DNA of 64,000 bases from Mycobacterium sp. KBS0706. Its GTDB lineage: Bacteria; Pseudomonadota; Alphaproteobacteria; DSM-16000; Inquilinaceae. The notes under the pieces are model-generated. The model was not told the origin of the DNA. It did no database searches and saw only the letters and a program-made list of their open reading frames with translations. Location: the NCBI RefSeq assembly GCF_005938675.2, contig NZ_VCCH02000036.1, positions 1-64,000 of the forward strand. Direction: 5' to 3'. The translations under genes were made by a program, and so were the position numbers. Positions 1 to 64,000 of this stretch are shown one piece after another (the first letter of the stretch is position 1; each line of letters begins with the position of its first letter).

Positions 1-8
1 AACGGCTT

Positions 9-29
9 GCGCGATGCGCTGCATCGCGC
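9..29. repeat. Short perfect hairpin at left edge
   Basis: A 9-bp perfect stem (GCGCGATGC / GCATCGCGC) with a 3-nt loop lies in the 130 bp left of dapA. No T-tract follows on either strand. I see no gene in this edge segment. In many alphaproteobacteria smpB follows dapA, so it may lie just outside the window (inference). Confidence 0.35.
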
Positions 30-130
30 TGCACCGCCCTCCTGCCCTGCCGGCATGGGACGATGGCGCAGGGCACAGGGAGTGTGAGAAATGCCGGCTG
101 CGCCGTGCCATGATTCTGGGTGTGCTCCGG

Positions 131-1006
131 TTAGTTGATCAGGCCGGCGAAGACCATCGCCTCGCGCATCGCCGTCCGCGTCGCCTCGCCCGGCGGCACC
201 AGCGGCAGCCGGACCCGGTCGTCGGACAGGCCGAGCAACTTGGCGCCGTACTTCACCGGACCCGGGCTGGTCTCCAGGAACAGCGCCCGGTGCAGCGGCA
301 TCAGCAGGTCGCGCAGTGCCTCCATCCGCTTCAGGTTGCCCTCGGCCCAGGCGGCGTGCATTTCGGCGCAGAGCCGCGGCGCGACGTTGGCAGTGACCGA
401 GATGCAGCCATGACCACCCTGCGCCAGGAATGCCGTGGCAGTGGCATCCTCGCCCGAAAGCTGGCAGAACTCGGGACCGATCCGCAGCCGCGTCGCCAGC
501 GGCCGCACCAGGTCGGCGGTCGCGTCCTTGACCCCGACGATGCGCGGCAGCTCGGCCAGGCGGGCCATGGTGTCGATCGACATGTCGACGATGCTGCGGC
601 CCGGGATGTTGTAGATCACGATCGGCAGATCGACCGCGTCATGGATGGCCCTGTAATGCTGGTAGAGACCTTCCTGCGTCGGCTTGTTGTAGTAGGGCGT
701 GACGACCAGCGCGGCGTCCGCGCCGGCCTTCTGCGCGTGCCGGGTCAGGGAGATCGCCTCCTCGGTCGAGTTCGAGCCGGTGCCGGCGATCACCGGGACG
801 CGGCCCTTCGCCACCTCGACGCACAGCTCGACCACCCGTTCGTGCTCGGGGTGGCTCAAGGTCGGGGACTCGCCGGTGGTGCCGCAGGGCACGACGCCCT
901 GGGTGCCCTCGCGGATCTGCCAGTCGACGAAGCCCTGGAAGGCTTTGTCGTCCACCCCGCTCTCGGTGAACGGCGTAATCAGGGCGACGATCGATCCCTT
1001 GAACAT
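131..1006 (-). CDS. dapA: 4-hydroxy-tetrahydrodipicolinate synthase
   Basis: This enzyme condenses pyruvate with aspartate semialdehyde, the first committed step of the diaminopimelate/lysine pathway in the cytoplasm. The 291-residue product has the family's normal length. It starts MFKGSIVALITPF and carries the signature GTTGESPTL near residue 45, the tyrosine-containing VTPYYNKPTQ segment, YNIPGR, and the Schiff-base lysine in GVKDAT (about residue 162). The ATG at 1006 places the conserved N-terminus exactly. It is divergent from the lytic transglycosylase gene, with only about 50 bp between the starts, so both promoters overlap. DAP supply and murein turnover are functionally linked, and this pairing is familiar in alphaproteobacteria. 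Identification is secure. Confidence 0.97.
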   Translation of the reverse strand: MFKGSIVALITPFTESGVDDKAFQGFVDWQIREGTQGVVPCGTTGESPTLSHPEHERVVELCVEVAKGRVPVIAGTGSNSTEEAISLTRHAQKAGADAALVVTPYYNKPTQEGLYQHYRAIHDAVDLPIVIYNIPGRSIVDMSIDTMARLAELPRIVGVKDATADLVRPLATRLRIGPEFCQLSGEDATATAFLAQGGHGCISVTANVAPRLCAEMHAAWAEGNLKRMEALRDLLMPLHRALFLETSPGPVKYGAKLLGLSDDRVRLPLVPPGEATRTAMREAMVFAGLIN

Positions 1007-1054
1007 GGAAGCTTCCGTGGGCGTTGGGGTGGTGAACGCAGTGTCATAGCGGCT

Positions 1055-3007
1055 GTGGTGCGGGCCGGCAAGCGCAGGGCTCTGGCCGCGGCCGCCGCTC
1101 TGCTGCTCGTCAGCGCCGCCCCGGCCCTGGCGCAGCCGGCCACGCCGGCCGAGATCAAGGCGGCGCAGGCCCTGTTCTTCGCCGTCGACCGCAACGCCTG
1201 GGACGTGGTGCGGACGGTCGAGACCCAGATGGCCAGCACCCTGATCGGCCGGCTGGCGACCTGGGCCGACCTGTCGCGCCCGGACAGCACCGCCGGCTTC
1301 GAGGAGCTGGCCGCCTTCATCGTCCGCAACCCGGACTGGCCGAACGTCCAGGCCCTGCGCCGCCGCGCCGAACGGGCGATGCCGGACGGGCTGCCGGCCG
1401 ACGCGGTGGTGGCCTGGTTCGACGCCTTCGCCCCGCTGACCGCCGAGGGCGTGCTGCATTTCGGCGCGGCGCTGCAGGCCAACGACCCGATCCGCGCCCC
1501 GATTTGGGCCCGCGACACCTGGCGCGGCATCGCCCTGACCGCCGGGCAGGAGAGCGAGTTCCTGGGGCGCTTCGGCAACCTGCTGAGCGCCGACGACCAC
1601 TGGGCGCGGCTCGACGCCCTGCTCTGGGCCGAGCGGACGGACGAGGCCCGCCGCATGCTGCCCCGCGTCGCCGGCGATCGGCGCCTCCTCGCCGATGCCC
1701 GGCTGAAGCTGATGGCGCGCACGCCGGACGCCTCGGCCGCGGTGCGGGCCCTGCCGGCGAAGCTGCTGCAGGACGAGGGCGTCCTGTACGAGCGCACCCG
1801 CTGGCGCCGCCGCAACGACGACGAGGCCGGCGCCATCGAGATGCTGGGCCAGCAGCCGAAGACCTCGGCCCATGCCAGGGACTGGTGGCTGGAGCGGCAC
1901 ATCATCGCCCGCCGCCTGTTCGACGAGCAGTCGTATCGCAAGGCCTATCAGCTGGTCACGGCGCGCGAGCAGAGCGACCCGGTGGACCGGGCCGAGAAGG
2001 ACTTCCTCGCCGGCTGGCTGGCGCTGCGCTTCCTCGACCGCCCGGACGACGCCGTCGAGCATTTCGAGAAGCTGTACGGCGACGTCTCTATGCCGATCAG
2101 CCTGGCCCGCGGCGCCTATTGGGCCGGGCGGGCGCATGAGGCGGCCGGCCACAAGCAGAAGGCGGCGGACTGGTACCGGACGGCGGCGAAGCAGACGCTG
2201 ACCTTTTACGGCCAGCTCGCCGCCGACAAGCTCGACCAGCCCAGCATTGCCGCCCTGCCGGTGTCGGCGACGCCCAGCACCCAGGCGGTCGACGCTTATG
2301 GCGGCGACCTGGCCCGCGCCGCCCGGCTGCTCGACGCCGTCGGCCAGCGCGACCGGGCCGACCTGTTCCTCCGCAAGCTGATGGTCGACGCCGACACGCC
2401 GGAGAAGAACCGGCTGCTGGCGGCGCTGGCGACGTCGATGCAGTACCCCTTCGTCGCCGTCCGCGCCGGCAAGGCCGCGGCGCGCGAGGGTCTCACGGTG
2501 GTGGACGCCGCCTATCCGCTGGTGCCGCTGCCGGACGACCTGAGCGGCCTGCCGCCGGCCCTGGTGCTGGGCTTGGCGCGACAGGAGAGCGAGTTCAACA
2601 GCACCGCCGTCTCCAGCGCCGGGGCGATCGGGCTGATGCAGCTCAGGCCCGGCACCGCCCGCGACGTCGCCCAGTCGCTCGGCATCGACCACACCACCGG
2701 CATGCTCAGCGGCGACCCGGTGCACAATCTCCGCCTCGGCAGCCGCTACCTGGCCGATCTGATCAAGCGCTATGACGGCAACTGGCCGCGGGCCATCGCC
2801 GCCTACAATGCCGGCTTCGGCCGGGTCGACACCTGGGCGCCGACGCCGTCGAAGACTCCGGAGCAGGTGGTGGACTGGATCGAATCCATCCCGCTGCCGG
2901 AGACGCGCAGCTACGTCCAGCGCGTGCTGGAGAACGCGCAAGTCTACCGCCTGCGCCTGGGCGAGGCGCCGCAGGCCGGGGCGCTGGAGGCGGATCTGCT
3001 GCGCTGA
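1055..3007 (+). CDS. Soluble lytic murein transglycosylase (Slt-like)
   Basis: A periplasmic enzyme that cleaves peptidoglycan between MurNAc and GlcNAc, forming 1,6-anhydro ends. The 650-residue product begins with a signal peptide (basic RAGKRR, alanine/leucine core, APALAQ cleavage region). A long helical, TPR-like superhelical region follows (about residues 30-490). The C-terminal SLT domain holds the catalytic glutamate in RQESEFN (about residue 511), then AIGLMQLRPGTA and AIAAYNAGFGRVD. No ATG precedes the signal peptide. The adjacent GTG codons at 1055 and 1058 are the only sensible starts; I chose 1055. It resembles Slt70 in domain order. The exact start is uncertain, the family is not. 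Confidence 0.93.
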   Translation: MVRAGKRRALAAAAALLLVSAAPALAQPATPAEIKAAQALFFAVDRNAWDVVRTVETQMASTLIGRLATWADLSRPDSTAGFEELAAFIVRNPDWPNVQALRRRAERAMPDGLPADAVVAWFDAFAPLTAEGVLHFGAALQANDPIRAPIWARDTWRGIALTAGQESEFLGRFGNLLSADDHWARLDALLWAERTDEARRMLPRVAGDRRLLADARLKLMARTPDASAAVRALPAKLLQDEGVLYERTRWRRRNDDEAGAIEMLGQQPKTSAHARDWWLERHIIARRLFDEQSYRKAYQLVTAREQSDPVDRAEKDFLAGWLALRFLDRPDDAVEHFEKLYGDVSMPISLARGAYWAGRAHEAAGHKQKAADWYRTAAKQTLTFYGQLAADKLDQPSIAALPVSATPSTQAVDAYGGDLARAARLLDAVGQRDRADLFLRKLMVDADTPEKNRLLAALATSMQYPFVAVRAGKAAAREGLTVVDAAYPLVPLPDDLSGLPPALVLGLARQESEFNSTAVSSAGAIGLMQLRPGTARDVAQSLGIDHTTGMLSGDPVHNLRLGSRYLADLIKRYDGNWPRAIAAYNAGFGRVDTWAPTPSKTPEQVVDWIESIPLPETRSYVQRVLENAQVYRLRLGEAPQAGALEADLLR

Positions 3008-3104
3008 GGCTGATGCGGGGCCGTGGATGTCCCTTCCTCGGCAACATTGAAGTTCGCCCCTGGCTGTCCTATCTTATGTCCAGATCCGGGTCGGAGATTG
3101 GGAC

Positions 3105-3557
3105 ATGACGAGGCCGACAGCGGGCAGCCGGACGAGACAAGACACCCCCGCCCGAAAAAGCGCGTCTGACCCGGGCATAGGCGGGATGGCGTTTGCCGGC
3201 GCGGGTTTCGTCACGGTCTTCATCGACGAGGCCGGTATCATCGACGTCGATCGCGTCGCCGATGCCTTCCGCATGACCAAGGGGCAGCTTGCCGAGACGG
3301 TCGGCCTCGCTGCAGCGACCGTGAGCAAGGCCGAGCGCCGCACGGCTCCCCGCACCCAGTCGCGCATGCTCGAAATGCTGGAGATCGTCTCGCGGATTCG
3401 CGAATGGGCCGGCGGCGAAACCCAGGCGATGGCCTGGTATCGATCGCAGCCGATCCCCGCGCTGGATGGGCGAACGCCGGAAGCGCTGGTCAAGGCCGGC
3501 GAGGCCGGCGCGGTCAGGGACTATCTCGATCACCTGGCGCTCGGGGGATACGCTTGA
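3105..3557 (+). CDS. Xre/MbcA/ParS-type antitoxin
   Basis: A 150-residue DNA-binding antitoxin of the Xre-RES toxin-antitoxin class. It has a helix-turn-helix (MTKGQLAETVGLAAATVSKA, about residues 58-77). The C-terminal toxin-binding domain (DUF2384-like) contains AWYRSQPIPALDGRTPEALV and ends in the usual short tail. In this class the antitoxin neutralises the partner by occluding its active site and represses the shared promoter. The next gene starts inside this gene's stop codon. The ATG at 3105 has a GGAG about 10 nt upstream. An internal ATG at 3186 is possible, because the first 27 residues are low-complexity and poorly conserved in appearance. Confidence 0.88.
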   Translation: MTRPTAGSRTRQDTPARKSASDPGIGGMAFAGAGFVTVFIDEAGIIDVDRVADAFRMTKGQLAETVGLAAATVSKAERRTAPRTQSRMLEMLEIVSRIREWAGGETQAMAWYRSQPIPALDGRTPEALVKAGEAGAVRDYLDHLALGGYA

Positions 3558-4072
3558 GGTTCACCGGCCGCTGCTATCGCGGCCACGACCCGACATGGTC
3601 CTTCTCGCCGCTTTCAGGCGCGGGAGCCGCGAAGACCGGAGGCCGGTTCAACCGAAAAGGCAGGCCGACCCTTTATCTGTCGCTCGACGTCATGACCTCG
3701 ATCGGCGAGTGCACCCAGGGCCTGACCCAACGGCTGCTGCCGCTGACGATGTGCGAGTACGATGTCGACTGCGAACCCGTCGCGGATCTGAGGGACGGCG
3801 CCGGGCGCGATCACCATGGCATCACGCTGGCGGAACTGGGCTGCGCTTGGCTGCGCCATCTGCGCGATGGCGGGGACGCACCGTCCTGGCTGGTCGCGGA
3901 GCGGCTCGAGGCGGATGGCTTCGTCGGCATGCTGGCGCCGAGCTTCGTGCCCCATGCGACCGAGGCCAACTGCAACCTGATCCTGTGGCGCTGGGGTCCC
4001 GAGCTGCCGGCCCGCATCGTCGTGTTCGATCCGACCGGGCGCCTTCCCAGGGACCAGCTGTCCTGGACGTAA
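3554..4072 (+). CDS. RES-domain toxin
   Basis: A 172-residue RES-domain protein. Characterised members (MbcT, ParT) attack NAD+ or use it to modify targets, causing growth arrest. Visible family features are the N-terminal RCYRGHDP, the arginine in GGRFNRKG, LYLS before the glutamate in IGECTQG, and a C-terminal SFVPHATEANCNLILW segment with FDPTGRLPRD. A TTG codon at 3554 overlaps the antitoxin's TGA by 4 nt and is the natural start, so translational coupling probably keeps toxin below antitoxin. The next gene is separated by 231 bp containing a palindromic repeat. The family assignment is firm; the substrate is inferred from relatives. Confidence 0.87.
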   Translation: MRFTGRCYRGHDPTWSFSPLSGAGAAKTGGRFNRKGRPTLYLSLDVMTSIGECTQGLTQRLLPLTMCEYDVDCEPVADLRDGAGRDHHGITLAELGCAWLRHLRDGGDAPSWLVAERLEADGFVGMLAPSFVPHATEANCNLILWRWGPELPARIVVFDPTGRLPRDQLSWT

Positions 4073-4171
4073 CCGGCATAAATCCGTTCATGAAATTCGG
4101 ATCGGGGATATTCGGCGACACGGCGGGACTGCCCCTTGAGCAAGCAAGGGAATGTCTGCCATTCCCTCTTT

Positions 4172-4249
4172 TGTCATGCCCGGGCTTGACCCGGGCATCC
4201 AGACGGCGTCGACATCCTCCGGATTGCCGGGTCAAGCCCGGCAATGACA
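4172..4249. repeat. Dispersed palindromic repeat, family A (copy 1)
   Basis: A 78-bp element in the gap before the threonine dehydratase. It has two hairpins, CCCGGGCTTGACCCGGG and TTGCCGGGTCAAGCCCGGCAA, and outer ends TGTCAT / ATGACA. A second copy lies at 62787-62867. REP-like elements of this form are typical of intergenic DNA in alphaproteobacteria. Confidence 0.85.
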
Positions 4250-4303
4250 GCAAAAGTTAATGCTCTGATTTAAATTCCGTCGGTAACTGGCTGAGAAAAA
4301 ACA

Positions 4304-5278
4304 ATGATCGTCTCCGTCACCGATATCGAGGCTGCCGCCGACCGCCTGCGCGGCCAAGCCGTGCGCACGCCGCTCCTGCGTTCGCCGCTGCTCGACGCCC
4401 GGGCCGGGCGCGAGGTGCTGGTCAAGGCCGAACCGCTGCAGCGCACCGGGTCCTTCAAGTTCCGCGGCGCCTACAACCGGATCGCCATGATCCCGGAGGC
4501 GGACCGGGTCCGCGGCGTGGTCGCCTTCTCCAGCGGCAACCATGCCCAGGGCGTGGCGGCGGCGGCCCGGCTGTTCGGCATCAGGGCCACGATCGTGATG
4601 CCGGCCGACGCCCCGGCGATCAAGCGGCGCAACACCGAATCCTACGGCGCCACCGTCGTGGCCTATGACCGCTTCGGCGAGGACCGCGAGGTGGTGGCGG
4701 CGAAGATCCAGGCCGAGACCGGCGCCACTCTGGTGAAGCCCTATGACGACCCCGGCATCATCGCCGGCCAGGGCACGATCGGCCTGGAGATCGCCGAGCA
4801 ATGCGCCGAGCTGGGCGTGCGCCCGGACGCGGTGCTGGTCGGCTGCAGCGGCGGCGGCCTGGTCTCCGGCATCTCGGTGGCGGTGAAGGCGCGGCTGCCG
4901 GGCACGCGGATCTATGCGGCCGAGCCGGAGGCGCTGGACGATATGCGGCGGTCGCTGGCCGCCGGAGAGCGCGTGAAGAACGACCCTGCGGCGCGGTCGA
5001 TCTGCGACGCGCTGCAATCCCCCACCCCGGGCGAGATCACCTTCTCGATCGCGCGCGAGACGCTGTCGGGCGGCGTCACCGCCCCGGACGACGCGGTGCT
5101 GCGGGCCATGGCCGTGGCCTTCGACACGCTGAAGCTGGTGGTCGAGCCGGGCGGCGCCATCGGCCTGGCGGCGACGCTGGAGCGGCGGATCCCGGACGAC
5201 ATTCGCAGCGTCGTCATCGTCTGCTCCGGCGGCAATGTCGATGCCGCCACCTTCCGCGACGCCCTGGCGACGCTCTGA
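4304..5278 (+). CDS. Threonine/serine dehydratase (PLP-dependent)
   Basis: A cytoplasmic PLP enzyme of the fold-type II serine/threonine dehydratase family that converts threonine to 2-oxobutyrate, or serine to pyruvate, plus ammonia. The 324-residue protein has the PLP-binding lysine in GSFKFRG (Lys52), the SSGNHAQG substrate loop near residue 75, and the phosphate-binding glycine run CSGGGL near residue 183. There is no C-terminal ACT domain, so it is the short, catabolic-type form without isoleucine feedback regulation. The short PAS-like gene downstream begins 5 nt after its stop and is probably co-transcribed. Threonine, serine and hydroxyaspartate specificity cannot be separated by eye. 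Confidence 0.88.
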   Translation: MIVSVTDIEAAADRLRGQAVRTPLLRSPLLDARAGREVLVKAEPLQRTGSFKFRGAYNRIAMIPEADRVRGVVAFSSGNHAQGVAAAARLFGIRATIVMPADAPAIKRRNTESYGATVVAYDRFGEDREVVAAKIQAETGATLVKPYDDPGIIAGQGTIGLEIAEQCAELGVRPDAVLVGCSGGGLVSGISVAVKARLPGTRIYAAEPEALDDMRRSLAAGERVKNDPAARSICDALQSPTPGEITFSIARETLSGGVTAPDDAVLRAMAVAFDTLKLVVEPGGAIGLAATLERRIPDDIRSVVIVCSGGNVDAATFRDALATL

Positions 5279-5282
5279 GCCG

Positions 5283-5669
5283 ATGACCACCGCCTTGTTC
5301 GACCGGCTGCAGGGCTGGTGGGACGGCCGCGCCGAGGGCGGGCGGCCGCCGCATCGCGACGGGCTGAGCCCGGTCGAGATCATGCCGTTGCTGCCGCATC
5401 TGCTGATGCTCGACCTGTCCGGCCCGGCGCGGGTGCTGTGGGCCGGCACCGCGGTGAAGGAGACGCTGGGCGGCAATCCGGGCGACCAGCCGCTGGACCG
5501 GACGCCGCTGGGCGGGCCGGAGGCCGAGGCCGCCATCGCCCGGATGTTCGCCGCAGCCCGGCCGGTCGAGGCCCGGCTCGGCGGCCGGCCGGCGCTGCTG
5601 TGCCCGCTGGCGGACGATGACGGTGCGATCGGCGCGGTTCTGGCCGCGCTGGCGCCGCCGGATCCCTGA
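5283..5669 (+). CDS. Small PAS_5-like protein
   Basis: A 128-residue cytoplasmic protein of unknown function. It resembles the short PAS_5-type proteins of alphaproteobacteria, with a pattern of DRLQGWWDG near the start, a proline-containing HRDGLSPVEIMPLLPHLLML segment, and then a predicted strand-rich region (RVLWAGTAVKETLGGNPG). It carries no output domain. The ATG at 5283 is 4 nt downstream of the dehydratase stop, which suggests co-expression. A longer relative lies at 41899-42501. I would call it a sensory or ligand-binding module at most; the function is open. Confidence 0.6.
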   Translation: MTTALFDRLQGWWDGRAEGGRPPHRDGLSPVEIMPLLPHLLMLDLSGPARVLWAGTAVKETLGGNPGDQPLDRTPLGGPEAEAAIARMFAAARPVEARLGGRPALLCPLADDDGAIGAVLAALAPPDP

Positions 5670-5863
5670 ATCCGATCGGCCCGTCCGAATTTCGCCACAA
5701 CCGGCCGTCATTCTGTGGGCAGATCATCCCATTCAGTCGCGGACCGATCAAACATTCCTAGAGAGACGACCCGGCCATGGCGGCCGCAAGGTCGCCCCCT
5801 GAGCATCGAGCCAGGCCGGGACACCATTTTCATCGCTGCATAGTGCGACCATTGAGGACCACC

Positions 5864-8125
5864 ATGCCCGGATTTCGACGGATCGTTGCGATCTTGCTGC
5901 CGCTGCTGCTGGCGCTGTCCCTGCCCGCTTTCGCCGCGGTCCCGACCGGCCCGCATCCCCGCATCTGGCTGACGCCGCAGGTGGTCGCCAGCTGGCAGGC
6001 GGCGCAATCCGTACCCGGCAGCCCGGTGGCCCGCGCCATTGCCAAATGCACCGACGCCCGGTTGAATCCCGCGAGCTACGCCAGCGGCCAGTACCAGAGC
6101 TTCCGCTGGGTCGAGGCGCTCGATTCCTGCCTGGTAGCCCGTGCCGCCACAGGATCGAGCCTGCACCGCGACACCGCAATCAAGTACTGGCAGGCGCTGC
6201 TGGACGATGCGGACACGATCGGCGACGCCAACGGGCCGCGTTATCCGGACCTGACGGGCCCGGCCACGCCGTTCGGCATCGCCGCGCGCGATTCGGGCTA
6301 TTCGATGCGCACCAACGGCGCCTGGGGCGCCCTCGGCTACGACTGGCTGTACAACGACCTGAGCCCGGCGCTGCGGGCCAAGGCGGCCACCCGCTTCGCC
6401 CAGTGGATCGCCTTCCACCAGGACCCGGACACCTATCAGCGGGCCGAGGCCGGGTCGAACTACCATGCCGGCCACGTGCTGGCGGTCACCCTGATCGCGA
6501 TCGGCCATGCCGACGCCATGGACGCCGCCAGCCCGGGCAGCGGCACCGCGCTGTGGAGCTACGTCACCAACACCATGTGGACCCAGGTGATGGCCGGCGG
6601 CATGGGCGCGCGCCAGCCGCTGCCGGGCGGCGACTGGGCCGAGGGCTGGCAGTACGGGCCGCTGTCGGTGCTCTCCTATGCCCTGGCCGGCCGGGCCATG
6701 ACCGAGCGCGGCGTCGCCCAGCCCTGGATCGGTCCATGGCTGCACCAGTCGCTCTATCGCTATGTCTACGGGCTGACGCCGGACGACCGGATGTTCGTCG
6801 GCGGCGACACCGACGACCCGGCGCCGACCCTGGACGCCAATCCCCTGCCCCTCTACGCCGTGCTGGCCGGCCCGGCCGCCGCGCTGGACAAGGCCCAGGC
6901 CAAGGCCGAGCTGAACCGCCTGGCCCTGTCGGCGCCCCCGGCCAATGGCGACTTCACCTTGCTGTTCCAGGCGCTGGCGGCGGCGGAACCGGTGACGGCC
7001 CAGCCGATCGACCGCACCGTCCTGCCACCCGGCTGGCTGGCCGCGGGCGCCGGCAATTTCTACGCCCGCAGCGGCTTCGGCCCGGGCGCGGTCTGGATGG
7101 TCGGCCAGTGCCGCGGCCTGATCAGCGCGCATCAGCAGCTCAACGCCGGCAACATCGTGCTGTCGCGCGGCGCCGATGCACTTGTGGTCGACCCCTCACC
7201 CTACGGGTCGCTGTCGACGCTGACCGGCAACGCGCCGACCATGAGCCAGCCGCATTTCGCCGCCGACTACCGGCCGAGCCAGGGCAGCTGGGGCGAGGAG
7301 AACCCGCCCGATGTGCTGCCGCTGGCCCTGACCACGCGCTTCCTGTTCGCCGGGTCCAGCGCATCCACGGGCGTCTCGGCGACGCAATGCGCCTATACTG
7401 GCCAGTTCCGCTTCCAGGGCAATGCCTCCGAGATCGTCTGGGGCACACGGCGCGACCTGGTGCTGCTGCCCGGCCCGACCGGCGCCTCGGTGCTGGTGCG
7501 CGACCTCGTCCGCACCAACCCGGCATGGAACCAGACGCCGAACCCGCTGCTGCTGCGCTTCCGCTCGCCCGGGACCTTCGTCCAGGGCCCCGGCGGCGAC
7601 CGCGCCCGCGCCGTGGTCGGCGGGTCGGCGCTGCTGGTGCGGCGGCTGTCCGGCGCCGCCACCACCGTGGCCGGCGCCGTGCCGGTGGATGATTTCTGCG
7701 ACGAGCAGGGATCCTGCGTCGACGGCCGCTTCCCGGCGGGCGAATGGAAGGTGACGGTGCCCGGACCGGACCCGGGCGCGATCCACCTGCTCGACGCCGA
7801 TGCCGGCGCCAGCGCCGCCCCGACAGCCTCCGCCATCCGCACCGGCTCGGTCATCCTGACCTCGGTGCTGCGCGAGGGCCGGCAGTACTATGTCGCGTCC
7901 CATACCGTGGTCAGCGGCGTGGTGACCGGCTACGACGCCCCGGCGGTCGCCAGCACGCATGTCGTGCTCGACCCGCCCGCCGGCCCCCGGGTCGCCGTCA
8001 CGGCGGTCCTGAACCCGACGGCCCATACCTGCCGCTTCACCCTGGCCGCGGCCAGTGGCTCGGCCGGGCTCAAGAGCCAGCCGCTGATCATGCGGGTCGG
8101 CCCCACCTGCGCCGTCCAGGAGTAG
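5864..8125 (+). CDS. Secreted heparinase II/III-like protein (putative polysaccharide lyase)
   Basis: A 753-residue exported protein. Residues 1-24 form a signal peptide (MPGFRRIVAILLPLLLALSL then PAFA). The first half looks like an alpha/alpha toroid, with repeated aromatic helices, WLYNDLSPALRAKAATRFAQ, and GSNYHAGHVLA around residue 205. The second half is beta-rich with SAHQQLNAGNIVLSRGADA and LVVDPSPYG around residues 425-445, as in the C-terminal sheet domain of heparinase II/III-type lyases. That suggests cleavage of a uronic-acid polysaccharide in the periplasm or outside the cell. No polysaccharide transporter lies beside it. The ATG at 5864 is the first that leaves a clean signal peptide; an in-frame extension to 5777 is less likely. 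Confidence 0.6.
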   Translation: MPGFRRIVAILLPLLLALSLPAFAAVPTGPHPRIWLTPQVVASWQAAQSVPGSPVARAIAKCTDARLNPASYASGQYQSFRWVEALDSCLVARAATGSSLHRDTAIKYWQALLDDADTIGDANGPRYPDLTGPATPFGIAARDSGYSMRTNGAWGALGYDWLYNDLSPALRAKAATRFAQWIAFHQDPDTYQRAEAGSNYHAGHVLAVTLIAIGHADAMDAASPGSGTALWSYVTNTMWTQVMAGGMGARQPLPGGDWAEGWQYGPLSVLSYALAGRAMTERGVAQPWIGPWLHQSLYRYVYGLTPDDRMFVGGDTDDPAPTLDANPLPLYAVLAGPAAALDKAQAKAELNRLALSAPPANGDFTLLFQALAAAEPVTAQPIDRTVLPPGWLAAGAGNFYARSGFGPGAVWMVGQCRGLISAHQQLNAGNIVLSRGADALVVDPSPYGSLSTLTGNAPTMSQPHFAADYRPSQGSWGEENPPDVLPLALTTRFLFAGSSASTGVSATQCAYTGQFRFQGNASEIVWGTRRDLVLLPGPTGASVLVRDLVRTNPAWNQTPNPLLLRFRSPGTFVQGPGGDRARAVVGGSALLVRRLSGAATTVAGAVPVDDFCDEQGSCVDGRFPAGEWKVTVPGPDPGAIHLLDADAGASAAPTASAIRTGSVILTSVLREGRQYYVASHTVVSGVVTGYDAPAVASTHVVLDPPAGPRVAVTAVLNPTAHTCRFTLAAASGSAGLKSQPLIMRVGPTCAVQE

Positions 8126-8174
8126 GCCGCAGCCGCAGCCGCCGCCTCGCACCGCTTCCCTGACGTTCATCGAA

Positions 8175-8192
8175 CCGTCATCAAACTGCAGC
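8175..8192 (+). promoter_or_regulatory. Possible weak Pho box upstream of phoX
   Basis: CCGTCAT, 4 nt, CTGCAGC lies 80 bp before the phoX start. The PhoB consensus is two CTGTCAT-like heptamers 11 bp apart. The first half matches 6 of 7 and the second only 3 of 7, so this is a tentative call supported mainly by the downstream gene. Confidence 0.3.
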
Positions 8193-8272
8193 AAATCAAA
8201 CATTACAGATCGGTAAGGTCCGCCCCGGATTCGAAGCCCGCCGCCACGGCAGCCAGCCCAGAGGGGACCGAG

Positions 8273-10270
8273 ATGGACCAGGATTCCACCCTTTCGCGCG
8301 TTCAGCGCTACGAGCAGCAGGACGACCGCAGCAGCAACGCTTCCGACAACCCGACCATGGGCGACATCGTCAATGCCCGCTTCGGCCGGCGCGGCATGCT
8401 GCGCGGCGCCCTGGCCGTCTCGGCGATCAGCGCGGTGGTGGGGCCGGCGGCGTTCCTGTCGAACAGCCGCCCGGCCCAGGCCGCCTCCGCCTCGCGCTAC
8501 GTGTTCGAGGAGCTCGAAGCCGGCGTCGACGCCAAGCACCATGTGGCCAAGGGCTACGACGCCGACATCCTGATCCGTTGGGGCGACCCGGTGGTGAAGG
8601 GCGCGCCCGCCTTCGACGTGCAGAAGCAGACTGCCGCGGCGCAGGAGAAGCAGTTCGGCTACAACAACGACTATATCGGCTATGTGCCGCTGCCGCTGGG
8701 CTCGACCTCGAGCGACCACGGCCTACTGGTGGTGAACCACGAATACACCGACGCCGCGATCATGTTCCCCGGCCTCGCCGACGCCAAGGGCGAGTTCGAG
8801 CTGTCGCAGCAGAGCAAGGAGCAGGTCGACATCGAGATGGCCGCGCACGGCCAGTCTGTGATCGAGATCAAGCGCGGCGCCGACGGCAAATGGGCCGTGG
8901 TGCCCGACAGCGCCTATGGCCGCCGTATCACCGCGCTTTCGACCGAGTTCCTGGTCACCGGCCCGGCCGCCGGCCATGACCGGCTGAAGACCTCGGCCGA
9001 CAAGACCGGCACCAAGGTGATCGGCACCATCAACAACTGCGCCGGCGGCACCACCCCCTGGGGCACCACGGTGCACGCCGAGGAGAACTTCAACGGCTAT
9101 TTCGGCGGCGAGCTGAAGGACGACCATCCGGAAGCCCGCAACTACAAGCGCTACGGCATGGGCGAGGCGGAGTACGGCTGGAGCCTGCACCATGACCGCT
9201 TCGATGTGGTCAAGGAGCCGAACGAGGCGAACCGCTTCGGCTGGATCGTCGAGATCGACCCGACCGACCCGACCTCGACCCCGAAGAAGCGCACCGCGCT
9301 GGGCCGCTTCAAGCATGAAGGCGCCGAGAGCATCGTCGCCAAGGACGGCCGCGTCGTCGTCTACATGGGCGACGACCAGCGCTTCGACTACCTGTACAAG
9401 TTCGTCACCGCCGGCACGTTCAACCTGAACGACCGCAAGGCGAACATGGACCTGCTGGACCAGGGCACGCTGTACGTCGCCAAGTTCGACGCCGACGGCA
9501 AGGTCGCCTGGATGCCGGTGGTGTTCGGCCAGGGCCCGCTGACCGAGGCCAACGGCTTCAAGAGCCAGGCCGACGTGCTGATCGAGACCCGCCGAGCCGC
9601 CGATCTGCTGGGCGCCACCAAGATGGACCGGCCGGAGGACGTGCAGCCGAACCCGGTGAACGGCAAGGTCTATGTCATCCTGACCAACAACGACAAGCGC
9701 AAGGCCGAGCAGGTCGACGCCGCCAATCCGCGGCCGGAGAACAAGTTCGGCCACATCGTCGAGATCACCCCGGCCGATGGCGACCACACCGCCACCGCCG
9801 CCGCCTGGGACCTGCTGGTGAAGTGCGGCGACCCGAGCGTCGCCGCGGTCGGCGCCACCTTCCACCCCGGCACCAGCAAGAACGGCTGGTTCGGGTCGCC
9901 CGACAATTGCGAGATCGACGCCGACGGCCGGCTGTGGGTCGCCACCGACGGCAACAACTTCAAATACAGCGGTCGCGCCGACGGCATCTGGGGGCTTGAG
10001 ACCGAGGGCGAGGCCCGCGGCACCGGCAAGCTGTTCTTCCGCGTCCCGGTCGGCGCCGAGATGTGCGGCCCGAAGATCACCCCCGACCTGGCCACCTTCT
10101 TCGTCGCGGTGCAGCATCCGGGCGAAGGCGGCAAGGAATGGCCGGAATTCGGCCGCCCCAGCACCTTCGCCGATCCGTCGACCCGCTGGCCGGACTTCCA
10201 GGACGGCGTGCCGCCGCGCCCCTCGGTGGTGGTGATCACCAAGCAGGGCGGCGGCAAGATCGGAGTTTGA
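8273..10270 (+). CDS. phoX: PhoX-family alkaline phosphatase
   Basis: A secreted phosphatase that releases inorganic phosphate from organic esters. Well-studied PhoX enzymes use iron and calcium. The 665-residue protein is exported folded by Tat: the motif FGRRGMLRG at about residues 38-46 is followed by a hydrophobic run and RPAQA. The mature part is a DUF839-type beta-propeller, with HGLLVVNHEYTDAA, NNCAGGTTPWGT, HEGAESI, DDQRFDYLYKF, MDRPEDVQPNP and FGSPDNCEIDADGRLW in family order. The start at 8273 gives the usual long n-region before the twin arginines. Phosphate-starvation control is expected, and a weak Pho-box-like site lies upstream. A strong terminator follows about 160 bp after the stop. 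Confidence 0.95.
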   Translation: MDQDSTLSRVQRYEQQDDRSSNASDNPTMGDIVNARFGRRGMLRGALAVSAISAVVGPAAFLSNSRPAQAASASRYVFEELEAGVDAKHHVAKGYDADILIRWGDPVVKGAPAFDVQKQTAAAQEKQFGYNNDYIGYVPLPLGSTSSDHGLLVVNHEYTDAAIMFPGLADAKGEFELSQQSKEQVDIEMAAHGQSVIEIKRGADGKWAVVPDSAYGRRITALSTEFLVTGPAAGHDRLKTSADKTGTKVIGTINNCAGGTTPWGTTVHAEENFNGYFGGELKDDHPEARNYKRYGMGEAEYGWSLHHDRFDVVKEPNEANRFGWIVEIDPTDPTSTPKKRTALGRFKHEGAESIVAKDGRVVVYMGDDQRFDYLYKFVTAGTFNLNDRKANMDLLDQGTLYVAKFDADGKVAWMPVVFGQGPLTEANGFKSQADVLIETRRAADLLGATKMDRPEDVQPNPVNGKVYVILTNNDKRKAEQVDAANPRPENKFGHIVEITPADGDHTATAAAWDLLVKCGDPSVAAVGATFHPGTSKNGWFGSPDNCEIDADGRLWVATDGNNFKYSGRADGIWGLETEGEARGTGKLFFRVPVGAEMCGPKITPDLATFFVAVQHPGEGGKEWPEFGRPSTFADPSTRWPDFQDGVPPRPSVVVITKQGGGKIGV

Positions 10271-10306
10271 GGTTCAGAAAGTACGCGTAACTGCCTGACA
10301 ATTCCT

Positions 10307-10402
10307 CATTGCGACCCCGGCCTTGAGCCGGGGGAAGCAATTCGGGGGCGCAAGAGCGGCGACATGGATTGTTTCGTCCGCTTCGCCTCCTCGCAATGAC
10401 GG
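10307..10402. repeat. Dispersed palindromic repeat, family B (copy 1)
   Basis: A roughly 96-bp element with ends CATTGCGA / TCGCAATG and an interior hairpin (CAATT...GATTG with GGCGCAAGAGCGG between). It shares its right end, CTCCTCGCAATGACGG, with the copy at 37394-37480. Confidence 0.7.
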
Positions 10403-10426
10403 TTCAGGCTTCTGAGAAGCAGCACG

Positions 10427-10457
10427 AACCTCCCCGCTCCGGCGGGGAGGTTTTTTT
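10427..10457 (+). terminator. Rho-independent terminator downstream of phoX
   Basis: An 11-bp perfect stem (AACCTCCCCGC / GCGGGGAGGTT) with a 4-nt loop is followed by a run of seven T. It is the only intrinsic terminator between phoX and the next gene. Confidence 0.88.
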
Positions 10458-10544
10458 GTCGCCGCCTTGCACTCCGTCTTGCCGCCGGGCGAGGTCCTAT
10501 CGATATTGGGGCCCAGCCCGCGAGACGATCGGACCACACGGACC

Positions 10545-10943
10545 ATGAGACGCCTGAACGCGGCCACCGCGGCCGCCATCATCGCCCTGCTCGGGCTGAT
10601 CAGCGCCGCCCGGGCGCAGAGCAACGACCTGTATGTGCTTGGCATCGCTCTGTTCGTCGCCTGCATCGGCGTCGTCATGCTGCTGATCAAGCAGCATTTC
10701 GACGCCCGCGAGAACCGGCCGAGCGGCGCCTTCCTGCCGAGCGAGCCGGACTCCTGCTTCGTGGTGACCTTCCTGCTCGGCCTCCTGGCCGTGGTCGGGC
10801 TGATCGCGGCGACCTCGCCCGAGTTGTACCGGGTCGGGCTGGGCGTGTTCGCCGTCAGCATCATCGGCGCCGGCGCGGCGCTGAAGCGGGGCTACGACCT
10901 GATCGACCGCGGCCACGCCGAGGACCATGCGGATGCGCATTGA
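10545..10943 (+). CDS. Small membrane protein, unknown function
   Basis: A 132-residue protein I do not recognise. Hydrophobic segments lie at about residues 7-24 (signal peptide or first membrane span, ending SAARAQS), 29-47 (LYVLGIALFVACIGVVMLL), 72-90 (CFVVTFLLGLLAVVGLIAA) and 96-113. It probably spans the inner membrane three or four times. The C-terminus is acidic and histidine-rich (RGHAEDHADAH), which could bind metal, but that is speculation. It stands alone after the phoX terminator. The ATG at 10545 follows GGACC rather than a strong ribosome site. Confidence 0.65.
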   Translation: MRRLNAATAAAIIALLGLISAARAQSNDLYVLGIALFVACIGVVMLLIKQHFDARENRPSGAFLPSEPDSCFVVTFLLGLLAVVGLIAATSPELYRVGLGVFAVSIIGAGAALKRGYDLIDRGHAEDHADAH

Positions 10944-10994
10944 AGCCATGCGTTGCGACGGCCCGTCGCAGCTCCGAACCCCGCCTTCGGTTGC

Positions 10995-11023
10995 TTGACA
11001 ATTTTGAATTCGCTACCAAATCC
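10995..11023 (+). promoter_or_regulatory. Putative promoter of the candidate small RNA
   Basis: A perfect TTGACA at 10995-11000 is followed, after 17 nt, by a poor AAATCC. Transcription would begin around 11028-11031, just before the first hairpin of the candidate small RNA. The -10 box is weak, as is common in alphaproteobacteria. Confidence 0.45.
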
Positions 11024-11027
11024 ATAG

Positions 11028-11188
11028 GGCGGCCGGCGATGGCTCGTCCCCCCAGCCATCGCCAAGATCCTCCGATGGGATCGATTTAGCCGTCAGCCAG
11101 GCCGAACGCTCCCTCCCCTCCGAGCGGATCGACCAGGCTTAAGAACGGCCCCGACGCTTCCCCCCGCGTCGGGGCCACTTCTTTTTCT
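11028..11188 (+). ncRNA. Candidate small RNA with C-rich hairpin loops
   Basis: This 160-nt segment has no credible ORF but a strong RNA layout. Hairpin 1 (11035-11063) has a 10-bp perfect stem, GGCGATGGCT / AGCCATCGCC, closing the loop CGTCCCCCC. A small hairpin (11066-11082, GATCC/GGATC) follows. Hairpin 3 (11107-11126, CGCTC/GAGCG) presents the loop CCTCCCCTCC. The last is a terminator whose loop is also C-rich. Loops of this kind are complementary to Shine-Dalgarno sequences and characterise the CcsR and alpha-r14 small RNAs of alphaproteobacteria, so it may repress translation of several mRNAs. A TTGACA box sits at the right distance upstream. The function is inferred; I cannot say which family, if any, it belongs to. 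Confidence 0.6.
11147..11185 (+). terminator. Rho-independent terminator of the candidate small RNA
   Basis: An 11-bp perfect stem (GGCCCCGACGC / GCGTCGGGGCC) with loop TTCCCCCC is followed by ACTTCTTTTT. No protein-coding gene ends nearby, which argues that it terminates a non-coding transcript. Confidence 0.85.
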
Positions 11189-11384
11189 GCTTCAAGATCC
11201 AGCCGAAACACATTGGATTTTATGGACTCCGGCTGGAGTGCCGGCGCTTGCTCAGGACCGGCCACTTTCGGTTCTGTCGTTTCCCGTCGGATTTCCTTCG
11301 CCAAAGCGATTGACAAGCCCTTCGCAGCGCAACATGGATGCTTAACGCAGTTGCAGCATCGCGGCTGCCGCACGGGGAGGCACC

Positions 11385-14342
11385 ATGCCGGATACGCGCC
11401 CAGCCACGCCTCGGCCGGAGGATCGGACGACACCCCTCGCCCGCGAGCTGACGCAGCTGCTGAAGCGCTACGAGAAATCCCAGCGCGAGGACCCCTTCGC
11501 CAACCCGATCCAGCATCTGGCGCTGGAGCTGTCGCGGCGCCTGGCCGACGGCAAGCTGGGTTATCGCGACATCGAGGAGCTGATCGGCCATCTGACGACC
11601 GAGGGCTTCAGCCACCGCGCCGCCCGGCTCGGCCGGTATCTCGGCGAGACCGGGCCCGAGGCCAATGACGCGACGCTGCGCGCCCTGTTCCTGCGCCTGG
11701 CGAAGGACGCCAAGGGCAAGACCGTGCCCTTCGCCGCCTTCCGCCGCCGGGTCGAGAGCGAGGCCTTCGGTGCCGTCTTCACCGCCCATCCGACCTTCAA
11801 CCTGTCCGGCGCCCTGATGGCCGACCTGGCGGTGCTGGCGGTCGGCCGCAGCCCCGACGGCACGCCGCTGAGCGACGAGGCCCGGACTGCCCTGCTGGCC
11901 CGCGCCGCCGCGGTCGAGCACCGGCCGGACGAGGATCTGAGCCTGGCGCGCGAGCACGCCCTGTCGCTCGACGCCATCGCCAATGCCCGCGCCGCGCTGG
12001 GCCGGGCCTGGGGCATCCTGCTGGACGTCGCCCGCGACGCCTTTCCCGAGGATTGGCGCAGCCTGACGCCGCGGCTGGTCACGCTGGCCTCCTGGGTCGG
12101 CTACGACCTCGACGGCCGCTCCGACATCCGCTGGACCGACACGCTGCACAAGCGCCTGCTGGTCCAGGCGGCCCAGCTCGACCACTATTTGTCCGAGGTG
12201 CGGGCGATCCGGTCCGGGGTGCCGCGCGGCGCCGCCGACCTCATGGAAACGCTGGACCTGCTGGAGAGCCGGGTGGCGCTGGCCATCGCCCAGATCCGGG
12301 ACGAGGTCGCCGCCTTCGCCGTGGCCGATCCCGGCTCGGCCGCCGGGCGCGAGCAGATTCGCGTCATCAGCCAGCGCATCCATGCCGGCCAGGCGCTGCG
12401 CCTGACCGAATCCGCCAGCCTGATCGCGATCGTCGACCGGGCGCTGGAGCGCACCGACGACCCCGATTTGTCGCGCCGCTTCTGCCTGCTGCGGGCCGAG
12501 CTGGCGACGCATGGGCTGGGTGCCGCCCACAGCCATGTGCGGATCAACGCCACCCAGGTGCACAATGCCATCCGCAAGGCGGTCGGGATGGTGTCCGACC
12601 CGAACGATCCGCGCTACCGGCAATCCTATCTCGACCGGCTGAACGCGCTGCTCGACGCGGTCGAGCCGATGACGGTCAATTTCGGCTCGCTGTTGTCGGA
12701 GCGCACCTCGGTCAAGCGCCTGTTCATGCTGCTGGCGCAGATGCTGAAATACAACGACCGCTCGGCGCCGATCCGCTTCCTGATCGCCGAGAGCGAGAGT
12801 GCCCTGACCTGCCTGACCGCCCTGTACTACGCCCGGCTGTTCGGGGTCGACGGCATGGTCGACATCTCGCCGCTGTTCGAGACCGAGAAGGCGCTGGAAA
12901 ATGGCAGCCGGATCATCGAGCAGCTGCTGGAGAACCCGCACTATCGCGCCTATGTCCAACGCCGCGGCCGCGTCTGCGTCCAGACCGGATACTCCGACGC
13001 CGGCCGCTATCTCGGCCAGACACCGGCTGGCGCCTCAATCGAGCGGCTGCGCCTCAGGCTGATCCGGGTGATCGCCAAGGCCGGGCTGCCGGACGTGCAG
13101 CTCTTGATCTTCGACACCCATGGCGAGTCGATCGGCCGCGGCTGCCATCCGGGCGGCATCGCCGACCGGCTGTCCTATGTCGACCCGCCGGCGACCCGCG
13201 CCTTCATGGCCAGCCAGGGCGTCGGTTTCAAGCAGGAGGTCAGCTTCCAGGGCGGCGATGGCTATCTCTACTTCGCCCATCCCGACATGGCCTATGCCGT
13301 GGTCACCCGCATCCTCGAGCACATCCTGGCCGAGGTCGACGGCACCCAGGACGGCAAGGTGGCGGACGACCCGTTCTATGACGAAGCCTCCTATATCCGC
13401 GAGTTCTTCACCACGGTGAAGGAGTTCCAGGTCCGGCTGATGGAGAGCCGCGACTACGGCGTGCTGCTGCAGGCGCTGGGCCCGAACCTCCTGTTCCCCT
13501 CCGGCAGCCGCGCCACCAAGCGGCAGCACGAGGACCCGAGCGAGCTGGACCACGCCATGCCGTCGCAGCTGCGCGCGATCCCGCACAACGCGATCCTGAT
13601 GCAGCTGGGCCTCATGGCCAACAGCGTCGGCGGCGCCGGCGCCGCCATCGCCAAGGACCCGGAGCGGTTCCGCGAGCTCTACGCCGCCTCGCCGCGGTTC
13701 CGGCAGTTGATCGGCATCGTCACCTACGGCGCCTCGGCCAGCAACCCGGCGGCGATGAGATCCTATATCGACGCGCTCGACCCCGGATCCTGGATCACCC
13801 GCGCCGCCGCCACCGGCGACCGCGAGCAGGCGGACCGGATGGTGGCCCTGTCCGGCCATCTCGAGCCGATGCCGGTGTATGAGCGGCAGAGCCGGGTGTT
13901 CCGCGCCCTGCACAAAGACTTCATCCTGCTGCGCGAGGGGCTGGAAAGCATCGCCGAGCAGTCGCCGCATGTCGACGCCGCCAGCCGCGACGCACTGGCC
14001 GTGCTGCACGCGGTGCGCTTGGCGCTGATCCAGGAGATCTTCCTGCTGGCGATGCGGATTCCGGAATTCTCCAGCCGGCACAACCTGACCCTGAAGCAGG
14101 TGATCGCCCGGGTCCTGCATCTCGACGTGCTGCCGGCGGTGACCTCGCTGGAGGAGATCTTCCCGCTGACCGAGGACACCATCGCCGTGGCCGATTTCGG
14201 CGAGACCGCGACCTACCGCTCGGATGAGAGCCAGAACTACCAGTTCGAGAACGAGCGGATCTTCCGCCCGATGCGGCAGCTCTACGGCCTGGTGCGCCGG
14301 GTCTCGGCCGCGGTGGTGCACCGGACCGGCTTCTTCGGCTGA
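11385..14342 (+). CDS. Phosphoenolpyruvate carboxylase homologue (divergent)
   Basis: A 985-residue member of the PEP carboxylase family, whose classical members form oxaloacetate from PEP and bicarbonate. Family landmarks are the catalytic-histidine block FTAHPTFNLS (His135), GYDLDGRSDIRW near residue 243, the long mid region, VCVQTGYSDAGRYLG near residue 535, HGESIGRGCHPG (His579) and VSFQGGDGYLYF. Several differ from the classical enzyme: AHPTF instead of AHPTE, GYSDAGRYLG instead of GYSDSAKDAG, and HGESIGRG instead of HGRGGSIGRGG. The C-terminus is RTGFFG rather than the usual RNTG. Activity as a carboxylase is therefore unproven. The ATG at 11385 follows GGGGAGG at ideal spacing. It is convergent with the RTX gene. 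Confidence 0.78.
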   Translation: MPDTRPATPRPEDRTTPLARELTQLLKRYEKSQREDPFANPIQHLALELSRRLADGKLGYRDIEELIGHLTTEGFSHRAARLGRYLGETGPEANDATLRALFLRLAKDAKGKTVPFAAFRRRVESEAFGAVFTAHPTFNLSGALMADLAVLAVGRSPDGTPLSDEARTALLARAAAVEHRPDEDLSLAREHALSLDAIANARAALGRAWGILLDVARDAFPEDWRSLTPRLVTLASWVGYDLDGRSDIRWTDTLHKRLLVQAAQLDHYLSEVRAIRSGVPRGAADLMETLDLLESRVALAIAQIRDEVAAFAVADPGSAAGREQIRVISQRIHAGQALRLTESASLIAIVDRALERTDDPDLSRRFCLLRAELATHGLGAAHSHVRINATQVHNAIRKAVGMVSDPNDPRYRQSYLDRLNALLDAVEPMTVNFGSLLSERTSVKRLFMLLAQMLKYNDRSAPIRFLIAESESALTCLTALYYARLFGVDGMVDISPLFETEKALENGSRIIEQLLENPHYRAYVQRRGRVCVQTGYSDAGRYLGQTPAGASIERLRLRLIRVIAKAGLPDVQLLIFDTHGESIGRGCHPGGIADRLSYVDPPATRAFMASQGVGFKQEVSFQGGDGYLYFAHPDMAYAVVTRILEHILAEVDGTQDGKVADDPFYDEASYIREFFTTVKEFQVRLMESRDYGVLLQALGPNLLFPSGSRATKRQHEDPSELDHAMPSQLRAIPHNAILMQLGLMANSVGGAGAAIAKDPERFRELYAASPRFRQLIGIVTYGASASNPAAMRSYIDALDPGSWITRAAATGDREQADRMVALSGHLEPMPVYERQSRVFRALHKDFILLREGLESIAEQSPHVDAASRDALAVLHAVRLALIQEIFLLAMRIPEFSSRHNLTLKQVIARVLHLDVLPAVTSLEEIFPLTEDTIAVADFGETATYRSDESQNYQFENERIFRPMRQLYGLVRRVSAAVVHRTGFFG

Positions 14343-14347
14343 AAGCG

Positions 14348-14370
14348 GGGCGAGGGCCGACCCCTCGCCC
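14348..14370. terminator. Hairpin between convergent genes, possible bidirectional terminator
   Basis: A 9-bp perfect stem (GGGCGAGGG / CCCTCGCCC) with a 5-nt loop fills most of the 39-bp gap between two convergent genes. It has no T-tract on either strand, so the terminator call is tentative. Confidence 0.4.
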
Positions 14371-14381
14371 GGCCTGCGGCG

Positions 14382-17030
14382 TCAAAGAACGAAGTCGGTG
14401 CGGACCAGCGTAAAGGCGTTGACGACATCGATCTGCATGTCGGCGGCCTTGTCACCGTTGATGTCGACCAGCACCGACTGAACGCTGCCGCTCACCATCA
14501 CCCGCACCTCATGCCCTGCACCGGTGAAGACATTGGCCCCGAGGAAGGTGAAGGCGGTGTTGCCGTTGCCGGAGTTGCCGTCGGCATCGATGACGGAAAG
14601 GTCGATCCGGTCGCGGTCCGGGTTCCAAAAATCGGAGATCGTGTCCCGGCCCGCCGCCGCGACGGTGCTGTCGCCCACCGCGCCATACATGAACCAGTCC
14701 CCGCCGGCCCCGCCGGTCAGGACGTCAGCTCCGGAACCACCGACCATGCCATCATTGCCGTCGCCACCCTTGAGGGCGTCGTTGCCGCCGGCCCCCATGA
14801 GAGTGTCGGCGCCGCCCAGGCCCCACAGCGTGTTGGCGCCGGCATTGCCCCCGACTGTGTCGGCAAAGGCTGAGCCCTGGACGTTCTCGACGCCGGTCAG
14901 CGTGTCGCCCGCGGCATCGCCGGCGGTGCCGACCCCTGTGCCGAGGCTCAGCCGCACGGCGCCGGAGGCGTTCGCAAAATTGACGACGTCGATGCCGCTA
15001 CCGCCGTCCAGGATGTCGGCGCCGGCGCCGCCGACGAGGCTGTCATTGCCGTCGCCGCCGCGCAGCGTGTCGGTGCCCGCCTCGCCATAGAGCGCATCGT
15101 CGCCGAGCCCGCCGACGAGCCCGTCGTTTCCGGCGCGGCCCCAGAGAGTGTTGGCTCCGGCATCGCCGGTCAGCATGTCGGCATAGGCGGTGCCGCCGAC
15201 CGTCTCGATGCCGGACAGGACATCGCCCTGGGCGTTGCCGCCGGACGCGGTCCCGGCGCCGAGATTGATCGCCACGCCGGTGGCGTTGCGGGCGGGATCG
15301 GCGTCGTAATCCGCCATGTCGGTCCCGGCGCCGCCGTCCAGCCGATCGACGCCGGCGCCGCCGAAGAGCGTGTCGTTGCCGGCACCACCGGCGAGGACGT
15401 CGTTGCCGGCACCGCCATTCAGCATGTTGGAGCCGGCATCGCCGGTGAGGGTGTCGGCGAAGGCTGTTCCAACCACCCCTTCTATGCCGACGAAGCCGTC
15501 GCCGGCGGCATCGCCGCCGCTTTTGGCGCCGGTGGCCAGGTTGATCGTCACCGCAGCGCCGGAGGTGTCATAGATCGCGACATCGTTGCCGTTGCCGCCG
15601 GTCAGGACGTCCGCCCCGACGCCGCCGACCAGCCAGTCGTCGCCGTCGCCGCCGTCGAGCCAGTCGGCGCCGCCGGCGCCGGACAGGCGATCCGACCCGG
15701 CTATACCCCACAGACCGTTGGCCCCGGCATCGCCGGCGATCGTATCGCCGAACGCCGAACCCACGACCTGCTCGATGCCGGCAAAGCTATCGCCCGCCGC
15801 ATCGCCGCTCGTGCCGCCACCGACGCCGAGCCCGAGAGCCACTCCCGCCAGGGCATCGGCGTAGTTCGCGGTGTCGATGCCGATGCCCCCGTTCAACACA
15901 TCCGCGCCGGCGCCGCCGACGAGCGTATCGTTGCCGTCGCCGCCCGCCAGGCTGTCGGTACCGTTCCCGCCCCAGAGAGCATCATTGCCGGCATTGCCGG
16001 AGAGCTGGTCATCGCCGCTTCGGCCCGATAGCGTGTTGGCACCGCCGTCGCCGGTCAGGGCATCGCTGAAGGCGGAACCGCTGACCAGTTCGATGCCGCT
16101 CAGCGTATCCCCGGCCGCGTCGCCGCCGCTGCCCATGCCGGTGGCGAGGTTGACCGTCACTCCGGCCGCGGAGGCCCCGTATTCGGCCCGGTCGGTGCCA
16201 GCACCGCCATCGAGCCGATCCGCCCCGGCACCACCCGTGAGCAGGTCGTCTCCGGCCAGTCCCCACAGCGTGTTGGTCCCGGCATTGCCAGTCAGAGCAT
16301 CGTTGAAGTTGGCGCCACGTACATTCTCGATGCCGATCAGGACGTCGCCGTCGGGTCCGGTTCCGGTGGCCAGGTTCACGGTCACCGCGAGGAAATATCG
16401 ATAGTCGACGGTGTCGATGCCGGCGCCGCCGTCGAGGCGGTCGGCATCCTGGCTTCCGATCAGGACATCGTTACCGGCGCCGCCTGAGACCGTGTCGCGG
16501 CCCGCCGCCCCGTCGAGCTCGTTATTTCCCGCATCGCCGATCAGCGTATCGCCGAACTGGCTGCCGATGACGTTTTCGATGCCGATCAGCGTGTCGCCGA
16601 CGCTGCTGGTCCCGGCCACGAGGTTGACCGTTACCTCGCGATCAGGGTTGTAGTCGGAAAAGAAGGAGGCCGTGTCGATGCCGGCTCCACCGATCAGGAT
16701 GTCGGCACCGCCATTTCCGCCAAGAATGTCATCACCAACACCGCCGTCCAACCGGTCGGCCAAATTCGCGCCCGCAAGCCTATCGTTCCCCTCCAGCCCC
16801 CAAAGATTTTGAACCGTCAGATCATCATATCTGATATTAATTAGATCATCGAAATTGGTGCCGAAAATCGTATGGCAAGTCGCTATATTCGATACAATCT
16901 CACCACCCGAGCTTCCGATATTAGCTACCGTAAAATACTCCTGTCGATAATCGGGATAATATTGGTAAAAAGCTCGAATTCCATTGGCACGGCCGCTGAG
17001 ATCGAGGACGCCATCGACAATCGGCTCCAT
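14382..17030 (-). CDS. RTX repeat calcium-binding secreted protein
   Basis: An 882-residue protein built almost entirely of GGxGxDxLxGG-type nonapeptides, which bind calcium and fold as parallel beta-rolls after type I secretion. The nonapeptide blocks alternate with seven copies of a spacer of the form [26 protein letters not shown]. The last 95 residues ([19 protein letters not shown] ... FTFLGANVF ... [13 protein letters not shown]) match the serralysin-type C-terminal domain that carries the secretion signal. There is no N-terminal signal peptide and no catalytic domain, so it may be a surface or biofilm matrix protein. The ATG at 17030 has AGGGGA upstream; an in-frame GTG at 17228 would add 66 residues. 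The first 250 bp or so are notably AT-rich. Confidence 0.88.
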
Positions 17031-17295
17031 GAACGCTTCCCCTGTCAAATCCGGCAAGTCTATCGGTTGGCCTGGCGCCGCGCCGCCGTCACCGGATAGA
17101 TCACTATTATGAATAATTTCATATACTTTAAAATCGATCCCCCGGCAATGCCAAACGTTCCGGCACCGCGTGACAGTCGGCTCATGGCACGACGTCGTCG
17201 GGGACCGGGCGGAGGGTTCCGCGCGCACCCATCCTTCCGCCGGCGGCCGGAACCCTTTAGAACGGGATCAACCGCTTCAGCGATCGATCGAGACC

Positions 17296-19941
17296 ATGAC
17301 CGATTCCACCAGCGCCCCGCGCACCGTCCGCCTCGCCGACTACCGCCTGCCCGATTTCCTGATCGACGCGGTCGACCTGCATTTCGACCTGCGCGAGAAC
17401 GGGGCGACGGTGACCTCGCGCCTGACCATGCGGCGCAACCCGGCGACCTCCGACCCGGCGGCGCCGCTGGTGCTGGACGGCCAGGGTCTGAAGCTGGCCG
17501 GCGTCGCGCTGGATGGCGAGGCGCTGGGCAACAACCGCTATTCGGTCGATGCCGAGCACCTGACCCTGCCCGGCCTGCCCCAGTCCTTCACCCTTGAGAT
17601 CACCACCGAGATCGAGCCGCAGACCAACACCTCGCTGCAGGGGCTCTACACCTCCGGCGGCAATTTCTGCACCCAATGCGAGGCCGAGGGCTTCCGCCAC
17701 ATCACCTACTACCTCGACCGGCCGGACGTGCTGGCCCGCTACACCACCACCATCGTCGCCGACAAGGCGAAGGTCCCGGTGCTGCTGTCGAACGGCAACC
17801 CGGTGGGCACCGGCGAGGCCGAGGGCGGCCGGCACTGGGCGAAGTGGGAGGATCCGTTCCCCAAGCCGTCCTATCTGTTCGCCCTGGTGGCCGGCGACCT
17901 GATCGCGGTCGAGGACAGCTTCACCACCCGGTCCGGGCGGCCGATCGACCTCAAGATCTTCACCCGCCGCGGCGACGAGACCAAGGTCGGCCACGCCATG
18001 CGGTCGCTGAAGGCGTCGATGGCCTGGGACGAGCGGGCCTACGGCTTCGAATACGACCTCGACCTGTTCATGATCGTCGCCGTCTCCGACTTCAACATGG
18101 GGGCGATGGAGAACAAGGGCCTCAACATCTTCAACACAGCCCTGGTCCTGGCCAGCCGCGAGACCGCCACCGACGGCGACTTCCAGCGCGTCGAATCCGT
18201 GGTGGCGCACGAGTATTTCCACAACTGGACCGGCAACCGCATCACCTGCCGCGACTGGTTCCAGCTGTCGCTGAAGGAGGGCCTGACCGTCTTCCGCGAC
18301 CAGGAGTTCTCGGCCGACCTGAACAGCCGGCCGGTGCAGCGCATCGCCGATGTCCGCCGCCTGCGCGCCATCCAGTTCCCTGAGGACGCCGGCCCGATCG
18401 CCCATCCGATCCGGCCGGAGAGCTATATCGAGATCAACAACTTCTACACACCGACGGTGTACGAGAAGGGCGCGGAGGTCATCCGCATGATCCACACCCT
18501 GCTGGGGCCGGAGGGGTACCGGAAGGGCATCGACCTGTATGTCGAGCGCCATGACGGCGAGGCCGCGACCTGCGAGAACTTCGTCGCGGCGATGGAGGAT
18601 GCCGGCAGCGTTGACCTGACGCTGTTCCGCCGCTGGTATTCCCAGGCCGGCACGCCGGAGATCGCGGTCGAGGAGGACTGGGCCGACGGCCGCTACAGCC
18701 TGACCCTGGCGCAGTCGACCGCGCCGACGCCCGGCCAGCCGGACAAGCAGCCGCTGCACATCCCGGTCGCGCTCGGCTTGCTCGACGCCGAGGGCCGCGA
18801 TCTGCCGGTGCGGCTGGCCGGCGAGGCGGAGGCCGCGCCCGGCACCCGCGTGCTGTCGCTGACCGAGGCGCGCCAGCGCTTCGTCTTCGAGGGGCTGGCC
18901 GCGCGGCCGGTGCCGTCGCTGTTCCGCGGCTTCTCCGCCCCGGTCAAGCTGGCGCCGCAGCCGCGGCAGCGGCTGGCCTTCCTGTTCGCCCATGACAGCG
19001 ACCCGTTCAACCGCTGGGAAGCCGGCCAGCAGCTGGCGACGCAGCTGCTGCTGGAGGGCGTCGCCGCCCGCAAGGCCGGGCGGGACTGGCGGCTGGACCC
19101 GGATTTCGTCGCCGCCGTCGGCCGGCTGCTGGACGACCCGGCGCTGGACGCCGCCTTCATTGCCGAGGCGATGGCGCTGCCGAGCGAATCCTTCCTGGCC
19201 GACCAGATGGCGCTGATCGATGTCGAGGGCATCCATGCGGTGCGCGAGGCGGCGCGGCTGGCCATCGCCACGGCGCTGCGCGACCGGCTGCTGGCCTTGT
19301 ACAAGGCCAATGACGACAAGGGACCGTTCGACGTTTCCGCCGCCGCGGTCGGCCGGCGAGCGCTGAAGAATTCCTGCCTGGGGTATCTCGGCCTGCTGCC
19401 GGGCGATGCAGAGGCGACCGGGCTGATCCTTGCCCAGGCGCGGACCGGCGGCACCATGACCGACGTGCTGGCCGCCCTGACCGTGCTGCGCGACCGCGAT
19501 ATCCCGGAACGGGCCGAGGCGCTGGAGGCGTTCTACACCAAGTGGCAGGACGAACCATTGGTCGTCGACAAATGGTTCGCGCTGCAGGCGACCTCCGCCT
19601 TGCCCGGCACGCTCGACGCGATCAGGGCGCTGACCCGGCACCCGGCCTTCACCCTGCGCAACCCGAACCGGGCGCGGGCGCTGATCTCCAGCCTGGCGAT
19701 GGGCAACCCGCTGCACTTCCACGCCGCGGACGGCTCCGGCTACGCCTTCCTGGCCGACCAGGTGCTGGCGCTGAACGGGCCGAACCCGCAGCTGGCGGCG
19801 CGCATCCTGGTGCCGCTCGGCCGCTGGCAGCGGCACGAGCCCGGCCGGCAGGCGGCGATGAAGGCCGAGCTGGACCGGATCCTGGCGGCGCCCGACCTGT
19901 CGCGCGACGTCTACGAGATCGCGGCGAAGAGCCGGGCATAA
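17296..19941 (+). CDS. pepN: Aminopeptidase N (M1 family)
   Basis: A cytoplasmic zinc aminopeptidase that removes N-terminal residues from peptides. At 881 residues it is close to E. coli PepN (870). It carries the exopeptidase motif GAMENKG near residue 273, and the zinc site HEYFHNWTGNRITCRDWFQL (His305, Glu306, His309) with the downstream glutamate in LSLKEG. The substrate tyrosine region is FYTPTVYEKGAEVIRM. A C-terminal helical domain completes the family order. The ATG at 17296 follows a GAGACC stretch and matches the usual N-terminus. It is divergent from the RTX gene; the 265-bp gap shifts from AT-rich to GC-rich. Identification is secure. Confidence 0.96.
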   Translation: MTDSTSAPRTVRLADYRLPDFLIDAVDLHFDLRENGATVTSRLTMRRNPATSDPAAPLVLDGQGLKLAGVALDGEALGNNRYSVDAEHLTLPGLPQSFTLEITTEIEPQTNTSLQGLYTSGGNFCTQCEAEGFRHITYYLDRPDVLARYTTTIVADKAKVPVLLSNGNPVGTGEAEGGRHWAKWEDPFPKPSYLFALVAGDLIAVEDSFTTRSGRPIDLKIFTRRGDETKVGHAMRSLKASMAWDERAYGFEYDLDLFMIVAVSDFNMGAMENKGLNIFNTALVLASRETATDGDFQRVESVVAHEYFHNWTGNRITCRDWFQLSLKEGLTVFRDQEFSADLNSRPVQRIADVRRLRAIQFPEDAGPIAHPIRPESYIEINNFYTPTVYEKGAEVIRMIHTLLGPEGYRKGIDLYVERHDGEAATCENFVAAMEDAGSVDLTLFRRWYSQAGTPEIAVEEDWADGRYSLTLAQSTAPTPGQPDKQPLHIPVALGLLDAEGRDLPVRLAGEAEAAPGTRVLSLTEARQRFVFEGLAARPVPSLFRGFSAPVKLAPQPRQRLAFLFAHDSDPFNRWEAGQQLATQLLLEGVAARKAGRDWRLDPDFVAAVGRLLDDPALDAAFIAEAMALPSESFLADQMALIDVEGIHAVREAARLAIATALRDRLLALYKANDDKGPFDVSAAAVGRRALKNSCLGYLGLLPGDAEATGLILAQARTGGTMTDVLAALTVLRDRDIPERAEALEAFYTKWQDEPLVVDKWFALQATSALPGTLDAIRALTRHPAFTLRNPNRARALISSLAMGNPLHFHAADGSGYAFLADQVLALNGPNPQLAARILVPLGRWQRHEPGRQAAMKAELDRILAAPDLSRDVYEIAAKSRA

Positions 19942-20048
19942 GACCGGGCTTCGTCCAGCCGTTGCAGATGAAACCTCGGCCTGAGCTCGGCCGAAGGAAC
20001 AGGGGGAGGACGTTCCGGATGACGCTATGGTTCGAGGGCCGATCCCCC

Positions 20049-20077
20049 GGCTGGGTGCGAACCGGCTGGGTGCGAAA
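20049..20077. repeat. Short tandem duplication upstream of cydD
   Basis: GGCTGGGTGCGAA occurs twice with a 15-bp period in the 213-bp gap between pepN and cydD. The rest of the gap shows no gene. Confidence 0.6.
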
Positions 20078-20154
20078 CAGCTGCTTCATTTCGTGCCGTT
20101 GACCGGACCGGGCCGGCGCCTTACCTCGCCTGCAGTCACTGGAGCACCGATCCC

Positions 20155-21882
20155 TTGGCCCCTACTCCGCCCCGACCATCCTCGACCGGCCCGATCGACG
20201 ACCGCGCCGCCGGCCGCTGGCTGAAGCGGCAGGCCGGGCTGGCGCGCCGGCCGATCGGGTTGACCGCGGCGGCCGGGATCGCCCAGGGCCTGTGCGGCGT
20301 CGCCCAGGCCGGGCTGATCGCCTGGATCCTGCAGCGCGCGGTGATGGAAGGCGCCGGGCTCTCCGACCTCTGGCCGCTTTTCGCCGGCCTGCTGGCCGCG
20401 GCGCTGCTGCGGGCCGGCACCGCCTGGACCTGGGAGGCGCTGGGAGCGGTGGCGGCGACGCAGGTGAAGACCCGGCTGCGGCGGCAGATCCTGGATCGCG
20501 TCCACGCCCTGGGTCCCGCCTGGCGGGCGGAGCGGCAGACCGGCGACCTGGCCGTCACGCTGATCGAGCGGGTCGAGGCACTGGACGGCTACTACGCCCG
20601 CTTCCTGCCGCAGAGCCGGGTGGCGTCGATCCTGCCGATCCTGATCCTGGCCGCGGTCTATCCCATCGACTGGGTGTCCGGCGTGATCCTGACCGTCGCC
20701 GGGCCGTTCGTGCCGCTGATGATGGCGCTGATCGGCATGAAAGCGGCGGATGAGAGCCGCAAGCAGTTCCGCACCCTGGCGCGGATGAGCGCCTATTTTC
20801 TCGACCGGCTCCAGGGGCTGGCGACGCTGCGGCTGTTCGGCAGAGCGGAAGCCGAGGTCGACAACATCGCCCTGGCCGCCGACGCCTTCCGCGACCGCAC
20901 CATGCGGGTGCTGCGCATCGCCTTCCTGTCCTCCGCCAGCCTGGAGTTCTTCGCCTCGGTCGCGGTCGCCGTCGTCGCCACCTATGTGGGCTTGGGCCTG
21001 CTCGGCCATATCGGCTGGGGCACGGCGCCGAACCTGACGCTGTTCAGCGGCCTGTTCGTGCTGCTGATGGCGCCCGACTTCTTCCAGCCGCTGCGGCTGC
21101 TGGCCGCCTATTACCACGACCGGGTCGCCGCGATCGGCGCTGCCGAGGGACTGGCCGAGGTGCTGGACGGGTCCGCCGAGGCCCCCGCCGGCGGCCGGCC
21201 GATGCCGGCGGGCGATCTCGACATCGTGTTCGAGACCGTCTCGGTGGCCTTCGATGGTGGCACTCGCAGCGCCGTGCGCGGGGTCAGCCTGCGGATTGCG
21301 CCGGGCGACCACATCGCCCTGGTCGGGATGAGCGGTGCCGGCAAGTCGACCCTGCTGTCGCTGCTGCTGGGGTTCCGCCGACCCGATACCGGGCGGGTGC
21401 TGGTCAACGGCATCGACCTGGCCGAGATCGACCCGGAGGCGCTGCGCCGCCGCATCGCCTGGATCGGCCAGGCGCCGGTGCTGTTCCACGGCACGCTGCG
21501 CGACAACATCCGGCTGGGCCGGCCCGAGGCCGACGACGCGGCGGTCGAGCGCGCCGCGGCTGAGGCGCGGGTGACGGAATTCGCGGCGGCGCTGCCGCAG
21601 GGGCTGGACACGCCGGTCGGCGAACGTGGCGTCGGCCTGTCCGGCGGCCAGGCCCAGCGCGTCGCCCTGGCCCGCGCTTTTCTGAAGGACGCGCCGCTGG
21701 TGCTGCTGGACGAGCCGACCGCCGCGCTCGACCGCGACACCGAGGCCGAGATCCTGGAGTCGATCCGGCGACTGGCCCGCGGCCGTACCGTGGTGGTGGC
21801 GACGCACAGCCCGGCGGCGATGGCGATCGCCGACCGCCGGATCCTGCTCGACCAGGGCCGGGTGCAGGCGGAGGCCGCGTGA
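20155..21882 (+). CDS. cydD: CydD, thiol/glutathione ABC exporter subunit
   Basis: One half of the heterodimeric CydDC ABC transporter, which exports cysteine and glutathione to the periplasm and is needed to assemble cytochrome bd oxidase. The 575-residue protein has an N-terminal six-helix membrane domain (about residues 30-320). The ATPase domain has Walker A GMSGAGKST near residue 391, Q-loop WIGQAPVLFHGTLRDNI, signature [15 protein letters not shown] and Walker B LVLLDEPTAALD. No ATG is available; the TTG at 20155 is preceded by GGAG 11 nt upstream. The next gene starts within this gene's TGA. cydAB is not in the window. Confidence 0.92.
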   Translation: MAPTPPRPSSTGPIDDRAAGRWLKRQAGLARRPIGLTAAAGIAQGLCGVAQAGLIAWILQRAVMEGAGLSDLWPLFAGLLAAALLRAGTAWTWEALGAVAATQVKTRLRRQILDRVHALGPAWRAERQTGDLAVTLIERVEALDGYYARFLPQSRVASILPILILAAVYPIDWVSGVILTVAGPFVPLMMALIGMKAADESRKQFRTLARMSAYFLDRLQGLATLRLFGRAEAEVDNIALAADAFRDRTMRVLRIAFLSSASLEFFASVAVAVVATYVGLGLLGHIGWGTAPNLTLFSGLFVLLMAPDFFQPLRLLAAYYHDRVAAIGAAEGLAEVLDGSAEAPAGGRPMPAGDLDIVFETVSVAFDGGTRSAVRGVSLRIAPGDHIALVGMSGAGKSTLLSLLLGFRRPDTGRVLVNGIDLAEIDPEALRRRIAWIGQAPVLFHGTLRDNIRLGRPEADDAAVERAAAEARVTEFAAALPQGLDTPVGERGVGLSGGQAQRVALARAFLKDAPLVLLDEPTAALDRDTEAEILESIRRLARGRTVVVATHSPAAMAIADRRILLDQGRVQAEAA

Positions 21883-23630
21883 TGGATCGTCGCGATCGCC
21901 CCCTCCTCACCATCCTGCGCCTGGCGCGGCCGCAGCGGCGGAAGATGACCTTCGGCCTGCTGCTGGCCATCGTCACCGCCCTGTCGGGTCTGGGCCTCTT
22001 GGTGCTGTCCGGCTGGTTCATCGCCGCCTCCGCCGTGGCCGGCGCGGCGGCCGCGACCGCCGTCGCCTTCAACTTCGCCAGCCCATCGGCCGGCATCCGC
22101 GGCCTGGCCGTGCTGCGCACCGGGTCGCGCTATGCCGAACGGCTGGTGACGCATGATGCCACCTTCCGCTTCCTGGCGGGGCTGCGGGTCTGGCTGTTCC
22201 GCGCCGCCATCCCGCTGGCCCCGGCGCGGCTGGAGGAGCAGCGCGGCGGCGACCTGCTGAACCGGATGACGGCCGATGTCGACTCCCTCGACGCCGTCTA
22301 TCTGCGGGTGATCGTGCCTGCAATCGTCGCCATCCTGGCGGTGCTGCTGGTCGGCGGTGTGCTGCTGTGGCTGGATCCGGCGGCGGCGGCGATCGTGGTG
22401 GCGCTGGCGCTGCTGGTCGGGCTCGTCCTGCCCTGGGCGATGCAGCGGATCGGCGCCCCGGCCGGCAAGGCGATCGCCCTGGCCACGGCGCGGCTGCGGA
22501 CCCGCATCGTCGAGGGCATGCAGGGCCTGGCCGAGCTGAAGGTCTACCAGGCCGATGGCCGCCACGCCGAGGCGGTGCTGGCCGAGAACGAGGCCCTGAT
22601 GACCGCGCAGCGGCGCATGGCCCGGCTGTCCGGCGTGTCGACCGCGCTGTCCGGCCTGGCCGGGCAGCTGGCGGCGCTGGCGATCCTGGCGCTCGGCGTG
22701 GCGGGTGTCGCCGCCGGGGTGCTGCCGGGGGCGGCGGTGGCGCTGATGATGCTGGGAGCGCTGGCTCTGTTCGACGCGCTGGTGCCCCTGCCGCTGGCCT
22801 TCCAGAATCTCGGCCGCACCCGCGCCGCCGCCCGCCGGCTGCTCGACTTCGCCGGGCTGGCGCCGCTGGTGCGCGACCCGGAGGCGCCCGCCCCTGCCCC
22901 GGCCGGCAACAGCATCACCCTGTCCGGCGTGTCCTACCGCTACCGTGCCGGCGACCGGCCGGCGGTGCGGGACATCGACCTGGAGCTGCCAGAGGGTCAG
23001 CGGATCGCGCTGGTCGGCCCGAGCGGCAGCGGCAAGAGCACGCTGACCGCCCTGATCCTGCGCTTCCGCGATCCGGACGCGGGCAGCGTCACACTGGGCG
23101 GCGTCGACGTCCGCCGCCTGGCGCAGGCCGAGATCTGGCGCCGCATAGCGTACCTGTCACAGCGCAGCCAGATCTTCGCCGGGACGATCCGCGACAACCT
23201 GCTGATCGGCGACCCGGAGGCCGGCGACGACCGGCTGGCGGCGGCGGTCGAGGCGGCCGGGCTTTCGGCCTGGGCCGAATCCCTGCCGCGCGGCCTGGAC
23301 ACCTGGGTCGGCGAGGCCGGGGTCCAGGTTTCCGGCGGCCAGGCGCGGCGCATCGCCTTGGCCCGCTGCATCCTGAAGGACGCGCCGATCCTGGTGCTGG
23401 ACGAGCCGACCGAGGGGCTGGACGCCGACACCGAGGCGCAGGTGATCGACGCACTGGAGCGGCTGACCGCAGGCCGCACCACGCTGGTGATCACCCACCG
23501 CCCGGCGCTGCTGCGCCTGGCCGACACCGCCGTGCTGATGGCCGAGGGCCGGATCGTGGTGCAGGGCGTGCCGGCCGAGATCCTCGACGCCGCCCTGCCG
23601 GGGCGGCCGAAGCGCCATGCCGCGGTTTGA
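21882..23630 (+). CDS. cydC: CydC, thiol/glutathione ABC exporter subunit
   Basis: The partner of CydD. It is a 582-residue half-transporter with a membrane domain (about residues 20-310) and an ATPase domain: Walker A GPSGSGKST near residue 382, signature VSGGQARRIALARCI and Walker B LVLDEPTEGLD. Its ATG overlaps the last base of the cydD stop codon, so the two are translationally coupled and made in equal amounts. The end overlaps the DUF454 gene by 14 nt, placing all three in one operon. CydC and CydD are distinguished here by gene order and by the N-terminal region. Confidence is high for the pair. Confidence 0.92.
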   Translation: MDRRDRPLLTILRLARPQRRKMTFGLLLAIVTALSGLGLLVLSGWFIAASAVAGAAAATAVAFNFASPSAGIRGLAVLRTGSRYAERLVTHDATFRFLAGLRVWLFRAAIPLAPARLEEQRGGDLLNRMTADVDSLDAVYLRVIVPAIVAILAVLLVGGVLLWLDPAAAAIVVALALLVGLVLPWAMQRIGAPAGKAIALATARLRTRIVEGMQGLAELKVYQADGRHAEAVLAENEALMTAQRRMARLSGVSTALSGLAGQLAALAILALGVAGVAAGVLPGAAVALMMLGALALFDALVPLPLAFQNLGRTRAAARRLLDFAGLAPLVRDPEAPAPAPAGNSITLSGVSYRYRAGDRPAVRDIDLELPEGQRIALVGPSGSGKSTLTALILRFRDPDAGSVTLGGVDVRRLAQAEIWRRIAYLSQRSQIFAGTIRDNLLIGDPEAGDDRLAAAVEAAGLSAWAESLPRGLDTWVGEAGVQVSGGQARRIALARCILKDAPILVLDEPTEGLDADTEAQVIDALERLTAGRTTLVITHRPALLRLADTAVLMAEGRIVVQGVPAEILDAALPGRPKRHAAV

Positions 23631-24036
23631 CCTCAACCGGATCGGAGGCCTGGGCCCGACAACGTTGCGGCTGGTACTGCAGGTGTTCGGCACGCTGTGC
23701 GTGATCGCCGGCATCATCGGGGTGTTCGTGCCGCTGTGGCCGACCACGATCTTCATGATCCTGGCGCTGTGGGCCTTCGCCCGGTCCTCGCCGCGGCTGC
23801 ACAACTGGCTGTTGACCCATCGCCGCTTCGGGCCGCCGCTGCAGGCCTGGGAACGGCACGGCGCCATCCCGGCCTGGGCCAAGCTGCTCGCGGTGGTCAG
23901 CCTGGCCACCAGCCTGGCGATCGTGGCATTTGCGGTGCATTCGCACCTGGTGGTCGGGATCGTCGCCGCGTTCTTCGCGATCCTGATCCTGTACATCCTG
24001 ACCCGCCCGAACGCCGCGCCGGGCAACAAAATCTAA
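23617..24036 (+). CDS. DUF454 (YbaN-like) inner-membrane protein
   Basis: A 139-residue membrane protein of the YbaN/DUF454 family, whose molecular role is unknown. It shows the family pattern GTLCVIAGIIGVFVPLWPTT (residues about 25-44), then FMILALWAFARSSPRLHNWL, the HRRFGPPLQAWERHGAIP block, and two C-terminal hydrophobic segments. It overlaps cydC by 14 nt and so is the third gene of the operon. A link to the thiol exporter is suggested only by that position. The ATG at 23617 gives the family's usual length. Confidence 0.85.
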   Translation: MPRFDLNRIGGLGPTTLRLVLQVFGTLCVIAGIIGVFVPLWPTTIFMILALWAFARSSPRLHNWLLTHRRFGPPLQAWERHGAIPAWAKLLAVVSLATSLAIVAFAVHSHLVVGIVAAFFAILILYILTRPNAAPGNKI

Positions 24037-24054
24037 CCGCAGCATGGGCCGGCC

Positions 24055-24104
24055 ATGACACGCTTGTCATTTCCGAACCGCCCCGCCTCGTCGTAAGGTT
24101 CGGA
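24055..24104 (+). promoter_or_regulatory. Two inverted repeats before the response regulator gene
   Basis: ATGACA-cgct-TGTCAT (24055-24070) is a perfect 6+6 palindrome. TCCGAACC...GGTTCGGA (24072-24079 and 24097-24104) is a perfect 8-bp inverted repeat ending 2 nt before the ATG. The first could be an operator. The second could form an mRNA hairpin that covers the ribosome site. Both readings are inferred. Confidence 0.45.
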
Positions 24105-24106
24105 TC

Positions 24107-24787
24107 ATGCGAATCCTCGTGATCGAAGACGATGCCCAGGCCGCGCAATACCTGACCAAGGGATTGCGCGAGAGCGGATTCGTCGTGGACCATGCGCCGG
24201 ACGGGCCGCAGGGCCTGTTCCTGGCGACCAGCGAGACCTACGACGCGATGATCGTCGACCGCATGCTGCCGGGCATGGACGGCCTGCTGATCGTCGAGAC
24301 CATCCGGCGCAACGGCAACCAGACCCCGGTGCTGTTCCTCAGCGCCATGGGCCAGGTCGACGACCGGGTCCGCGGCCTGCGCGCCGGCGGCGACGACTAC
24401 CTGACCAAGCCCTACGCCTTCACCGAGCTTCTGGCCCGGCTGGAGGCGCTGCTGCGCCGCGGCGCCGCGCCGGCGGCGGCACAGACCGAGCTGCAGATCG
24501 GCGACCTGCGGATGGACTTGCTGTCGCGCAGCGTCACCCGCTCCGGCCGCAAGATCGACCTGCAGCAGCGCGAGTTCCAGATCCTGGAGTACCTGATGCG
24601 CCATTCCGGCCAGGTGGTCACCCGGACCATGTTGCTGGAGAATGTCTGGAACTATCACTTCGATCCGCAGACCAATGTGATCGACGTCCATATCAGCCGG
24701 CTGCGGCAGAAGATCGACCGCGACTTCGACGCGCCGCTGCTGCAGACCGTGCGCGGCGCGGGATATTGCCTCCGTGCATCTGATTAG
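24107..24787 (+). CDS. OmpR-family response regulator
   Basis: A 226-residue DNA-binding regulator. The receiver domain (1-118) has the acidic pair EDD at residues 7-9, the phospho-acceptor aspartate in MIVDRMLPGMDG (about residue 51), the threonine/serine position in LFLSAMG and the lysine in YLTKPYAF. The winged-helix domain (about 128-222) carries QQREFQILEYLMRH and NVIDVHISRLRQKID, and ends GAGYCL. It overlaps the sensor kinase gene by 14 nt, so the two form one system. The layout resembles CopR/QseB-type regulators, but I cannot name the signal. Two inverted repeats in front of the start may be autoregulatory sites. Confidence 0.93.
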   Translation: MRILVIEDDAQAAQYLTKGLRESGFVVDHAPDGPQGLFLATSETYDAMIVDRMLPGMDGLLIVETIRRNGNQTPVLFLSAMGQVDDRVRGLRAGGDDYLTKPYAFTELLARLEALLRRGAAPAAAQTELQIGDLRMDLLSRSVTRSGRKIDLQQREFQILEYLMRHSGQVVTRTMLLENVWNYHFDPQTNVIDVHISRLRQKIDRDFDAPLLQTVRGAGYCLRASD

Positions 24788-26186
24788 GGTCCTCCGCAGC
24801 TCCACCTTCCGCTACGCGATCATCTACATGCTGGTGTTCGGGGCGTCCGTCGCCGGCGTGATGGGATTCGTGTACTGGCAGACGGTGCGGGTGATCGCCT
24901 CGCAGACCGACGACACCATCCAGGCCGAGATCACCGGCCTGGCCGAGCAGTACCGCCAGTCCGCCCTGCTCGGGCTGATCCGCATCATCCGCGAGCGCAG
25001 CCAGGCCGCCCCCGGCCGGCGCGGGCTGTACCTGCTGGCCGACCGCAACTACAACCGGATCGAAGGCAACCTGTCGTCCTGGCCGCCGATCGCCCGGGGC
25101 GCGCCGAACACGGTCGACTTCCTGGTCGCGACCGATGTCGGCGAGGACGCCAGGCCCCAGGTGGCGCGGGCCCGCACCGTCGACGTGCCCGGCGGCTTCC
25201 ATCTGCTGGTCGGGCGCGACATGACCGAGCGCACCGACTTCACCAAGCTGATGACCGACGCGCTGATCGGCGGTCTGATCCTGACCGCGGTGCTGGGCAT
25301 CGCCGGCGGCATCCTGATGAGCCGCAGCCTGCTGGCCCGGATCGAGGGCATCAACCGCGGCACCGAGGACATCCTGCAGGGCGACCTGACCCGGCGCATG
25401 CCGGTGCGCGGCAACCGCGACGAGTTCGACCGGCTGGCCACCAGCCTGAACGCCATGCTCGACCAGATCGACGGGCTGATGACCGGCATGCGCGGCGTCG
25501 CCGACAACATCGCGCACGACCTGCGCAGCCCGATCTCGCGGCTGCGCAGCCGGCTTGAGGTCTCACTGATGGGCGAGACCGATGCCGACGGCTATCGCCG
25601 GGCGATGGAGGATGCGATCCGCGAGGCCGACGGCATCCTCGCAACCTTCAACGCGCTCTTGGAGATCGCCCTGGCCGAGGCCGGGGCGGTGCGCGACCGG
25701 TTCAGCCCGATCGACCTCTCGGCGCTGGCCGCCGACGCCGGCGACCTGTACGGCCCTGTGGCCGAGGACAAGGGCCAGGCCCTGGCGGCCGCGATCGAGC
25801 CCGGGGTGACCGTGCCCGGCAACAGCCATCTGCTGGCCCAGGCCGTGGCCAACCTGCTGGACAACGCCATCAAATACACACCGGAGGGTGGCCGGATCTC
25901 GCTCGACGTCCGGCGCGACGGCGACGGCGCCGTGCTCGACATCCGCGACACCGGCCCGGGCATCCCGGAGGAGGCGCGCGGCCGGGTGCTGGAGCGCTTC
26001 GTCCGGCTCGACGCCAGCCGCAGCGCGCCCGGCGCCGGGCTCGGCCTGTCCCTGGTCTCGGCGGTGGCGCGGCTGCACCGGGCGACGCTGGCCCTGACCG
26101 ACAATGCGCCAGGCCTGCACGTCACGATGCGCTTCCCGCAAGTGCTGGCGCCGGCGAACGGTGCCGCCGAAACGCATCCGGCATAG
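24774..26186 (+). CDS. Sensor histidine kinase (HAMP, HisKA, HATPase)
   Basis: The membrane kinase partner of the preceding regulator, 470 residues. Membrane spans lie at about residues 14-35 and 164-184, enclosing a periplasmic sensor of about 130 residues with no domain I recognise. A HAMP linker follows (ARIEGINRGTEDILQGDLTR), then the phosphorylated histidine in NIAHDLRSPISRLRSRLE (about residue 247), N-box NLLDNAIKYTPEGG, G1 DTGPGIPEEARG and G2 GAGLGLSLV. It starts at GTG 24774 inside the regulator's last codons; the coupling is typical. It ends 3 bp before a convergent gene. The stimulus is unknown. Confidence 0.92.
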   Translation: MHLIRVLRSSTFRYAIIYMLVFGASVAGVMGFVYWQTVRVIASQTDDTIQAEITGLAEQYRQSALLGLIRIIRERSQAAPGRRGLYLLADRNYNRIEGNLSSWPPIARGAPNTVDFLVATDVGEDARPQVARARTVDVPGGFHLLVGRDMTERTDFTKLMTDALIGGLILTAVLGIAGGILMSRSLLARIEGINRGTEDILQGDLTRRMPVRGNRDEFDRLATSLNAMLDQIDGLMTGMRGVADNIAHDLRSPISRLRSRLEVSLMGETDADGYRRAMEDAIREADGILATFNALLEIALAEAGAVRDRFSPIDLSALAADAGDLYGPVAEDKGQALAAAIEPGVTVPGNSHLLAQAVANLLDNAIKYTPEGGRISLDVRRDGDGAVLDIRDTGPGIPEEARGRVLERFVRLDASRSAPGAGLGLSLVSAVARLHRATLALTDNAPGLHVTMRFPQVLAPANGAAETHPA

Positions 26187-26189
26187 GGG

Positions 26190-28361
26190 TCACGCCACCG
26201 CGGGCAAGCCGGCAACGAAGGCGCTGTGCTGCTGCAGATAGTCCTGGGTCCCCTCCCAGGCAATGTCGGCGGCACGCCGGGCCGCCACGGCCACCTCGCC
26301 ATCGAGCTTCGCCAGCAGCGCCTCGTAATCGGCGACGAAGCCATCGGGATCGGCGGGGTCGCCGAGATTCAGGCCAAGGCCGAGATCCCGGTCGAGCAGA
26401 TTGCCGACCCACAGCACCTCATGCGGCGAGTGGCCGCCATTGTAGCCCACCAGCATGGCGGTCATGGTCAGGAAGAAGCTCGCGGGGGTTTCGTCCGGAA
26501 CCGTCCCTGTCTCCTTCAGATACCAGAACAGGTGCAGCAGCATGTTCGCGGTTCCGGACACGCCGCTGCCGAACGGAACGCCCCGCTGATGCGCCGTGCG
26601 GATGGCCGGCGGCAGGTCCATCTCGTCAAGCTCGACGCCCTCCTGCCGGATGCCGAAGCGGTAATTGGTCGAGGCGCGCGTGCTCTCGCCCGGCACCGCG
26701 TCGCGCGCTGCGGCGGGCTGGTGCAACAGGGTGATCCCGACGGCGTCGGTGGCGGGAACCTCGTCATCCGGCCAGGGGAATTCGCGGTCCCTCTGCGGCT
26801 TGATGAGATCCTCGTATCGCTCATTCGCCGGCTCCATCCACGGCGGATCGGGCTGCTCCAGATCGCGTCGCGCCCGCGTCAGCTGATCGGACAGCTCGGC
26901 CATCAGCGAGAGCCTGGCGAGCATCTCCTGCCCGGTCCGCGGCCTGGCGACGAGAATGGTCTTGATGGCGCCCAGCGTGGCCCCGGAGTCGCCATCTTCG
27001 TCCGCCTCCGCCTCGGCTGTCACAGCCAGGTCCGCCATCTCGGGCAGGCCCCGCGACCAAGGCCGCGGCGCCTCCGCGGCATAGACCGGCCCGACCTTGA
27101 CGGCAGCGGCGAGGCAGCCCTCGTCGTCATCCCCGAGCAGCTGGCTGAAGGCCGTTCCGACATCGAGGCAGATGTCGAGGAATTCCTCGGGCGGCTGCTG
27201 CACCAGCGCCGCGACAAACTTGGTCTCGAATACCCGCCCATACAGGTTGTCGTGCAGCTGGGCCCGCGGCTGGACCTTGCCGGCTTCGGGCAGCTGAGTC
27301 CGCAGCGTCCCGACCATGGCATGGGCATCGGGATCGAGCTCCGCGAGGATCGCCTCGGCCTCCTGCAGCAGCAGGTCGACGGCTGAACGGTCCGCCGCAT
27401 GAGTCGTGAACATCGTCCGGCCGCGCCGTTGCAGCGCCTGCAGCCGCTCATTCTCCGGGTGGCGCTGTGCGGCACTGCGGATCGTCGCCATCAGGTGGAT
27501 CAGGACATCGTTCGGGGTCCGTTCGGTGTGCGTCCGCTCGCGCTGCGGGGTCCGGGACAGCGGCCTGGTCACCAGCGTGCCGAGCCGGGCCGACAGCTGG
27601 ACGGCCATGGCCTCGATGGCGCTCTGCTCCCAGCGTTTCGTGCCGCGGGCCGGCGCGAGGGCGTCGACCGCCCGGATCGCTGCGGCCAGCAGCACCGGAT
27701 TGTCGTCGGCCAGGACCTGCGCGATATAGGCTTCGAAATCCGCGATCAGCGCGTCGATCTCAGGCTGTTGCTGCTTGATGGTCTTCTTGAACCGTCGGGG
27801 TCCTGCCCCGGGCCTGAACGGGTCCCTTATCGTCCCGGCCGTGTCGACCTGGTCGAGCAGGGCGTCCGCATAGGCCCTTTCATCGGCGGCATAGAGTTCC
27901 TGGTTCGCCTCGGTCGGCTCGATCCGGACCCGGATGCCGGACCGCAAGGCCTTCAGCTCGGCGAACTCCGTCGGCGATGGCGCGGTTCCGTCATCGCGGC
28001 CGTCAATGCGCCGCACCAGATCGGCGAGATCCCTGGCCGCCACGTCGTGGATCGCGGCGGCAGCCGCGATATCGCCGGCAGCGTCCGCAGCGATAAGATC
28101 CGCCAGTTCAGCCGGCGTGCGGTTGGACGCCGCCCGGACATACGGCAGCATCAGCCGCAGATCGGTCGCGATCGCCTGGGCTTCATCGCGCATGGCCGGA
28201 TCCGGCCAGGTCGCGGCCCGCGCGGCCAACGCGTCGCAAGCCTGCACCACGCCGGAGTCGGGAATGGGCGCGGCTGCGGATGGCTGACGGCTGGACACCG
28301 CCGCGCCGGTGATCCGTTCGATCCAATCGGCAATCACCGCCGGTAAGCTGAGACTGTTCAT
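26190..28361 (-). CDS. Large cytoplasmic protein of unknown function
   Basis: A 723-residue protein I do not recognise. There is no signal peptide or membrane span. The N-terminal half is alpha-helical in appearance and acidic, with QQQPEIDALIADFEAYI and similar amphipathic stretches. The C-terminal 200 residues look like a folded domain with unusual conserved-looking blocks: FGSGVSGTANMLLHLFWYLK, ASFFLTMTAMLVGYNGGHSP and HEVLWVGNLLDRD. The Gly-Gly-His-Ser-x-x-Glu pattern could be a catalytic or metal site (speculation). It stands alone, convergent with the kinase gene 3 bp away. Its GC content looks somewhat lower than that of the neighbours. An effector or toxin-like role is possible but unproven. 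Confidence 0.75.
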   Translation of the reverse strand: MNSLSLPAVIADWIERITGAAVSSRQPSAAAPIPDSGVVQACDALAARAATWPDPAMRDEAQAIATDLRLMLPYVRAASNRTPAELADLIAADAAGDIAAAAAIHDVAARDLADLVRRIDGRDDGTAPSPTEFAELKALRSGIRVRIEPTEANQELYAADERAYADALLDQVDTAGTIRDPFRPGAGPRRFKKTIKQQQPEIDALIADFEAYIAQVLADDNPVLLAAAIRAVDALAPARGTKRWEQSAIEAMAVQLSARLGTLVTRPLSRTPQRERTHTERTPNDVLIHLMATIRSAAQRHPENERLQALQRRGRTMFTTHAADRSAVDLLLQEAEAILAELDPDAHAMVGTLRTQLPEAGKVQPRAQLHDNLYGRVFETKFVAALVQQPPEEFLDICLDVGTAFSQLLGDDDEGCLAAAVKVGPVYAAEAPRPWSRGLPEMADLAVTAEAEADEDGDSGATLGAIKTILVARPRTGQEMLARLSLMAELSDQLTRARRDLEQPDPPWMEPANERYEDLIKPQRDREFPWPDDEVPATDAVGITLLHQPAAARDAVPGESTRASTNYRFGIRQEGVELDEMDLPPAIRTAHQRGVPFGSGVSGTANMLLHLFWYLKETGTVPDETPASFFLTMTAMLVGYNGGHSPHEVLWVGNLLDRDLGLGLNLGDPADPDGFVADYEALLAKLDGEVAVAARRAADIAWEGTQDYLQQHSAFVAGLPAVA

Positions 28362-28477
28362 GCTTGCTGCCGCTGCGCCTTGCGTTCGGGGCTGTCGGCA
28401 GTGATGTGTGGCCGGCCGCCGCCCGGCGCCACGACGGAAGGGCTACAGCGGTAATGGCGTTCGCGAGGCCCGGGCGG

Positions 28478-28951
28478 CTATGGCCGATCGGCGAGATCCT
28501 GGCGGATGATTTCGACCAGCCCGTCGAACACGTCTTCGGTGCCGCCGATGCGCTGGCGGCGGGCACCGTCGCCGCCGCCGAGGAACGCCGCCTGCTCGGT
28601 GAACCGCATCGCGGTCCGCGACCCGGCCGGCAGCAGCTCCACCGTCGCCAGCGAGGCCGAGACCCGCTGGCCGCCGAAGCTCATCTCATAGGCGTAGATG
28701 ATCCGCTGCCCGGCGACGATGTCGAGATAGTGGGCGCGGAAGGTCATCTCCTGCCCGTCGGGCATCCGCCAATGCTTGGCCTCGATGCCGCCGACCCGGA
28801 AGTCGAACAGGTCCTCGAGCACGGCCCAGTCGGGGTGGCAATCGGTCCAGCGCCGCTTCAGCGCCGGCTCTGCCCAGAAGCGGAAGGCGTGGGCGGGGCT
28901 GCCGGGCAGGTCGCGCTCGACGACGAAGGTGGCATGGTCGACGGTGCTCAC
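28478..28951 (-). CDS. SRPBCC (AHSA1-like) domain protein
   Basis: A 157-residue START-like protein of the AHSA1/SRPBCC superfamily, a helix-grip fold with a hydrophobic ligand cavity. Typical features are the opening VERDLPGSPAHAFRFWAEPA, KRRWTDCH, DFRVGGIEAKHWRMPDG, a Y-x-D-I-V core strand (HYLDIVAGQRIIYAYEM) and a C-terminal helix ending EIIRQDLADRP. Its start overlaps the stop of the ArsR-type gene by 4 nt. ArsR/SRPBCC pairs are a common bacterial arrangement, in which the regulator controls its partner. The ligand is unknown. Confidence 0.87.
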   Translation of the reverse strand: MSTVDHATFVVERDLPGSPAHAFRFWAEPALKRRWTDCHPDWAVLEDLFDFRVGGIEAKHWRMPDGQEMTFRAHYLDIVAGQRIIYAYEMSFGGQRVSASLATVELLPAGSRTAMRFTEQAAFLGGGDGARRQRIGGTEDVFDGLVEIIRQDLADRP

Positions 28952-29274
28952 GGCGTCTCCTCGGGGATCTCGTGCATCAGGGTCTCCAGCCGGTCGAAGG
29001 CGGCGTTGAGGGCGGCCTCGCGGTCGCGCACCCAGTCGGCAATCACGGCCAGGGCGGCGGGCTGCAGGCTGTAGGTGCGGGCGCGGCCGGCCTTGCGCGA
29101 CACGACGATGCCGCTGTCCTCCAGGATCCGGAGGTGCTTGACCGCGGAGGGCAGCCGCATCCCCGCCGGCTCGGCCAATTGCTTGACCGTCGCCGGGCCG
29201 CGACTGAGGCGCTCGGCCATGCCCCGGCGGTTCGGGTCGGACAGGGCGATGAAGATGCGGTCGAGAGCTTCCAC
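28948..29274 (-). CDS. ArsR-family transcriptional regulator
   Basis: A 108-residue winged-helix regulator. It opens with the family pattern RIFIALSDPNRRGMAERLSR, then TVKQLAEPAGMRLPSAVKHL as the recognition helices and VSRKAGRARTYSLQP as the wing. It has no ELCVCDL-type metal-binding cysteines, so it belongs to the non-metal ArsR branch usually found before SRPBCC genes. It probably represses its own two-gene operon. The glutathione transferase gene ends 15 bp upstream on the same strand and may be co-transcribed with it. Confidence 0.9.
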   Translation of the reverse strand: MEALDRIFIALSDPNRRGMAERLSRGPATVKQLAEPAGMRLPSAVKHLRILEDSGIVVSRKAGRARTYSLQPAALAVIADWVRDREAALNAAFDRLETLMHEIPEETP

Positions 29275-29289
29275 CCGTCGGCTCTCCGG

Positions 29290-29970
29290 CTAGTCCTGCA
29301 GGAACCTGTCCGGCATGGCCTCACGATACGGGAACATCGAGAAGTAGGGCCGGGCCTCGCGCAGCGTGCGCCGCATCGACGGCCGGTCCAGCAGCCGTTC
29401 GAAATAAGCTGCGAGGTTCGGGAATGCCGGCGCGAAGGGATGGACCATCGAGGCATAGAACAGCGCCGGCGACGCGGCGCAGTCGGCCAGGGTGAAGCGG
29501 TCGCCGATCGCCCACTCCTTGCCGGCGAGATGGGCGTCGAGCATGGCATAGGCGGTGTCGAGCGACCGCCGCGCCTCGGCGATGCCGAACGGATCCCGGC
29601 TGTCGGCCGGGCGCAGCCGGTCGCCGACGATCCGCTGCATCGGCACGGCGACGTAGAGGTCGAAGGCGCGGTCCCACAGCCGGGCGTCGAGCGCCTGCTC
29701 CGGATCCTCCGGCAGCATCGGGGCCGGGCCGGGATAGTGCCGCTGCACGTATTCGATGATGATGCTCGTCTCCGCGACGACGCGGTCGCGCCCGGAGTCG
29801 TGGAGGACCGGGATCTTCCCGACCGGCCATTTCGCCATCAGCGCCGCCGCCTCGCCCGGGTCGCCCAGATCGACCGTCACCGCCTCGAACGCGGTTTCGT
29901 TCTCATAGAAGGCGATCAGGACCTTGTGACAGAAGGACGCCAGGGGGTGGAGGTACAGGGTCAGGGCCAT
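29290..29970 (-). CDS. Glutathione S-transferase family protein
   Basis: A 226-residue cytosolic GST. The N-terminal thioredoxin-like domain has LYLHPLASFCHKVLIAFYEN, with a serine-cysteine pair at the active-site position, the cis-proline in KIPVLHD and the glutathione-binding ETSIIIEY. The C-terminal helical domain contains the folding motif region FTLADCAASPALFYAS. Substrates cannot be told from sequence; conjugation or removal of electrophiles is the family role. The ATG at 29970 is followed directly by the first strand. It lies just upstream of the ArsR/SRPBCC pair on the same strand. Confidence 0.9.
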   Translation of the reverse strand: MALTLYLHPLASFCHKVLIAFYENETAFEAVTVDLGDPGEAAALMAKWPVGKIPVLHDSGRDRVVAETSIIIEYVQRHYPGPAPMLPEDPEQALDARLWDRAFDLYVAVPMQRIVGDRLRPADSRDPFGIAEARRSLDTAYAMLDAHLAGKEWAIGDRFTLADCAASPALFYASMVHPFAPAFPNLAAYFERLLDRPSMRRTLREARPYFSMFPYREAMPDRFLQD

Positions 29971-30087
29971 TGGTCCGCTCCCATAGTTTCCTTATCTGGA
30001 AACTATTCGAAGCCGACGACAAAGACAAGGACAGTTTCCGCTGCCGGAAACCATCTCGACCGACCGGCTCTAACGACCTCTCATCAT

Positions 30088-30179
30088 CCGTCATGGCGAG
30101 CCCCGAAGGGGCGTGGCCATCCAGGGCGGCTCGCACCGGCCCCTGGATGGCCACGGCGCTGCGCGCCTCGCCATGACGG
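30088..30179. repeat. Dispersed palindromic repeat, family B (copy 2)
   Basis: A 92-bp element in the 233-bp gap before the ABC permease gene. Its ends are CCGTCATGGCGAG / CTCGCCATGACGG, with an interior hairpin of TGGCCATCCAGGG and CCCTGGATGGCCA. The core CTCGCACCGGCCCCTGGAT is identical in the copy at 37394-37480. The rest of the gap shows nothing else. Confidence 0.85.
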
Positions 30180-30203
30180 GTTTATATTCGCGGTACTCCG
30201 GCC

Positions 30204-31049
30204 CTACCCCTTCACCGCCCCGGCCGACAGCCCCTCGACCAGGAAGCGCTGGAGATAGACGAAGCCGAGCGCGATCGGCACCACGGCGAGGACCGAGGCG
30301 GCCATCAGCCCGCCCCAGTCGGTCAGGTGCGAGCCCTTGAACAGCATGATGCCGGGCGTCAGCGTCCGCCGCGCGTCGCTGTTGATCAGCACATAGCCGA
30401 ACATGAACTCGTTCCACGCCGTGACGAAGGCGAAGACCGCGGTGGCGAAGATGCCGGGCGCCGAGACCGGCAGCAGCACGCGCAGGATGAAGCCGGTGCG
30501 GGAGCAGCCGTCGATCTCCGACGCGTCCTCCAGCTCGCGCGGCACGGCGTCGAAGAAGCCCTTCAGCATGAAGGTGCAGAGCGGGATGGTGAAGGTGCAG
30601 TAGACGATGATCAGCGCCGCATAGGTCGACAAGAGGCCCAGGCGCTGCATCAGGATGTAGAGCGGCACCAGCAGCAGCACGCCCGGGATCATCTGCGACA
30701 GCAGCAGCGCGCCGCCGACCAGCCGCGACAGCGACAGATACGCCCAGCGGCTGAGCGCGTAGCTGCAGAACACCGAGACGGTGATGGTCAGGATGGTCGA
30801 CCCGGCGGCGACGATCAGGCTGTTGCGGAAATAGGTCAGGAACTCGCTGTCCAGCAGCACCCGGGCGAAGTTCGACAGGGTCGGGGCGTCGATCCAGAAG
30901 CTGGGGTCGGCGCTGCGCACCTCCGCCACCGGCTTCAGCGCCGTGTCGATCATCCACAGGAACGGAAACAGGCTGTAGGCCGCGAACAGGATCAGCGTGC
31001 CGTAGGTCAGCAGGCTGCGCAGCGACCGCTGGGAGGCGCCGACGACCAT
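30204..31049 (-). CDS. ABC sugar transporter permease (MalG/CUT1 type)
   Basis: A 281-residue inner-membrane permease with six predicted spans. It has the MalG-type opening LFPFLWMIDTALKP and the family EAA loop ELEDASEIDGCSRTGFILRVLLPVSAPG near residue 185, which docks the ATPase. The gene ends the alpha-galactoside cluster. Its start shares one base with the stop of the upstream permease gene, so the pair is translationally coupled. No ATPase gene follows; a palindromic repeat and the glutathione transferase gene lie beyond. Together with its partner it should import an alpha-galactoside such as melibiose or raffinose (inferred from the GH4 neighbour). Confidence 0.9.
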   Translation of the reverse strand: MVVGASQRSLRSLLTYGTLILFAAYSLFPFLWMIDTALKPVAEVRSADPSFWIDAPTLSNFARVLLDSEFLTYFRNSLIVAAGSTILTITVSVFCSYALSRWAYLSLSRLVGGALLLSQMIPGVLLLVPLYILMQRLGLLSTYAALIIVYCTFTIPLCTFMLKGFFDAVPRELEDASEIDGCSRTGFILRVLLPVSAPGIFATAVFAFVTAWNEFMFGYVLINSDARRTLTPGIMLFKGSHLTDWGGLMAASVLAVVPIALGFVYLQRFLVEGLSAGAVKG

Positions 31050-32002
31050 CAGCCCTCCCGCCGGCGCCTTGCGACGCCGTAGTGGTAGACGAAGAACAGG
31101 CTGGCCAGGAACGCCATCGACATCGAGGCCACGGCGCAGGCGGCGCCGACGTCGAAATCCTGCATGGCGTAGCGGTAGATCATGATCGGCAGCGTCTCCG
31201 ACGCGTTCAGCGGGCCGCCTTCGGTCATCACCCAGATGAAGTCGAAATTGATCGCGGTCCAGACGATGTGGATGAAGATCAGCGTCAGCGACACCGTGCG
31301 CAGATGCGGCAGGGTGATGACCCGGAAGCGGCGCCAGGCCCCTGCCCCGTCGACCGCCGCGGCCTCGTGCAGCTCGCGCGGGATCGCCTGCAGCGCCGCC
31401 AGCAAGCTGAGGGTGTAGAAGGGATAGCTGCGCCAGATGTTGACGAAGGTGACGGTCAGGAGCGCCGTGTCCATCTGGCCGAGCCAGGGATAGGGCGCGT
31501 CGAGCAGGCCCAGCTTCACCATCCAGATGTTCAGGATCCCGTAGTCGGGCGTCAGCATCCAGGTCCAGTTCAGCCCGGCGACGGCGATCGGGATCACCCA
31601 GGGGATGATGATCAGGCCGCGGAAGATGGCCCGGGCCCTGACCGGCTGGGCCAGGGCCACGGCCGAGGCGAGGCCGAGCGCGTATTCCCCGGCCACCGAC
31701 AGCCCGGTCCAGATCGCGGTGTTCCAGAGCGCCGGCAGGAAGTCGCCGTCCTCCCAGACGGTCCGGTAGTTATCCCAGCCGGCGAAGCCGGTGACCGTCG
31801 GGTTGACCAGGTTGACGTAACGCAGGCTGTCCCACAGCACCCGCAGCAGCGGATAGGCGACCAGCACCAGGACCAGGATCCCGGCCGGCGCCAGGAACAC
31901 CAGCGCGGTGCGCCGGATCCGGGCGGCGCGGGTCGGGTGCCGGCGGGCGTCTGGCCTCGCCGGCGCCGATGCGCGTATCCCGATCTCCGCCGCAGCCTTC
32001 AT
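31049..32002 (-). CDS. ABC sugar transporter permease (MalF/CUT1 type)
   Basis: A 317-residue permease, the partner of the following gene. The N-terminal cytoplasmic tail is basic; the first span is ALVFLAPAGILVLVLVAYPL near residue 34. Further spans and the EAA loop (IPRELHEAAAVDGAGAWRRF, about residues 205-225) follow the CUT1 plan. The MalF-type opening SLRYVNLVNPTVTGFAGWDN is clear. Upstream, a 122-bp repeat with several hairpins separates it from the binding-protein gene and may reduce its expression relative to that gene (inference). Confidence 0.9.
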   Translation of the reverse strand: MKAAAEIGIRASAPARPDARRHPTRAARIRRTALVFLAPAGILVLVLVAYPLLRVLWDSLRYVNLVNPTVTGFAGWDNYRTVWEDGDFLPALWNTAIWTGLSVAGEYALGLASAVALAQPVRARAIFRGLIIIPWVIPIAVAGLNWTWMLTPDYGILNIWMVKLGLLDAPYPWLGQMDTALLTVTFVNIWRSYPFYTLSLLAALQAIPRELHEAAAVDGAGAWRRFRVITLPHLRTVSLTLIFIHIVWTAINFDFIWVMTEGGPLNASETLPIMIYRYAMQDFDVGAACAVASMSMAFLASLFFVYHYGVARRRREG

Positions 32003-32042
32003 GACGCTATCCCCTGACGCTCACTCGAACGGAGAGGCCGGA

Positions 32043-32164
32043 GCCGCCCCCTCACCCGAAATCGCTGCGCGATTTCGACCTCTCCCCGAGGGAGAGGTGA
32101 AGATTCCCTCTCCTCGGGGAGAGGGGGCCCGACGCCGAAGGCGGCGGGAGGGTGAGGGGGCGGC
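32043..32164. repeat. Composite palindromic repeat, family C, inside the transporter operon
   Basis: A 122-bp element bounded by a perfect 15-bp inverted repeat (GCCGCCCCCTCACCC / GGGTGAGGGGGCGGC). Inside are GAAATCGCTGCGCGATTTC, CTCTCCCCGAGGGAGAG and CCCTCTCCTCGGGGAGAGGG, so it can fold into a multi-arm structure. It fills the gap between the binding-protein and first permease genes. Confidence 0.88.
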
Positions 32165-32186
32165 ACCGGCCGAGCCCCCTTCTCTG

Positions 32187-33437
32187 CTACGACGAGCTCA
32201 GCTCGCCGGACTGGCGCAGGGCGCGGTTGACCTGCTTGGCGAGCCAGGCGGCGACCTCGGCAGGGTCCTCCTTCTTCAGCAGCACCCGGCCGATCGATTC
32301 CTCTATCGCCCGGGTGATCTGGCCCAGCGCCACCGGCGGGAAGACCACGCCCGTCGCGGCCAGCGAGGAGAAGCCCTCGCCCCACACGCCGGGGCTGACC
32401 ACGTCCTGGCGGATCGAGGTCGTCGGCCGCCCCGCCGCCTGGTAGTCGCGGCCGGTCATGAAGGTGGCGAAGGCCCAGACCTCCTTCGGGTGCTGTGTCG
32501 ACTTGTAGAGGTAGAAGGGGTTGATCTCGAAGAAGGTCGCCGGCTTCAGCTTGTACGGCGGCGGCGCCACCTTCACATCGGCCATCGTCTCGGGGTTGGT
32601 CTGGGCGCGCGATTGCATCCAGGCGCCGTCGACTGCCATGGCGTATTTGCCGAGGGCGAAGTTGCTGTCCTCCTCCTCCCAGCCCCAGCCGGCGGCTTCG
32701 GGTGCCAAGGCGCCCTCGTCCAGCAGGCGGCGATAGAAGGCGAAGACCTCGGTCGCCCGCGCCAGCTCCGCCGGGTCGTCGGCCCAGCTGTTCTTGTAGC
32801 CGCCGTCCGGCTGGCGCCGGGCAATGGCGACGTCGTTCTGCGCCAGGTACATGATCAGCTCCTGCGGCGCCCGCACCCCGGTGCCGGCGATGCCGAAGCC
32901 GTACTGGCCGGTCGCCGCCTTGACCTTCGCGGCGGCCGCGATCAGCTCGTCCCAGGTCTTCGGCGGCGCCGCGACCCCGGCCTTCTTCAGCGTCTCCTCG
33001 TGATAGAGCAGCGCCCGGATGCCGAGGTAATGCGGCATCGCCATCAGCTTGCCGTCGATGGTCAGCGCCTCGATCACATTCGGGTAGATCGCCTCGCGCC
33101 CCGGCCAGTCGGCGGCGTAGGGGGTGAGGTCGAGCAGCGCGCCCATGCGGTACAACTCACCGAACCATTCCGGCAGTCCCCAGCTGATGTCTGGCGCGTC
33201 ACCGCCGGCCACCGCCGTCACCAGCTTGTCGTGCAAGGCGCTGAAGGCGATGTTCTGGGTCTCGATCCTGATATCCGGATGCGCCTGCTCGAAGGCGGCG
33301 ATCTGCGCCTGCATCGCCTTGGCGTCGGGCTGGGCGGGGTCCCAGGCCACCCAGAAGCGCAGCGTCACCGGTTCGGCCATGGCCGGCAGCGCCAGCAACA
33401 GCCCCGCCAGAACGAGCGCGATCTTCGTCAATTTCAT
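32187..33437 (-). CDS. ABC sugar transporter substrate-binding protein
   Basis: A 416-residue periplasmic binding protein. The signal peptide is MKLTKIALVLAGLLLALPAMA, with cleavage before EPVTLRFW. The mature part follows the extracellular solute-binding family 1 pattern: FEQAHPDIRIETQNI, KLVTAVAGGDAPDISW, LIAAAAKVK, and a C-terminal lobe with YKSTQHPKEVWAFATFM. It delivers sugar to the two downstream permeases. The gene begins about 47 bp after the GH4 gene in the same direction, with GGGAGG at ideal spacing. Binding of alpha-galactosides is inferred from that neighbour. Confidence 0.92.
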   Translation of the reverse strand: MKLTKIALVLAGLLLALPAMAEPVTLRFWVAWDPAQPDAKAMQAQIAAFEQAHPDIRIETQNIAFSALHDKLVTAVAGGDAPDISWGLPEWFGELYRMGALLDLTPYAADWPGREAIYPNVIEALTIDGKLMAMPHYLGIRALLYHEETLKKAGVAAPPKTWDELIAAAAKVKAATGQYGFGIAGTGVRAPQELIMYLAQNDVAIARRQPDGGYKNSWADDPAELARATEVFAFYRRLLDEGALAPEAAGWGWEEEDSNFALGKYAMAVDGAWMQSRAQTNPETMADVKVAPPPYKLKPATFFEINPFYLYKSTQHPKEVWAFATFMTGRDYQAAGRPTTSIRQDVVSPGVWGEGFSSLAATGVVFPPVALGQITRAIEESIGRVLLKKEDPAEVAAWLAKQVNRALRQSGELSSS

Positions 33438-33484
33438 GGTCGCCTCCCCTCGATGTTGGTTTGCCGGAGCGTTGGCCGCCCGGG

Positions 33485-34954
33485 CTATTGCGCGGCGTCC
33501 GCCTTGGCCGTGGCCCGGGCCTCGCGCAGCTGGTCGACGCTGCGCACCGACAGGCGGGCGGCGCCGTCCCAGTCGCGCGTCGCCACGCCGCCGCGGGCCA
33601 GGCGCTGCTTCGCGCCGTCGATGGCATGGGCGTATTGCGGCAGCCACTCGGCCTGGGCGACCAGCAGCTCGTCGACCATCTGCCAGACCTCGTCCGGGTT
33701 GCAGACGGCGCCGACCAGCGGATCGTGCAACACGGCCAGGCGCAGCAGGTCGAGGTCGCCGGTCACTGCGGCCTTGACCGCCATGCGCTGGACATTGACC
33801 GAGGTGGTGCAGGTGGCGGCGCAGCCCAGCGGCAGCTCCAGCCCCGCCGCCATGTTGAGGCCGAAGCGGTCGACGAAGCCCGGCGTCTCGACGATGCAAT
33901 CCTGCGGCAGGTTGGTGATCAGCCCCTCGTTGCGCCGGTTGAAATGACCGCGATAGACCCGGCCGGTCTCGAGAGCCTCGATGATGTAGCTGCCGTGCTC
34001 GTCCGAGCGGCGGTAGTCGGACAGCGGCGCCCCGGCTTCGGACAGCCAGCGCGGGAAGTCGGTCTCGAACCAGTTCCGCTGCTCGGTGCAGTGGCGCAGA
34101 TAGCCGCCGGTCTCGCCGTTGATCCAGTTCGACAGGTCGATCCAGCGGTTGATCTCGTCCGGCCGCTTCCGGTACCACGGCAGGTATTCGCTGAGATGGC
34201 CGTTGCTCTCGGTCGAATAGCAGCCGAAGCGGCGCAGCACGTCGATCCGGACCTTCTCCTCCTGGCTGTAGCGCGGATGACGCTCGAAGGCCTCCAGCAG
34301 CTCCTGTGCCTCGATCTTGCGGCCGCGGAAGCGGATGTCGGTGTACCAGGTCTGGTGGTTGATGCCGGCGCAGATGTAGTCGACCTCACGCGGGTCCTCG
34401 GCGCCCAGGACCTCGGCGATCTGGTGCCAGCCATGCTGCACGCCGTGGCACAGGCCGATGGTGTTGGCGACGCCGCCGTGCTCGATCGCGGCCCAGGTGT
34501 TCATCGCCATCGGGTTGGCGTAGTTCAGGAACCACGCCCCCTCCTCCGCCTCCGCCCGGATGTCGCGGCAAAAGTCGAGAACCTGCGGGATGTTGCGCTG
34601 GCCGTACAGGATGCCGCCGGCGCAGATGGTGTCGCCGACGCATTGGTCGACGCCGTATTTCAGCGGGATCTCGATGTCGCCGGCGAAGGCGCGCAGGCCG
34701 CCGATGCGAACGCAGCTGATGACGTAGCGCGCGCCCGCCAGCGCCCGGCGCCGTTCCGCCGATGTCGTCACCCGCGCCGGCAGCCGATTGGCCTCGATGT
34801 CGCGGCGCAGGATCTGCGCCACCATGTCGAGGTTGTCGGCATTGATGTCATGAAGCGCGAATTCGGTGTCCTGCAGCTCCGGCACCTTCAGCATGTCGCG
34901 CACCAGCTTCCGGGTGAAGCCGACGCTGCCCGCGCCGATCACGGCAACCTTCAT
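33485..34954 (-). CDS. Glycoside hydrolase family 4 alpha-galactosidase (MelA-like)
   Basis: A 489-residue cytoplasmic GH4 enzyme, which uses NAD+ and a divalent metal (commonly Mn2+) to cleave glycosides by a redox-assisted elimination. It shows the nucleotide-binding GAGSVGFTRKLV at the N-terminus, NYANPMAMNTW near residue 150, the metal site CHGVQHGW near 172 (cysteine and histidine) and GINHQTWY with the second histidine. Length and motif spacing fit MelA-type alpha-galactosidases rather than 6-phospho-glycosidases. The ATG at 34954 has the strong site AGGAGG 5 nt upstream. It leads the transport operon, and the AraC gene is divergent 96 bp away. Confidence 0.9.
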   Translation of the reverse strand: MKVAVIGAGSVGFTRKLVRDMLKVPELQDTEFALHDINADNLDMVAQILRRDIEANRLPARVTTSAERRRALAGARYVISCVRIGGLRAFAGDIEIPLKYGVDQCVGDTICAGGILYGQRNIPQVLDFCRDIRAEAEEGAWFLNYANPMAMNTWAAIEHGGVANTIGLCHGVQHGWHQIAEVLGAEDPREVDYICAGINHQTWYTDIRFRGRKIEAQELLEAFERHPRYSQEEKVRIDVLRRFGCYSTESNGHLSEYLPWYRKRPDEINRWIDLSNWINGETGGYLRHCTEQRNWFETDFPRWLSEAGAPLSDYRRSDEHGSYIIEALETGRVYRGHFNRRNEGLITNLPQDCIVETPGFVDRFGLNMAAGLELPLGCAATCTTSVNVQRMAVKAAVTGDLDLLRLAVLHDPLVGAVCNPDEVWQMVDELLVAQAEWLPQYAHAIDGAKQRLARGGVATRDWDGAARLSVRSVDQLREARATAKADAAQ

Positions 34955-35050
34955 CGCATCCTCCTGAAGCCCACCGGCCTCTCGGCAAGCCATTTCGTGC
35001 TATGGTCTATGGGGCCAGGAAAACCGGCGAAAGAGGAATTTCGTGCGATC

Positions 35051-35980
35051 ATGGGACATTCCATGCTGCCGATGCTGCGCGACCGTACCCCGGGCGGGGT
35101 CTCGGTGGTGTTCCCGAAGGACCGCTACCGGCTGCACGCCATGGTCACCAGCGCCGGCTACGACCGCTGCACCGACCCCGGCTATGACTGGCATGGGCTG
35201 AGGCGCGGCGATGCGCCCTTCGTGCTGCTGCAGCACACCATCGGCGGCCGCGGCCATCTGCGGGTCGAGCGCAAGCGCTGGGAGCTGCGGCCGGGCCAGA
35301 CCATGCTGCTGCGCTTCCCGCAGGACAACCGCTACTGGCTGGGCCGCAACCCGGAATGGGAGTTCTTCTGGCTGTGCCTGAACGGCCGCGAGGTGCTGCG
35401 GGTGTGGCGCGAGGTGATCGCCACGCACGGCCCGGTGGTGACGCTGCCGGAGGCCGCGGTCGAGCAGCTGGCAAGCCTGTGCCTGTCGGCGCTGCAGGGC
35501 GAGGCCGGCAGCCCGGCCCGTGCCTCCGCCCTCGCCTATGCCGCGGCGATGGGGCTGGCCGAAGAGTTGCTGCCCTGGGGCGAGGCGCCGGCGGATTCGC
35601 CCCGGCCGGCGGCGGTCGAGCGCGCTGTATCGCTGTGCGCCGGCCAGCCGGCCGAGCGGATCGACGTCGCCCGGATGGCCAAGGCCGCGGGCTACAGCCG
35701 CTATCACTTCAGCCGGGTCTTCGCCGCGCATGAGGGCACCACGCCGGCCCGCTACCTGCTGCGCGTTCGGATGGAGGAGGCAGCGCGGCTGCTGCATGTC
35801 GACGAGGCGCCGGTCAAGGTGATCGCCCAGCGCTGCGGCTTCGACGACGCCAACTACTTCGCCAAGGTGTTCCGCCGCTTCTACGGCATCGGGCCGCGCG
35901 ATTTCCGGCGCAGCGGCATGTATGCCGGGACGGTGCGGACCGGCCGGGGGGATGAGGCCGGCCCGACTCGCCCGGCTTAG
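35051..35980 (+). CDS. AraC-family regulator of the alpha-galactoside cluster
   Basis: A 309-residue regulator. The N-terminal cupin-like sugar-sensing domain includes HGLRRGDAPFVLLQHTIGGR and WELRPGQTMLLRFPQDNRYW. The C-terminal AraC domain has two helix-turn-helix units: IDVARMAKAAGYSRYHFSRV and the conserved VKVIAQRCGFDDANYFAKVF, then RRFYGIGPRDFR. It is divergent from the GH4 gene and so most likely activates that operon in response to the sugar. The start is uncertain: the ATG at 35051 is closest to the likely domain boundary, but an ATG at 35063 and an upstream in-frame ATG are possible. It overlaps the convergent aztD gene by 4 bp at the stop codons. Confidence 0.9.
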   Translation: MGHSMLPMLRDRTPGGVSVVFPKDRYRLHAMVTSAGYDRCTDPGYDWHGLRRGDAPFVLLQHTIGGRGHLRVERKRWELRPGQTMLLRFPQDNRYWLGRNPEWEFFWLCLNGREVLRVWREVIATHGPVVTLPEAAVEQLASLCLSALQGEAGSPARASALAYAAAMGLAEELLPWGEAPADSPRPAAVERAVSLCAGQPAERIDVARMAKAAGYSRYHFSRVFAAHEGTTPARYLLRVRMEEAARLLHVDEAPVKVIAQRCGFDDANYFAKVFRRFYGIGPRDFRRSGMYAGTVRTGRGDEAGPTRPA

Positions 35981-37308
35981 CCGGCGTTGCCGCCGCCGGC
36001 GATGGCGGAGGGCTTGCCGCCGACCGGGACGTCCAGACCCTGCTTCAGGCTGTTCAGGTAGAATTCGCGGATGCGGCCGTTCTCCGGGTCGCTGACGAAG
36101 GCGCTGTTGCCGATGATGGCGACCCCCGGGGCCGGCGTCGCCGCGTCCCAGGCGCAGTCGAAGGCCGGGACGGCATCGAACTCCGCCACCGCCTTCCACT
36201 CGGGCGCGATGTCGTAGACGCGCAGCTTGCCGTCCTGGGTCAGGTTGACGACGCGCTTGCCGTCTCCGGTCACCTCGTACTGGCAGACCGCCTGGCCGCC
36301 GGGGATCGGAAACACGTCCGCGGCCGTCAGCGCCCCGGCTTTCGGATCGATCCGCAGCAGGGCGGCGAACGGACCGCCCTGGTCGCCACCGTAATTGGCG
36401 ACCAGGTACTGCCCCGCCGGGCCGGCCTTGATCGTGCTGGCGCGGCGGCCATCGGGATAGGCGAGCTTGCGCGCGTCCCAGGCCCCGTCCGGCCCCGGCC
36501 CCACGATCAGGACGCCGCCGTCGCTGGCGGCGTCGTCCTCGATCCGGGCGTTGCAGCCGAAGACATGGATGTCCTGCAGCCCGGCATGGCCGTGAAACTC
36601 CTTGCAGGAACGGTCCGGGTCCGCCGTGTCGTTGAAGGTGGCGACGGGCTTCCAGCCCTGCGCCTTATCGAGGATCTGGAAGCCGTTCGGCCGCGACGAC
36701 ACCGTCTTGTCCTCGCCCCTGGCATAGGCCTCCTTCGACACCGAGATCAGGAACCGGTCGCCGCCGAGCGGCACGGCGATGCCGTGCTGGGGCGCCGACG
36801 CGGGCCAGACGGTGGTCTCGACCTTGTCCCCGTCCAGGCTGTCGAGCCGGATCGCCACCACCTTCGGGTCGCTCTCGCCGAGCCACGGCCGCTGCCCGTC
36901 ATAGAAGACCGTCAGCCAGCCCTGCTCCGACACGACATGGGACGGCTTGTCGCCGGTGAGGGTCAGGTCGAGCAGCTTCACCTCGCCCTTCTCGATGTCG
37001 AAATGGTCCTCGTGCGACTCATAGAACAGGCCGCTGTCCAGCAGCCGGATGGTGCCGGCATCGTCGCCGCTGCGGATCACCACGAAGCGCCCGCCCTCGG
37101 TGCCGATCAGCGCCGGGTCGGCCTTCGACACCTCGAAGCTGTGGGTCACCTTCGCGGTGTCGAGGTCGAGCACGCTGACCACGGGCTGCTCGTGATCGGC
37201 GAAGATCAGCCGGCCGCGCGATACCTGGTCATGGGCGGGCACCGGGCCGGCAGCGAGGGCGAGCGCGGCCAGCAGCGCTCCGGCGGCGGTCCTACGGGGT
37301 CCGGTCAT
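35977..37308 (-). CDS. aztD: Zinc metallochaperone AztD
   Basis: A 443-residue periplasmic beta-propeller that hands zinc to the AztC binding protein of the AztABC importer. A signal peptide (residues 1-25, ending GPVPA) precedes HDQVSRGRLIFADHEQP. The family's histidine- and acid-rich zinc-site blocks are present: LFYESHEDHFDIEKGEVKLL, PQHGIAVPLGGDRFL, and CKEFHGHAGLQDIHVFGCNA with two cysteines. Unusually, aztABC are not adjacent in this window. A perfect 12-bp palindrome of Zur type sits about 35 bp upstream of the start, so repression by Zur at high zinc is likely. Confidence 0.88.
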   Translation of the reverse strand: MTGPRRTAAGALLAALALAAGPVPAHDQVSRGRLIFADHEQPVVSVLDLDTAKVTHSFEVSKADPALIGTEGGRFVVIRSGDDAGTIRLLDSGLFYESHEDHFDIEKGEVKLLDLTLTGDKPSHVVSEQGWLTVFYDGQRPWLGESDPKVVAIRLDSLDGDKVETTVWPASAPQHGIAVPLGGDRFLISVSKEAYARGEDKTVSSRPNGFQILDKAQGWKPVATFNDTADPDRSCKEFHGHAGLQDIHVFGCNARIEDDAASDGGVLIVGPGPDGAWDARKLAYPDGRRASTIKAGPAGQYLVANYGGDQGGPFAALLRIDPKAGALTAADVFPIPGGQAVCQYEVTGDGKRVVNLTQDGKLRVYDIAPEWKAVAEFDAVPAFDCAWDAATPAPGVAIIGNSAFVSDPENGRIREFYLNSLKQGLDVPVGGKPSAIAGGGNAG

Positions 37309-37342
37309 GTCGAGGAATCCTGGAAATCGTTAACTAGAATTA

Positions 37343-37354
37343 ATGTTATAACAT
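37343..37354 (-). promoter_or_regulatory. Zur-like operator upstream of aztD
   Basis: ATGTTATAACAT is a perfect 12-bp palindrome in an AT-rich patch 35 bp before aztD. It matches the GTTATAAC core of proteobacterial Zur sites. The surrounding AT richness would also suit a promoter. Confidence 0.6.
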
Positions 37355-37393
37355 ATCAAACCGGAACGACAAGACGCCGTAGACGTCCCTTTG

Positions 37394-37480
37394 CCGTCAT
37401 CGCGAGCGCAGCGAAGCAATCCAGGGCGCTCGCACCGGCCCCTGGATTGCTTCGTCGGCTCCGCCTCCTCGCAATGACGG
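37394..37480. repeat. Dispersed palindromic repeat, family B (copy 3)
   Basis: An 87-bp element with ends CCGTCAT / AATGACGG and an interior hairpin of CGAAGCAATCCAGGG and CCCTGGATTGCTTCG. It sits between aztD and the GH3 gene and is closely related to the element at 30088-30179. Confidence 0.85.
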
Positions 37481-37492
37481 TGGTGCCCGGCC

Positions 37493-39625
37493 TCAGACCT
37501 CGACCCGGATCGTCGTCGACAGCAGCTCCTTCCGTTCGGCCCTGGTGCCGACCAGGATCTCGATCTCGCCGACCTCCAGCACCGGCTTGAGGTCGAGACC
37601 CGGGAACTTCAGCGCATCGGCCGGCAGCGGCAGGCGCAGCACCTGCTTCTGCCCGGGAGCCAGCGCCGCCTTGGCCATGCCCTTCAGCTCCAGGAGCGGC
37701 CGGGCCACGCTGGCGACGGGATCGCGGGTGAACAGGAACACCGTCTGCTCACCCGCCACCGTACCGGTGTTGGCCACCGCGACCTCGACCGTCAGCGTCT
37801 CGCCCGGGCGCAGCACCGGGGCGGAGACGCGCAGGTCGCCGAGGTCGAAACGGCTGTAGGACAGACCGTGGCCGAAGGGGAATTCCGGCGTACTCGGCAG
37901 GTCGATGTATTTGCTGGTGTAGTGCTGCTCCGGGTCGGTCGGGCGGCCGGTGTTGCGCTCGCCGAAATAGATCGGCACCTGGCCGACATCGCGCGGCCAG
38001 GTCACCGGCAGCCGGCCGGACGGGTTGACCGCGCCGGTCAGCACATCGGCGATGGCGTGGCCGGCCTCATGGCCGAGGAACCAGGTGGCGGCGACGGCCG
38101 CCGCGCGCTCGAACAGCCAGGGCAGCATCAGCGGCCGGCCGGAGGTCAGCAGCGCCACCACCGGCACGCCGAGGTCCAGCACCGCCTCGGCCAGGTTGCG
38201 CTGCAAGCCCGGCAGCCCGGCCCCGGCCCGGCTCGCCGCCTCGCCGCTCATGATCGCCGCCTCGCCCAGGCACAGCAGCACGATCTCGGCGCCGCGCGCG
38301 GCCTCGACCGCGGCGGCGATGCCGGCGTCGCCGCCGGACTCGATCTCGGTGCCCGGGACATAGGCGATCTCGGCCTTTGGCAGCGCGGCCTTCACGCCCT
38401 CGAGGATGGTCACCGCCTCCTCCCACCGGCCGGCGCCGGCCCAGGAGCCGAGCATCTCCGACCGCGCCTCGGCCAGCGGCCCGATCACGGCGATGCGTTT
38501 GGCGGAGGGCGCCAGGGGCAGCACGCCCTTGTTGGTCAGGAGCACGATCGACTTCGCCGCTGCCTCGCGCGCCAGGCGCCGCCGCTCCGCCGCGTGGAAG
38601 GCGTCGGGCACGGCGACGACGCGGCGATACGGGTCGTCGAACAGGCCGAGCCGCTGCTTCAGCCGCAGCACCCGGCGGACCGCGCCGTCGATCTCATCTT
38701 GCGTGACCAAGCCGCGCTGCAGCGCCGTCGGCAGGCCGGCGGCGTAGGCGCCGCTCATCATGTCCATGTCGACGCCGGCCTTCAGCGCCAGGGCCGCGGC
38801 CTCGACCGCGTCGGCGGCGACGCCATGGCTCAGCAGCTCCATGATCGCGTTGTAGTCGCTGATCACCGCGCCGTCGAAGCCGATCTCGCCGAACAGCGTG
38901 CCGCGCAGCAGGGCGGCATTGGCCGTCATCGGCACGCCGGCGACGTCGTTGAAGGCCGGCATCACCGTCGCCGCCCCGGCGGCGACGGCGGCGGCGAAGG
39001 GCGGCAGATAGACCTCGCGGATCGCCCGGTCCGACACATCGGCCGAATTGTAGTCCCGGCCCGCCAGCGCGGCGCCATAGGCCAGGTAGTGCTTGGCGCA
39101 GGCCGCCACCGCGTCGGGTGCCGTGAGATCGGCGGTCTGGTAGCCGCGGACCTTGGCCTCGGCGATGCGGCTAGCGAGCCAGGGATCCTCGCCCGGGCCC
39201 TCGGAGATGCGGCCCCAGCGCGGGTCGCGGGCGATGTCGAGCATCGGCGAGAACACCAGGTCCAGCCCGTCCTCCGCCGCCTCCATCGCCGCCTCGCGCG
39301 CCGTGTGCTCCCACAGCTCGGGCGAGAACAGCGCCGCTTCGGCCAGCGGGATCGGGAAGATGGTGCGGTGCCCGTGGATGACGTCGAAGGCGAAGAACAG
39401 CGGGATCTTCAGCCGCGACTCCTCCACCGCCAGGCGCTGGGTCTCGCGCACCCGGTCGGGGCCCCAATGGTTGAACAGGCTGCCGATGCGGCCGGCTCGG
39501 ATGCCCTCGGTGACGTCGCCCGGCAGCACCGGGCCGGTCACCGCCAGCGTCGACGACATCATGGTGAGCTGGCCGATCTTCTCGTCGAGCGTCATCGCCG
39601 CGAGCAGGGTTTCGATCCGATCCAC
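37493..39625 (-). CDS. Glycoside hydrolase family 3 beta-glucosidase (BglX-like)
   Basis: A 710-residue retaining glycosidase that releases terminal beta-linked glucose or xylose. The (beta/alpha)8 domain has PLFFAFDVIHGHRTIFPIPL, SPMLDIARDPRWGRISEGPG, AACAKHYLAYGAALAGRDYN and the nucleophile aspartate in GAVISDYNAIMELL near residue 255. The alpha/beta sandwich follows, with the KSIVLLTNKG block and GEAAIMSGEAASRA (acid/base region). A fibronectin III-like domain closes it (ETLTVEVAVANTGTVAGEQT). Length matches BglX, but no signal peptide is visible, suggesting a cytoplasmic enzyme here. It stands alone between two terminator or repeat regions. The exact sugar specificity is open. Confidence 0.92.
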   Translation of the reverse strand: MDRIETLLAAMTLDEKIGQLTMMSSTLAVTGPVLPGDVTEGIRAGRIGSLFNHWGPDRVRETQRLAVEESRLKIPLFFAFDVIHGHRTIFPIPLAEAALFSPELWEHTAREAAMEAAEDGLDLVFSPMLDIARDPRWGRISEGPGEDPWLASRIAEAKVRGYQTADLTAPDAVAACAKHYLAYGAALAGRDYNSADVSDRAIREVYLPPFAAAVAAGAATVMPAFNDVAGVPMTANAALLRGTLFGEIGFDGAVISDYNAIMELLSHGVAADAVEAAALALKAGVDMDMMSGAYAAGLPTALQRGLVTQDEIDGAVRRVLRLKQRLGLFDDPYRRVVAVPDAFHAAERRRLAREAAAKSIVLLTNKGVLPLAPSAKRIAVIGPLAEARSEMLGSWAGAGRWEEAVTILEGVKAALPKAEIAYVPGTEIESGGDAGIAAAVEAARGAEIVLLCLGEAAIMSGEAASRAGAGLPGLQRNLAEAVLDLGVPVVALLTSGRPLMLPWLFERAAAVAATWFLGHEAGHAIADVLTGAVNPSGRLPVTWPRDVGQVPIYFGERNTGRPTDPEQHYTSKYIDLPSTPEFPFGHGLSYSRFDLGDLRVSAPVLRPGETLTVEVAVANTGTVAGEQTVFLFTRDPVASVARPLLELKGMAKAALAPGQKQVLRLPLPADALKFPGLDLKPVLEVGEIEILVGTRAERKELLSTTIRVEV

Positions 39626-39677
39626 GGGCCTGACTCCGCTTTCGCCTCAACCGGGGAAGCACGCCCGGGATGAAGGC

Positions 39678-39715
39678 AAAAAAAACGGGCGCCGGAAAGG
39701 GGAATCCGGCGCCCG
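39678..39715 (-). terminator. Rho-independent terminator of the DegP gene
   Basis: An 11-bp perfect stem (CGGGCGCCGGA / TCCGGCGCCCG) with an 8-nt loop is followed, on the minus strand, by eight T. It lies 33 bp past the protease stop codon. Confidence 0.93.
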
Positions 39716-39747
39716 CAGTCGAGGGGAAGAATGAAGACGGCCGGGGA

Positions 39748-41325
39748 TCAGGCCTTCGGCAGCTTCAGCGCGACGAAGCGCTGGTCGCCCTGGTGGTTGA
39801 TCAGCAGCATCACGGCGTTGCGGTCCGCCTCCTTGGCCGCCTTGACCTGCTTGGCGACCTCGGACGGCGTCTTCACCGCCTCGCTGCCGACCCGGACGAT
39901 GACGTCGCCGGGGCCGACGCCGGTCTCGCGCGCCGGGCCGTCGTCGCGGATGCCGGTGACCAGCACGCCCTCGATCTCGTCCGGCACGCTGAACTCACGG
40001 CGCACCTTCGGGGTCAGGGCCGAGAGCGACAGGCCAAGCTGGTCGTCGACCGCCGGGCCGTTCTCATCGGCGCTGGCGACCTTCTCCTGCGAGGCCGGCA
40101 GCTTGGCGATCTCGACCGAGATGGTCTCGGTCTTGCCGTTGCGCAGCACCTCGACCGGCACGGTCTTGCCGGCGGTGGTGTCGGCGACCAGGCGCGGCAG
40201 GTCCGACAGCTGATTCACCGGCTTGCCATCATAGGTGGTGATCACGTCGCCCTGGTGCAGGCCGGCCTTCAGCGCCGGGCTGTCGTCCTGGACGTCGGCG
40301 ACGAGCGCGCCCTTGGCCTTGTCGAGGCCGAGGGCCTCGGCCATCTCCGGCGTCACCGACTGGATCTGCACGCCGAGCCAGCCGCGCTGGACGCTGCCAT
40401 GCTCGCGGATCTGGGCGATCACGGTCTTGGCCAGGTTCGACGGGATGGCGAAGCCGATGCCGACCGAGCCGCCCGAGGGCGAGTAGATCGCGCTGTTGAT
40501 GCCGATCACCTTGCCGCTGGTGTCGAAGCTGGGGCCGCCCGAATTGCCGCGGTTGATCGGCGCGTCGATCTGCAGGAAGTCGTCGAACGGGCCGGAATGC
40601 AGGTCGCGGCCGCGGGCCGAGACGATGCCCGCGGTGACGCTGCCGCCGAGGCCGAACGGATTGCCGACGGCCACGACCCAGTCGCCGACCTGGGCGGCGT
40701 CGCTGTCGCCCCATTCGACCGCGGTCAGCTTCTTGTCGGTATCGATCTTGAGCAGGGCGAGGTCGGTCTTCTCATCGGTGCCGATCACCTTGGCCGGGAT
40801 CTCGGTGCCGTCATTGAGGGTGACGGTGATGTTGTCGGCGTCCTTCACCACATGGTTGTTGGTGACGATGTAGCCGGCCGGGTCGATGATGAAGCCGGAG
40901 CCGGCGCCATGGACCACCTGGTTGCCGTCGTCGCCGCCACCGCCGCCACGGGGCCCGCGGCGGCCGGGCTGCTGCTCGTCGAAGAAGCGCTTGAAGAAGT
41001 CGTCGAAGGGCGAGCCGGGCGGGAACTGCCGCTGCATCTGGCCACCCTCATCCTGGTCGGCCATCTGCTGCGACGCCGACGGATGCTCGGTGGTCGAGAC
41101 ATTGACCACGGCTGGGGTGACCTGGCGCACCAGGCCGGCGAAGGAACCGGGGGCGGCCGGGACGATCGAGGTCTGGGCTTCGGCCTGGGCCACGGCCGGA
41201 CGATCGAAGGTCAGGACGGCCCCGACCGGCACGCCGATCAGGGCCGTACCGAGCAGCAGCGCCGTCGTCATCCGGCGAAGGCCGGTCCGCGGGCCGCGAT
41301 CGTCGGAACCGAGGGGGGTCTTCAT
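39748..41325 (-). CDS. degP: Do-family periplasmic serine protease (DegP/HtrA)
   Basis: An envelope protease and chaperone that degrades misfolded periplasmic proteins. The 525-residue form chosen here starts MKTPLGSDD, with GGAG 9 nt upstream. In-frame ATGs at 41331 and 41334 are alternatives. A hydrophobic export segment (MTTALLLGTALIGVPVGAVL) precedes the protease domain. The catalytic triad is seen as His in TNNHVVKDAD, Asp in EKTDLALLKID and Ser in NRGNSGGPSF. Two PDZ domains follow, from about residues 290 and 400. The loop before the histidine carries a glycine- and arginine-rich insertion (GRRGPRGGGGGDDG). It is a single-gene unit with a strong terminator. Confidence 0.94.
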   Translation of the reverse strand: MKTPLGSDDRGPRTGLRRMTTALLLGTALIGVPVGAVLTFDRPAVAQAEAQTSIVPAAPGSFAGLVRQVTPAVVNVSTTEHPSASQQMADQDEGGQMQRQFPPGSPFDDFFKRFFDEQQPGRRGPRGGGGGDDGNQVVHGAGSGFIIDPAGYIVTNNHVVKDADNITVTLNDGTEIPAKVIGTDEKTDLALLKIDTDKKLTAVEWGDSDAAQVGDWVVAVGNPFGLGGSVTAGIVSARGRDLHSGPFDDFLQIDAPINRGNSGGPSFDTSGKVIGINSAIYSPSGGSVGIGFAIPSNLAKTVIAQIREHGSVQRGWLGVQIQSVTPEMAEALGLDKAKGALVADVQDDSPALKAGLHQGDVITTYDGKPVNQLSDLPRLVADTTAGKTVPVEVLRNGKTETISVEIAKLPASQEKVASADENGPAVDDQLGLSLSALTPKVRREFSVPDEIEGVLVTGIRDDGPARETGVGPGDVIVRVGSEAVKTPSEVAKQVKAAKEADRNAVMLLINHQGDQRFVALKLPKA

Positions 41326-41422
41326 CTGCATCATCTCCACCACTGTCCATGGCGCCGACGCAATCGGCCGGCGTGTGGTGATGAAGATGGGGTGCCGGCG
41401 TTTAACCTGCTGTTTCGACGCC

Positions 41423-41438
41423 ATTAATTCGGATTAAT
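41423..41438. promoter_or_regulatory. AT-rich imperfect palindrome upstream of degP
   Basis: ATTAATTCGGATTAAT is palindromic at 14 of 16 positions and lies about 98 bp before the degP start. It could be an operator. The remainder of the 425-bp gap up to 41750 has AT-rich patches that suit promoters, but no gene I can support. Confidence 0.3.
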
Positions 41439-41750
41439 ATTGATCGGGTCCGGGCGCCCCGGCAGAGCTGTCGTGATCCTTTCGCCAACCTTAACGAAAA
41501 TTATATTGCTGGTCCCGGACCCGGGGCGCAAAACCAAAGCGTGACTTCGGCCCATGCTGGCGGCGCGCCATCGCTTCCCGCCAGCATCCGACCACAAATT
41601 GCCGGCCCGACCGTGGCGTCGTTCAGGCTGGTGACTATGAAACCCAGTGATTGTTCTTGGCGATCGGCCTGCCCATATATCGGGACATCGGCCGATAGCC
41701 GAGAACCGGTCCCGATGTTCACCCATCCGGGTGAGCGGGAGAGAGATGTC

Positions 41751-41906
41751 ATGGTGACAACGCTTCTGATCGTTTGGGCCATCATCGGCCCGTCCGTCGG
41801 CCTTGCCGTCGGCGCCTGGTGGTGCAGCCGCGAGCGCGAGGAGCCGGCACGGCTCGGCGCCCGCCAGGCGATACCGTCCGCCGGAGGGTCGCTGGCCGTC
41901 AGATGA
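41751..41906 (+). CDS. Small single-span membrane protein
   Basis: A 51-residue product: VTTLLIVWAIIGPSVGLAVG forms one membrane helix, followed by AWWCSREREEPARLGARQAI and a short tail. The ATG has GGGAGAGAGA upstream, a good ribosome site, which is the main reason to call it a gene. It ends 8 bp inside the convergent PAS gene. Function unknown. Confidence 0.5.
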   Translation: MVTTLLIVWAIIGPSVGLAVGAWWCSREREEPARLGARQAIPSAGGSLAVR

Positions 41907-42501
41907 TGGTCAGAAGCGACTGGAACTCGGCCGGGTCGATTTCCGGCTGCGGATCGCCCCAATAGGCCGGCACCTCGTCGGTGATCTGGTTGAGCACATG
42001 CACCCGGACATCGGGGCAGCCGTCGATCCGCTGCTGCACCGCGGCATCCACCGGCCAGACCGTGGCGACCAGCATCAGCACGTAGGACAGATCGTCGGTC
42101 GCGTCCGACAGGGGCAGCAGCAGGGTCCGTTTGCGGACGCTGTCGAGGCCGTCGGACAGCGCGAATTCGGCATAGATCGGCCGCTCGGACAACTGGACCG
42201 ACATCAGCCCGCGCCGGATCGCGTCATGGCGCTCCCCGCTGCACAGCTCCTCCAGCGGCCGCCCGGGCAGATTGCGATCCGAGGGCAGCCCCGCGCCCTG
42301 CGCGTCCAAAGCGAAACGGAACGTTCCCTCGCACGGCATCCAGGCCCACAGCAGGATCGGCGGAGGCAACCGGCTGAGACTGGCGAAGATCATGTCGTCG
42401 CAAGCCGGAAGACGTCCTCGCGACGCGAGCCGCGCCCAGATCCGGTAGACCGTTCGAAGCTGCCGGTCCGCAATCGCCTCATCAAAGGCCACGCTAACCA
42501 T
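41899..42501 (-). CDS. PAS_5-type protein, unknown function
   Basis: A 200-residue cytoplasmic protein with the layout of PAS_5 proteins of alphaproteobacteria. It has a helical start (AFDEAIADRQLRTVYRIWAR), the proline-rich LASRGRLPACDDMIFASLSR, then a strand-rich sensor-like region (RFALDAQGAGLPSDRNLPGR) and a final predicted helix. No kinase, cyclase or DNA-binding domain is attached. The start is uncertain: ATG 42501 follows GGGGGG directly, while an upstream in-frame codon at 42585 would add 28 residues of poor character. It is the second such protein in the window (see 5283-5669). Confidence 0.7.
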   Translation of the reverse strand: MVSVAFDEAIADRQLRTVYRIWARLASRGRLPACDDMIFASLSRLPPPILLWAWMPCEGTFRFALDAQGAGLPSDRNLPGRPLEELCSGERHDAIRRGLMSVQLSERPIYAEFALSDGLDSVRKRTLLLPLSDATDDLSYVLMLVATVWPVDAAVQQRIDGCPDVRVHVLNQITDEVPAYWGDPQPEIDPAEFQSLLTII

Positions 42502-42707
42502 CCCCCCACAGGAAGCTCGCCGCACACGCGAGTAAACTCTGCGCTCACAGCCTAAACTATGCATCCCCCAATTGGAGGATGACATCGAAAGTTTTCAGCT
42601 TCGCGACACGATTCGTCGCGATCTGTTGCCGGAATGCCGAGCGGGCGTGACGCGGGCCTTGCGCCGGGGTATTCCACGTTGCAACTCTGGGCTTTGACGA
42701 GTCGAGC

Positions 42708-43478
42708 ATGTGCCGCTGGCTGAGCTATTCGGGCGCCCCGATCTTCCTCGAGAAGCTGCTGTTCGAGCCCGAATTCTCGCTGATCGCCCAGAGCCTTCAC
42801 GCCCGAAAGGCGACGGTGGCGACCAATGGCGACGGCTTCGGCGTCGGCTGGTACGGCGAACGGCCGGTGCCCGGCCTGTACCGCGACATCCTGCCGGCCT
42901 GGGCCGACCCGAACCTGAAGAGCCTGGCGCACCAGATCCGGGCCAAGATGTTCTTCGCCCATGTCCGGGCGTCGACCGGCACCGCGACCAGCCGGGCCAA
43001 CTGCCATCCCTTCGCCCAAGGGCGCTGGCTGTTCATGCACAACGGCCAGATCGGCGGCTATGACCGGATTCGGCGGCGGCTCGACGCGCTGATCCCGGAC
43101 GAGTTGTATCCCCGGCGCGGCGGCACCACCGACAGCGAGCTGATCTTCCTGGCGCTGTTCGGCTTCGGGTTGGAGACCGACCCGGCCGGGGCACTGCGAC
43201 GCACCGCCGCGGCGATCGGCGAGGCGATGGCGGATGCGGCGATCGACGAGCCGTTCCGCATGACCGCGGCGCTGAGCGACGGCTGCAGCGTCTGGACCGT
43301 GCGCTACGCCACGGACGAGACGCCGCCCTCGCTGTTCTACTGTGCCGATGACGGCCAGCGGCTGATCGTGTCGGAGCCGCTGGACGGTGAGTTCAGCCAG
43401 TGGCACCAGGTGCCGCCCGGCCACCTGCTGGTGACCGATTGCGCCGGCCGGCTGGACCTGGAGCCGTTCCGCCCCTGA
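42708..43478 (+). CDS. Class II glutamine amidotransferase
   Basis: A 256-residue Ntn-type amidotransferase of the YafJ/EgtC group. The catalytic cysteine is residue 2 (MCRWLSYSG) after removal of the initiator methionine, which fixes the start at 42708. Other family marks are NGDGFGVGWYG near residue 41, FFAHVRASTGTATSRANCHP near 84 and WLFMHNGQIGGYD near 106. The enzyme would hydrolyse a gamma-glutamyl amide, but no synthetase partner is adjacent and there is no ergothioneine gene nearby to support an EgtC role. The substrate is therefore unknown. Confidence 0.88.
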   Translation: MCRWLSYSGAPIFLEKLLFEPEFSLIAQSLHARKATVATNGDGFGVGWYGERPVPGLYRDILPAWADPNLKSLAHQIRAKMFFAHVRASTGTATSRANCHPFAQGRWLFMHNGQIGGYDRIRRRLDALIPDELYPRRGGTTDSELIFLALFGFGLETDPAGALRRTAAAIGEAMADAAIDEPFRMTAALSDGCSVWTVRYATDETPPSLFYCADDGQRLIVSEPLDGEFSQWHQVPPGHLLVTDCAGRLDLEPFRP

Positions 43479-43499
43479 TCCGGCCGGGCCGGCACGGGG

Positions 43500-46010
43500 T
43501 CAGGCCCGCAGCCGCTCGTTGTTCGGATCGAAGGGCGATTCCTCGATCACCATGGCGCGGTGCGGCTTGCCGAGGATGCTGACGTCGAGTTCAGTGCCGA
43601 TCTCGCCGAGATCCGGCCGGACCATGGCCAGGGCCAGCGACTTGCCGAGGCGCCAGCCATAGCCGCCCGAGGTGCAGCGGCCGACCAGCGCGCCGCCCTT
43701 GGTGATCGGCTCGTTGCCGCGGGCGTCGGCGTCGGTGACGTCCATCACTTCCAATGTCACGAAGCGGTTCTTGAAGCCGCGCTCGCGCCAGGCCACCAGC
43801 GCGTCGCGGCCGATGAAGTCGCCCTTGTTCGGGTGGACGAACCGGTCGAGTCCCGATTCCAGCGCCGAATACTCGATCGACAGCTCGCGCGGGATCAGCC
43901 GGTAGGACTTCTCCAGCCGCAGCGAATCCATGGTGCGGATGCCGAAGGGCTTGAGGTCGAACTCCTTGCCCGCATCCATCAGCAGGTCGAAGATGGTGTT
44001 CTGCATCTCGATCGGGTGATGCAGCTCCCACCCCAGCTCGCCGACGAAGTTGACGCGCAGCGCCTGGGCCTGGGCGATGCCGACATTGATCGGCTTGCCC
44101 GACAGCCAGGGGAAGGCAGCGGTCGACAGGTCGGTGTCGGTCAGCTTCTGCAGCAGGGCGCGGGAGCTGGGGCCTGCCAGGACGAACACGCCGGCTTGGG
44201 TGGTGATCTTCTGCAGCTCGACCGAGCCGTCGCGCGGCCGCAGCTTCTGCAGCGTGTCCCAGTCATGCCGCTCGAAGGCGCCGGCGCCGACCAGATAGTA
44301 ACGGTTCGGCGCCTCGCAGTAGATCGTGAACTCCGACCGCACGCCGCCATTCTTCGACAAGAGATGCGCCAGCGTCATGCGGCCCGGCTTCTTCGGCACC
44401 CGGTTGGCGACGATGCCGTCCAGCCAAGCGGCCGCGCCCGGCCCGCTGACCGTGTATTTGGCGAAGGCCGACATGTCGAGCAGGCCGACCTTCTCATGCA
44501 CATGCCGGGCCTCGCGGCCGACGAACTCGAAATAGTTCGACCGGCGGAAGCTCCACCTCTCGCGGATCGGCTCGCCCGGCGCCACAGGCGCATGGTTCTC
44601 GTTGACCAGCGTGTCGGGCTTGTTCAGGTCAGCCTCGCTCAGGCTGTAGCCCTCGGGCGCGAACCAGTTCGGCCGCTCCCAGCCATAGACGGTGCCGAAC
44701 ACGGCGCCGAGCGCCTTCATCCGGTCGTAGCAGGGCGCCCGCTTCAGCGGCCGTGCCTCGGCCCGCTCCTCGTCCGGGTAGTGGACGGTGAAGACGTTGC
44801 GGTAGGCCTCCTCGTTCTTGGCCTTGAGGTAGCCGCGCGAGGCGTAGGGGCCGAAGCGGCGCGGGTCGACGCCCATCATGTCGATCGACGGCTCGCCCTC
44901 GACGATCCACTCCGCCAGCTGCCAGCCGGCGCCGCCGGCGGCGGTGACGCCGAAGCTGTGGCCCTCGTTCAGCCAGAAGTTCTTCAAGCCCCAGGCCGGG
45001 CCGATGATCGGGCTGCCGTCGGGGGTGTAGGCGATGGCGCCGTTATAGACCTTCTTGACCCCGACCTCGCCGAAGGCCGGCACGCGGGCGATCGCGGTCT
45101 CGATATGCGGCGCGATCCGCTCCAGATCCTCCTGGAACAGCTCGTATTCCGACTGCTCGTCCGGCCCGTCGACATAGCAGACGGGCGCGCCCGGCTCGTA
45201 CGGGCCGAGGATGAAGCCGCCGGCCTCCTCGCGCAGGTACCAGGAGCTGTCGGCCTCGCGCAGCACGCCCATCTCGGGCAGGCCCTGGCGCTGCCGCTCC
45301 TGCACCGCCGGGTGCGGCTCGGTGACGATGTACTGGTGCTCGACCGGGATCACCGGGATGTCGAGCCCGACCATGGCGCCGGTGCGGCGGGCGAAGTTGC
45401 CCGAGGCCGAGACCACGTGCTCGCAGGTGATGTCGCCCTTGTCGGTCTTCACCAGCCACTCGCCGGACGGGGTCTGCTCGATCCCGAGGACGGTGGTGAA
45501 GCGGTGGATCTCCGCCCCCATCGCCCGGGCGCCCTTGGCGAAGGCCTGGGTCAGGTCGGCCGGCTGGATGTAGCCGTCATCCGGATGCTGGATCGCGCCG
45601 ATGATGCCGTCGGTCTCGCACAGCGGCCAGATCTCCTTGACCTGTGCCGGGGTCAGGATGTTGACCTTGATCCCGATCGTGTCGGCCACGCCCTTGTAGT
45701 ACATGAACTCGTCCCAGCGGTCCTTCGTCCGGGCGAGGCGGATGTTGGAGACCTGGCGGAAGCCGACATGCTGGCCGGTCTCGGCCTCGAGCGAATTGTA
45801 GAGCTTGACCGAGTGCTTGTGGATCTGCCCGACCGAGTAGCTCATGTTGAACAGCGGCAGCAGCCCGGCGGCATGCCAGGTCGAGCCCGAGGTCAGCTCC
45901 CTGCGCTCGATCAGGACGACGTCCGACCAGCCCTTCTTGGCCAGGTGGTAAAGCGTGCCCACGCCCACCACGCCGCCGCCGATCACCACCACGCGCGCTG
46001 TTGATTTCAT
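43500..46010 (-). CDS. GcvT-family FAD-dependent dehydrogenase (dimethylglycine/sarcosine dehydrogenase-like)
   Basis: An 836-residue two-part enzyme that oxidatively demethylates an N-methylated amino acid and passes the one-carbon unit to tetrahydrofolate. The N-terminal FAD domain has VVVIGGGVVGVGTLYHLAKK and the ELTSGSTWHAAGL motif with the FAD-linking histidine region. After an FAO middle domain (about residues 390-445) come the GcvT-like folate domain (FEFVGREARHVHEKVGLLDM, NFVGELGWELH, GIRTMDSLRLEKSYR) and its C-terminal barrel. Dimethylglycine, sarcosine or a betaine breakdown product is the likely substrate. The ATG at 46010 fits the family N-terminus; an ATG at 46037 with AGGA upstream is possible. 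Confidence 0.9.
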   Translation of the reverse strand: MKSTARVVVIGGGVVGVGTLYHLAKKGWSDVVLIERRELTSGSTWHAAGLLPLFNMSYSVGQIHKHSVKLYNSLEAETGQHVGFRQVSNIRLARTKDRWDEFMYYKGVADTIGIKVNILTPAQVKEIWPLCETDGIIGAIQHPDDGYIQPADLTQAFAKGARAMGAEIHRFTTVLGIEQTPSGEWLVKTDKGDITCEHVVSASGNFARRTGAMVGLDIPVIPVEHQYIVTEPHPAVQERQRQGLPEMGVLREADSSWYLREEAGGFILGPYEPGAPVCYVDGPDEQSEYELFQEDLERIAPHIETAIARVPAFGEVGVKKVYNGAIAYTPDGSPIIGPAWGLKNFWLNEGHSFGVTAAGGAGWQLAEWIVEGEPSIDMMGVDPRRFGPYASRGYLKAKNEEAYRNVFTVHYPDEERAEARPLKRAPCYDRMKALGAVFGTVYGWERPNWFAPEGYSLSEADLNKPDTLVNENHAPVAPGEPIRERWSFRRSNYFEFVGREARHVHEKVGLLDMSAFAKYTVSGPGAAAWLDGIVANRVPKKPGRMTLAHLLSKNGGVRSEFTIYCEAPNRYYLVGAGAFERHDWDTLQKLRPRDGSVELQKITTQAGVFVLAGPSSRALLQKLTDTDLSTAAFPWLSGKPINVGIAQAQALRVNFVGELGWELHHPIEMQNTIFDLLMDAGKEFDLKPFGIRTMDSLRLEKSYRLIPRELSIEYSALESGLDRFVHPNKGDFIGRDALVAWRERGFKNRFVTLEVMDVTDADARGNEPITKGGALVGRCTSGGYGWRLGKSLALAMVRPDLGEIGTELDVSILGKPHRAMVIEESPFDPNNERLRA

Positions 46011-46214
46011 CGCTCGAACCGCTCCCTGCAGGCTCATACGGCCATCCTGCGGCAAGTGTCCGGGCGGGGCCGGTTCGGGGCTAATCCAGCCGCGACCTGT
46101 GATGTCGCAGGCCCGCCAAACGTCAAGTCACGCCAGAGATTGGCGATGTCGCAATCGGACTGGCCGGCCCCGCCGGGATCGGCATGCTGGCGGCAGGACC
46201 ATGCGAGGCCGACC

Positions 46215-47201
46215 ATGACGCTGCCGCCCGAACCGAAGATCGTCTTCCTCGACCGCGAGACCCTGGCGCCGGCGATCCGGCTGCGCCCGCCCGCCTTCCC
46301 GCACCGCTGGGAGAAGCACCAGCGGACCGCGCCGGAGCAGGTGCTGGAGCGGCTGCACGGGGCCAGCGTCGCCGTGATCAACAAGGTGCCGCTGCGCGAG
46401 CCGGTGCTGGAGCAGTTGCCGGAGCTGCGCCTGATCGCGGTCGCCGCCACCGGCACGGATTGCGTCGACACCGCCTGGTGCGACCGCAACGGCGTCGCGG
46501 TCTGCAACATCCGCGGCTACGCCGTGCACACGGTGCCGGAGCATGTCTTCACCCTGATCCTGGCGCTGCGCCGGTCGCTGCTGCCCTATCGCCGCTCGGT
46601 CGAGGCCGGGCGCTGGCAGGAGGCGAAGCAGTTCTGCTTCTTCGACCATCCGATCCTCGACCTGCATGGCGCCCGGCTGGGGCTGATCGGCGGCGGGTCG
46701 CTGGGCAATGCGGTGGCGACGATCGGCCGGGCCTTCGGCATGGACGTGGTCTTCGCCGGCCGCAAGGGCGAGAGCGCCCCGGGCGGCGACCGGGTTTCCT
46801 TCGACGAGGTGATCGCGACCAGCGACGTGATCTCGCTGCACTGCCCGCTGCGGCCAGAGACACGCGGCCTGATCGGCGCCGCCGAATTCGCCCGGATGAA
46901 GCCGGAGGTCCTGCTGATCAACACCGCGCGCGGCGGCTTGGTGGACGAGGATGCGCTGACCTCGGCGCTGCGGGGCGGCCGCATCGGCGGCGCCGGCTTC
47001 GACGTGGCGATGCCGGAGCCGCCGCCGGCCGACGCGCCGCTGATGCGCCTCCTGGACCTGCCGAACTTCATCCTGACGCCACATGTCGCCTGGGCCGGCC
47101 GCAACGCCATGCAGTCCCTGGCCGACCAGTTGATCGACCTGATCGACGCCTTCCAGCAGGGCAAGCCGTTCAACCTGGTGGCGGGAGCGTCGAAGGAGTG
47201 A
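46215..47201 (+). CDS. D-2-hydroxyacid dehydrogenase
   Basis: A 328-residue NAD(P)-dependent dehydrogenase that reduces 2-keto acids such as hydroxypyruvate or glyoxylate. It has AVAATGTDCVDTAWCDRNGV, the Rossmann loop GLIGGGSLGNAVA near residue 155, the catalytic arginine in NTARGGLVDEDAL, the glutamate in AMPEPPP and the histidine in TPHVAWA near 293. The Rossmann loop reads GGGSLG rather than the usual GxGxxG with G-R-I, a modest departure. The gene is divergent from the GcvT-type dehydrogenase across about 200 bp; both could serve C1/serine-cycle metabolism (inference). A palindromic repeat follows the stop. Confidence 0.9.
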   Translation: MTLPPEPKIVFLDRETLAPAIRLRPPAFPHRWEKHQRTAPEQVLERLHGASVAVINKVPLREPVLEQLPELRLIAVAATGTDCVDTAWCDRNGVAVCNIRGYAVHTVPEHVFTLILALRRSLLPYRRSVEAGRWQEAKQFCFFDHPILDLHGARLGLIGGGSLGNAVATIGRAFGMDVVFAGRKGESAPGGDRVSFDEVIATSDVISLHCPLRPETRGLIGAAEFARMKPEVLLINTARGGLVDEDALTSALRGGRIGGAGFDVAMPEPPPADAPLMRLLDLPNFILTPHVAWAGRNAMQSLADQLIDLIDAFQQGKPFNLVAGASKE

Positions 47202-47206
47202 GTCCG

Positions 47207-47284
47207 TAGGTTGGGTTCGCGGCAAGCGAACCCAACAGAGGCTCCGCGGCGACATGTTGGGTTCGCGTCGCGAACCCAACCTTG
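47207..47284. repeat. Double hairpin repeat, family D
   Basis: Two adjacent perfect hairpins with the same arms: TTGGGTTCGC / GCGAACCCAA (47211-47235, loop GGCAA) and GTTGGGTTCG / CGAACCCAAC (47256-47280). The left flank is GTAGG and the right flank CTTG. The GTAGGTTGGGTT motif recurs in many proteobacterial repeats. Confidence 0.85.
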
Positions 47285-47311
47285 TATTAGCGCGATGGAT
47301 TAGATTGTCAT

Positions 47312-47359
47312 CGTTCCGTGAGGAACGGCCCGGCCCGGGCGGCCGCCCGGGCCGGGCCG
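47312..47359. repeat. GC-only 34-bp perfect palindrome preceded by a small hairpin
   Basis: Bases 47326-47359 form a 34-bp uninterrupted palindrome made only of G and C, centred on GGCC at 47341-47344. A second hairpin (CGTTCC-GTGA-GGAACG, 47312-47327) abuts its left arm. There is no T-tract. The remainder of the gap up to 47476 shows no gene. Confidence 0.85.
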
Positions 47360-47476
47360 CCGATCGTCGGATCGTAACCCAACCCAGCTACACGCTGCCA
47401 GGGGTGAAGGCTTGTTGCGTTGCAGACAGCCGGCGGCGCCCGGCACGGGTCGCCCGTGCCGGCGTCTCTCACCCCA

Positions 47477-48538
47477 TCATGCAGCCAGGCCCAGTCGTTG
47501 GCGATCGCGCTTCCGGTCCTTGCGTCCGGCCGCGTCCTCGCCGGGCGGCGCCGTCGCAGGCGGGCCGGAGCCGGCCCCTCCCTGCCCTCCTCCCACAGCA
47601 GGCGGGGGAACCGGCCGGGGCGGCGCCATGGCGGCTTCGGGCGGGCCGGCGTCGGCGGCCTCGGGCTGCTCCGGACCGGCGGCGGTCGTGCCGGAAGCGC
47701 CGTGCTGACCCCCGGGCGGACCGGAGGTCCCGAGGGCATCCCCGGCTGGGCGGCCCCTCGGGCCGGCCTTGCCGGTCCCGGCTGGCCCGGCACCGCCGGG
47801 CCAGTGCGGCGGCAGGCCGAGGGCCCGGCACAGGCTGGCGATCAGGGCCTCGATCGGCAAGGCGGTGTCGGCGAGGTCGACGTCGATGCGCTCGTCCTCG
47901 GTCAGCTTTTCCCAGAGATCGACGGTCAGCTGCTCCTTGGCGTCGGCGTCGGTGTCGTGAGCCGCGGCGATGGCCTGGGCAACGCCCTGGGCGACGGCCT
48001 GGCGCCGGTCGTCCTTCTCTTTCTGCCGGCTCTCCCGCCGCTGTTCGGCCTCGCACCGCGCCTTCTCCCGCTGCTCGCGCAGCTTGATCTTCAGTGCGAC
48101 GGCGCGGCGGATGCCGAGGAACAGGCTGCTGAAATGGGTCTCCGCATCCCCGGCGCGGTCGAGATCGCCGGCCTTGAGGGCGGCGACGCCCAGGGCCTGG
48201 AAGGCAGTGGCCAGCGCCATAGCGAGCTCCATCAGCTCGGACAGCATCGCGGCCTCGGCCGCGGCCGGCGAAACGGCCTGCTCCCGCTGCCGGCGCAGCT
48301 TGGCGTTGAGCGCGACGACGCGGCGGATGGCGAGGAAGAGGCTGCTGAACCGGGTCTCGGCCTTGCCGGCGCGCTTGAGATCGCCGGCCGCAAGGGCGGC
48401 GACGGCTTGAGCCTGAAAGGTCCGGGCCATCTCCAGGGCGAGCTGCGTCAGCCCCGACAGCACCTCGATCTCCCGAACAGCCTCGTCCGCGGCCGGCGAA
48501 GCGGCGGGCGGAGTTTCGGCTGTGGTGGCATCGACCAT
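47477..48538 (-). CDS. Unknown protein with an internal 63-residue duplication
   Basis: A 353-residue protein I do not recognise. Residues 26-88 and 98-160 are tandem copies of one helical module, about two thirds identical, sharing VAALxAGDLxRAGxAET and FSSLFLxIRRxVAL. A charged, coiled-coil-like stretch follows (REKARCEAEQRRESRQKEKD, about residues 158-177). Next are an acidic segment (TVDLWEKLTEDERIDVDLAD) and a C-terminal low-complexity tail rich in proline, glycine and alanine, ending in a basic cluster (RKDRKRDRQRL). The ATG at 48538 is the best start. There is no export signal. It stands alone between two divergently arranged metabolic genes. Confidence 0.78.
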   Translation of the reverse strand: MVDATTAETPPAASPAADEAVREIEVLSGLTQLALEMARTFQAQAVAALAAGDLKRAGKAETRFSSLFLAIRRVVALNAKLRRQREQAVSPAAAEAAMLSELMELAMALATAFQALGVAALKAGDLDRAGDAETHFSSLFLGIRRAVALKIKLREQREKARCEAEQRRESRQKEKDDRRQAVAQGVAQAIAAAHDTDADAKEQLTVDLWEKLTEDERIDVDLADTALPIEALIASLCRALGLPPHWPGGAGPAGTGKAGPRGRPAGDALGTSGPPGGQHGASGTTAAGPEQPEAADAGPPEAAMAPPRPVPPPAVGGGQGGAGSGPPATAPPGEDAAGRKDRKRDRQRLGLAA

Positions 48539-48750
48539 TCTTGCATTAGAACAAATCAGGAACACAGAATCAAGCGGAATCGCATTCAGATCGCATCGTC
48601 GCCTGATTTGGACCTCCGATCGACTTGGCGCCGATGGCAGCGCGAGTCACACTGACCGCGAACGGCCCGCCCGGCACGGCATCCCCTGCCCCGCCGCGGC
48701 CGCTCCCGCAGAACGCGCCACCAGAACGGCCTGATCGGAAGGACGGACGC

Positions 48751-49740
48751 ATGACAACGGCTCCCAGCATCGTGCATCGCCGGCTCGGCGGCCTCTCGGT
48801 CTCCGCCATCGGGCTCGGCCTGATGCCGCTCTCCGGCGTCTACGGCGCCGCCGACGATGCGGCCTCGGAGGACCTGATCCGCCGCGCCGTCGACCTCGGA
48901 ATCGACCATCTCGACAGCGCCGACATGTATGGCTGGGGCCACAATGAGGAGCTGCTGGGCCGCGCCATCAAGGGCCGGCGCGACCGCGTCGTGCTGGTCA
49001 CCAAATTCGGCCAGATCCGGCGCGAGGGCGGCCCGAACGGCGTCGATGGCCGCCCCGACTATGTGATCCAGGCTTGCGAGGCCAGCCTGCGGCGCCTGGG
49101 CGTCGACACCATCGACCTGTACTACCAGCACCGGGTCGACCCGGCGGTGCCGATCGAGGACACGGTGGGCGCCATGGCCCGGCTGGTCGAGCAGGGCAAG
49201 GTCCGCCATCTCGGCCTGTCCGAGGCCGGGGCGGACACCATCCGGCGTGCCCATGCCGTCCATCCGATCGCGGCGGTGCAGACCGAATACTCGCTGATGT
49301 ACCGGGCCGAGGCGGAGGCGACCCGCAAGGTCACCCGGTCGCTCGGCATCGGCTTCGTCGGCTATTCCCCGCTCGGCCGCGGCTTCCTGGCCGGCGCGAT
49401 CCAGGACCTCTCCCAGATCGACGGCCGCCGGGCGGCGCATCCGCGCTTCCAGGCGGAGAACTTCGCCCATAACCGCGGGCTGGTCGACCGGTTCGAGGCG
49501 CTGGCGGCCGAGAAGGGCTGCAAGCCGTCGCATCTCGCCCTCGCCTGGCTGCTGGCCCAGGGCGAGGACGTGGTGGCGATCCCCGGCACCCGTTCGATCG
49601 CGCGGCTGGAGGAGAATCTCGGCGCCCTGCAGGTGACGCTGACGCCGGACGACCTGGCCCGGCTGGACGCCGCCATCCCGCCCGGCGCCGCCGCCGGCAC
49701 GCGCTATGCCGCAGCCGGGATGAAATCGGTGCAGATCTGA
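48751..49740 (+). CDS. Aldo/keto reductase
   Basis: A 329-residue NADPH-dependent (beta/alpha)8 oxidoreductase of the AKR superfamily. The catalytic set is visible: Asp and Tyr in [18 protein letters not shown], Lys in VLVTKFGQ, and His in YYQHRVDP. The cofactor-binding end is [12 protein letters not shown] and [16 protein letters not shown]. Its sequence is close to the YakC/AKR13-type enzymes that reduce aldehydes. Substrate unknown. The ATG at 48751 follows GGAAGGACGGACGC, a reasonable ribosome site. The next gene begins 67 bp downstream in the same direction. Confidence 0.93.
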
Positions 49741-49807
49741 GGCCGATGGCGGGGTCGGCAGCCGCGATGTAAGAGTCGGCCGGCACGATAAGGGGCCGGA
49801 GGCAAGC

Positions 49808-50182
49808 ATGGGCTGGGAGCCGATATCCGAGGCGGAGATCTGGGACGAGCTCAACCAGGCCGCCGGCCGTATGACCGTGCCGCAGGAGCGCTTCTGGGAA
49901 GCGATCCGGATCCCTCCCGAGAAATGGGCGCAGGAGCCCTATGGCAATCTCGGCGGCGGCTTCTGGGCCGTGGCCGTGATCGGGCGGATCGTGGTCTGGT
50001 TCAACGACATCGAGGATGGGTTCAATTTCTCCCGTTACTCGGCCCACGGCACGATCGGCCAGTATTTCGCAAACCAGGACGAATTGGAGCTCGTGATCCA
50101 GGAGTTGATGGAGATCGTGCGGACGGGCTATCGCATCGGCGGCCAGTTCGGACCGCCGCGTCCAGGCCCCCATCCCGGATAG
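49808..50182 (+). CDS. Conserved-looking hypothetical protein
   Basis: A 124-residue soluble protein. It is tryptophan- and acid-rich in its first half (WEPISEAEIWDELNQAA, FWEAIRIPPEKWAQEPYG) with a central strand region (GGGFWAVAVIGRIVVWFNDI) and a helical end (DELELVIQELMEIVRTGYRI). The composition recalls SMI1/KNR4-like or immunity-type small proteins, but I see no decisive motif. The last 55 bp overlap the convergent MarR-type gene. The ATG at 49808 follows GGAGGCAAGC, a good ribosome site. Confidence 0.72.
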   Translation: MGWEPISEAEIWDELNQAAGRMTVPQERFWEAIRIPPEKWAQEPYGNLGGGFWAVAVIGRIVVWFNDIEDGFNFSRYSAHGTIGQYFANQDELELVIQELMEIVRTGYRIGGQFGPPRPGPHPG

Positions 50183-50664
50183 GGAGCCGGCGGCTCCTCC
50201 TTCACCGCATCCGCGAATTTCCGCATCAGCCGCACCAGCGCGCCGAACTCCTCCGCGTCCCAGCTCTCGAACACGGCGCGGCCGATCCGTTCGCGCGCGG
50301 CGTCGACGAGGTCGGTCATCGCCTTGCCTTTCGCGGTGATGACCGCCTCGCGCACGCGGCGGTCGGCGGCACCGGCGCGGCGCTGCACCAGGCCGAGGCT
50401 TTCCAGCTTGGCGACCTGGCGGCTGACGGTGGTGTAGTCCCGTCCAGCACGGTCGGCCAGCTCGACCACGCCGATCGGCCCGAGCCGCTCGATGCCGACC
50501 AGCAGCGGGAACAGCGCCCGGTCGAGCCGGATCCCGGCCTCGCGGATCAGCACCTCGTCGCGCTGCGGCCGGTTCATCACGCTGACGATATCGAGCAGCG
50601 CCCCGTGCAGCACCCGCAGCTGCTCACCGATATGTGTATTTTGCACACTCTTTCTTGACGGCAT
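50128..50664 (-). CDS. MarR-family transcriptional regulator
   Basis: A 178-residue winged-helix regulator. After an N-terminal helix (GEQLRVLHGALLDIVSVMNR), the DNA-binding part is ERLGPIGVVELADRAGRDYT, TVSRQVAKLESLGLVQRRAG and the wing AADRRVREAVITAKG. A C-terminal dimer helix (EEFGALVRLMRKFADAV) and a proline-rich tail complete it. It is divergent from the alcohol dehydrogenase and MFS genes and most likely represses them until a phenolic or electrophilic ligand binds. Two TGTG-type palindromes, one between the starts and one inside its own first codons, look like its operators. The ATG at 50664 has GAGGAG at 7 nt. Confidence 0.92.
   Translation of the reverse strand: MPSRKSVQNTHIGEQLRVLHGALLDIVSVMNRPQRDEVLIREAGIRLDRALFPLLVGIERLGPIGVVELADRAGRDYTTVSRQVAKLESLGLVQRRAGAADRRVREAVITAKGKAMTDLVDAARERIGRAVFESWDAEEFGALVRLMRKFADAVKEEPPAPYPGWGPGRGGPNWPPMR
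50633..50647. promoter_or_regulatory. Putative MarR operator 2 (inside marR codons 6-11)
   Basis: TGTGTATTTTGCACA matches, in reverse orientation, the palindrome 49 bp away. Binding here would block elongation through, or initiation of, the regulator gene. Confidence 0.5.
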
Positions 50665-50681
50665 CTTCGGCTCCTCATATA

Positions 50682-50696
50682 TGTGCATTATACACA
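50682..50696. promoter_or_regulatory. Putative MarR operator 1 in the divergent promoter region
   Basis: TGTGCATTATACACA is palindromic at 12 of 14 informative positions and lies between the two divergent starts (60-bp gap), in the only AT-rich stretch. The wider flanks ATATGTG / CACATAT extend the symmetry. Confidence 0.6.
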
Positions 50697-50724
50697 CATA
50701 TCCGAGAGCCGAAAGGTATCCCCC

Positions 50725-51693
50725 ATGAAAGCCGCGATCGTCCGGACCTCCGGGCGGCCCCCTGTCTATGCCGATTTCGCCGAGCCGGCGCCGTCCGCGG
50801 GAGAGAGCCGCATCACCGTCACCGCCGCCGCCCTCAGCCCCGTCGTCAAGAGCCGGGCTTCGGGCCGGCATTACAGCTCGTCCGGCCAGTTCCCCTTCGT
50901 CGCCGGCCTGGACGGCGTCGGGCGGCTCGACGACGGGCGCCGGGTGTATTTCGTCCTGCCGAAGGCGCCCTATGGCAGCATGGCGGAGCGCGCGGTGGTG
51001 CCGGCGGCACACTGCCTGCCCGTGCCGGACGGGCTCGACGACGTGACCGCCGCGGCCATCGCCAATCCCGGCATGTCGTCCTGGGCCGCCTATATCGAGC
51101 GCGCCCGGCTCAAGCCCGGCGAGACCGTGCTGGTCAACGGCGCCACCGGCACCGCCGGCCGCCTCGCCGTGCAGATCGCCAGGCACCTCGGGGCGGGCAA
51201 GGTCGTCGCCACCGGCCGCAACGCCGAGGCCCTGCGCGCGGTCGCGGCGCTCGGGGCCGATGTGACGATCCCGCTCGGCGAGGATCCGGCGGCTTTGGAG
51301 GAGAGCTTCCAGGCGCAGTTCGCCGAAGGGGTCGATGTCGTCATCGACTATCTGTGGGGGCCGAGCGCGGAACGGCTGCTGGTCGCCGCCGCCAGGGCCG
51401 GGGCGGAGGCGGTGCCGATCCGCTTCGTCCAGGTCGGGGCGGTGAGCGGGCCGGAGATCACGCTGCCTGGCGCCGTGCTGCGCTCCTCGGCGATCGAGCT
51501 GATGGGCAGCGGCATCGGCAGCGTGCCCCTGGACCGCTTCGTCCACTGCATCGGCGGGCTGCTGCAGGCGGCGGGGCCGGGCGGCTTCCGGATCGCCGCC
51601 AGGCCCGTGCCGCTGTCGCAGGTCGAGCAGGCCTGGCCCGAGGACGACAGCGCCCGGCGCACCGTGTTTACCCTGGACGGGCCGACGGGCTGA
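50725..51693 (+). CDS. Zinc-independent alcohol dehydrogenase / quinone oxidoreductase-like protein
   Basis: A 322-residue medium-chain dehydrogenase/reductase. The N-terminal GroES-like domain lacks the cysteine-rich zinc loop. The cofactor domain has ETVLVNGATGTAGRLAVQIA near residue 132 and VVATGRNAEALRAVAALGAD. The family reduces quinones, enones or other reactive carbonyls with NADPH. It is divergent from MarR, with an operator-like palindrome between them, and the MFS gene begins 2 nt after its stop. The three genes therefore form a regulated reduce-and-export unit (inference). The ATG at 50725 fits the usual MKAA start. Confidence 0.9.
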   Translation: MKAAIVRTSGRPPVYADFAEPAPSAGESRITVTAAALSPVVKSRASGRHYSSSGQFPFVAGLDGVGRLDDGRRVYFVLPKAPYGSMAERAVVPAAHCLPVPDGLDDVTAAAIANPGMSSWAAYIERARLKPGETVLVNGATGTAGRLAVQIARHLGAGKVVATGRNAEALRAVAALGADVTIPLGEDPAALEESFQAQFAEGVDVVIDYLWGPSAERLLVAAARAGAEAVPIRFVQVGAVSGPEITLPGAVLRSSAIELMGSGIGSVPLDRFVHCIGGLLQAAGPGGFRIAARPVPLSQVEQAWPEDDSARRTVFTLDGPTG

Positions 51694-51694
51694 G

Positions 51695-52939
51695 ATGAGC
51701 GCCCCCAAGGACACGGCCTCGCGCCGGCTCGATCGCCGCCTGATGCTGCCGGTCTTCCTCGTCGTCTGCCTCGACGCGGCCAGCAGCGGCGCGGTGCTGC
51801 CGGTCCTGCCCTTCTTCCTGCGGGACCTGGGCGCCACGCCGCTGGTGCTCGGCATCGTGCTCGGCGCCGAGGCGCTCAGCCAGTTCGTCGCCGCCCCCTG
51901 GCTCGGCCAGCTCTCCGACCGGTTCGGCCGCAAGACGGTCCTGCTGGCCAGCCAGGCCGGGGCGCTGCTCAGCCTGTCGCTGCTGGCCTCGGCCGAGATC
52001 GTGGCCTTCGCGCTGCTGGCGCGGGTGCTGCTCGGCCTCACTGCGGCGAATTTCTCGATGGCGGCCGCCTATGCCGCCGACAACAGCAGCCCCGCCGACC
52101 GGCGGCAGGCGATCGGCATCCTGAGCGCCGGCCTCGGCCTGGGCGGGATGGCCGGCCCGGGACTGTCGGGCCTGCTGTCCAACATCTCCCTGACGGCGCC
52201 GATCTGGCTCGCTTTGTCCCTGTCGGCGGCCAGCATGCTGGTGACCGGCCTCTGGTTGAAGGGCGCGCCCGGCCAGCCGAACGGCGACACCGCGGCGGAC
52301 GAGGCGGTCCGCGAGCAGGTGTCGGTCCGGTCGCTGCTGGCGTCGCCGGCGATCCGCATCCTCGTCGCCGTGCTGCTGTGCCATTATTTCTCCTACGGCA
52401 TGTTCAGCTCCCAGCTCGCCGTCTTCCTCGGCGACACCTTCGTCTGGAACGGCCATGCCTTCGGCCCCGCGGAGCTCGGCTATCTCCTGACCGCCGACGG
52501 CGCCATCAACATCGCCGCCCAGCTGTTGCTGCTGCCGTGGCTGGGCCGCCAGCTCAGCGAACGGAGCCTGATCGTGCTGGTGTTCGGCATCCTGGCGACC
52601 GGCTACGTCGCGGCGGGTGCGGCGACCGGGATCGGTGGTCTCGCCCTCTCCGTCCTGTGCGTCAGCACCGGGGTGGCGCTGGCCCGGCCGACCTTCGTGG
52701 CCGCGCTGTCCGTCCACGTGCCGCAGCAGCGCCAGGGCGTGGTCATGGGCACGATCCAGTCGCTGGTCGCGGTCACCGACATCGCCTCGCCGGTCCTCGC
52801 CGGCCTCGTCGTCGGACAGGGCCTGTACGGCGCCTGGATCGGCGCCGTGGTCGCGGTCGCGCTGACCGGCGCCGCCATCGCCCGCAGCCGCCTCGGCCCG
52901 CCGGCCGCCGATCACCGCTCCTTCAACTCCGCGTCGTAG
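51695..52939 (+). CDS. MFS drug efflux transporter (TetA-like)
   Basis: A 414-residue inner-membrane exporter with twelve predicted spans. The signature loop between spans 2 and 3, GQLSDRFGRKTVLLASQAGA (about residues 70-89), and the antiporter motif region LSAGLGLGGMAGPGLSGLLS near span 5 place it with tetracycline- and multidrug-type proton antiporters. It follows the dehydrogenase gene by 1 bp and is surely co-transcribed under MarR control. The substrate is unknown. The last 28 bp overlap the convergent HxlR-type gene. Confidence 0.92.
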   Translation: MSAPKDTASRRLDRRLMLPVFLVVCLDAASSGAVLPVLPFFLRDLGATPLVLGIVLGAEALSQFVAAPWLGQLSDRFGRKTVLLASQAGALLSLSLLASAEIVAFALLARVLLGLTAANFSMAAAYAADNSSPADRRQAIGILSAGLGLGGMAGPGLSGLLSNISLTAPIWLALSLSAASMLVTGLWLKGAPGQPNGDTAADEAVREQVSVRSLLASPAIRILVAVLLCHYFSYGMFSSQLAVFLGDTFVWNGHAFGPAELGYLLTADGAINIAAQLLLLPWLGRQLSERSLIVLVFGILATGYVAAGAATGIGGLALSVLCVSTGVALARPTFVAALSVHVPQQRQGVVMGTIQSLVAVTDIASPVLAGLVVGQGLYGAWIGAVVAVALTGAAIARSRLGPPAADHRSFNSAS

Positions 52940-53295
52940 CGGTCGCGCGCGGCGTCGAGCGCCGGGAAGTTGCGCTCGGCCCAGCGGTCGAGCGCCGTCA
53001 GGGTCTCGCTCAGGGATTCGCCGAGCGGGCTGAGCCGGTATTCGACGCAGGGCCGGGCGGTGTGGAAGTCCTGGCGCAGCACCAGGCCGTTGCGCTCCAG
53101 CTCGCGCAGGGTCTGGGCCAGCATCTTCTGCGAGATGCCGCCGATCCGGCACAGCAGTTCGGCATTGCGGGTCGGGCCGCCGGCCAGAGCGGAGAGGATC
53201 AGCACCGACCATTTCGACGCGACCAGCTCCAGCGCGTGGCGGGCCGAGCAGGTCTCGTCGAAGACATCCGGGGCGGGTTCGGGCCGGTGCGCCAT
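52912..53295 (-). CDS. HxlR-family transcriptional regulator
   Basis: A 127-residue winged-helix regulator of the HxlR/YodB group. It has the cysteine in DETCSARHALELVASKWSVL near residue 16, the recognition segment GISQKMLAQTLRELERNGLV and the wing VEYRLSPLGESL. HxlR-type repressors often sense quinones or aldehydes through that cysteine. It is divergent from the FMN reductase gene, with a perfect 6+6 inverted repeat between them, and so probably controls it. The ATG at 53295 gives the typical N-terminus. Confidence 0.9.
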   Translation of the reverse strand: MAHRPEPAPDVFDETCSARHALELVASKWSVLILSALAGGPTRNAELLCRIGGISQKMLAQTLRELERNGLVLRQDFHTARPCVEYRLSPLGESLSETLTALDRWAERNFPALDAARDRYDAELKER

Positions 53296-53299
53296 GGTT

Positions 53300-53357
53300 A
53301 CCTCGAGGTGCGTAATTGCGGGCCGCGGGCCCATTCCCGATACATGGACTCGTATCG
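53300..53357. promoter_or_regulatory. Putative HxlR operators
   Basis: Two palindromes lie in the 85-bp divergent region: ACCTCGAGGT (53300-53309), 5 bp from the regulator start, and CGATAC-N8-GTATCG (53338-53357), 23 bp before the reductase start. The second has the size expected of an HxlR dimer site. Confidence 0.45.
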
Positions 53358-53380
53358 TGGATTGCAAGCCAGGAGACCCG

Positions 53381-54022
53381 ATGAAGGCCCTCATCCTCAG
53401 CTCCAGCCCGCGGCGCGAGGGGAACTCCGCCGCCCTCGCCGGTGCCGTCGCGGCCGGACTGGCCGAAGCCGGCCATGCCGCCGAGACGGTCCATCTGGCC
53501 GACGCCATCGGCGGCTTCCTGCGCGACTGCCGGCAGTGCCGGCGGCCGGACGGCAGTTGCGCCATCGACGACGGCTACCAGCCGCTGTTCCTCGACCGGT
53601 TCCTGGGGGCCGACGGGGTGGTCGTGGCCACGCCGATCTACTGGTACGGCATGTCGGCCCAGCTCAAGGCCTTCTTCGACCGGATGTTCTGCTACGTCGC
53701 CGCCTCCTACCCCGAGGCCGAGACGGTGAAGGCGCGGATGACCGGCAAGCGCATCGGCCTCGTGCTCAGCTCCGAGGAGGCCTATCCCGCGGTCTCGGCC
53801 GCGATCGTGCATCAGGTCCAGGAATACAGCCGCTACACCCGGTCGCGATTCGTCGGGGCGGTGCATGGCTACGGCAATGCCCGGGGCGAGGTGCGGCGCG
53901 ACCCGCTGGACCCGCTGGCCGAGGCCCGACGGCTCGGGCGCGCCTTGTTCGACCGCTATGCCACGGATTACGAGATCGACACCGACCGGCCGGCCCGGGT
54001 CTGGCCGGAGGCGGCCGTCTGA
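53381..54022 (+). CDS. NADPH-dependent FMN reductase / flavodoxin-fold quinone reductase
   Basis: A 213-residue flavodoxin-fold enzyme. It has the FMN phosphate loop LILSSSPRREGNSAALAGAV at the N-terminus, a cysteine pair in DCRQCRRPDGSC near residues 50-60 and the flavin-contact motif VVATPIYWYGMSAQLKAFFD near 85. These are typical of iron-sulfur-flavoprotein-like and quinone reductases. Control by the divergent HxlR gene fits a role in quinone or nitro-compound detoxification. AGGAG is 5 nt before the ATG. Confidence 0.88.
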   Translation: MKALILSSSPRREGNSAALAGAVAAGLAEAGHAAETVHLADAIGGFLRDCRQCRRPDGSCAIDDGYQPLFLDRFLGADGVVVATPIYWYGMSAQLKAFFDRMFCYVAASYPEAETVKARMTGKRIGLVLSSEEAYPAVSAAIVHQVQEYSRYTRSRFVGAVHGYGNARGEVRRDPLDPLAEARRLGRALFDRYATDYEIDTDRPARVWPEAAV

Positions 54023-54147
54023 CCCGGGCCGGCCGGGCGCGCTTCGGACGGCAGGACTTTCAGTTCCGGACGGAAGGGTGGCCGCCAGCGACCTTCATCC
54101 GACGCAGAGAACCGCGGCCCCGACCCGGCAGCAGCATGGTCGCTCCA

Positions 54148-54717
54148 TCACGGCGGGTCGTTGATCTGAAATACCCACCCATCCTCCGTCCTATAGGAGC
54201 GCTGCCAATTGTATGAAGTCTTATCGTCCAAGACCATCTGTGTATAAGATCCAAAACAATCGCCATGCGAACAAATAGGCTGAACCCAACTCGGCGGCGG
54301 GAGGTTGTCAGCATAGTAATTAGAGCCAAGATCATTTGCGTAGAATTGGCCATTATACCAGTCGGATCCAAACTTCCTATGGACAATTCCGAAATATCCA
54401 TTTTGCAATTGCGAATTATTATCATATATAAATTTAAATGCTGAAAATTTTTCTTGCTCAACGCAATCGAGTCCAGAATTTACATCCTCCCAAGAAATCG
54501 TACCCTGCGACTTCGGACCTATATAGTGGGGGTAGTTGGTTTGAGAGACACAGGTCTCGGAGATATCCGTTATATTAATGCCCTGCGATGAGTTGTTGAT
54601 TATCGTATAGCCATGCGGCGCCTCGGCAAAAGCCACTTCGTTTCCGCACAATAAAAAGCAAATCCCCATCGACAATTGTAAGAATCTACGAAGAAGCCGT
54701 GTCGGCGATGCATGCAT
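54148..54717 (-). CDS. AT-rich secreted protein of unknown function
   Basis: A 189-residue product I do not recognise, with a signal peptide (residues 1-32, hydrophobic core LQLSMGICFLLCG, then EVAFAEA). The mature part is rich in Asn, Ser, Tyr and Trp with four cysteines (ETCVSQ, LDCVEQ, ICSHGDCF), so two disulfides are likely. Blocks such as GYTIINNSSQGINITDISET and SYRTEDGWVFQI suggest a beta-sandwich. Base composition is far more AT-rich than anything nearby, and codon use follows suit, which indicates recent transfer. The ATG at 54717 has GAAGGGA upstream; a TTG at 54741 would add eight residues. No mobile-element genes flank it. Confidence 0.75.
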   Translation of the reverse strand: MHASPTRLLRRFLQLSMGICFLLCGNEVAFAEAPHGYTIINNSSQGINITDISETCVSQTNYPHYIGPKSQGTISWEDVNSGLDCVEQEKFSAFKFIYDNNSQLQNGYFGIVHRKFGSDWYNGQFYANDLGSNYYADNLPPPSWVQPICSHGDCFGSYTQMVLDDKTSYNWQRSYRTEDGWVFQINDPP

Positions 54718-55113
54718 TTTAGCAAAATCCCTTCGTTCCAAAACATACAGATCTTATTATAGGAATAAAGAGACTATGCGGAAGTGAGAATCGTCGTTGG
54801 ATGATAAAGCGGAGCCGCCGCCTCCGGCAGCGATAGCCAGGCGTGCGCTTTGGCATGGCGGGCGGCTGGCTTAACGGAAGCCAGGGTCGGTGGCGGGGCC
54901 GCAGTTCCAGCCAGCCCCACCATCTGCGTCAGAGCTCGTTGGCGGCTACAGGCGCCGGATCGAACGGCCGGCAAGCCTCCTCGATCCGACGGCCCGGCCC
55001 GAGGCGGCGGCCTGACGCGGGCGCCGCCGCGCGGGTTGTGCCTGCCGCCCGGATGGGACAGGATCGCGCCGCGCCGAACCATGGCGCGCAGGTTCCATCG
55101 CGTGGAGGAAGGG
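54718..55113. other. Gene-free transition from AT-rich to GC-rich DNA
   Basis: About 396 bp. The left 90 bp continue the AT-rich islet and contain promoter-like TATTATA stretches on the minus strand. The rest returns to the GC-rich genome style. Open frames on both strands here lack ribosome sites and recognisable content. I see no inverted terminal repeats or target duplication marking the edge. Confidence 0.6.
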
Positions 55114-56319
55114 ATGACGTCTCGCCTGTTCGGATCCGGCTGGACCTTCGGGGCGGCGCTGCTCCTGCCACTGCTGGCCACCGGCCCGGCCCTGGCCGAT
55201 TTCGGCTCCTGCGTCGCCGGCCTGGCCGACTCCGCGGCAAAGGCCGGGGTCGACCGCGACGTCACCGCCCGCGCCTTCGACGGGCTGACCCAGCCGGACG
55301 ACAAGGTGCTGCGCTTCCTGGAGGCGCAGCCGGAGTTCAAGACGCCGATCTGGGACTATCTCGCCTTCCTGGTCGACGACCAGCGCATCGCCGACGGCCG
55401 CGCCATGCTGTCGAAATACGGCCGGGTGCTGCAGCAGGCGGAGCAGCGCTACGGCATCGACCGCACCGTGATCGTCGCGGTCTGGGGCGTCGAGAGCGAC
55501 TACGGCAAGGAGCGCGGCAGCTACTTCCTGCCGCACGCCCTGGCCACGCTGGTCTGCGCCGGCGAGCGGCGCACCGATTTCTGGCGCGGCGAGCTGATGG
55601 CGGCGCTGAAGCTGGTCAGCGCCGGCGACCTGCGGCTGGACGAGCTGTACGGCTCCTGGGCCGGCGCCTTCGGCCAGACCCAGTTCATCCCGTCGACCTA
55701 TCAGCGCCTGGCGGTCGATTTCGACGGCGACGGGCGGCGCGACCTGGTCAATTCGATCGCCGACGCGCTCGGCTCCACCGCCAACTACCTGAAGCGCTCC
55801 GGCTGGCAGGAAGGCCAGCCCTGGATGATCGAGGTCAAGGTGCCGGCCGGCTACAACGGCCCGACCGGGCGCAAGGACAAGGATCCGCTGTCGGCCTGGG
55901 CCCAGCGCGGCGTCGTCCGCGCCGACGGGGCGCCGCTGTCCGGCAACGCCCAGGCCGGCCTGCTGCTGCCGGCCGGGCCGCAGGGGCCGGGCTTCCTGGT
56001 GTTCCGCAATTTCGACGCGATCTATTCCTACAACGCGGCGGAATCCTACGCGCTCGCCATCTCGTACCTCGCCCAGCGGCTGGCCGGCGGGCCGGCGCTG
56101 CGGACGCCGTGGCCGACCGACGATCCCGGCCTGTCGCGGGCCCAGCGGCTGCGGCTGCAGCAGCTGCTGCTGGCCCAGGGCTACGACATCGGCGGCCAGG
56201 CGGACGGCAAGATCGGCCCCGCCACCCGCGCCGCGATCTCGGCGGCGGAACAGCGCCTCGGCATGCCGCAGACCGGCCGGGCCGGGCTCAAGGTGTATCA
56301 AGCGCTGGGTGGACAATAG
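55114..56319 (+). CDS. Lytic murein transglycosylase (MltB-like) with peptidoglycan-binding domain
   Basis: A 401-residue periplasmic enzyme. The signal peptide covers residues 1-28 (LLLPLLATGPALA). The SLT_2/MltB catalytic domain has the glutamate in VWGVESDYGKERGSY (about residue 129), then GSWAGAFGQTQFIPSTYQ, DFDGDGRRDLVNSIADALGS and ANYLKRSGW. The C-terminal 70 residues form a peptidoglycan-binding domain (LQQLLLAQGYDIGGQADGKI, then GPATRAAI). The ATG at 55114 follows GTGGAGGAAGGG, the best ribosome site; an upstream in-frame ATG at 55081 is less likely. It has no lipobox, so it is a soluble form. This is the second transglycosylase of the window. Confidence 0.93.
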   Translation: MTSRLFGSGWTFGAALLLPLLATGPALADFGSCVAGLADSAAKAGVDRDVTARAFDGLTQPDDKVLRFLEAQPEFKTPIWDYLAFLVDDQRIADGRAMLSKYGRVLQQAEQRYGIDRTVIVAVWGVESDYGKERGSYFLPHALATLVCAGERRTDFWRGELMAALKLVSAGDLRLDELYGSWAGAFGQTQFIPSTYQRLAVDFDGDGRRDLVNSIADALGSTANYLKRSGWQEGQPWMIEVKVPAGYNGPTGRKDKDPLSAWAQRGVVRADGAPLSGNAQAGLLLPAGPQGPGFLVFRNFDAIYSYNAAESYALAISYLAQRLAGGPALRTPWPTDDPGLSRAQRLRLQQLLLAQGYDIGGQADGKIGPATRAAISAAEQRLGMPQTGRAGLKVYQALGGQ

Positions 56320-56361
56320 TCCGGAAGGACGTCAGGGCCGGCGTGCAGCCGGCCCGCCTCT

Positions 56362-56673
56362 TCAATGCGACCAGAAGAGGTCGAAGCGGTCGTCATCCTG
56401 GTCCGATTGGCACAATTTCGCATGGATCGGCCGTGAGACATGCGGGTCGCGAATCTGCACATTATAGGCGACCGGCTGCTCCTCCCGCCGGCAGGCCCAG
56501 GCGCCGCCGATCTCGTTCTCGCCCGAATAGACCAGGAGGTCGGGCGCCTTCGGCGTGTCCGTGGCCCGCGGGTTCGGGACCAGACGGATCCGATCCTGGA
56601 ACAGCAGCGTTCTGACCGGCCCCTCGATGACGTCCTGGGTGCGGTAGAGCGTCCCGATACCGATCGTGGTCAT
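56362..56673 (-). CDS. DUF736 family protein
   Basis: A 103-residue protein matching the DUF736 pattern: an opening TIGIGTLYRT, VRTLLFQDRIRLVPNP, then KAPDLLVYSGENEIGGAW, a basic CRREE turn, and VQIRDPHVSRPIHAKL ahead of an acidic segment and FDLFWSH. Members are common in alphaproteobacteria and often occur in conjugative or integrated elements, but their role is unknown. Here it is isolated and convergent with the transglycosylase gene. GC content is slightly below that of the neighbours. Confidence 0.8.
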   Translation of the reverse strand: MTTIGIGTLYRTQDVIEGPVRTLLFQDRIRLVPNPRATDTPKAPDLLVYSGENEIGGAWACRREEQPVAYNVQIRDPHVSRPIHAKLCQSDQDDDRFDLFWSH

Positions 56674-56811
56674 GGCTGGTCCTCAGTGACAGAGAAGCGC
56701 GTCAGGCCGGCCCGGACGACCGCAATCGCGGAGACCGACTCCCGATATCCGCCGTGCCGCGACAGGGACAAGACTCCGTCAAAGAACTCTGCCGGCTCAC
56801 CAAGGTTCCCA

Positions 56812-56840
56812 TTGACAAAAGATCCGGTGTTTTTTAGTAA
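56812..56840 (+). promoter_or_regulatory. Putative sigma-70 promoter of the response regulator operon
   Basis: TTGACA (56812-56817), a 17-nt spacer, and TAGTAA (56835-56840) in a locally AT-rich patch. Transcription from here would give a leader of about 200 nt before the start at 57047, containing a GC hairpin at 56932-56955. Confidence 0.55.
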
Positions 56841-56931
56841 ATTTTCCATCCGCGCTACACTTCCACAGACGAGACATGCGGAATCACGACAGTGATCGAG
56901 TTATCACTTCAGTCCTGATTCCGACCCGAAG

Positions 56932-56955
56932 AAAGGGGGGGCACCCCCCCTTTTT
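56932..56955. terminator. G7/C7 hairpin with T-tract in the operon leader
   Basis: AAAGGGGGGG-CA-CCCCCCCTTTTT can pair as a 10-bp stem; in practice the tight loop would open by a pair or two. The T-run makes it terminator-like on the plus strand, about 90 nt upstream of the response regulator start. Confidence 0.55.
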
Positions 56956-57046
56956 CGGCGCCGAATTTCGGACGAAACCTCATCCTGGTACGAACCGGGC
57001 AGCAGGACTAGGATTCCCGACCGCTCCCATCGTGGAAGACGCTGCC

Positions 57047-57691
57047 ATGACCGCTGGTGAACAGACTTCCCGTGCCTTGGTGATCGAGGACCAGGACCTG
57101 ATGCGCCTGGCCCTGATCAGCGAGCTGAAGGCCGCGCTGCGGGACTGCATCGTCCAGGGTGCCGCGACCTGGGAGATCGCCTCCGGCCTGCTGCGCGAGC
57201 ACAGCTTCGACCTGGTGATCATCGATCCGGGCCTGCCGGGCTTCGACCCGACCTCGCCGCAGCACCGGCTGGCCGTGGTCAAGGCGGTGGTCGACGCCTC
57301 GCCCGACGCGCTGCACATCGTCGTCACCGGATCGGACAGCGTCGAGGAGGGCGAAGCGTGCCGGATGCTCGGGGCCAATGCCTATGTCGGCAAGACCGGC
57401 CTCGACCGCGACACTCTGTCCAGCATCATCGACGAGATCTCGGACACGCGGTTCTCGCTGTCGCTGTCCGCGGTCAAGGCGGTGACGCCGGAGTTCTATT
57501 ATTCCGGCCTGACGCCGCGGGAGCAGGAGATCATCGATTTCATGCGCAGCCGGCCGAAGGGGGTCAAGCGCAAGGAGATCTACGAGAAGATGGGCGACCG
57601 GTTCGGCATCGACCCCTATACGGTGGAGAAATACTACAAGCAGGCGCGCGCCAAGCTGCTGAAGAACGGGCTGTTCCCGAAAGGTGCCTGA
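57047..57691 (+). CDS. LuxR-type response regulator
   Basis: A 214-residue regulator. The receiver (about 9-130) has the acidic pair in VIEDQD, the phospho-acceptor aspartate in DLVIIDPGLPGFDP (about residue 57), the threonine in IVVTGSD and the lysine in YVGKTG. The C-terminal domain is helix-turn-helix: LTPREQEIIDFM, then KRKEIYEKMGDRFGIDPYTV and EKYYKQARAKLLKNG. The recognition region is longer than in NarL, recalling a LuxR/sigma-region-4-like variant. It heads a unit with a periplasmic protein and a histidine kinase. The ATG at 57047 is chosen from domain position; the ribosome site is weak. Confidence 0.85.
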   Translation: MTAGEQTSRALVIEDQDLMRLALISELKAALRDCIVQGAATWEIASGLLREHSFDLVIIDPGLPGFDPTSPQHRLAVVKAVVDASPDALHIVVTGSDSVEEGEACRMLGANAYVGKTGLDRDTLSSIIDEISDTRFSLSLSAVKAVTPEFYYSGLTPREQEIIDFMRSRPKGVKRKEIYEKMGDRFGIDPYTVEKYYKQARAKLLKNGLFPKGA

Positions 57692-57740
57692 GGATGACCG
57701 CCGCGCCCGATCCCCGTCTTTCCCCTGCCCGGGCCGGCTG

Positions 57741-58298
57741 ATGCTCCGCTTCCTCCGCATGGCGCTGACCGCCGCCGCCATGCTGGCCATCGCCGGCGGC
57801 GCGGCCGCGGCCCCGCTGGGCTATGAGGACCCCCACATCCTCCGGGTCGAAAGCTCTCCCGGACAGGCCCTCGCCTCCTACACGCCGGAGCAGATCAAGA
57901 CCGCGTTCCCGCAGCGGGTGATCGAGACCGGCACGCCGTGGAGCGAGGCCGGCGAGACCATTCGCTACCGCGGCCCGGAGCTGAAGGACGTTCTGGCCCG
58001 GAGCGGGCTGGGCGAAGCCGCCTCGATCGAGGTCTTCGCCTATGACGACTTCATCACCACCATTCACATGGACGAGATCAAGGACTACGAGCCGATCCTC
58101 GCCATCGAACGGGGCTGCTCTGCGGCGGATCACAAGAACGGCCGGTGCGCCGACGGCCAGGAATTCCGTCCGCTCGACCTGGCGGATTCCGGACCCTATT
58201 CGATCATCTGGCCACTCGACCAGCTGCCCAAATCCTATACGGCCGGGCGCAATGCGATCTGGGTCTGGTTCGTCGTCGCCCTGCGGCCAGGCTCATGA
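57741..58298 (+). CDS. Periplasmic molybdopterin-oxidoreductase-fold protein
   Basis: A 185-residue exported protein with a signal peptide (residues 1-23, ending GAAAA). The remainder resembles the core of the sulfite-oxidase-type molybdopterin domain: RVIETGTPWSEAGETIRYRG, PELKDVLARSG, FAYDDFITTIHMDEIKDYEP, ILAIERG, then GPYSIIWPLDQLPK. The cofactor-binding cysteine is not at the usual place. Instead there is a short insert with two cysteines (GCSAADHKNGRCADG). It therefore probably binds a ligand rather than catalysing. Its stop overlaps the histidine kinase start by 4 nt, so it is a plausible periplasmic sensor subunit for that kinase (inference). Confidence 0.7.
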   Translation: MLRFLRMALTAAAMLAIAGGAAAAPLGYEDPHILRVESSPGQALASYTPEQIKTAFPQRVIETGTPWSEAGETIRYRGPELKDVLARSGLGEAASIEVFAYDDFITTIHMDEIKDYEPILAIERGCSAADHKNGRCADGQEFRPLDLADSGPYSIIWPLDQLPKSYTAGRNAIWVWFVVALRPGS

Positions 58299-59578
58299 GC
58301 AGGACGCTCAGGCGATGGCTGGACGTCGTGCCCTATCTCGGGCTGGCCGTCGCCATCATGCTGGGATCCTGGTCGTTCATGCGGTCCGAGCACTACCGCG
58401 AGGAGACCGATATCCTGCTGATGCAGTCCTACGAGGTGCAGTGGCGGGGCTCGCAGATCCGGGAGAGGTTGGCCAACATCGTCGGGCTGCTGCGCCTGTC
58501 GATGGCCACGGGAGACCGTGAAGCGCAGCTGGCGCAGGAGATCGGCCTGCTGCAGTTCAACATGGTGGCGCTGCGCAACCTGCAATATATCGACCATTTC
58601 CTCGACCCGCAGGATTTCGCTAGGCTGGACCGCAGCATCCAGACCATCCGGACCAGGATCCTGCCGAATATCAGCGCGGCGGCGAACGACCAGGAGTCGC
58701 TGGCCCTGCTGACCGACATCCAGCAGGACATGTTCCAGGTCTCGGGCACCACGGGCGCCCACAGCCGCACGCTGAACGAGACCGCGCATATCGCCGAGAA
58801 CGCGCTGCGCAACGTGGCGATCTTCGTGCTGGCGCTGTCGGCCGTCATCGTGGTCGGCGTGTTCATCCACCAGCAATCGATGATGGCGCGGCGCAAGGAC
58901 CAGCAGATCCGCTCCTTCTCGTCGCTGTTCGCGCATATGACACGGTCGCGGGTCGTGGCGCTGGCGCTGTTCATCAAGAGCCTGCGCGACGGCGAGGCCC
59001 CCGATCCGGAGATGGTCGCCGCCGCCTCGCGGGCCGCGGCCGAACTGGACAGCATCAACAACGGCCTGGTGAAGATCGCCTATTCGGCGAAGCCGACCCG
59101 GACCGTGGCGCTGCAGAGCATCCTCGACGCGCTGTCGCAGGATCACGGCGGGCGGATCCAGTTCGACGTCCCCGAGGAGGCGCGGGCCGCTTTGGTGGCG
59201 TCGCCGCAATTCCACCTGATCCTGGACGAGCTGATCCGCAATGCCGAGCAGGCCGTGGCCGCGGCCGGGAAGCCGGACTCGCCGGTCGTGCTGCGCGCCC
59301 GGCTGACCCGGCGCTTCCCCCTCGGGCGCCGCCTGGTGCTCGAGGTGATCGACAACGGCCTCGGCATGTCGCGCGCGGTGCGCGCCAAGGCGGCGGAGCC
59401 GTTCTTCTCGATGCGGGCCGGCAGCCATGTCGGGCTCGGCCTGACCGGCTGCGCCGAGATGGTCAAGGCGCTGGGCGGCCGCTTCCGGATCGAATCGGCG
59501 GAAGGCCGCGGCACCTCGGTGCGGATCCTCTACCCGCTGCGCCGCGAGACCGGGACGACCGGGCCGGCCTCAGCCTGA
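58295..59578 (+). CDS. Atypical membrane histidine kinase
   Basis: A 427-residue kinase with membrane spans at about residues 12-28 and 178-198 enclosing a helical periplasmic domain of about 150 residues (SYEVQWRGSQIRERLANIVG onward). The dimerisation region reads SLFAHMTRSRVVALALFIKS. It has a histidine but not the usual H-E/D-x-R-x-P box. The ATPase domain is ordinary: N-box LILDELIRNAEQAV, G1 VIDNGLGMS, a phenylalanine-containing FFSMRAGSHVGLGLTG, and G2. It shares ATGA with the preceding gene and overlaps the convergent acetyltransferase gene by 9 bp. Confidence 0.82.
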   Translation: MSRTLRRWLDVVPYLGLAVAIMLGSWSFMRSEHYREETDILLMQSYEVQWRGSQIRERLANIVGLLRLSMATGDREAQLAQEIGLLQFNMVALRNLQYIDHFLDPQDFARLDRSIQTIRTRILPNISAAANDQESLALLTDIQQDMFQVSGTTGAHSRTLNETAHIAENALRNVAIFVLALSAVIVVGVFIHQQSMMARRKDQQIRSFSSLFAHMTRSRVVALALFIKSLRDGEAPDPEMVAAASRAAAELDSINNGLVKIAYSAKPTRTVALQSILDALSQDHGGRIQFDVPEEARAALVASPQFHLILDELIRNAEQAVAAAGKPDSPVVLRARLTRRFPLGRRLVLEVIDNGLGMSRAVRAKAAEPFFSMRAGSHVGLGLTGCAEMVKALGGRFRIESAEGRGTSVRILYPLRRETGTTGPASA

Positions 59579-60133
59579 GAGCTGCCGCGTCCACTCCTCC
59601 TGCAGCATGGCGAAGACCAGCTCGTCGCCCCAGACGCCGTTGAACCGGTCGTTCTGGACCAGATGCGCCTCCTGCCGCATGCCGAGGCGCCGGAGGACGT
59701 TGACCGAGCCGGTGTTCAGCGCGTCGCAGCGGGCGAAGATGCGGTGGAAGCCGAACCGGCCGAAGCCGAGGCCCAGCATCGCCCGTGCCGCCTCGGTGGC
59801 ATAGCCGCGGCCGGCCGCTTCCGGCGCGAAGGTGTAGCCCAGCTCGGCCTGCCGGGCCTCGCGGCTGACCCATTTCAGCACCACATCGCCGAGCAGGCCG
59901 CGGGTCTCGCGGGCCTCCACCGCCAGCACCAGCTCGTCGCCCTCGCCTTCGAACTGCAGCGTGCCGAACCGCTCCAGCGCCGCCCGCGACTGCTCGGGCG
60001 TGCGGGGGTTGCGGTACAGGTAGCGGGCGACCTCCGGCAGGCGGTGATAGCCGTGGAAGGCCTCGAAATCCTCCGGCATGAAGCGGCGGAGGATCAACCT
60101 CTCGGTCTCGACCGGTACGACCGGGTCCGGCAT
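59570..60133 (-). CDS. GNAT family N-acetyltransferase (RimJ/RimL type)
   Basis: A 187-residue acetyl-CoA-dependent acyltransferase. It opens with the RimJ/RimL pattern ETERLILRRFMPEDFEAFHG. The acetyl-CoA loop region is ELGYTFAPEAAGRGYATEAA near residue 97 and the family's FGFHRIFARCDALNTGSVNV and LRRLGMRQEAHLVQND follow. Members modify ribosomal protein N-termini, antibiotics or small amines; the substrate cannot be told. The ATG at 60133 is the first that leaves the conserved start intact. Confidence 0.9.
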   Translation of the reverse strand: MPDPVVPVETERLILRRFMPEDFEAFHGYHRLPEVARYLYRNPRTPEQSRAALERFGTLQFEGEGDELVLAVEARETRGLLGDVVLKWVSREARQAELGYTFAPEAAGRGYATEAARAMLGLGFGRFGFHRIFARCDALNTGSVNVLRRLGMRQEAHLVQNDRFNGVWGDELVFAMLQEEWTRQLSG

Positions 60134-60209
60134 GCGGCGTTCCTGGGTGAGTCGGCGGTTGGAATCCGTCCTACAACCGGAAGCCCGAACGCTCAATGGT
60201 CTGCGCGGA

Positions 60210-61304
60210 TCAGGCGGTCAGCGCCCGGCAGTCGGCGGCGGCCCAGCCGACCGTCACCGCCTCGCCCGCCGCCAGGGCCGGCCGGCCGTCGGCGTTCGGC
60301 AGCTTGAGCACGAAATCGTCGCGGCCCAGCAGCGACAGCCGGGCCCGGGTGTGGTCGCCGTGGAAGATCAGCTCCTCGATCCGGGCCGGGAAGCGGTTCG
60401 GCCCCGCCTCGGCGCCGGGCGACAGCCGCACCCGCTCCGGCCGGATCGACAGGGTGGCGCGGGCGCCCTGCCCAGCCGCCCCGACCGGCGTCGCCAGCAC
60501 CGAGAAACCGCCATCGACCGCGACCGTGCACTGCCCGCCCGCCAGGGCCTCGACCGTCCCGGCCAGCTTGTTGTTCTCGCCGATGAACTGGGCGACGAAG
60601 GCGGTCTCCGGCCGGTCGTACAGGTCATCCGGCGGCGCCAGCTGGTCGATCGCACCCTCATGGAACACGGCGATGCGGTCCGACATGGTCAGCGCCTCTC
60701 CCTGGTCGTGGGTGACATAGACCACGGTGACGCCGAGCGAGCGGTGCAGGTGCTTGATCTCGAGCTGCATGTGCTCGCGCAGCTGCTTGTCGAGCGCGCC
60801 CAGCGGCTCGTCCATCAGCACCAGGCGCGGCTCGAACACCAGGGCGCGGGCCAACGCCACGCGCTGCTGCTGCCCGCCCGAGAGCTGGGCCGGGCGGCGG
60901 CCGCCGAAGCCGCCCAGCTTGACCATGTCGAGGGCGCGCTCGACCCGTGCCGCGGCATCCGCGCCGCCGATGCCGCGGACCTTGAGCGGGAAGGCCACGT
61001 TCTCGCGCACGGTCATGTGCGGGAACAGGGCGTAGTTCTGGAACACCATGCCGATGTCGCGGCGCCAGGGCGGCAGGGCGTCGATCGCCTTGCCCTCCAG
61101 CAGGATGCGGCCCCGCGTGGGCGTCTCGAACCCGGCCAACATCATCAGCGTCGTGGTCTTGCCCGAGCCGGAGGGGCCGAGCAGGGTCAGGAACTCGCCC
61201 TGCCGGATGGCGAGGTCGAGGCCCCGCACCACCAGCGTCTCGCCGTCATAGGTCTTGGCCACGTCGACGAATTCGACGAAGGCCCCTGCTTCCCTGTCCG
61301 CCAT
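60210..61304 (-). CDS. ABC transporter ATPase, polyamine/CUT type (PotA-like)
   Basis: A 364-residue ATPase of an importer. The nucleotide-binding domain has Walker [10 protein letters not shown] near residue 44, Q-loop [13 protein letters not shown], signature [15 protein letters not shown], Walker [13 protein letters not shown] and the switch histidine in VTHDQGEAL. The C-terminal TOBE domain starts near residue 285 with [12 protein letters not shown]. This is the PotA/spermidine-putrescine branch. No permease or binding-protein gene adjoins it on either side, so its transporter lies elsewhere. The cystathionine enzyme gene lies 33 bp upstream on the same strand. Confidence 0.9.
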
Positions 61305-61337
61305 GCCGTCCCTGTTCTTCGTTCGGTTGTGTGCCGT

Positions 61338-62483
61338 CTATCCGTCCAGCGCCTGCTCCAGATCCGCGATCAGGTCCTCGACCGCCTCGATGCCGACCGA
61401 CAGGCGCAACAGGTCGTCGGGGACCGTGCCGTCCTCCTTCTCAATCGTGGCGCGGTGCTCGATCAGGCTCTCGACCCCGCCCAGCGAGGTGGCGCGGATG
61501 AAGATGCGGACGCGGGAGATCGCACGCAGCGCCGCCTCGCGCCCGCCGGCCAGCCGCAGCGACAGCATGCCGCCGAAGCCGCCCTCCATCTGCCGCGCTG
61601 CGATGGCGTGGCCCGAAAAACCCGGCAGGCCGGGGTAGCAGACCTGCGCCACCGCCGGGTGGCCGTCGAAGCGCTCGGCGATGCGCTGGGCGCTGGCGCT
61701 GGCGGCGCGCACCCGCACGAAAAGGGTGCGCATGCCGCGCAGCAGCAGCCAGGCCTCGAACGGACCGAGCACCGGGCCGGCCAGGAAGCGGATGCGGCCG
61801 ATCCGCTGCCACAGCGGACCGTTGGCCGCCGTCACCACCGCGCCGGCGACCACGTCGGAATGGCCGTTCAGGTATTTGGTGGCGGAGTGGACGACGAGAT
61901 CGGCGCCATGGGCGATCGGCCGACACAGCGCCGGCGAGGCCGAGGTGTTGTCGACCGCCAGCAGCGCCCCGGCCTCATGCGCGATCGCGGCCGCGCCAGC
62001 GATGTCGGTGACCGACCAGATCGGGTTGGCCGGGGTCTCGACGAAGACCAGCTTCGTCACCCCCGGCCGGACCGTGGTGCGCAGCGCGTCGAGGTCGCTG
62101 GTGTCGACCATCTCGCAGGCCAGGCCCCAGGGGATCAGCAGCTCGCGCAGCAGCTTGCCGGTGCCGAAATACATGTCGCGCGAGCAGACGACGTGATCGC
62201 CCGGCGCCAGCGCCTGGAACAGCGCCGCGATCGCCGCCATGCCGGAGGCGAACAGCATCGCCCCGGACCCGCCCTCCAGCCGCGCCAGCAGCGCCTCCGC
62301 CTGCAGATAGGTCGGGTTGTCGTCGCGGCTGTAGCCGCGGCCGCCAACCTGGGCGTAGGCGGCGTCGCGGGCATAGGTCGAGGACGGATGGATCGGCGGC
62401 ACGATCGCGCCGGTATCGCCGCAGAGATAGCCATCGAGGCGGGCGGCGATGGTTTCAGGACGGCAGGGCGGCCGATCGACCAT
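61338..62483 (-). CDS. Cystathionine gamma-synthase/lyase family enzyme
   Basis: A 381-residue PLP enzyme of the Cys/Met metabolism family. It shows GAIVPPIHPSSTYARD, GGRGYSRDDNPTYLQAEALL, ASGMAAIAALFQAL, VDTSDLD, the aspartate in LLAVDNTSASP and the PLP lysine in VVHSATKYLNGHSD (about residue 206). The C-terminal IRATSLGGVESLIEHRAT is typical. Synthase, lyase and O-acyl-homoserine sulfhydrylase roles cannot be separated by eye. A role in sulfur amino acid metabolism is shared with cysA 500 bp away, which runs in the other direction. Confidence 0.92.
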   Translation of the reverse strand: MVDRPPCRPETIAARLDGYLCGDTGAIVPPIHPSSTYARDAAYAQVGGRGYSRDDNPTYLQAEALLARLEGGSGAMLFASGMAAIAALFQALAPGDHVVCSRDMYFGTGKLLRELLIPWGLACEMVDTSDLDALRTTVRPGVTKLVFVETPANPIWSVTDIAGAAAIAHEAGALLAVDNTSASPALCRPIAHGADLVVHSATKYLNGHSDVVAGAVVTAANGPLWQRIGRIRFLAGPVLGPFEAWLLLRGMRTLFVRVRAASASAQRIAERFDGHPAVAQVCYPGLPGFSGHAIAARQMEGGFGGMLSLRLAGGREAALRAISRVRIFIRATSLGGVESLIEHRATIEKEDGTVPDDLLRLSVGIEAVEDLIADLEQALDG

Positions 62484-62572
62484 GGGAACTCCGATTGCCT
62501 TCCGGGTGTAACCCCGCTGACGCAACCCTGCAATCCATGGCAACGTGGCCGGGAGGCCGCGGGAGCTTGTTC

Positions 62573-62770
62573 ATGAGTTTCGAGAACGGATTCGGGATCG
62601 ATCTGGGGCTGGCGCCCGGCATGTGGGTGCGGCATCCGGACCAGCCCGACTGGGGTCCCGGCCAGGTGCAGTCGGTGATCGGGAATCGGATCACGGTGAA
62701 CTTCGAAAACCGCGGCAAGGTGCTGATCGACGGCTCGGTGATCCAATTGGAGCCGGCAGAGGAGGCGTAG
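62573..62770 (+). CDS. DUF3553 protein
   Basis: A 65-residue cytoplasmic protein. WVRHPDQPDWGPGQVQSVIG and ITVNFENRGKVLID give the family pattern of a small SH3-like barrel, recalling the RNA-polymerase-binding domain of CarD or the tail domain of UvrD/Mfd-type helicases. Function unknown. It is followed by a palindromic repeat and then cysA. Confidence 0.82.
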   Translation: MSFENGFGIDLGLAPGMWVRHPDQPDWGPGQVQSVIGNRITVNFENRGKVLIDGSVIQLEPAEEA

Positions 62771-62786
62771 CCTCCCCATCCCTCCT

Positions 62787-62867
62787 TGTCATGCCCGGGA
62801 TTTGACCCGGACATCCAGAGAGACCGTCGACACCCACTGAATTGCCGGGTCAAGCCCGGCAATGTCA
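62787..62867. repeat. Dispersed palindromic repeat, family A (copy 2)
   Basis: An 81-bp element with arms ATGCCCGGGATTTGACCCGG and TTGCCGGGTCAAGCCCGGCAA. It has the same layout as the element at 4172-4249, with a few substitutions in the left arm. The remaining gap up to cysA has AT-rich promoter-like sequence. Confidence 0.85.
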
Positions 62868-62984
62868 ATATTCTGTTGTTCAATTGTTGCGCCATCCATG
62901 CGGTGCCGGATTTTCCGCTGGCGCACTTTCTACGCTCCGGTATGATGGAAGCCCTTTATTTACACTAAAATGCAGGCAAAATCG

Positions 62985-64000
<1,016 letters not shown>

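Follow-up and report, generated by a model that had tools for sequence, protein, structure and literature searches.

A conserved candidate small-RNA gene with C-rich hairpin loops upstream of a PEP carboxylase-like gene in Inquilinus

The RNAs closest to the element described here carry C-rich or CU-rich sequences resembling an anti-Shine-Dalgarno. CcsR RNAs form hairpins with a C-rich loop motif, which they have in common with the element, and the S. meliloti RNA smrC7 (smrC7/sra03) is one that we take to be ar7. According to the cited papers, smrC7 is present in one copy and has RpoD and RpoH1/2 promoters (PMC7143759), and ar14 carries an identical CCUCCUCCC in all three of its hairpins, on hypervariable stems (PMC10746234, PMC7143759). 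For NfeR1, the loop motifs pair with the translation start region and lower an ntrB fusion, an effect not seen with a variant in which the three motifs are mutated (PMC10746234). The four CcsR RNAs arise by processing of the 3' UTR of a DUF1127 mRNA that has an RpoHI/HII promoter (PMC10253847, PMC8625941); CcsR1-4, or 'cuckoo' RNAs, at CIN1 loci resemble the element in that the locus ends in a terminator on its 3' side. CU-rich anti-Shine-Dalgarno seeds are shared as well by the aR8 RNAs SisA-D of Caulobacter and by AbcR/ar15 but are described there as lying in a single-stranded stretch or in unpaired regions, whereas those of the element sit in each of three hairpin loops. No description of the element was found in the titles and abstract openings of the literature on NfeR1/CcsR, cuckoo RNAs, CIN1/DUF1127 and Smr7C, nor in the literature on Inquilinus limosus small RNAs, the latter being a weak test whose terms matched loosely.

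Anatomy, fold and conservation in Inquilinus

The window, which is the whole stretch of 64,000 nucleotides that was analysed, contains the element and its promoter-like sequences as follows.

11028..11188, plus strand: candidate small RNA of about 160 nt, with a putative start near 11028; fold z -5.9; 94.8% mean pairwise identity
10995..11000, plus strand: -35-like box TTGACA; TTGACAATTT in 6/6 Inquilinus loci
11018..11023, plus strand: weak candidate -10 sequence AAATCC, 17 nt past the -35-like box; unmatched in the sigma-70 scan
11035..11063, plus strand: hairpin 1, loop CGTCCCCCC (11045-11053), perfect 10-bp stem
11066..11082, plus strand: small hairpin 1b, GATCCT-CCGAT-GGGATC, from the sequence and the predicted fold
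11095..11139, plus strand: hairpin 2, upper stem and loop 11107-11126, loop CCTCCCCTCC (11112-11121), perfect 5-bp stem with an interrupted lower part
11147..11176, plus strand: terminator hairpin, loop TTCCCCCC (11158-11165), perfect 11-bp stem
11177..11188, plus strand: T-rich tail ACTTCTTTTTCT directly after the terminator hairpin, terminator-like

In the minimum-energy fold an outer helix (11028-11033 with 11089-11094) encloses hairpin 1 and the small hairpin 1b. The minimum free energy of the element is -82.5 kcal/mol, compared with a mean of -57.05 (sd 4.33; z -5.9) over 200 dinucleotide shuffles, none of which folded as low. The C-rich seeds of the three loops are CGUCCCCCC, CCUCCCCUCC and UUCCCCCC; CCUCC-type motifs are found in loop 2 only, loops 1 and 3 being oligo-C. 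The element shows the features of the anti-Shine-Dalgarno-loop class, since its C-rich seeds are conserved and lie unpaired in stable hairpins, and it has its own terminator. The original prediction had named a TTGACA box, which is present at 10995-11000, just outside the proposed RNA, and three hairpins with C-rich loops plus a terminator, all found in the sequence and in the fold together with a small fourth hairpin (11066-11082) that it did not list. It also described the stems as perfect, which holds for hairpin 1 (10 bp) and the terminator (11 bp), but hairpin 2 is perfect for five pairs and interrupted in its lower part. A sigma-70 consensus scan of 10200-11500 found no promoter site. 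Over the same interval no terminator-like site was found on the minus strand, and a minus-strand reading of the element, with G-rich loops, was set aside.

A loose finder of C-rich loops (stems of at least 6) called six three-hairpin clusters across 20 shuffled strands; the two real strands of the window gave it none, the element included, of which two hairpins passed. It called the element as three C-loop hairpins once stems of at least 5 were allowed. The C-loop pattern by itself is weaker evidence for a small RNA, and the case for one is carried by the folding energy and, above all, by conservation.

When 96 genomes were searched, the element turned up in six of Inquilinus, that of the window and five more at 89-92% identity, and the 11 remaining genomes of the family gave no match. 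I. limosus DSM 16000 is among the Inquilinus loci (L015, identified with an exact 26-base probe). The terminator alone was matched in one distant genome of the 96 (G048), which belongs to a different family of the class; at about 1408-1538 of its locus L007 there are three hairpins with the loops CCCTCCCT, CTCCCCA and CTTCCCC, and the terminator stem there matches the first ten pairs of the window's terminator. R1, a covariance model of the six Inquilinus sequences, recovered one copy per genome in 6/6 (window match 11027-11186), the best 150 of 3,133-4,488 first-look candidates being scored per Inquilinus genome, and found no copy in the 11 remaining genomes of the order, again with 150 first-look candidates scored per genome. 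Across 385 genomes of the class, with 7 candidates scored per genome, R1 gave its own matches and four further, weak ones; the highest-scoring of the four, L022 (33.7 bits), is a strong terminator that lacks C-rich loops, and C-rich terminator loops are present in L023 and L025 (26.8 and 23.5 bits).

Among the six genomes the RNA has a mean pairwise identity of 94.8%, with 142 of 163 columns invariant, next to 68.3% for the spacer upstream of the -35 box, 85.9% for the promoter stretch and 49.8% for the post-terminator spacer (20/103 columns invariant), the least conserved stretch measured, so that conservation begins at the promoter and ends at the terminator. The corresponding values for the downstream gene are 92.3% over its first 100 codons and 85.5% at the third positions of its first 92 codons. 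The alignment of the six shows no change in loops 2 and 3 and one C/T change in loop 1. Because the six sequences are close, double-sided changes within the genus are few: one of 54 predicted pairs (A2 131/146) occurs as A-U, G-U and G-C, and pair A2 18/30, in hairpin 1, runs U-G, C-G, U-A. Compensatory changes in the stems had been named beforehand as a test, and they were seen, though as few events.

The PEPC-like neighbour and its upstream region in other genera

The element lies between a gene for a 132-aa protein without a Pfam match, upstream, and a PF00311 gene, downstream, for which the relevant features are these.

11310..11315, plus strand: TTGACA belonging to the downstream PEPC-like gene, distinct from that of the small RNA; 91.6% identity among the six genomes over 11284-11384
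11374-11380, plus strand: Shine-Dalgarno GGGGAGG of the PEPC-like gene, complementary to the CCUCCCC of loop 2
11385..14342, plus strand: divergent PEP carboxylase-like gene; PF00311, 65.8 bits over residues 110-589

Judged by its sequence, the protein encoded at 11385-14342 belongs to a divergent PEPC-like family, and it was matched in 24 of 142 genomes of the class, four of them weakly (E 1e-4 to 1e-11). Elsewhere in the window lie a PhoX-type alkaline phosphatase gene (8273-10270, plus strand; PF05787, 589.6 bits), with a strong terminator-like hairpin behind it at 10426-10453, and, on the minus strand at 14382-17228, a gene whose product carries many nonapeptide repeats of the RTX calcium-binding type (PF00353, 11 stretches).

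Within the order, the PEPC-like gene is present in six of 11 genomes of other genera, and the region upstream of it was inspected in one locus per genome (L032, L033, L034, L035, L036 and L039). A diverged C-tract version of the element was found there in two of the six, L032 (G014) and L033 (G012), whose PEPC-like proteins are 65% and 63% identical to that of the window; in the other four (L034, L035, L036, L039) no counterpart was seen by eye upstream of the gene. TTGACA is also found upstream of the gene in L032, L034 and L035. The automatic finder called a three-hairpin cluster in all five Inquilinus loci given to it and in none of the six other-genus loci, L032 and L033 included, nor in any of 15 class loci, in a sample of 26 loci from which some partial loci were omitted.

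The hairpins of L032 carry, in order, UCCCCCC (loop CCCCCCAACC in the best fold), CCCUUCCCCUCC (loop CCCUUCCCC) and, in the terminator, CUCCCCC (loop CCCCCAA), each C tract being partly unpaired (fold z -5.0), and its terminator tail, CTTCTTT, is the same as that of the Inquilinus element. For L033 (fold z -2.9), UCCCCCC and CCCCCC share one loop, UGCCCCC lies in another, CUCCCCC is unpaired and the terminator loop is not C-rich. When R1 was run with its filters off (66 matches over 12 loci), its best matches in L032 (21.3 bits) and L033 (17.7 bits) each fell inside the C-tract elements; the L032 match covers the part from hairpin 2 to the terminator only, and the next places in that locus reach 16.9 and 16.2 bits. 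Aligned to the six Inquilinus sequences, the L032 terminator keeps 11 of 11 pairs, with all 77 cells paired (slid controls, 38-46%), and three of the 11 pairs are changed on both sides, a number reached by 5 of 500 shuffles. Hairpins 1 and 2 of L032 gave no sequence alignment to the Inquilinus element, so their homology rests on order, C tracts, place and the terminator.

The proposal of a small-RNA gene with C-rich loops is borne out by the conservation from promoter to terminator, by the compensatory changes and by the diverged counterpart in two other genera. What computation gives is the anatomy, the stability of the fold, sequence selection, a few compensatory changes, one copy found per genome and this counterpart, and we consider it very likely that 11028-11188 is a real conserved small-RNA gene.

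Proposed mode of action and alternative readings

We propose that a small RNA of about 160 nt would be transcribed independently from its own promoter near 11028 and would end at its own terminator. Stable hairpins would keep the C-rich seeds CGUCCCCCC, CCUCCCCUCC and UUCCCCCC single-stranded, and these could base-pair with the purine-rich Shine-Dalgarno regions of several mRNAs, covering them and lowering translation of the paired mRNAs, with a choice of targets that may be redundant or divided among the loops. We infer transcription, exact ends, Hfq dependence, pairing and repression alike. By analogy with NfeR1, the blocking of Shine-Dalgarno regions by the loops is likely; it was already part of the original prediction, for which duplex energies in one window now speak, the remainder being inference and the CCUCC-type motif being confined to loop 2. 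The exact pattern of the 16S 3' end was not found in the genome's own assembly, and for this reason the comparison with an anti-Shine-Dalgarno relies on general knowledge.

Strong Shine-Dalgarno sites favour any RNA with C-rich loops. When 43 greedily called ORFs of the window, with guessed gene starts, were ranked, the start region of the PEPC-like gene came third for best loop duplex in this crude test, at -15.4 kcal/mol with loop 2; the corresponding site in L005 is CGGGAGG. The neighbouring PEPC-like mRNA is, from its sequence, a plausible target and is offered as a lead only. The best-ranked partner (42492, minus strand, with loop 1) was set aside, as its G run directly abuts the ATG.

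Our preferred reading is that the element is probably an independently transcribed, trans-acting small RNA of the anti-Shine-Dalgarno-loop kind, working in the manner of NfeR1. A more daring version, which we hold to be rather unlikely, would make it an undescribed small-RNA family linked to the divergent PEPC-like gene across at least three genera, which would regulate that gene (loop 2 against GGGGAGG) and other carbon-metabolism mRNAs, its non-identical loops sorting targets, unlike the redundant identical loops of ar14. The association with the gene could also be read in cis, the element being a leader or attenuator of the PEPC-like gene whose hairpins and terminator control read-through. 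Its position before the same gene in three genera and a terminator about 200 nt upstream of the start codon agree with such a role, but no stretch measured is less conserved than the spacer that separates terminator and gene (49.8%), four of the six other-genus loci of the order have no counterpart before the gene, and the gene has a conserved TTGACA region of its own, seen too where the RNA was not found (L034, L035), which makes a leader less likely than an independent gene; we regard the leader as improbable.

A different partner for the loops is conceivable, in that they might mainly bind another RNA, such as a G-rich sponge, or a protein, and not the ribosome sites of mRNAs. The Caulobacter aR8 RNAs SisA-D, with their UUUCCUCCCU stretch, are reported to be bound by a G/A-rich stem loop of the sponge CrfA, but SisA is also reported to repress many targets, likely via the same motif (PMC12559287), and we consider this reading quite improbable for the element. 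The plainest account would be a terminator with chance hairpins in a GC-rich spacer, or else a gene for a small peptide. Loose clusters of C-loop hairpins do arise in shuffled sequence (the six in 20 strands given above), and there are open frames: five of the six genomes have a plus-strand frame of 16 codons at hairpin 1, which in L005 and L006 forms the last part of a longer one, an additional plus-strand frame of 48 codons occurs in L006, and all six have an open minus-strand GTG frame of 28-30 codons over the terminator. Against this, the plus-strand frame is missing in L004, which has a 1-nt insertion, the minus-strand frame overlies the terminator and its second half differs in the window's own copy, and the conservation of the RNA, which is confined between promoter and terminator and accompanied by compensatory pairs, equals that of the adjacent coding DNA. 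Judged from the open frames alone, a coding role of the element is unlikely, and chance hairpins or a peptide gene together strike us as very improbable. If the trans-acting small RNA that we prefer is real, it would extend regulation by anti-Shine-Dalgarno loops to a genus in which six genomes have no ar14 or ar7 match at threshold, and it would do so with a well-bounded gene that lends itself to deletion and testing and that the searches found once per genome.

Comparison with CcsR, ar14 and ar7

The likeness to CcsR that had been suggested does not extend to genomic context: the element was found in one copy, has its own promoter-like box and has no adjoining DUF1127 gene. DUF1127 is present elsewhere in all 17 genomes of the order, and 11 Inquilinus DUF1127 loci, taken from at least 52 matches, gave no C-loop cluster and no Rfam match up to E 0.1; a CIN1 link of the element in Inquilinus was sought at these loci and not found. 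Two of 30 DUF1127 loci have a hairpin cluster, L066 and L088, the latter resembling coding DNA; in L066 (G008, 1650-1890) the C-rich-loop cluster is less than 300 bases from the DUF1127 match, and this is possibly a CIN1-type locus.

A search of the window against Rfam at curated thresholds gave no match. With relaxed thresholds, over 451 bases, ar7 (RF02342) was the top match by bits (32.0 of 60, E 1.2e-4) and ar14 (RF02344) the second (31.7 of 58.8, E 3.1e-4), both at full length, and ar15 and suhB were absent among the 10 matches. The ar14 likeness claimed at the outset is therefore present but below threshold (31.7 vs 58.8 bits), and ar7 is its equal or slightly better. In other Inquilinus loci ar7 scored 28.3 (L002) and 25.0 bits (L015), and ar14 27.5 bits in L003, L005 and L015, all below threshold; over 31 kb of relatives, five of five relaxed matches (E up to 0.5) were ar7 or ar14 at the element (L002, L003, L005, L015). 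The elements of G014, G012 and G048 (L032, L033, L007) had no Rfam match up to E 0.5. R1 in turn matched the ar14-type elements of G037 (22.7 bits) and G058 (21.3 bits), which are sub-threshold for ar14 itself.

Searched over 96 relatives, with 32 candidates scored per large genome, ar14 gave seven sub-threshold matches in six genomes, none of them in Inquilinus, and ar7 at E 0.01, with 7 candidates scored per genome, had a match in 5 of 385 genomes of the class, the window's own being absent. Of the Inquilinus hits in an ar7 search of the order at E 10 (102 of 2,439 candidates scored in G000), the seven inspected (L097, L102, L103, L104, L107, L117 and L125) resembled protein-coding DNA or a long inverted repeat, and none of them is the element. 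Neither model reached threshold in any of the six Inquilinus genomes searched, and the model searches neither support nor exclude membership of the element in ar14 or ar7. Two stretches of other genomes came up in this connection: adjacent ar14-like hairpin stretches in G037 (L008 and L014, G037:C1:245431-245802), with loops close to CUCUCCUCCUCCCUGG and 56.9 and 52.9 of 58.8 bits, and a three-hairpin RNA-like element at about 1501-1623 of L092 (G245), its first two loops C-rich, which has the best ar7 score of the class sample (39.2 bits, sub-threshold).

Like the element, ar14/NfeR1 has three hairpins with C-rich anti-Shine-Dalgarno-like loops, but the three loops of the element differ, two of them lacking CCUCC, whereas ar14 has identical motifs. 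The printed consensus loops of ar7, GUCCCC, CCCCUCUCC and a C-rich terminator loop, come near the loop order of the element, which has the three C-rich-loop hairpins in the order of the model, terminator last, and aligns over model positions 1-145. The stems differ from those of ar7, several pairs of model hairpin 1 being non-standard in the alignment, the element adds a small hairpin and an outer closing helix, and its score stays far under 60. Since the element is sub-threshold to both models, with fixed loops and changing stems, this suggests that ar7 and ar14 may be parts of one broader class split by sequence-weighted models. The element is possibly a distant relative of ar7; we assign it to none of ar7, ar14 and CcsR, whose functional class it resembles.
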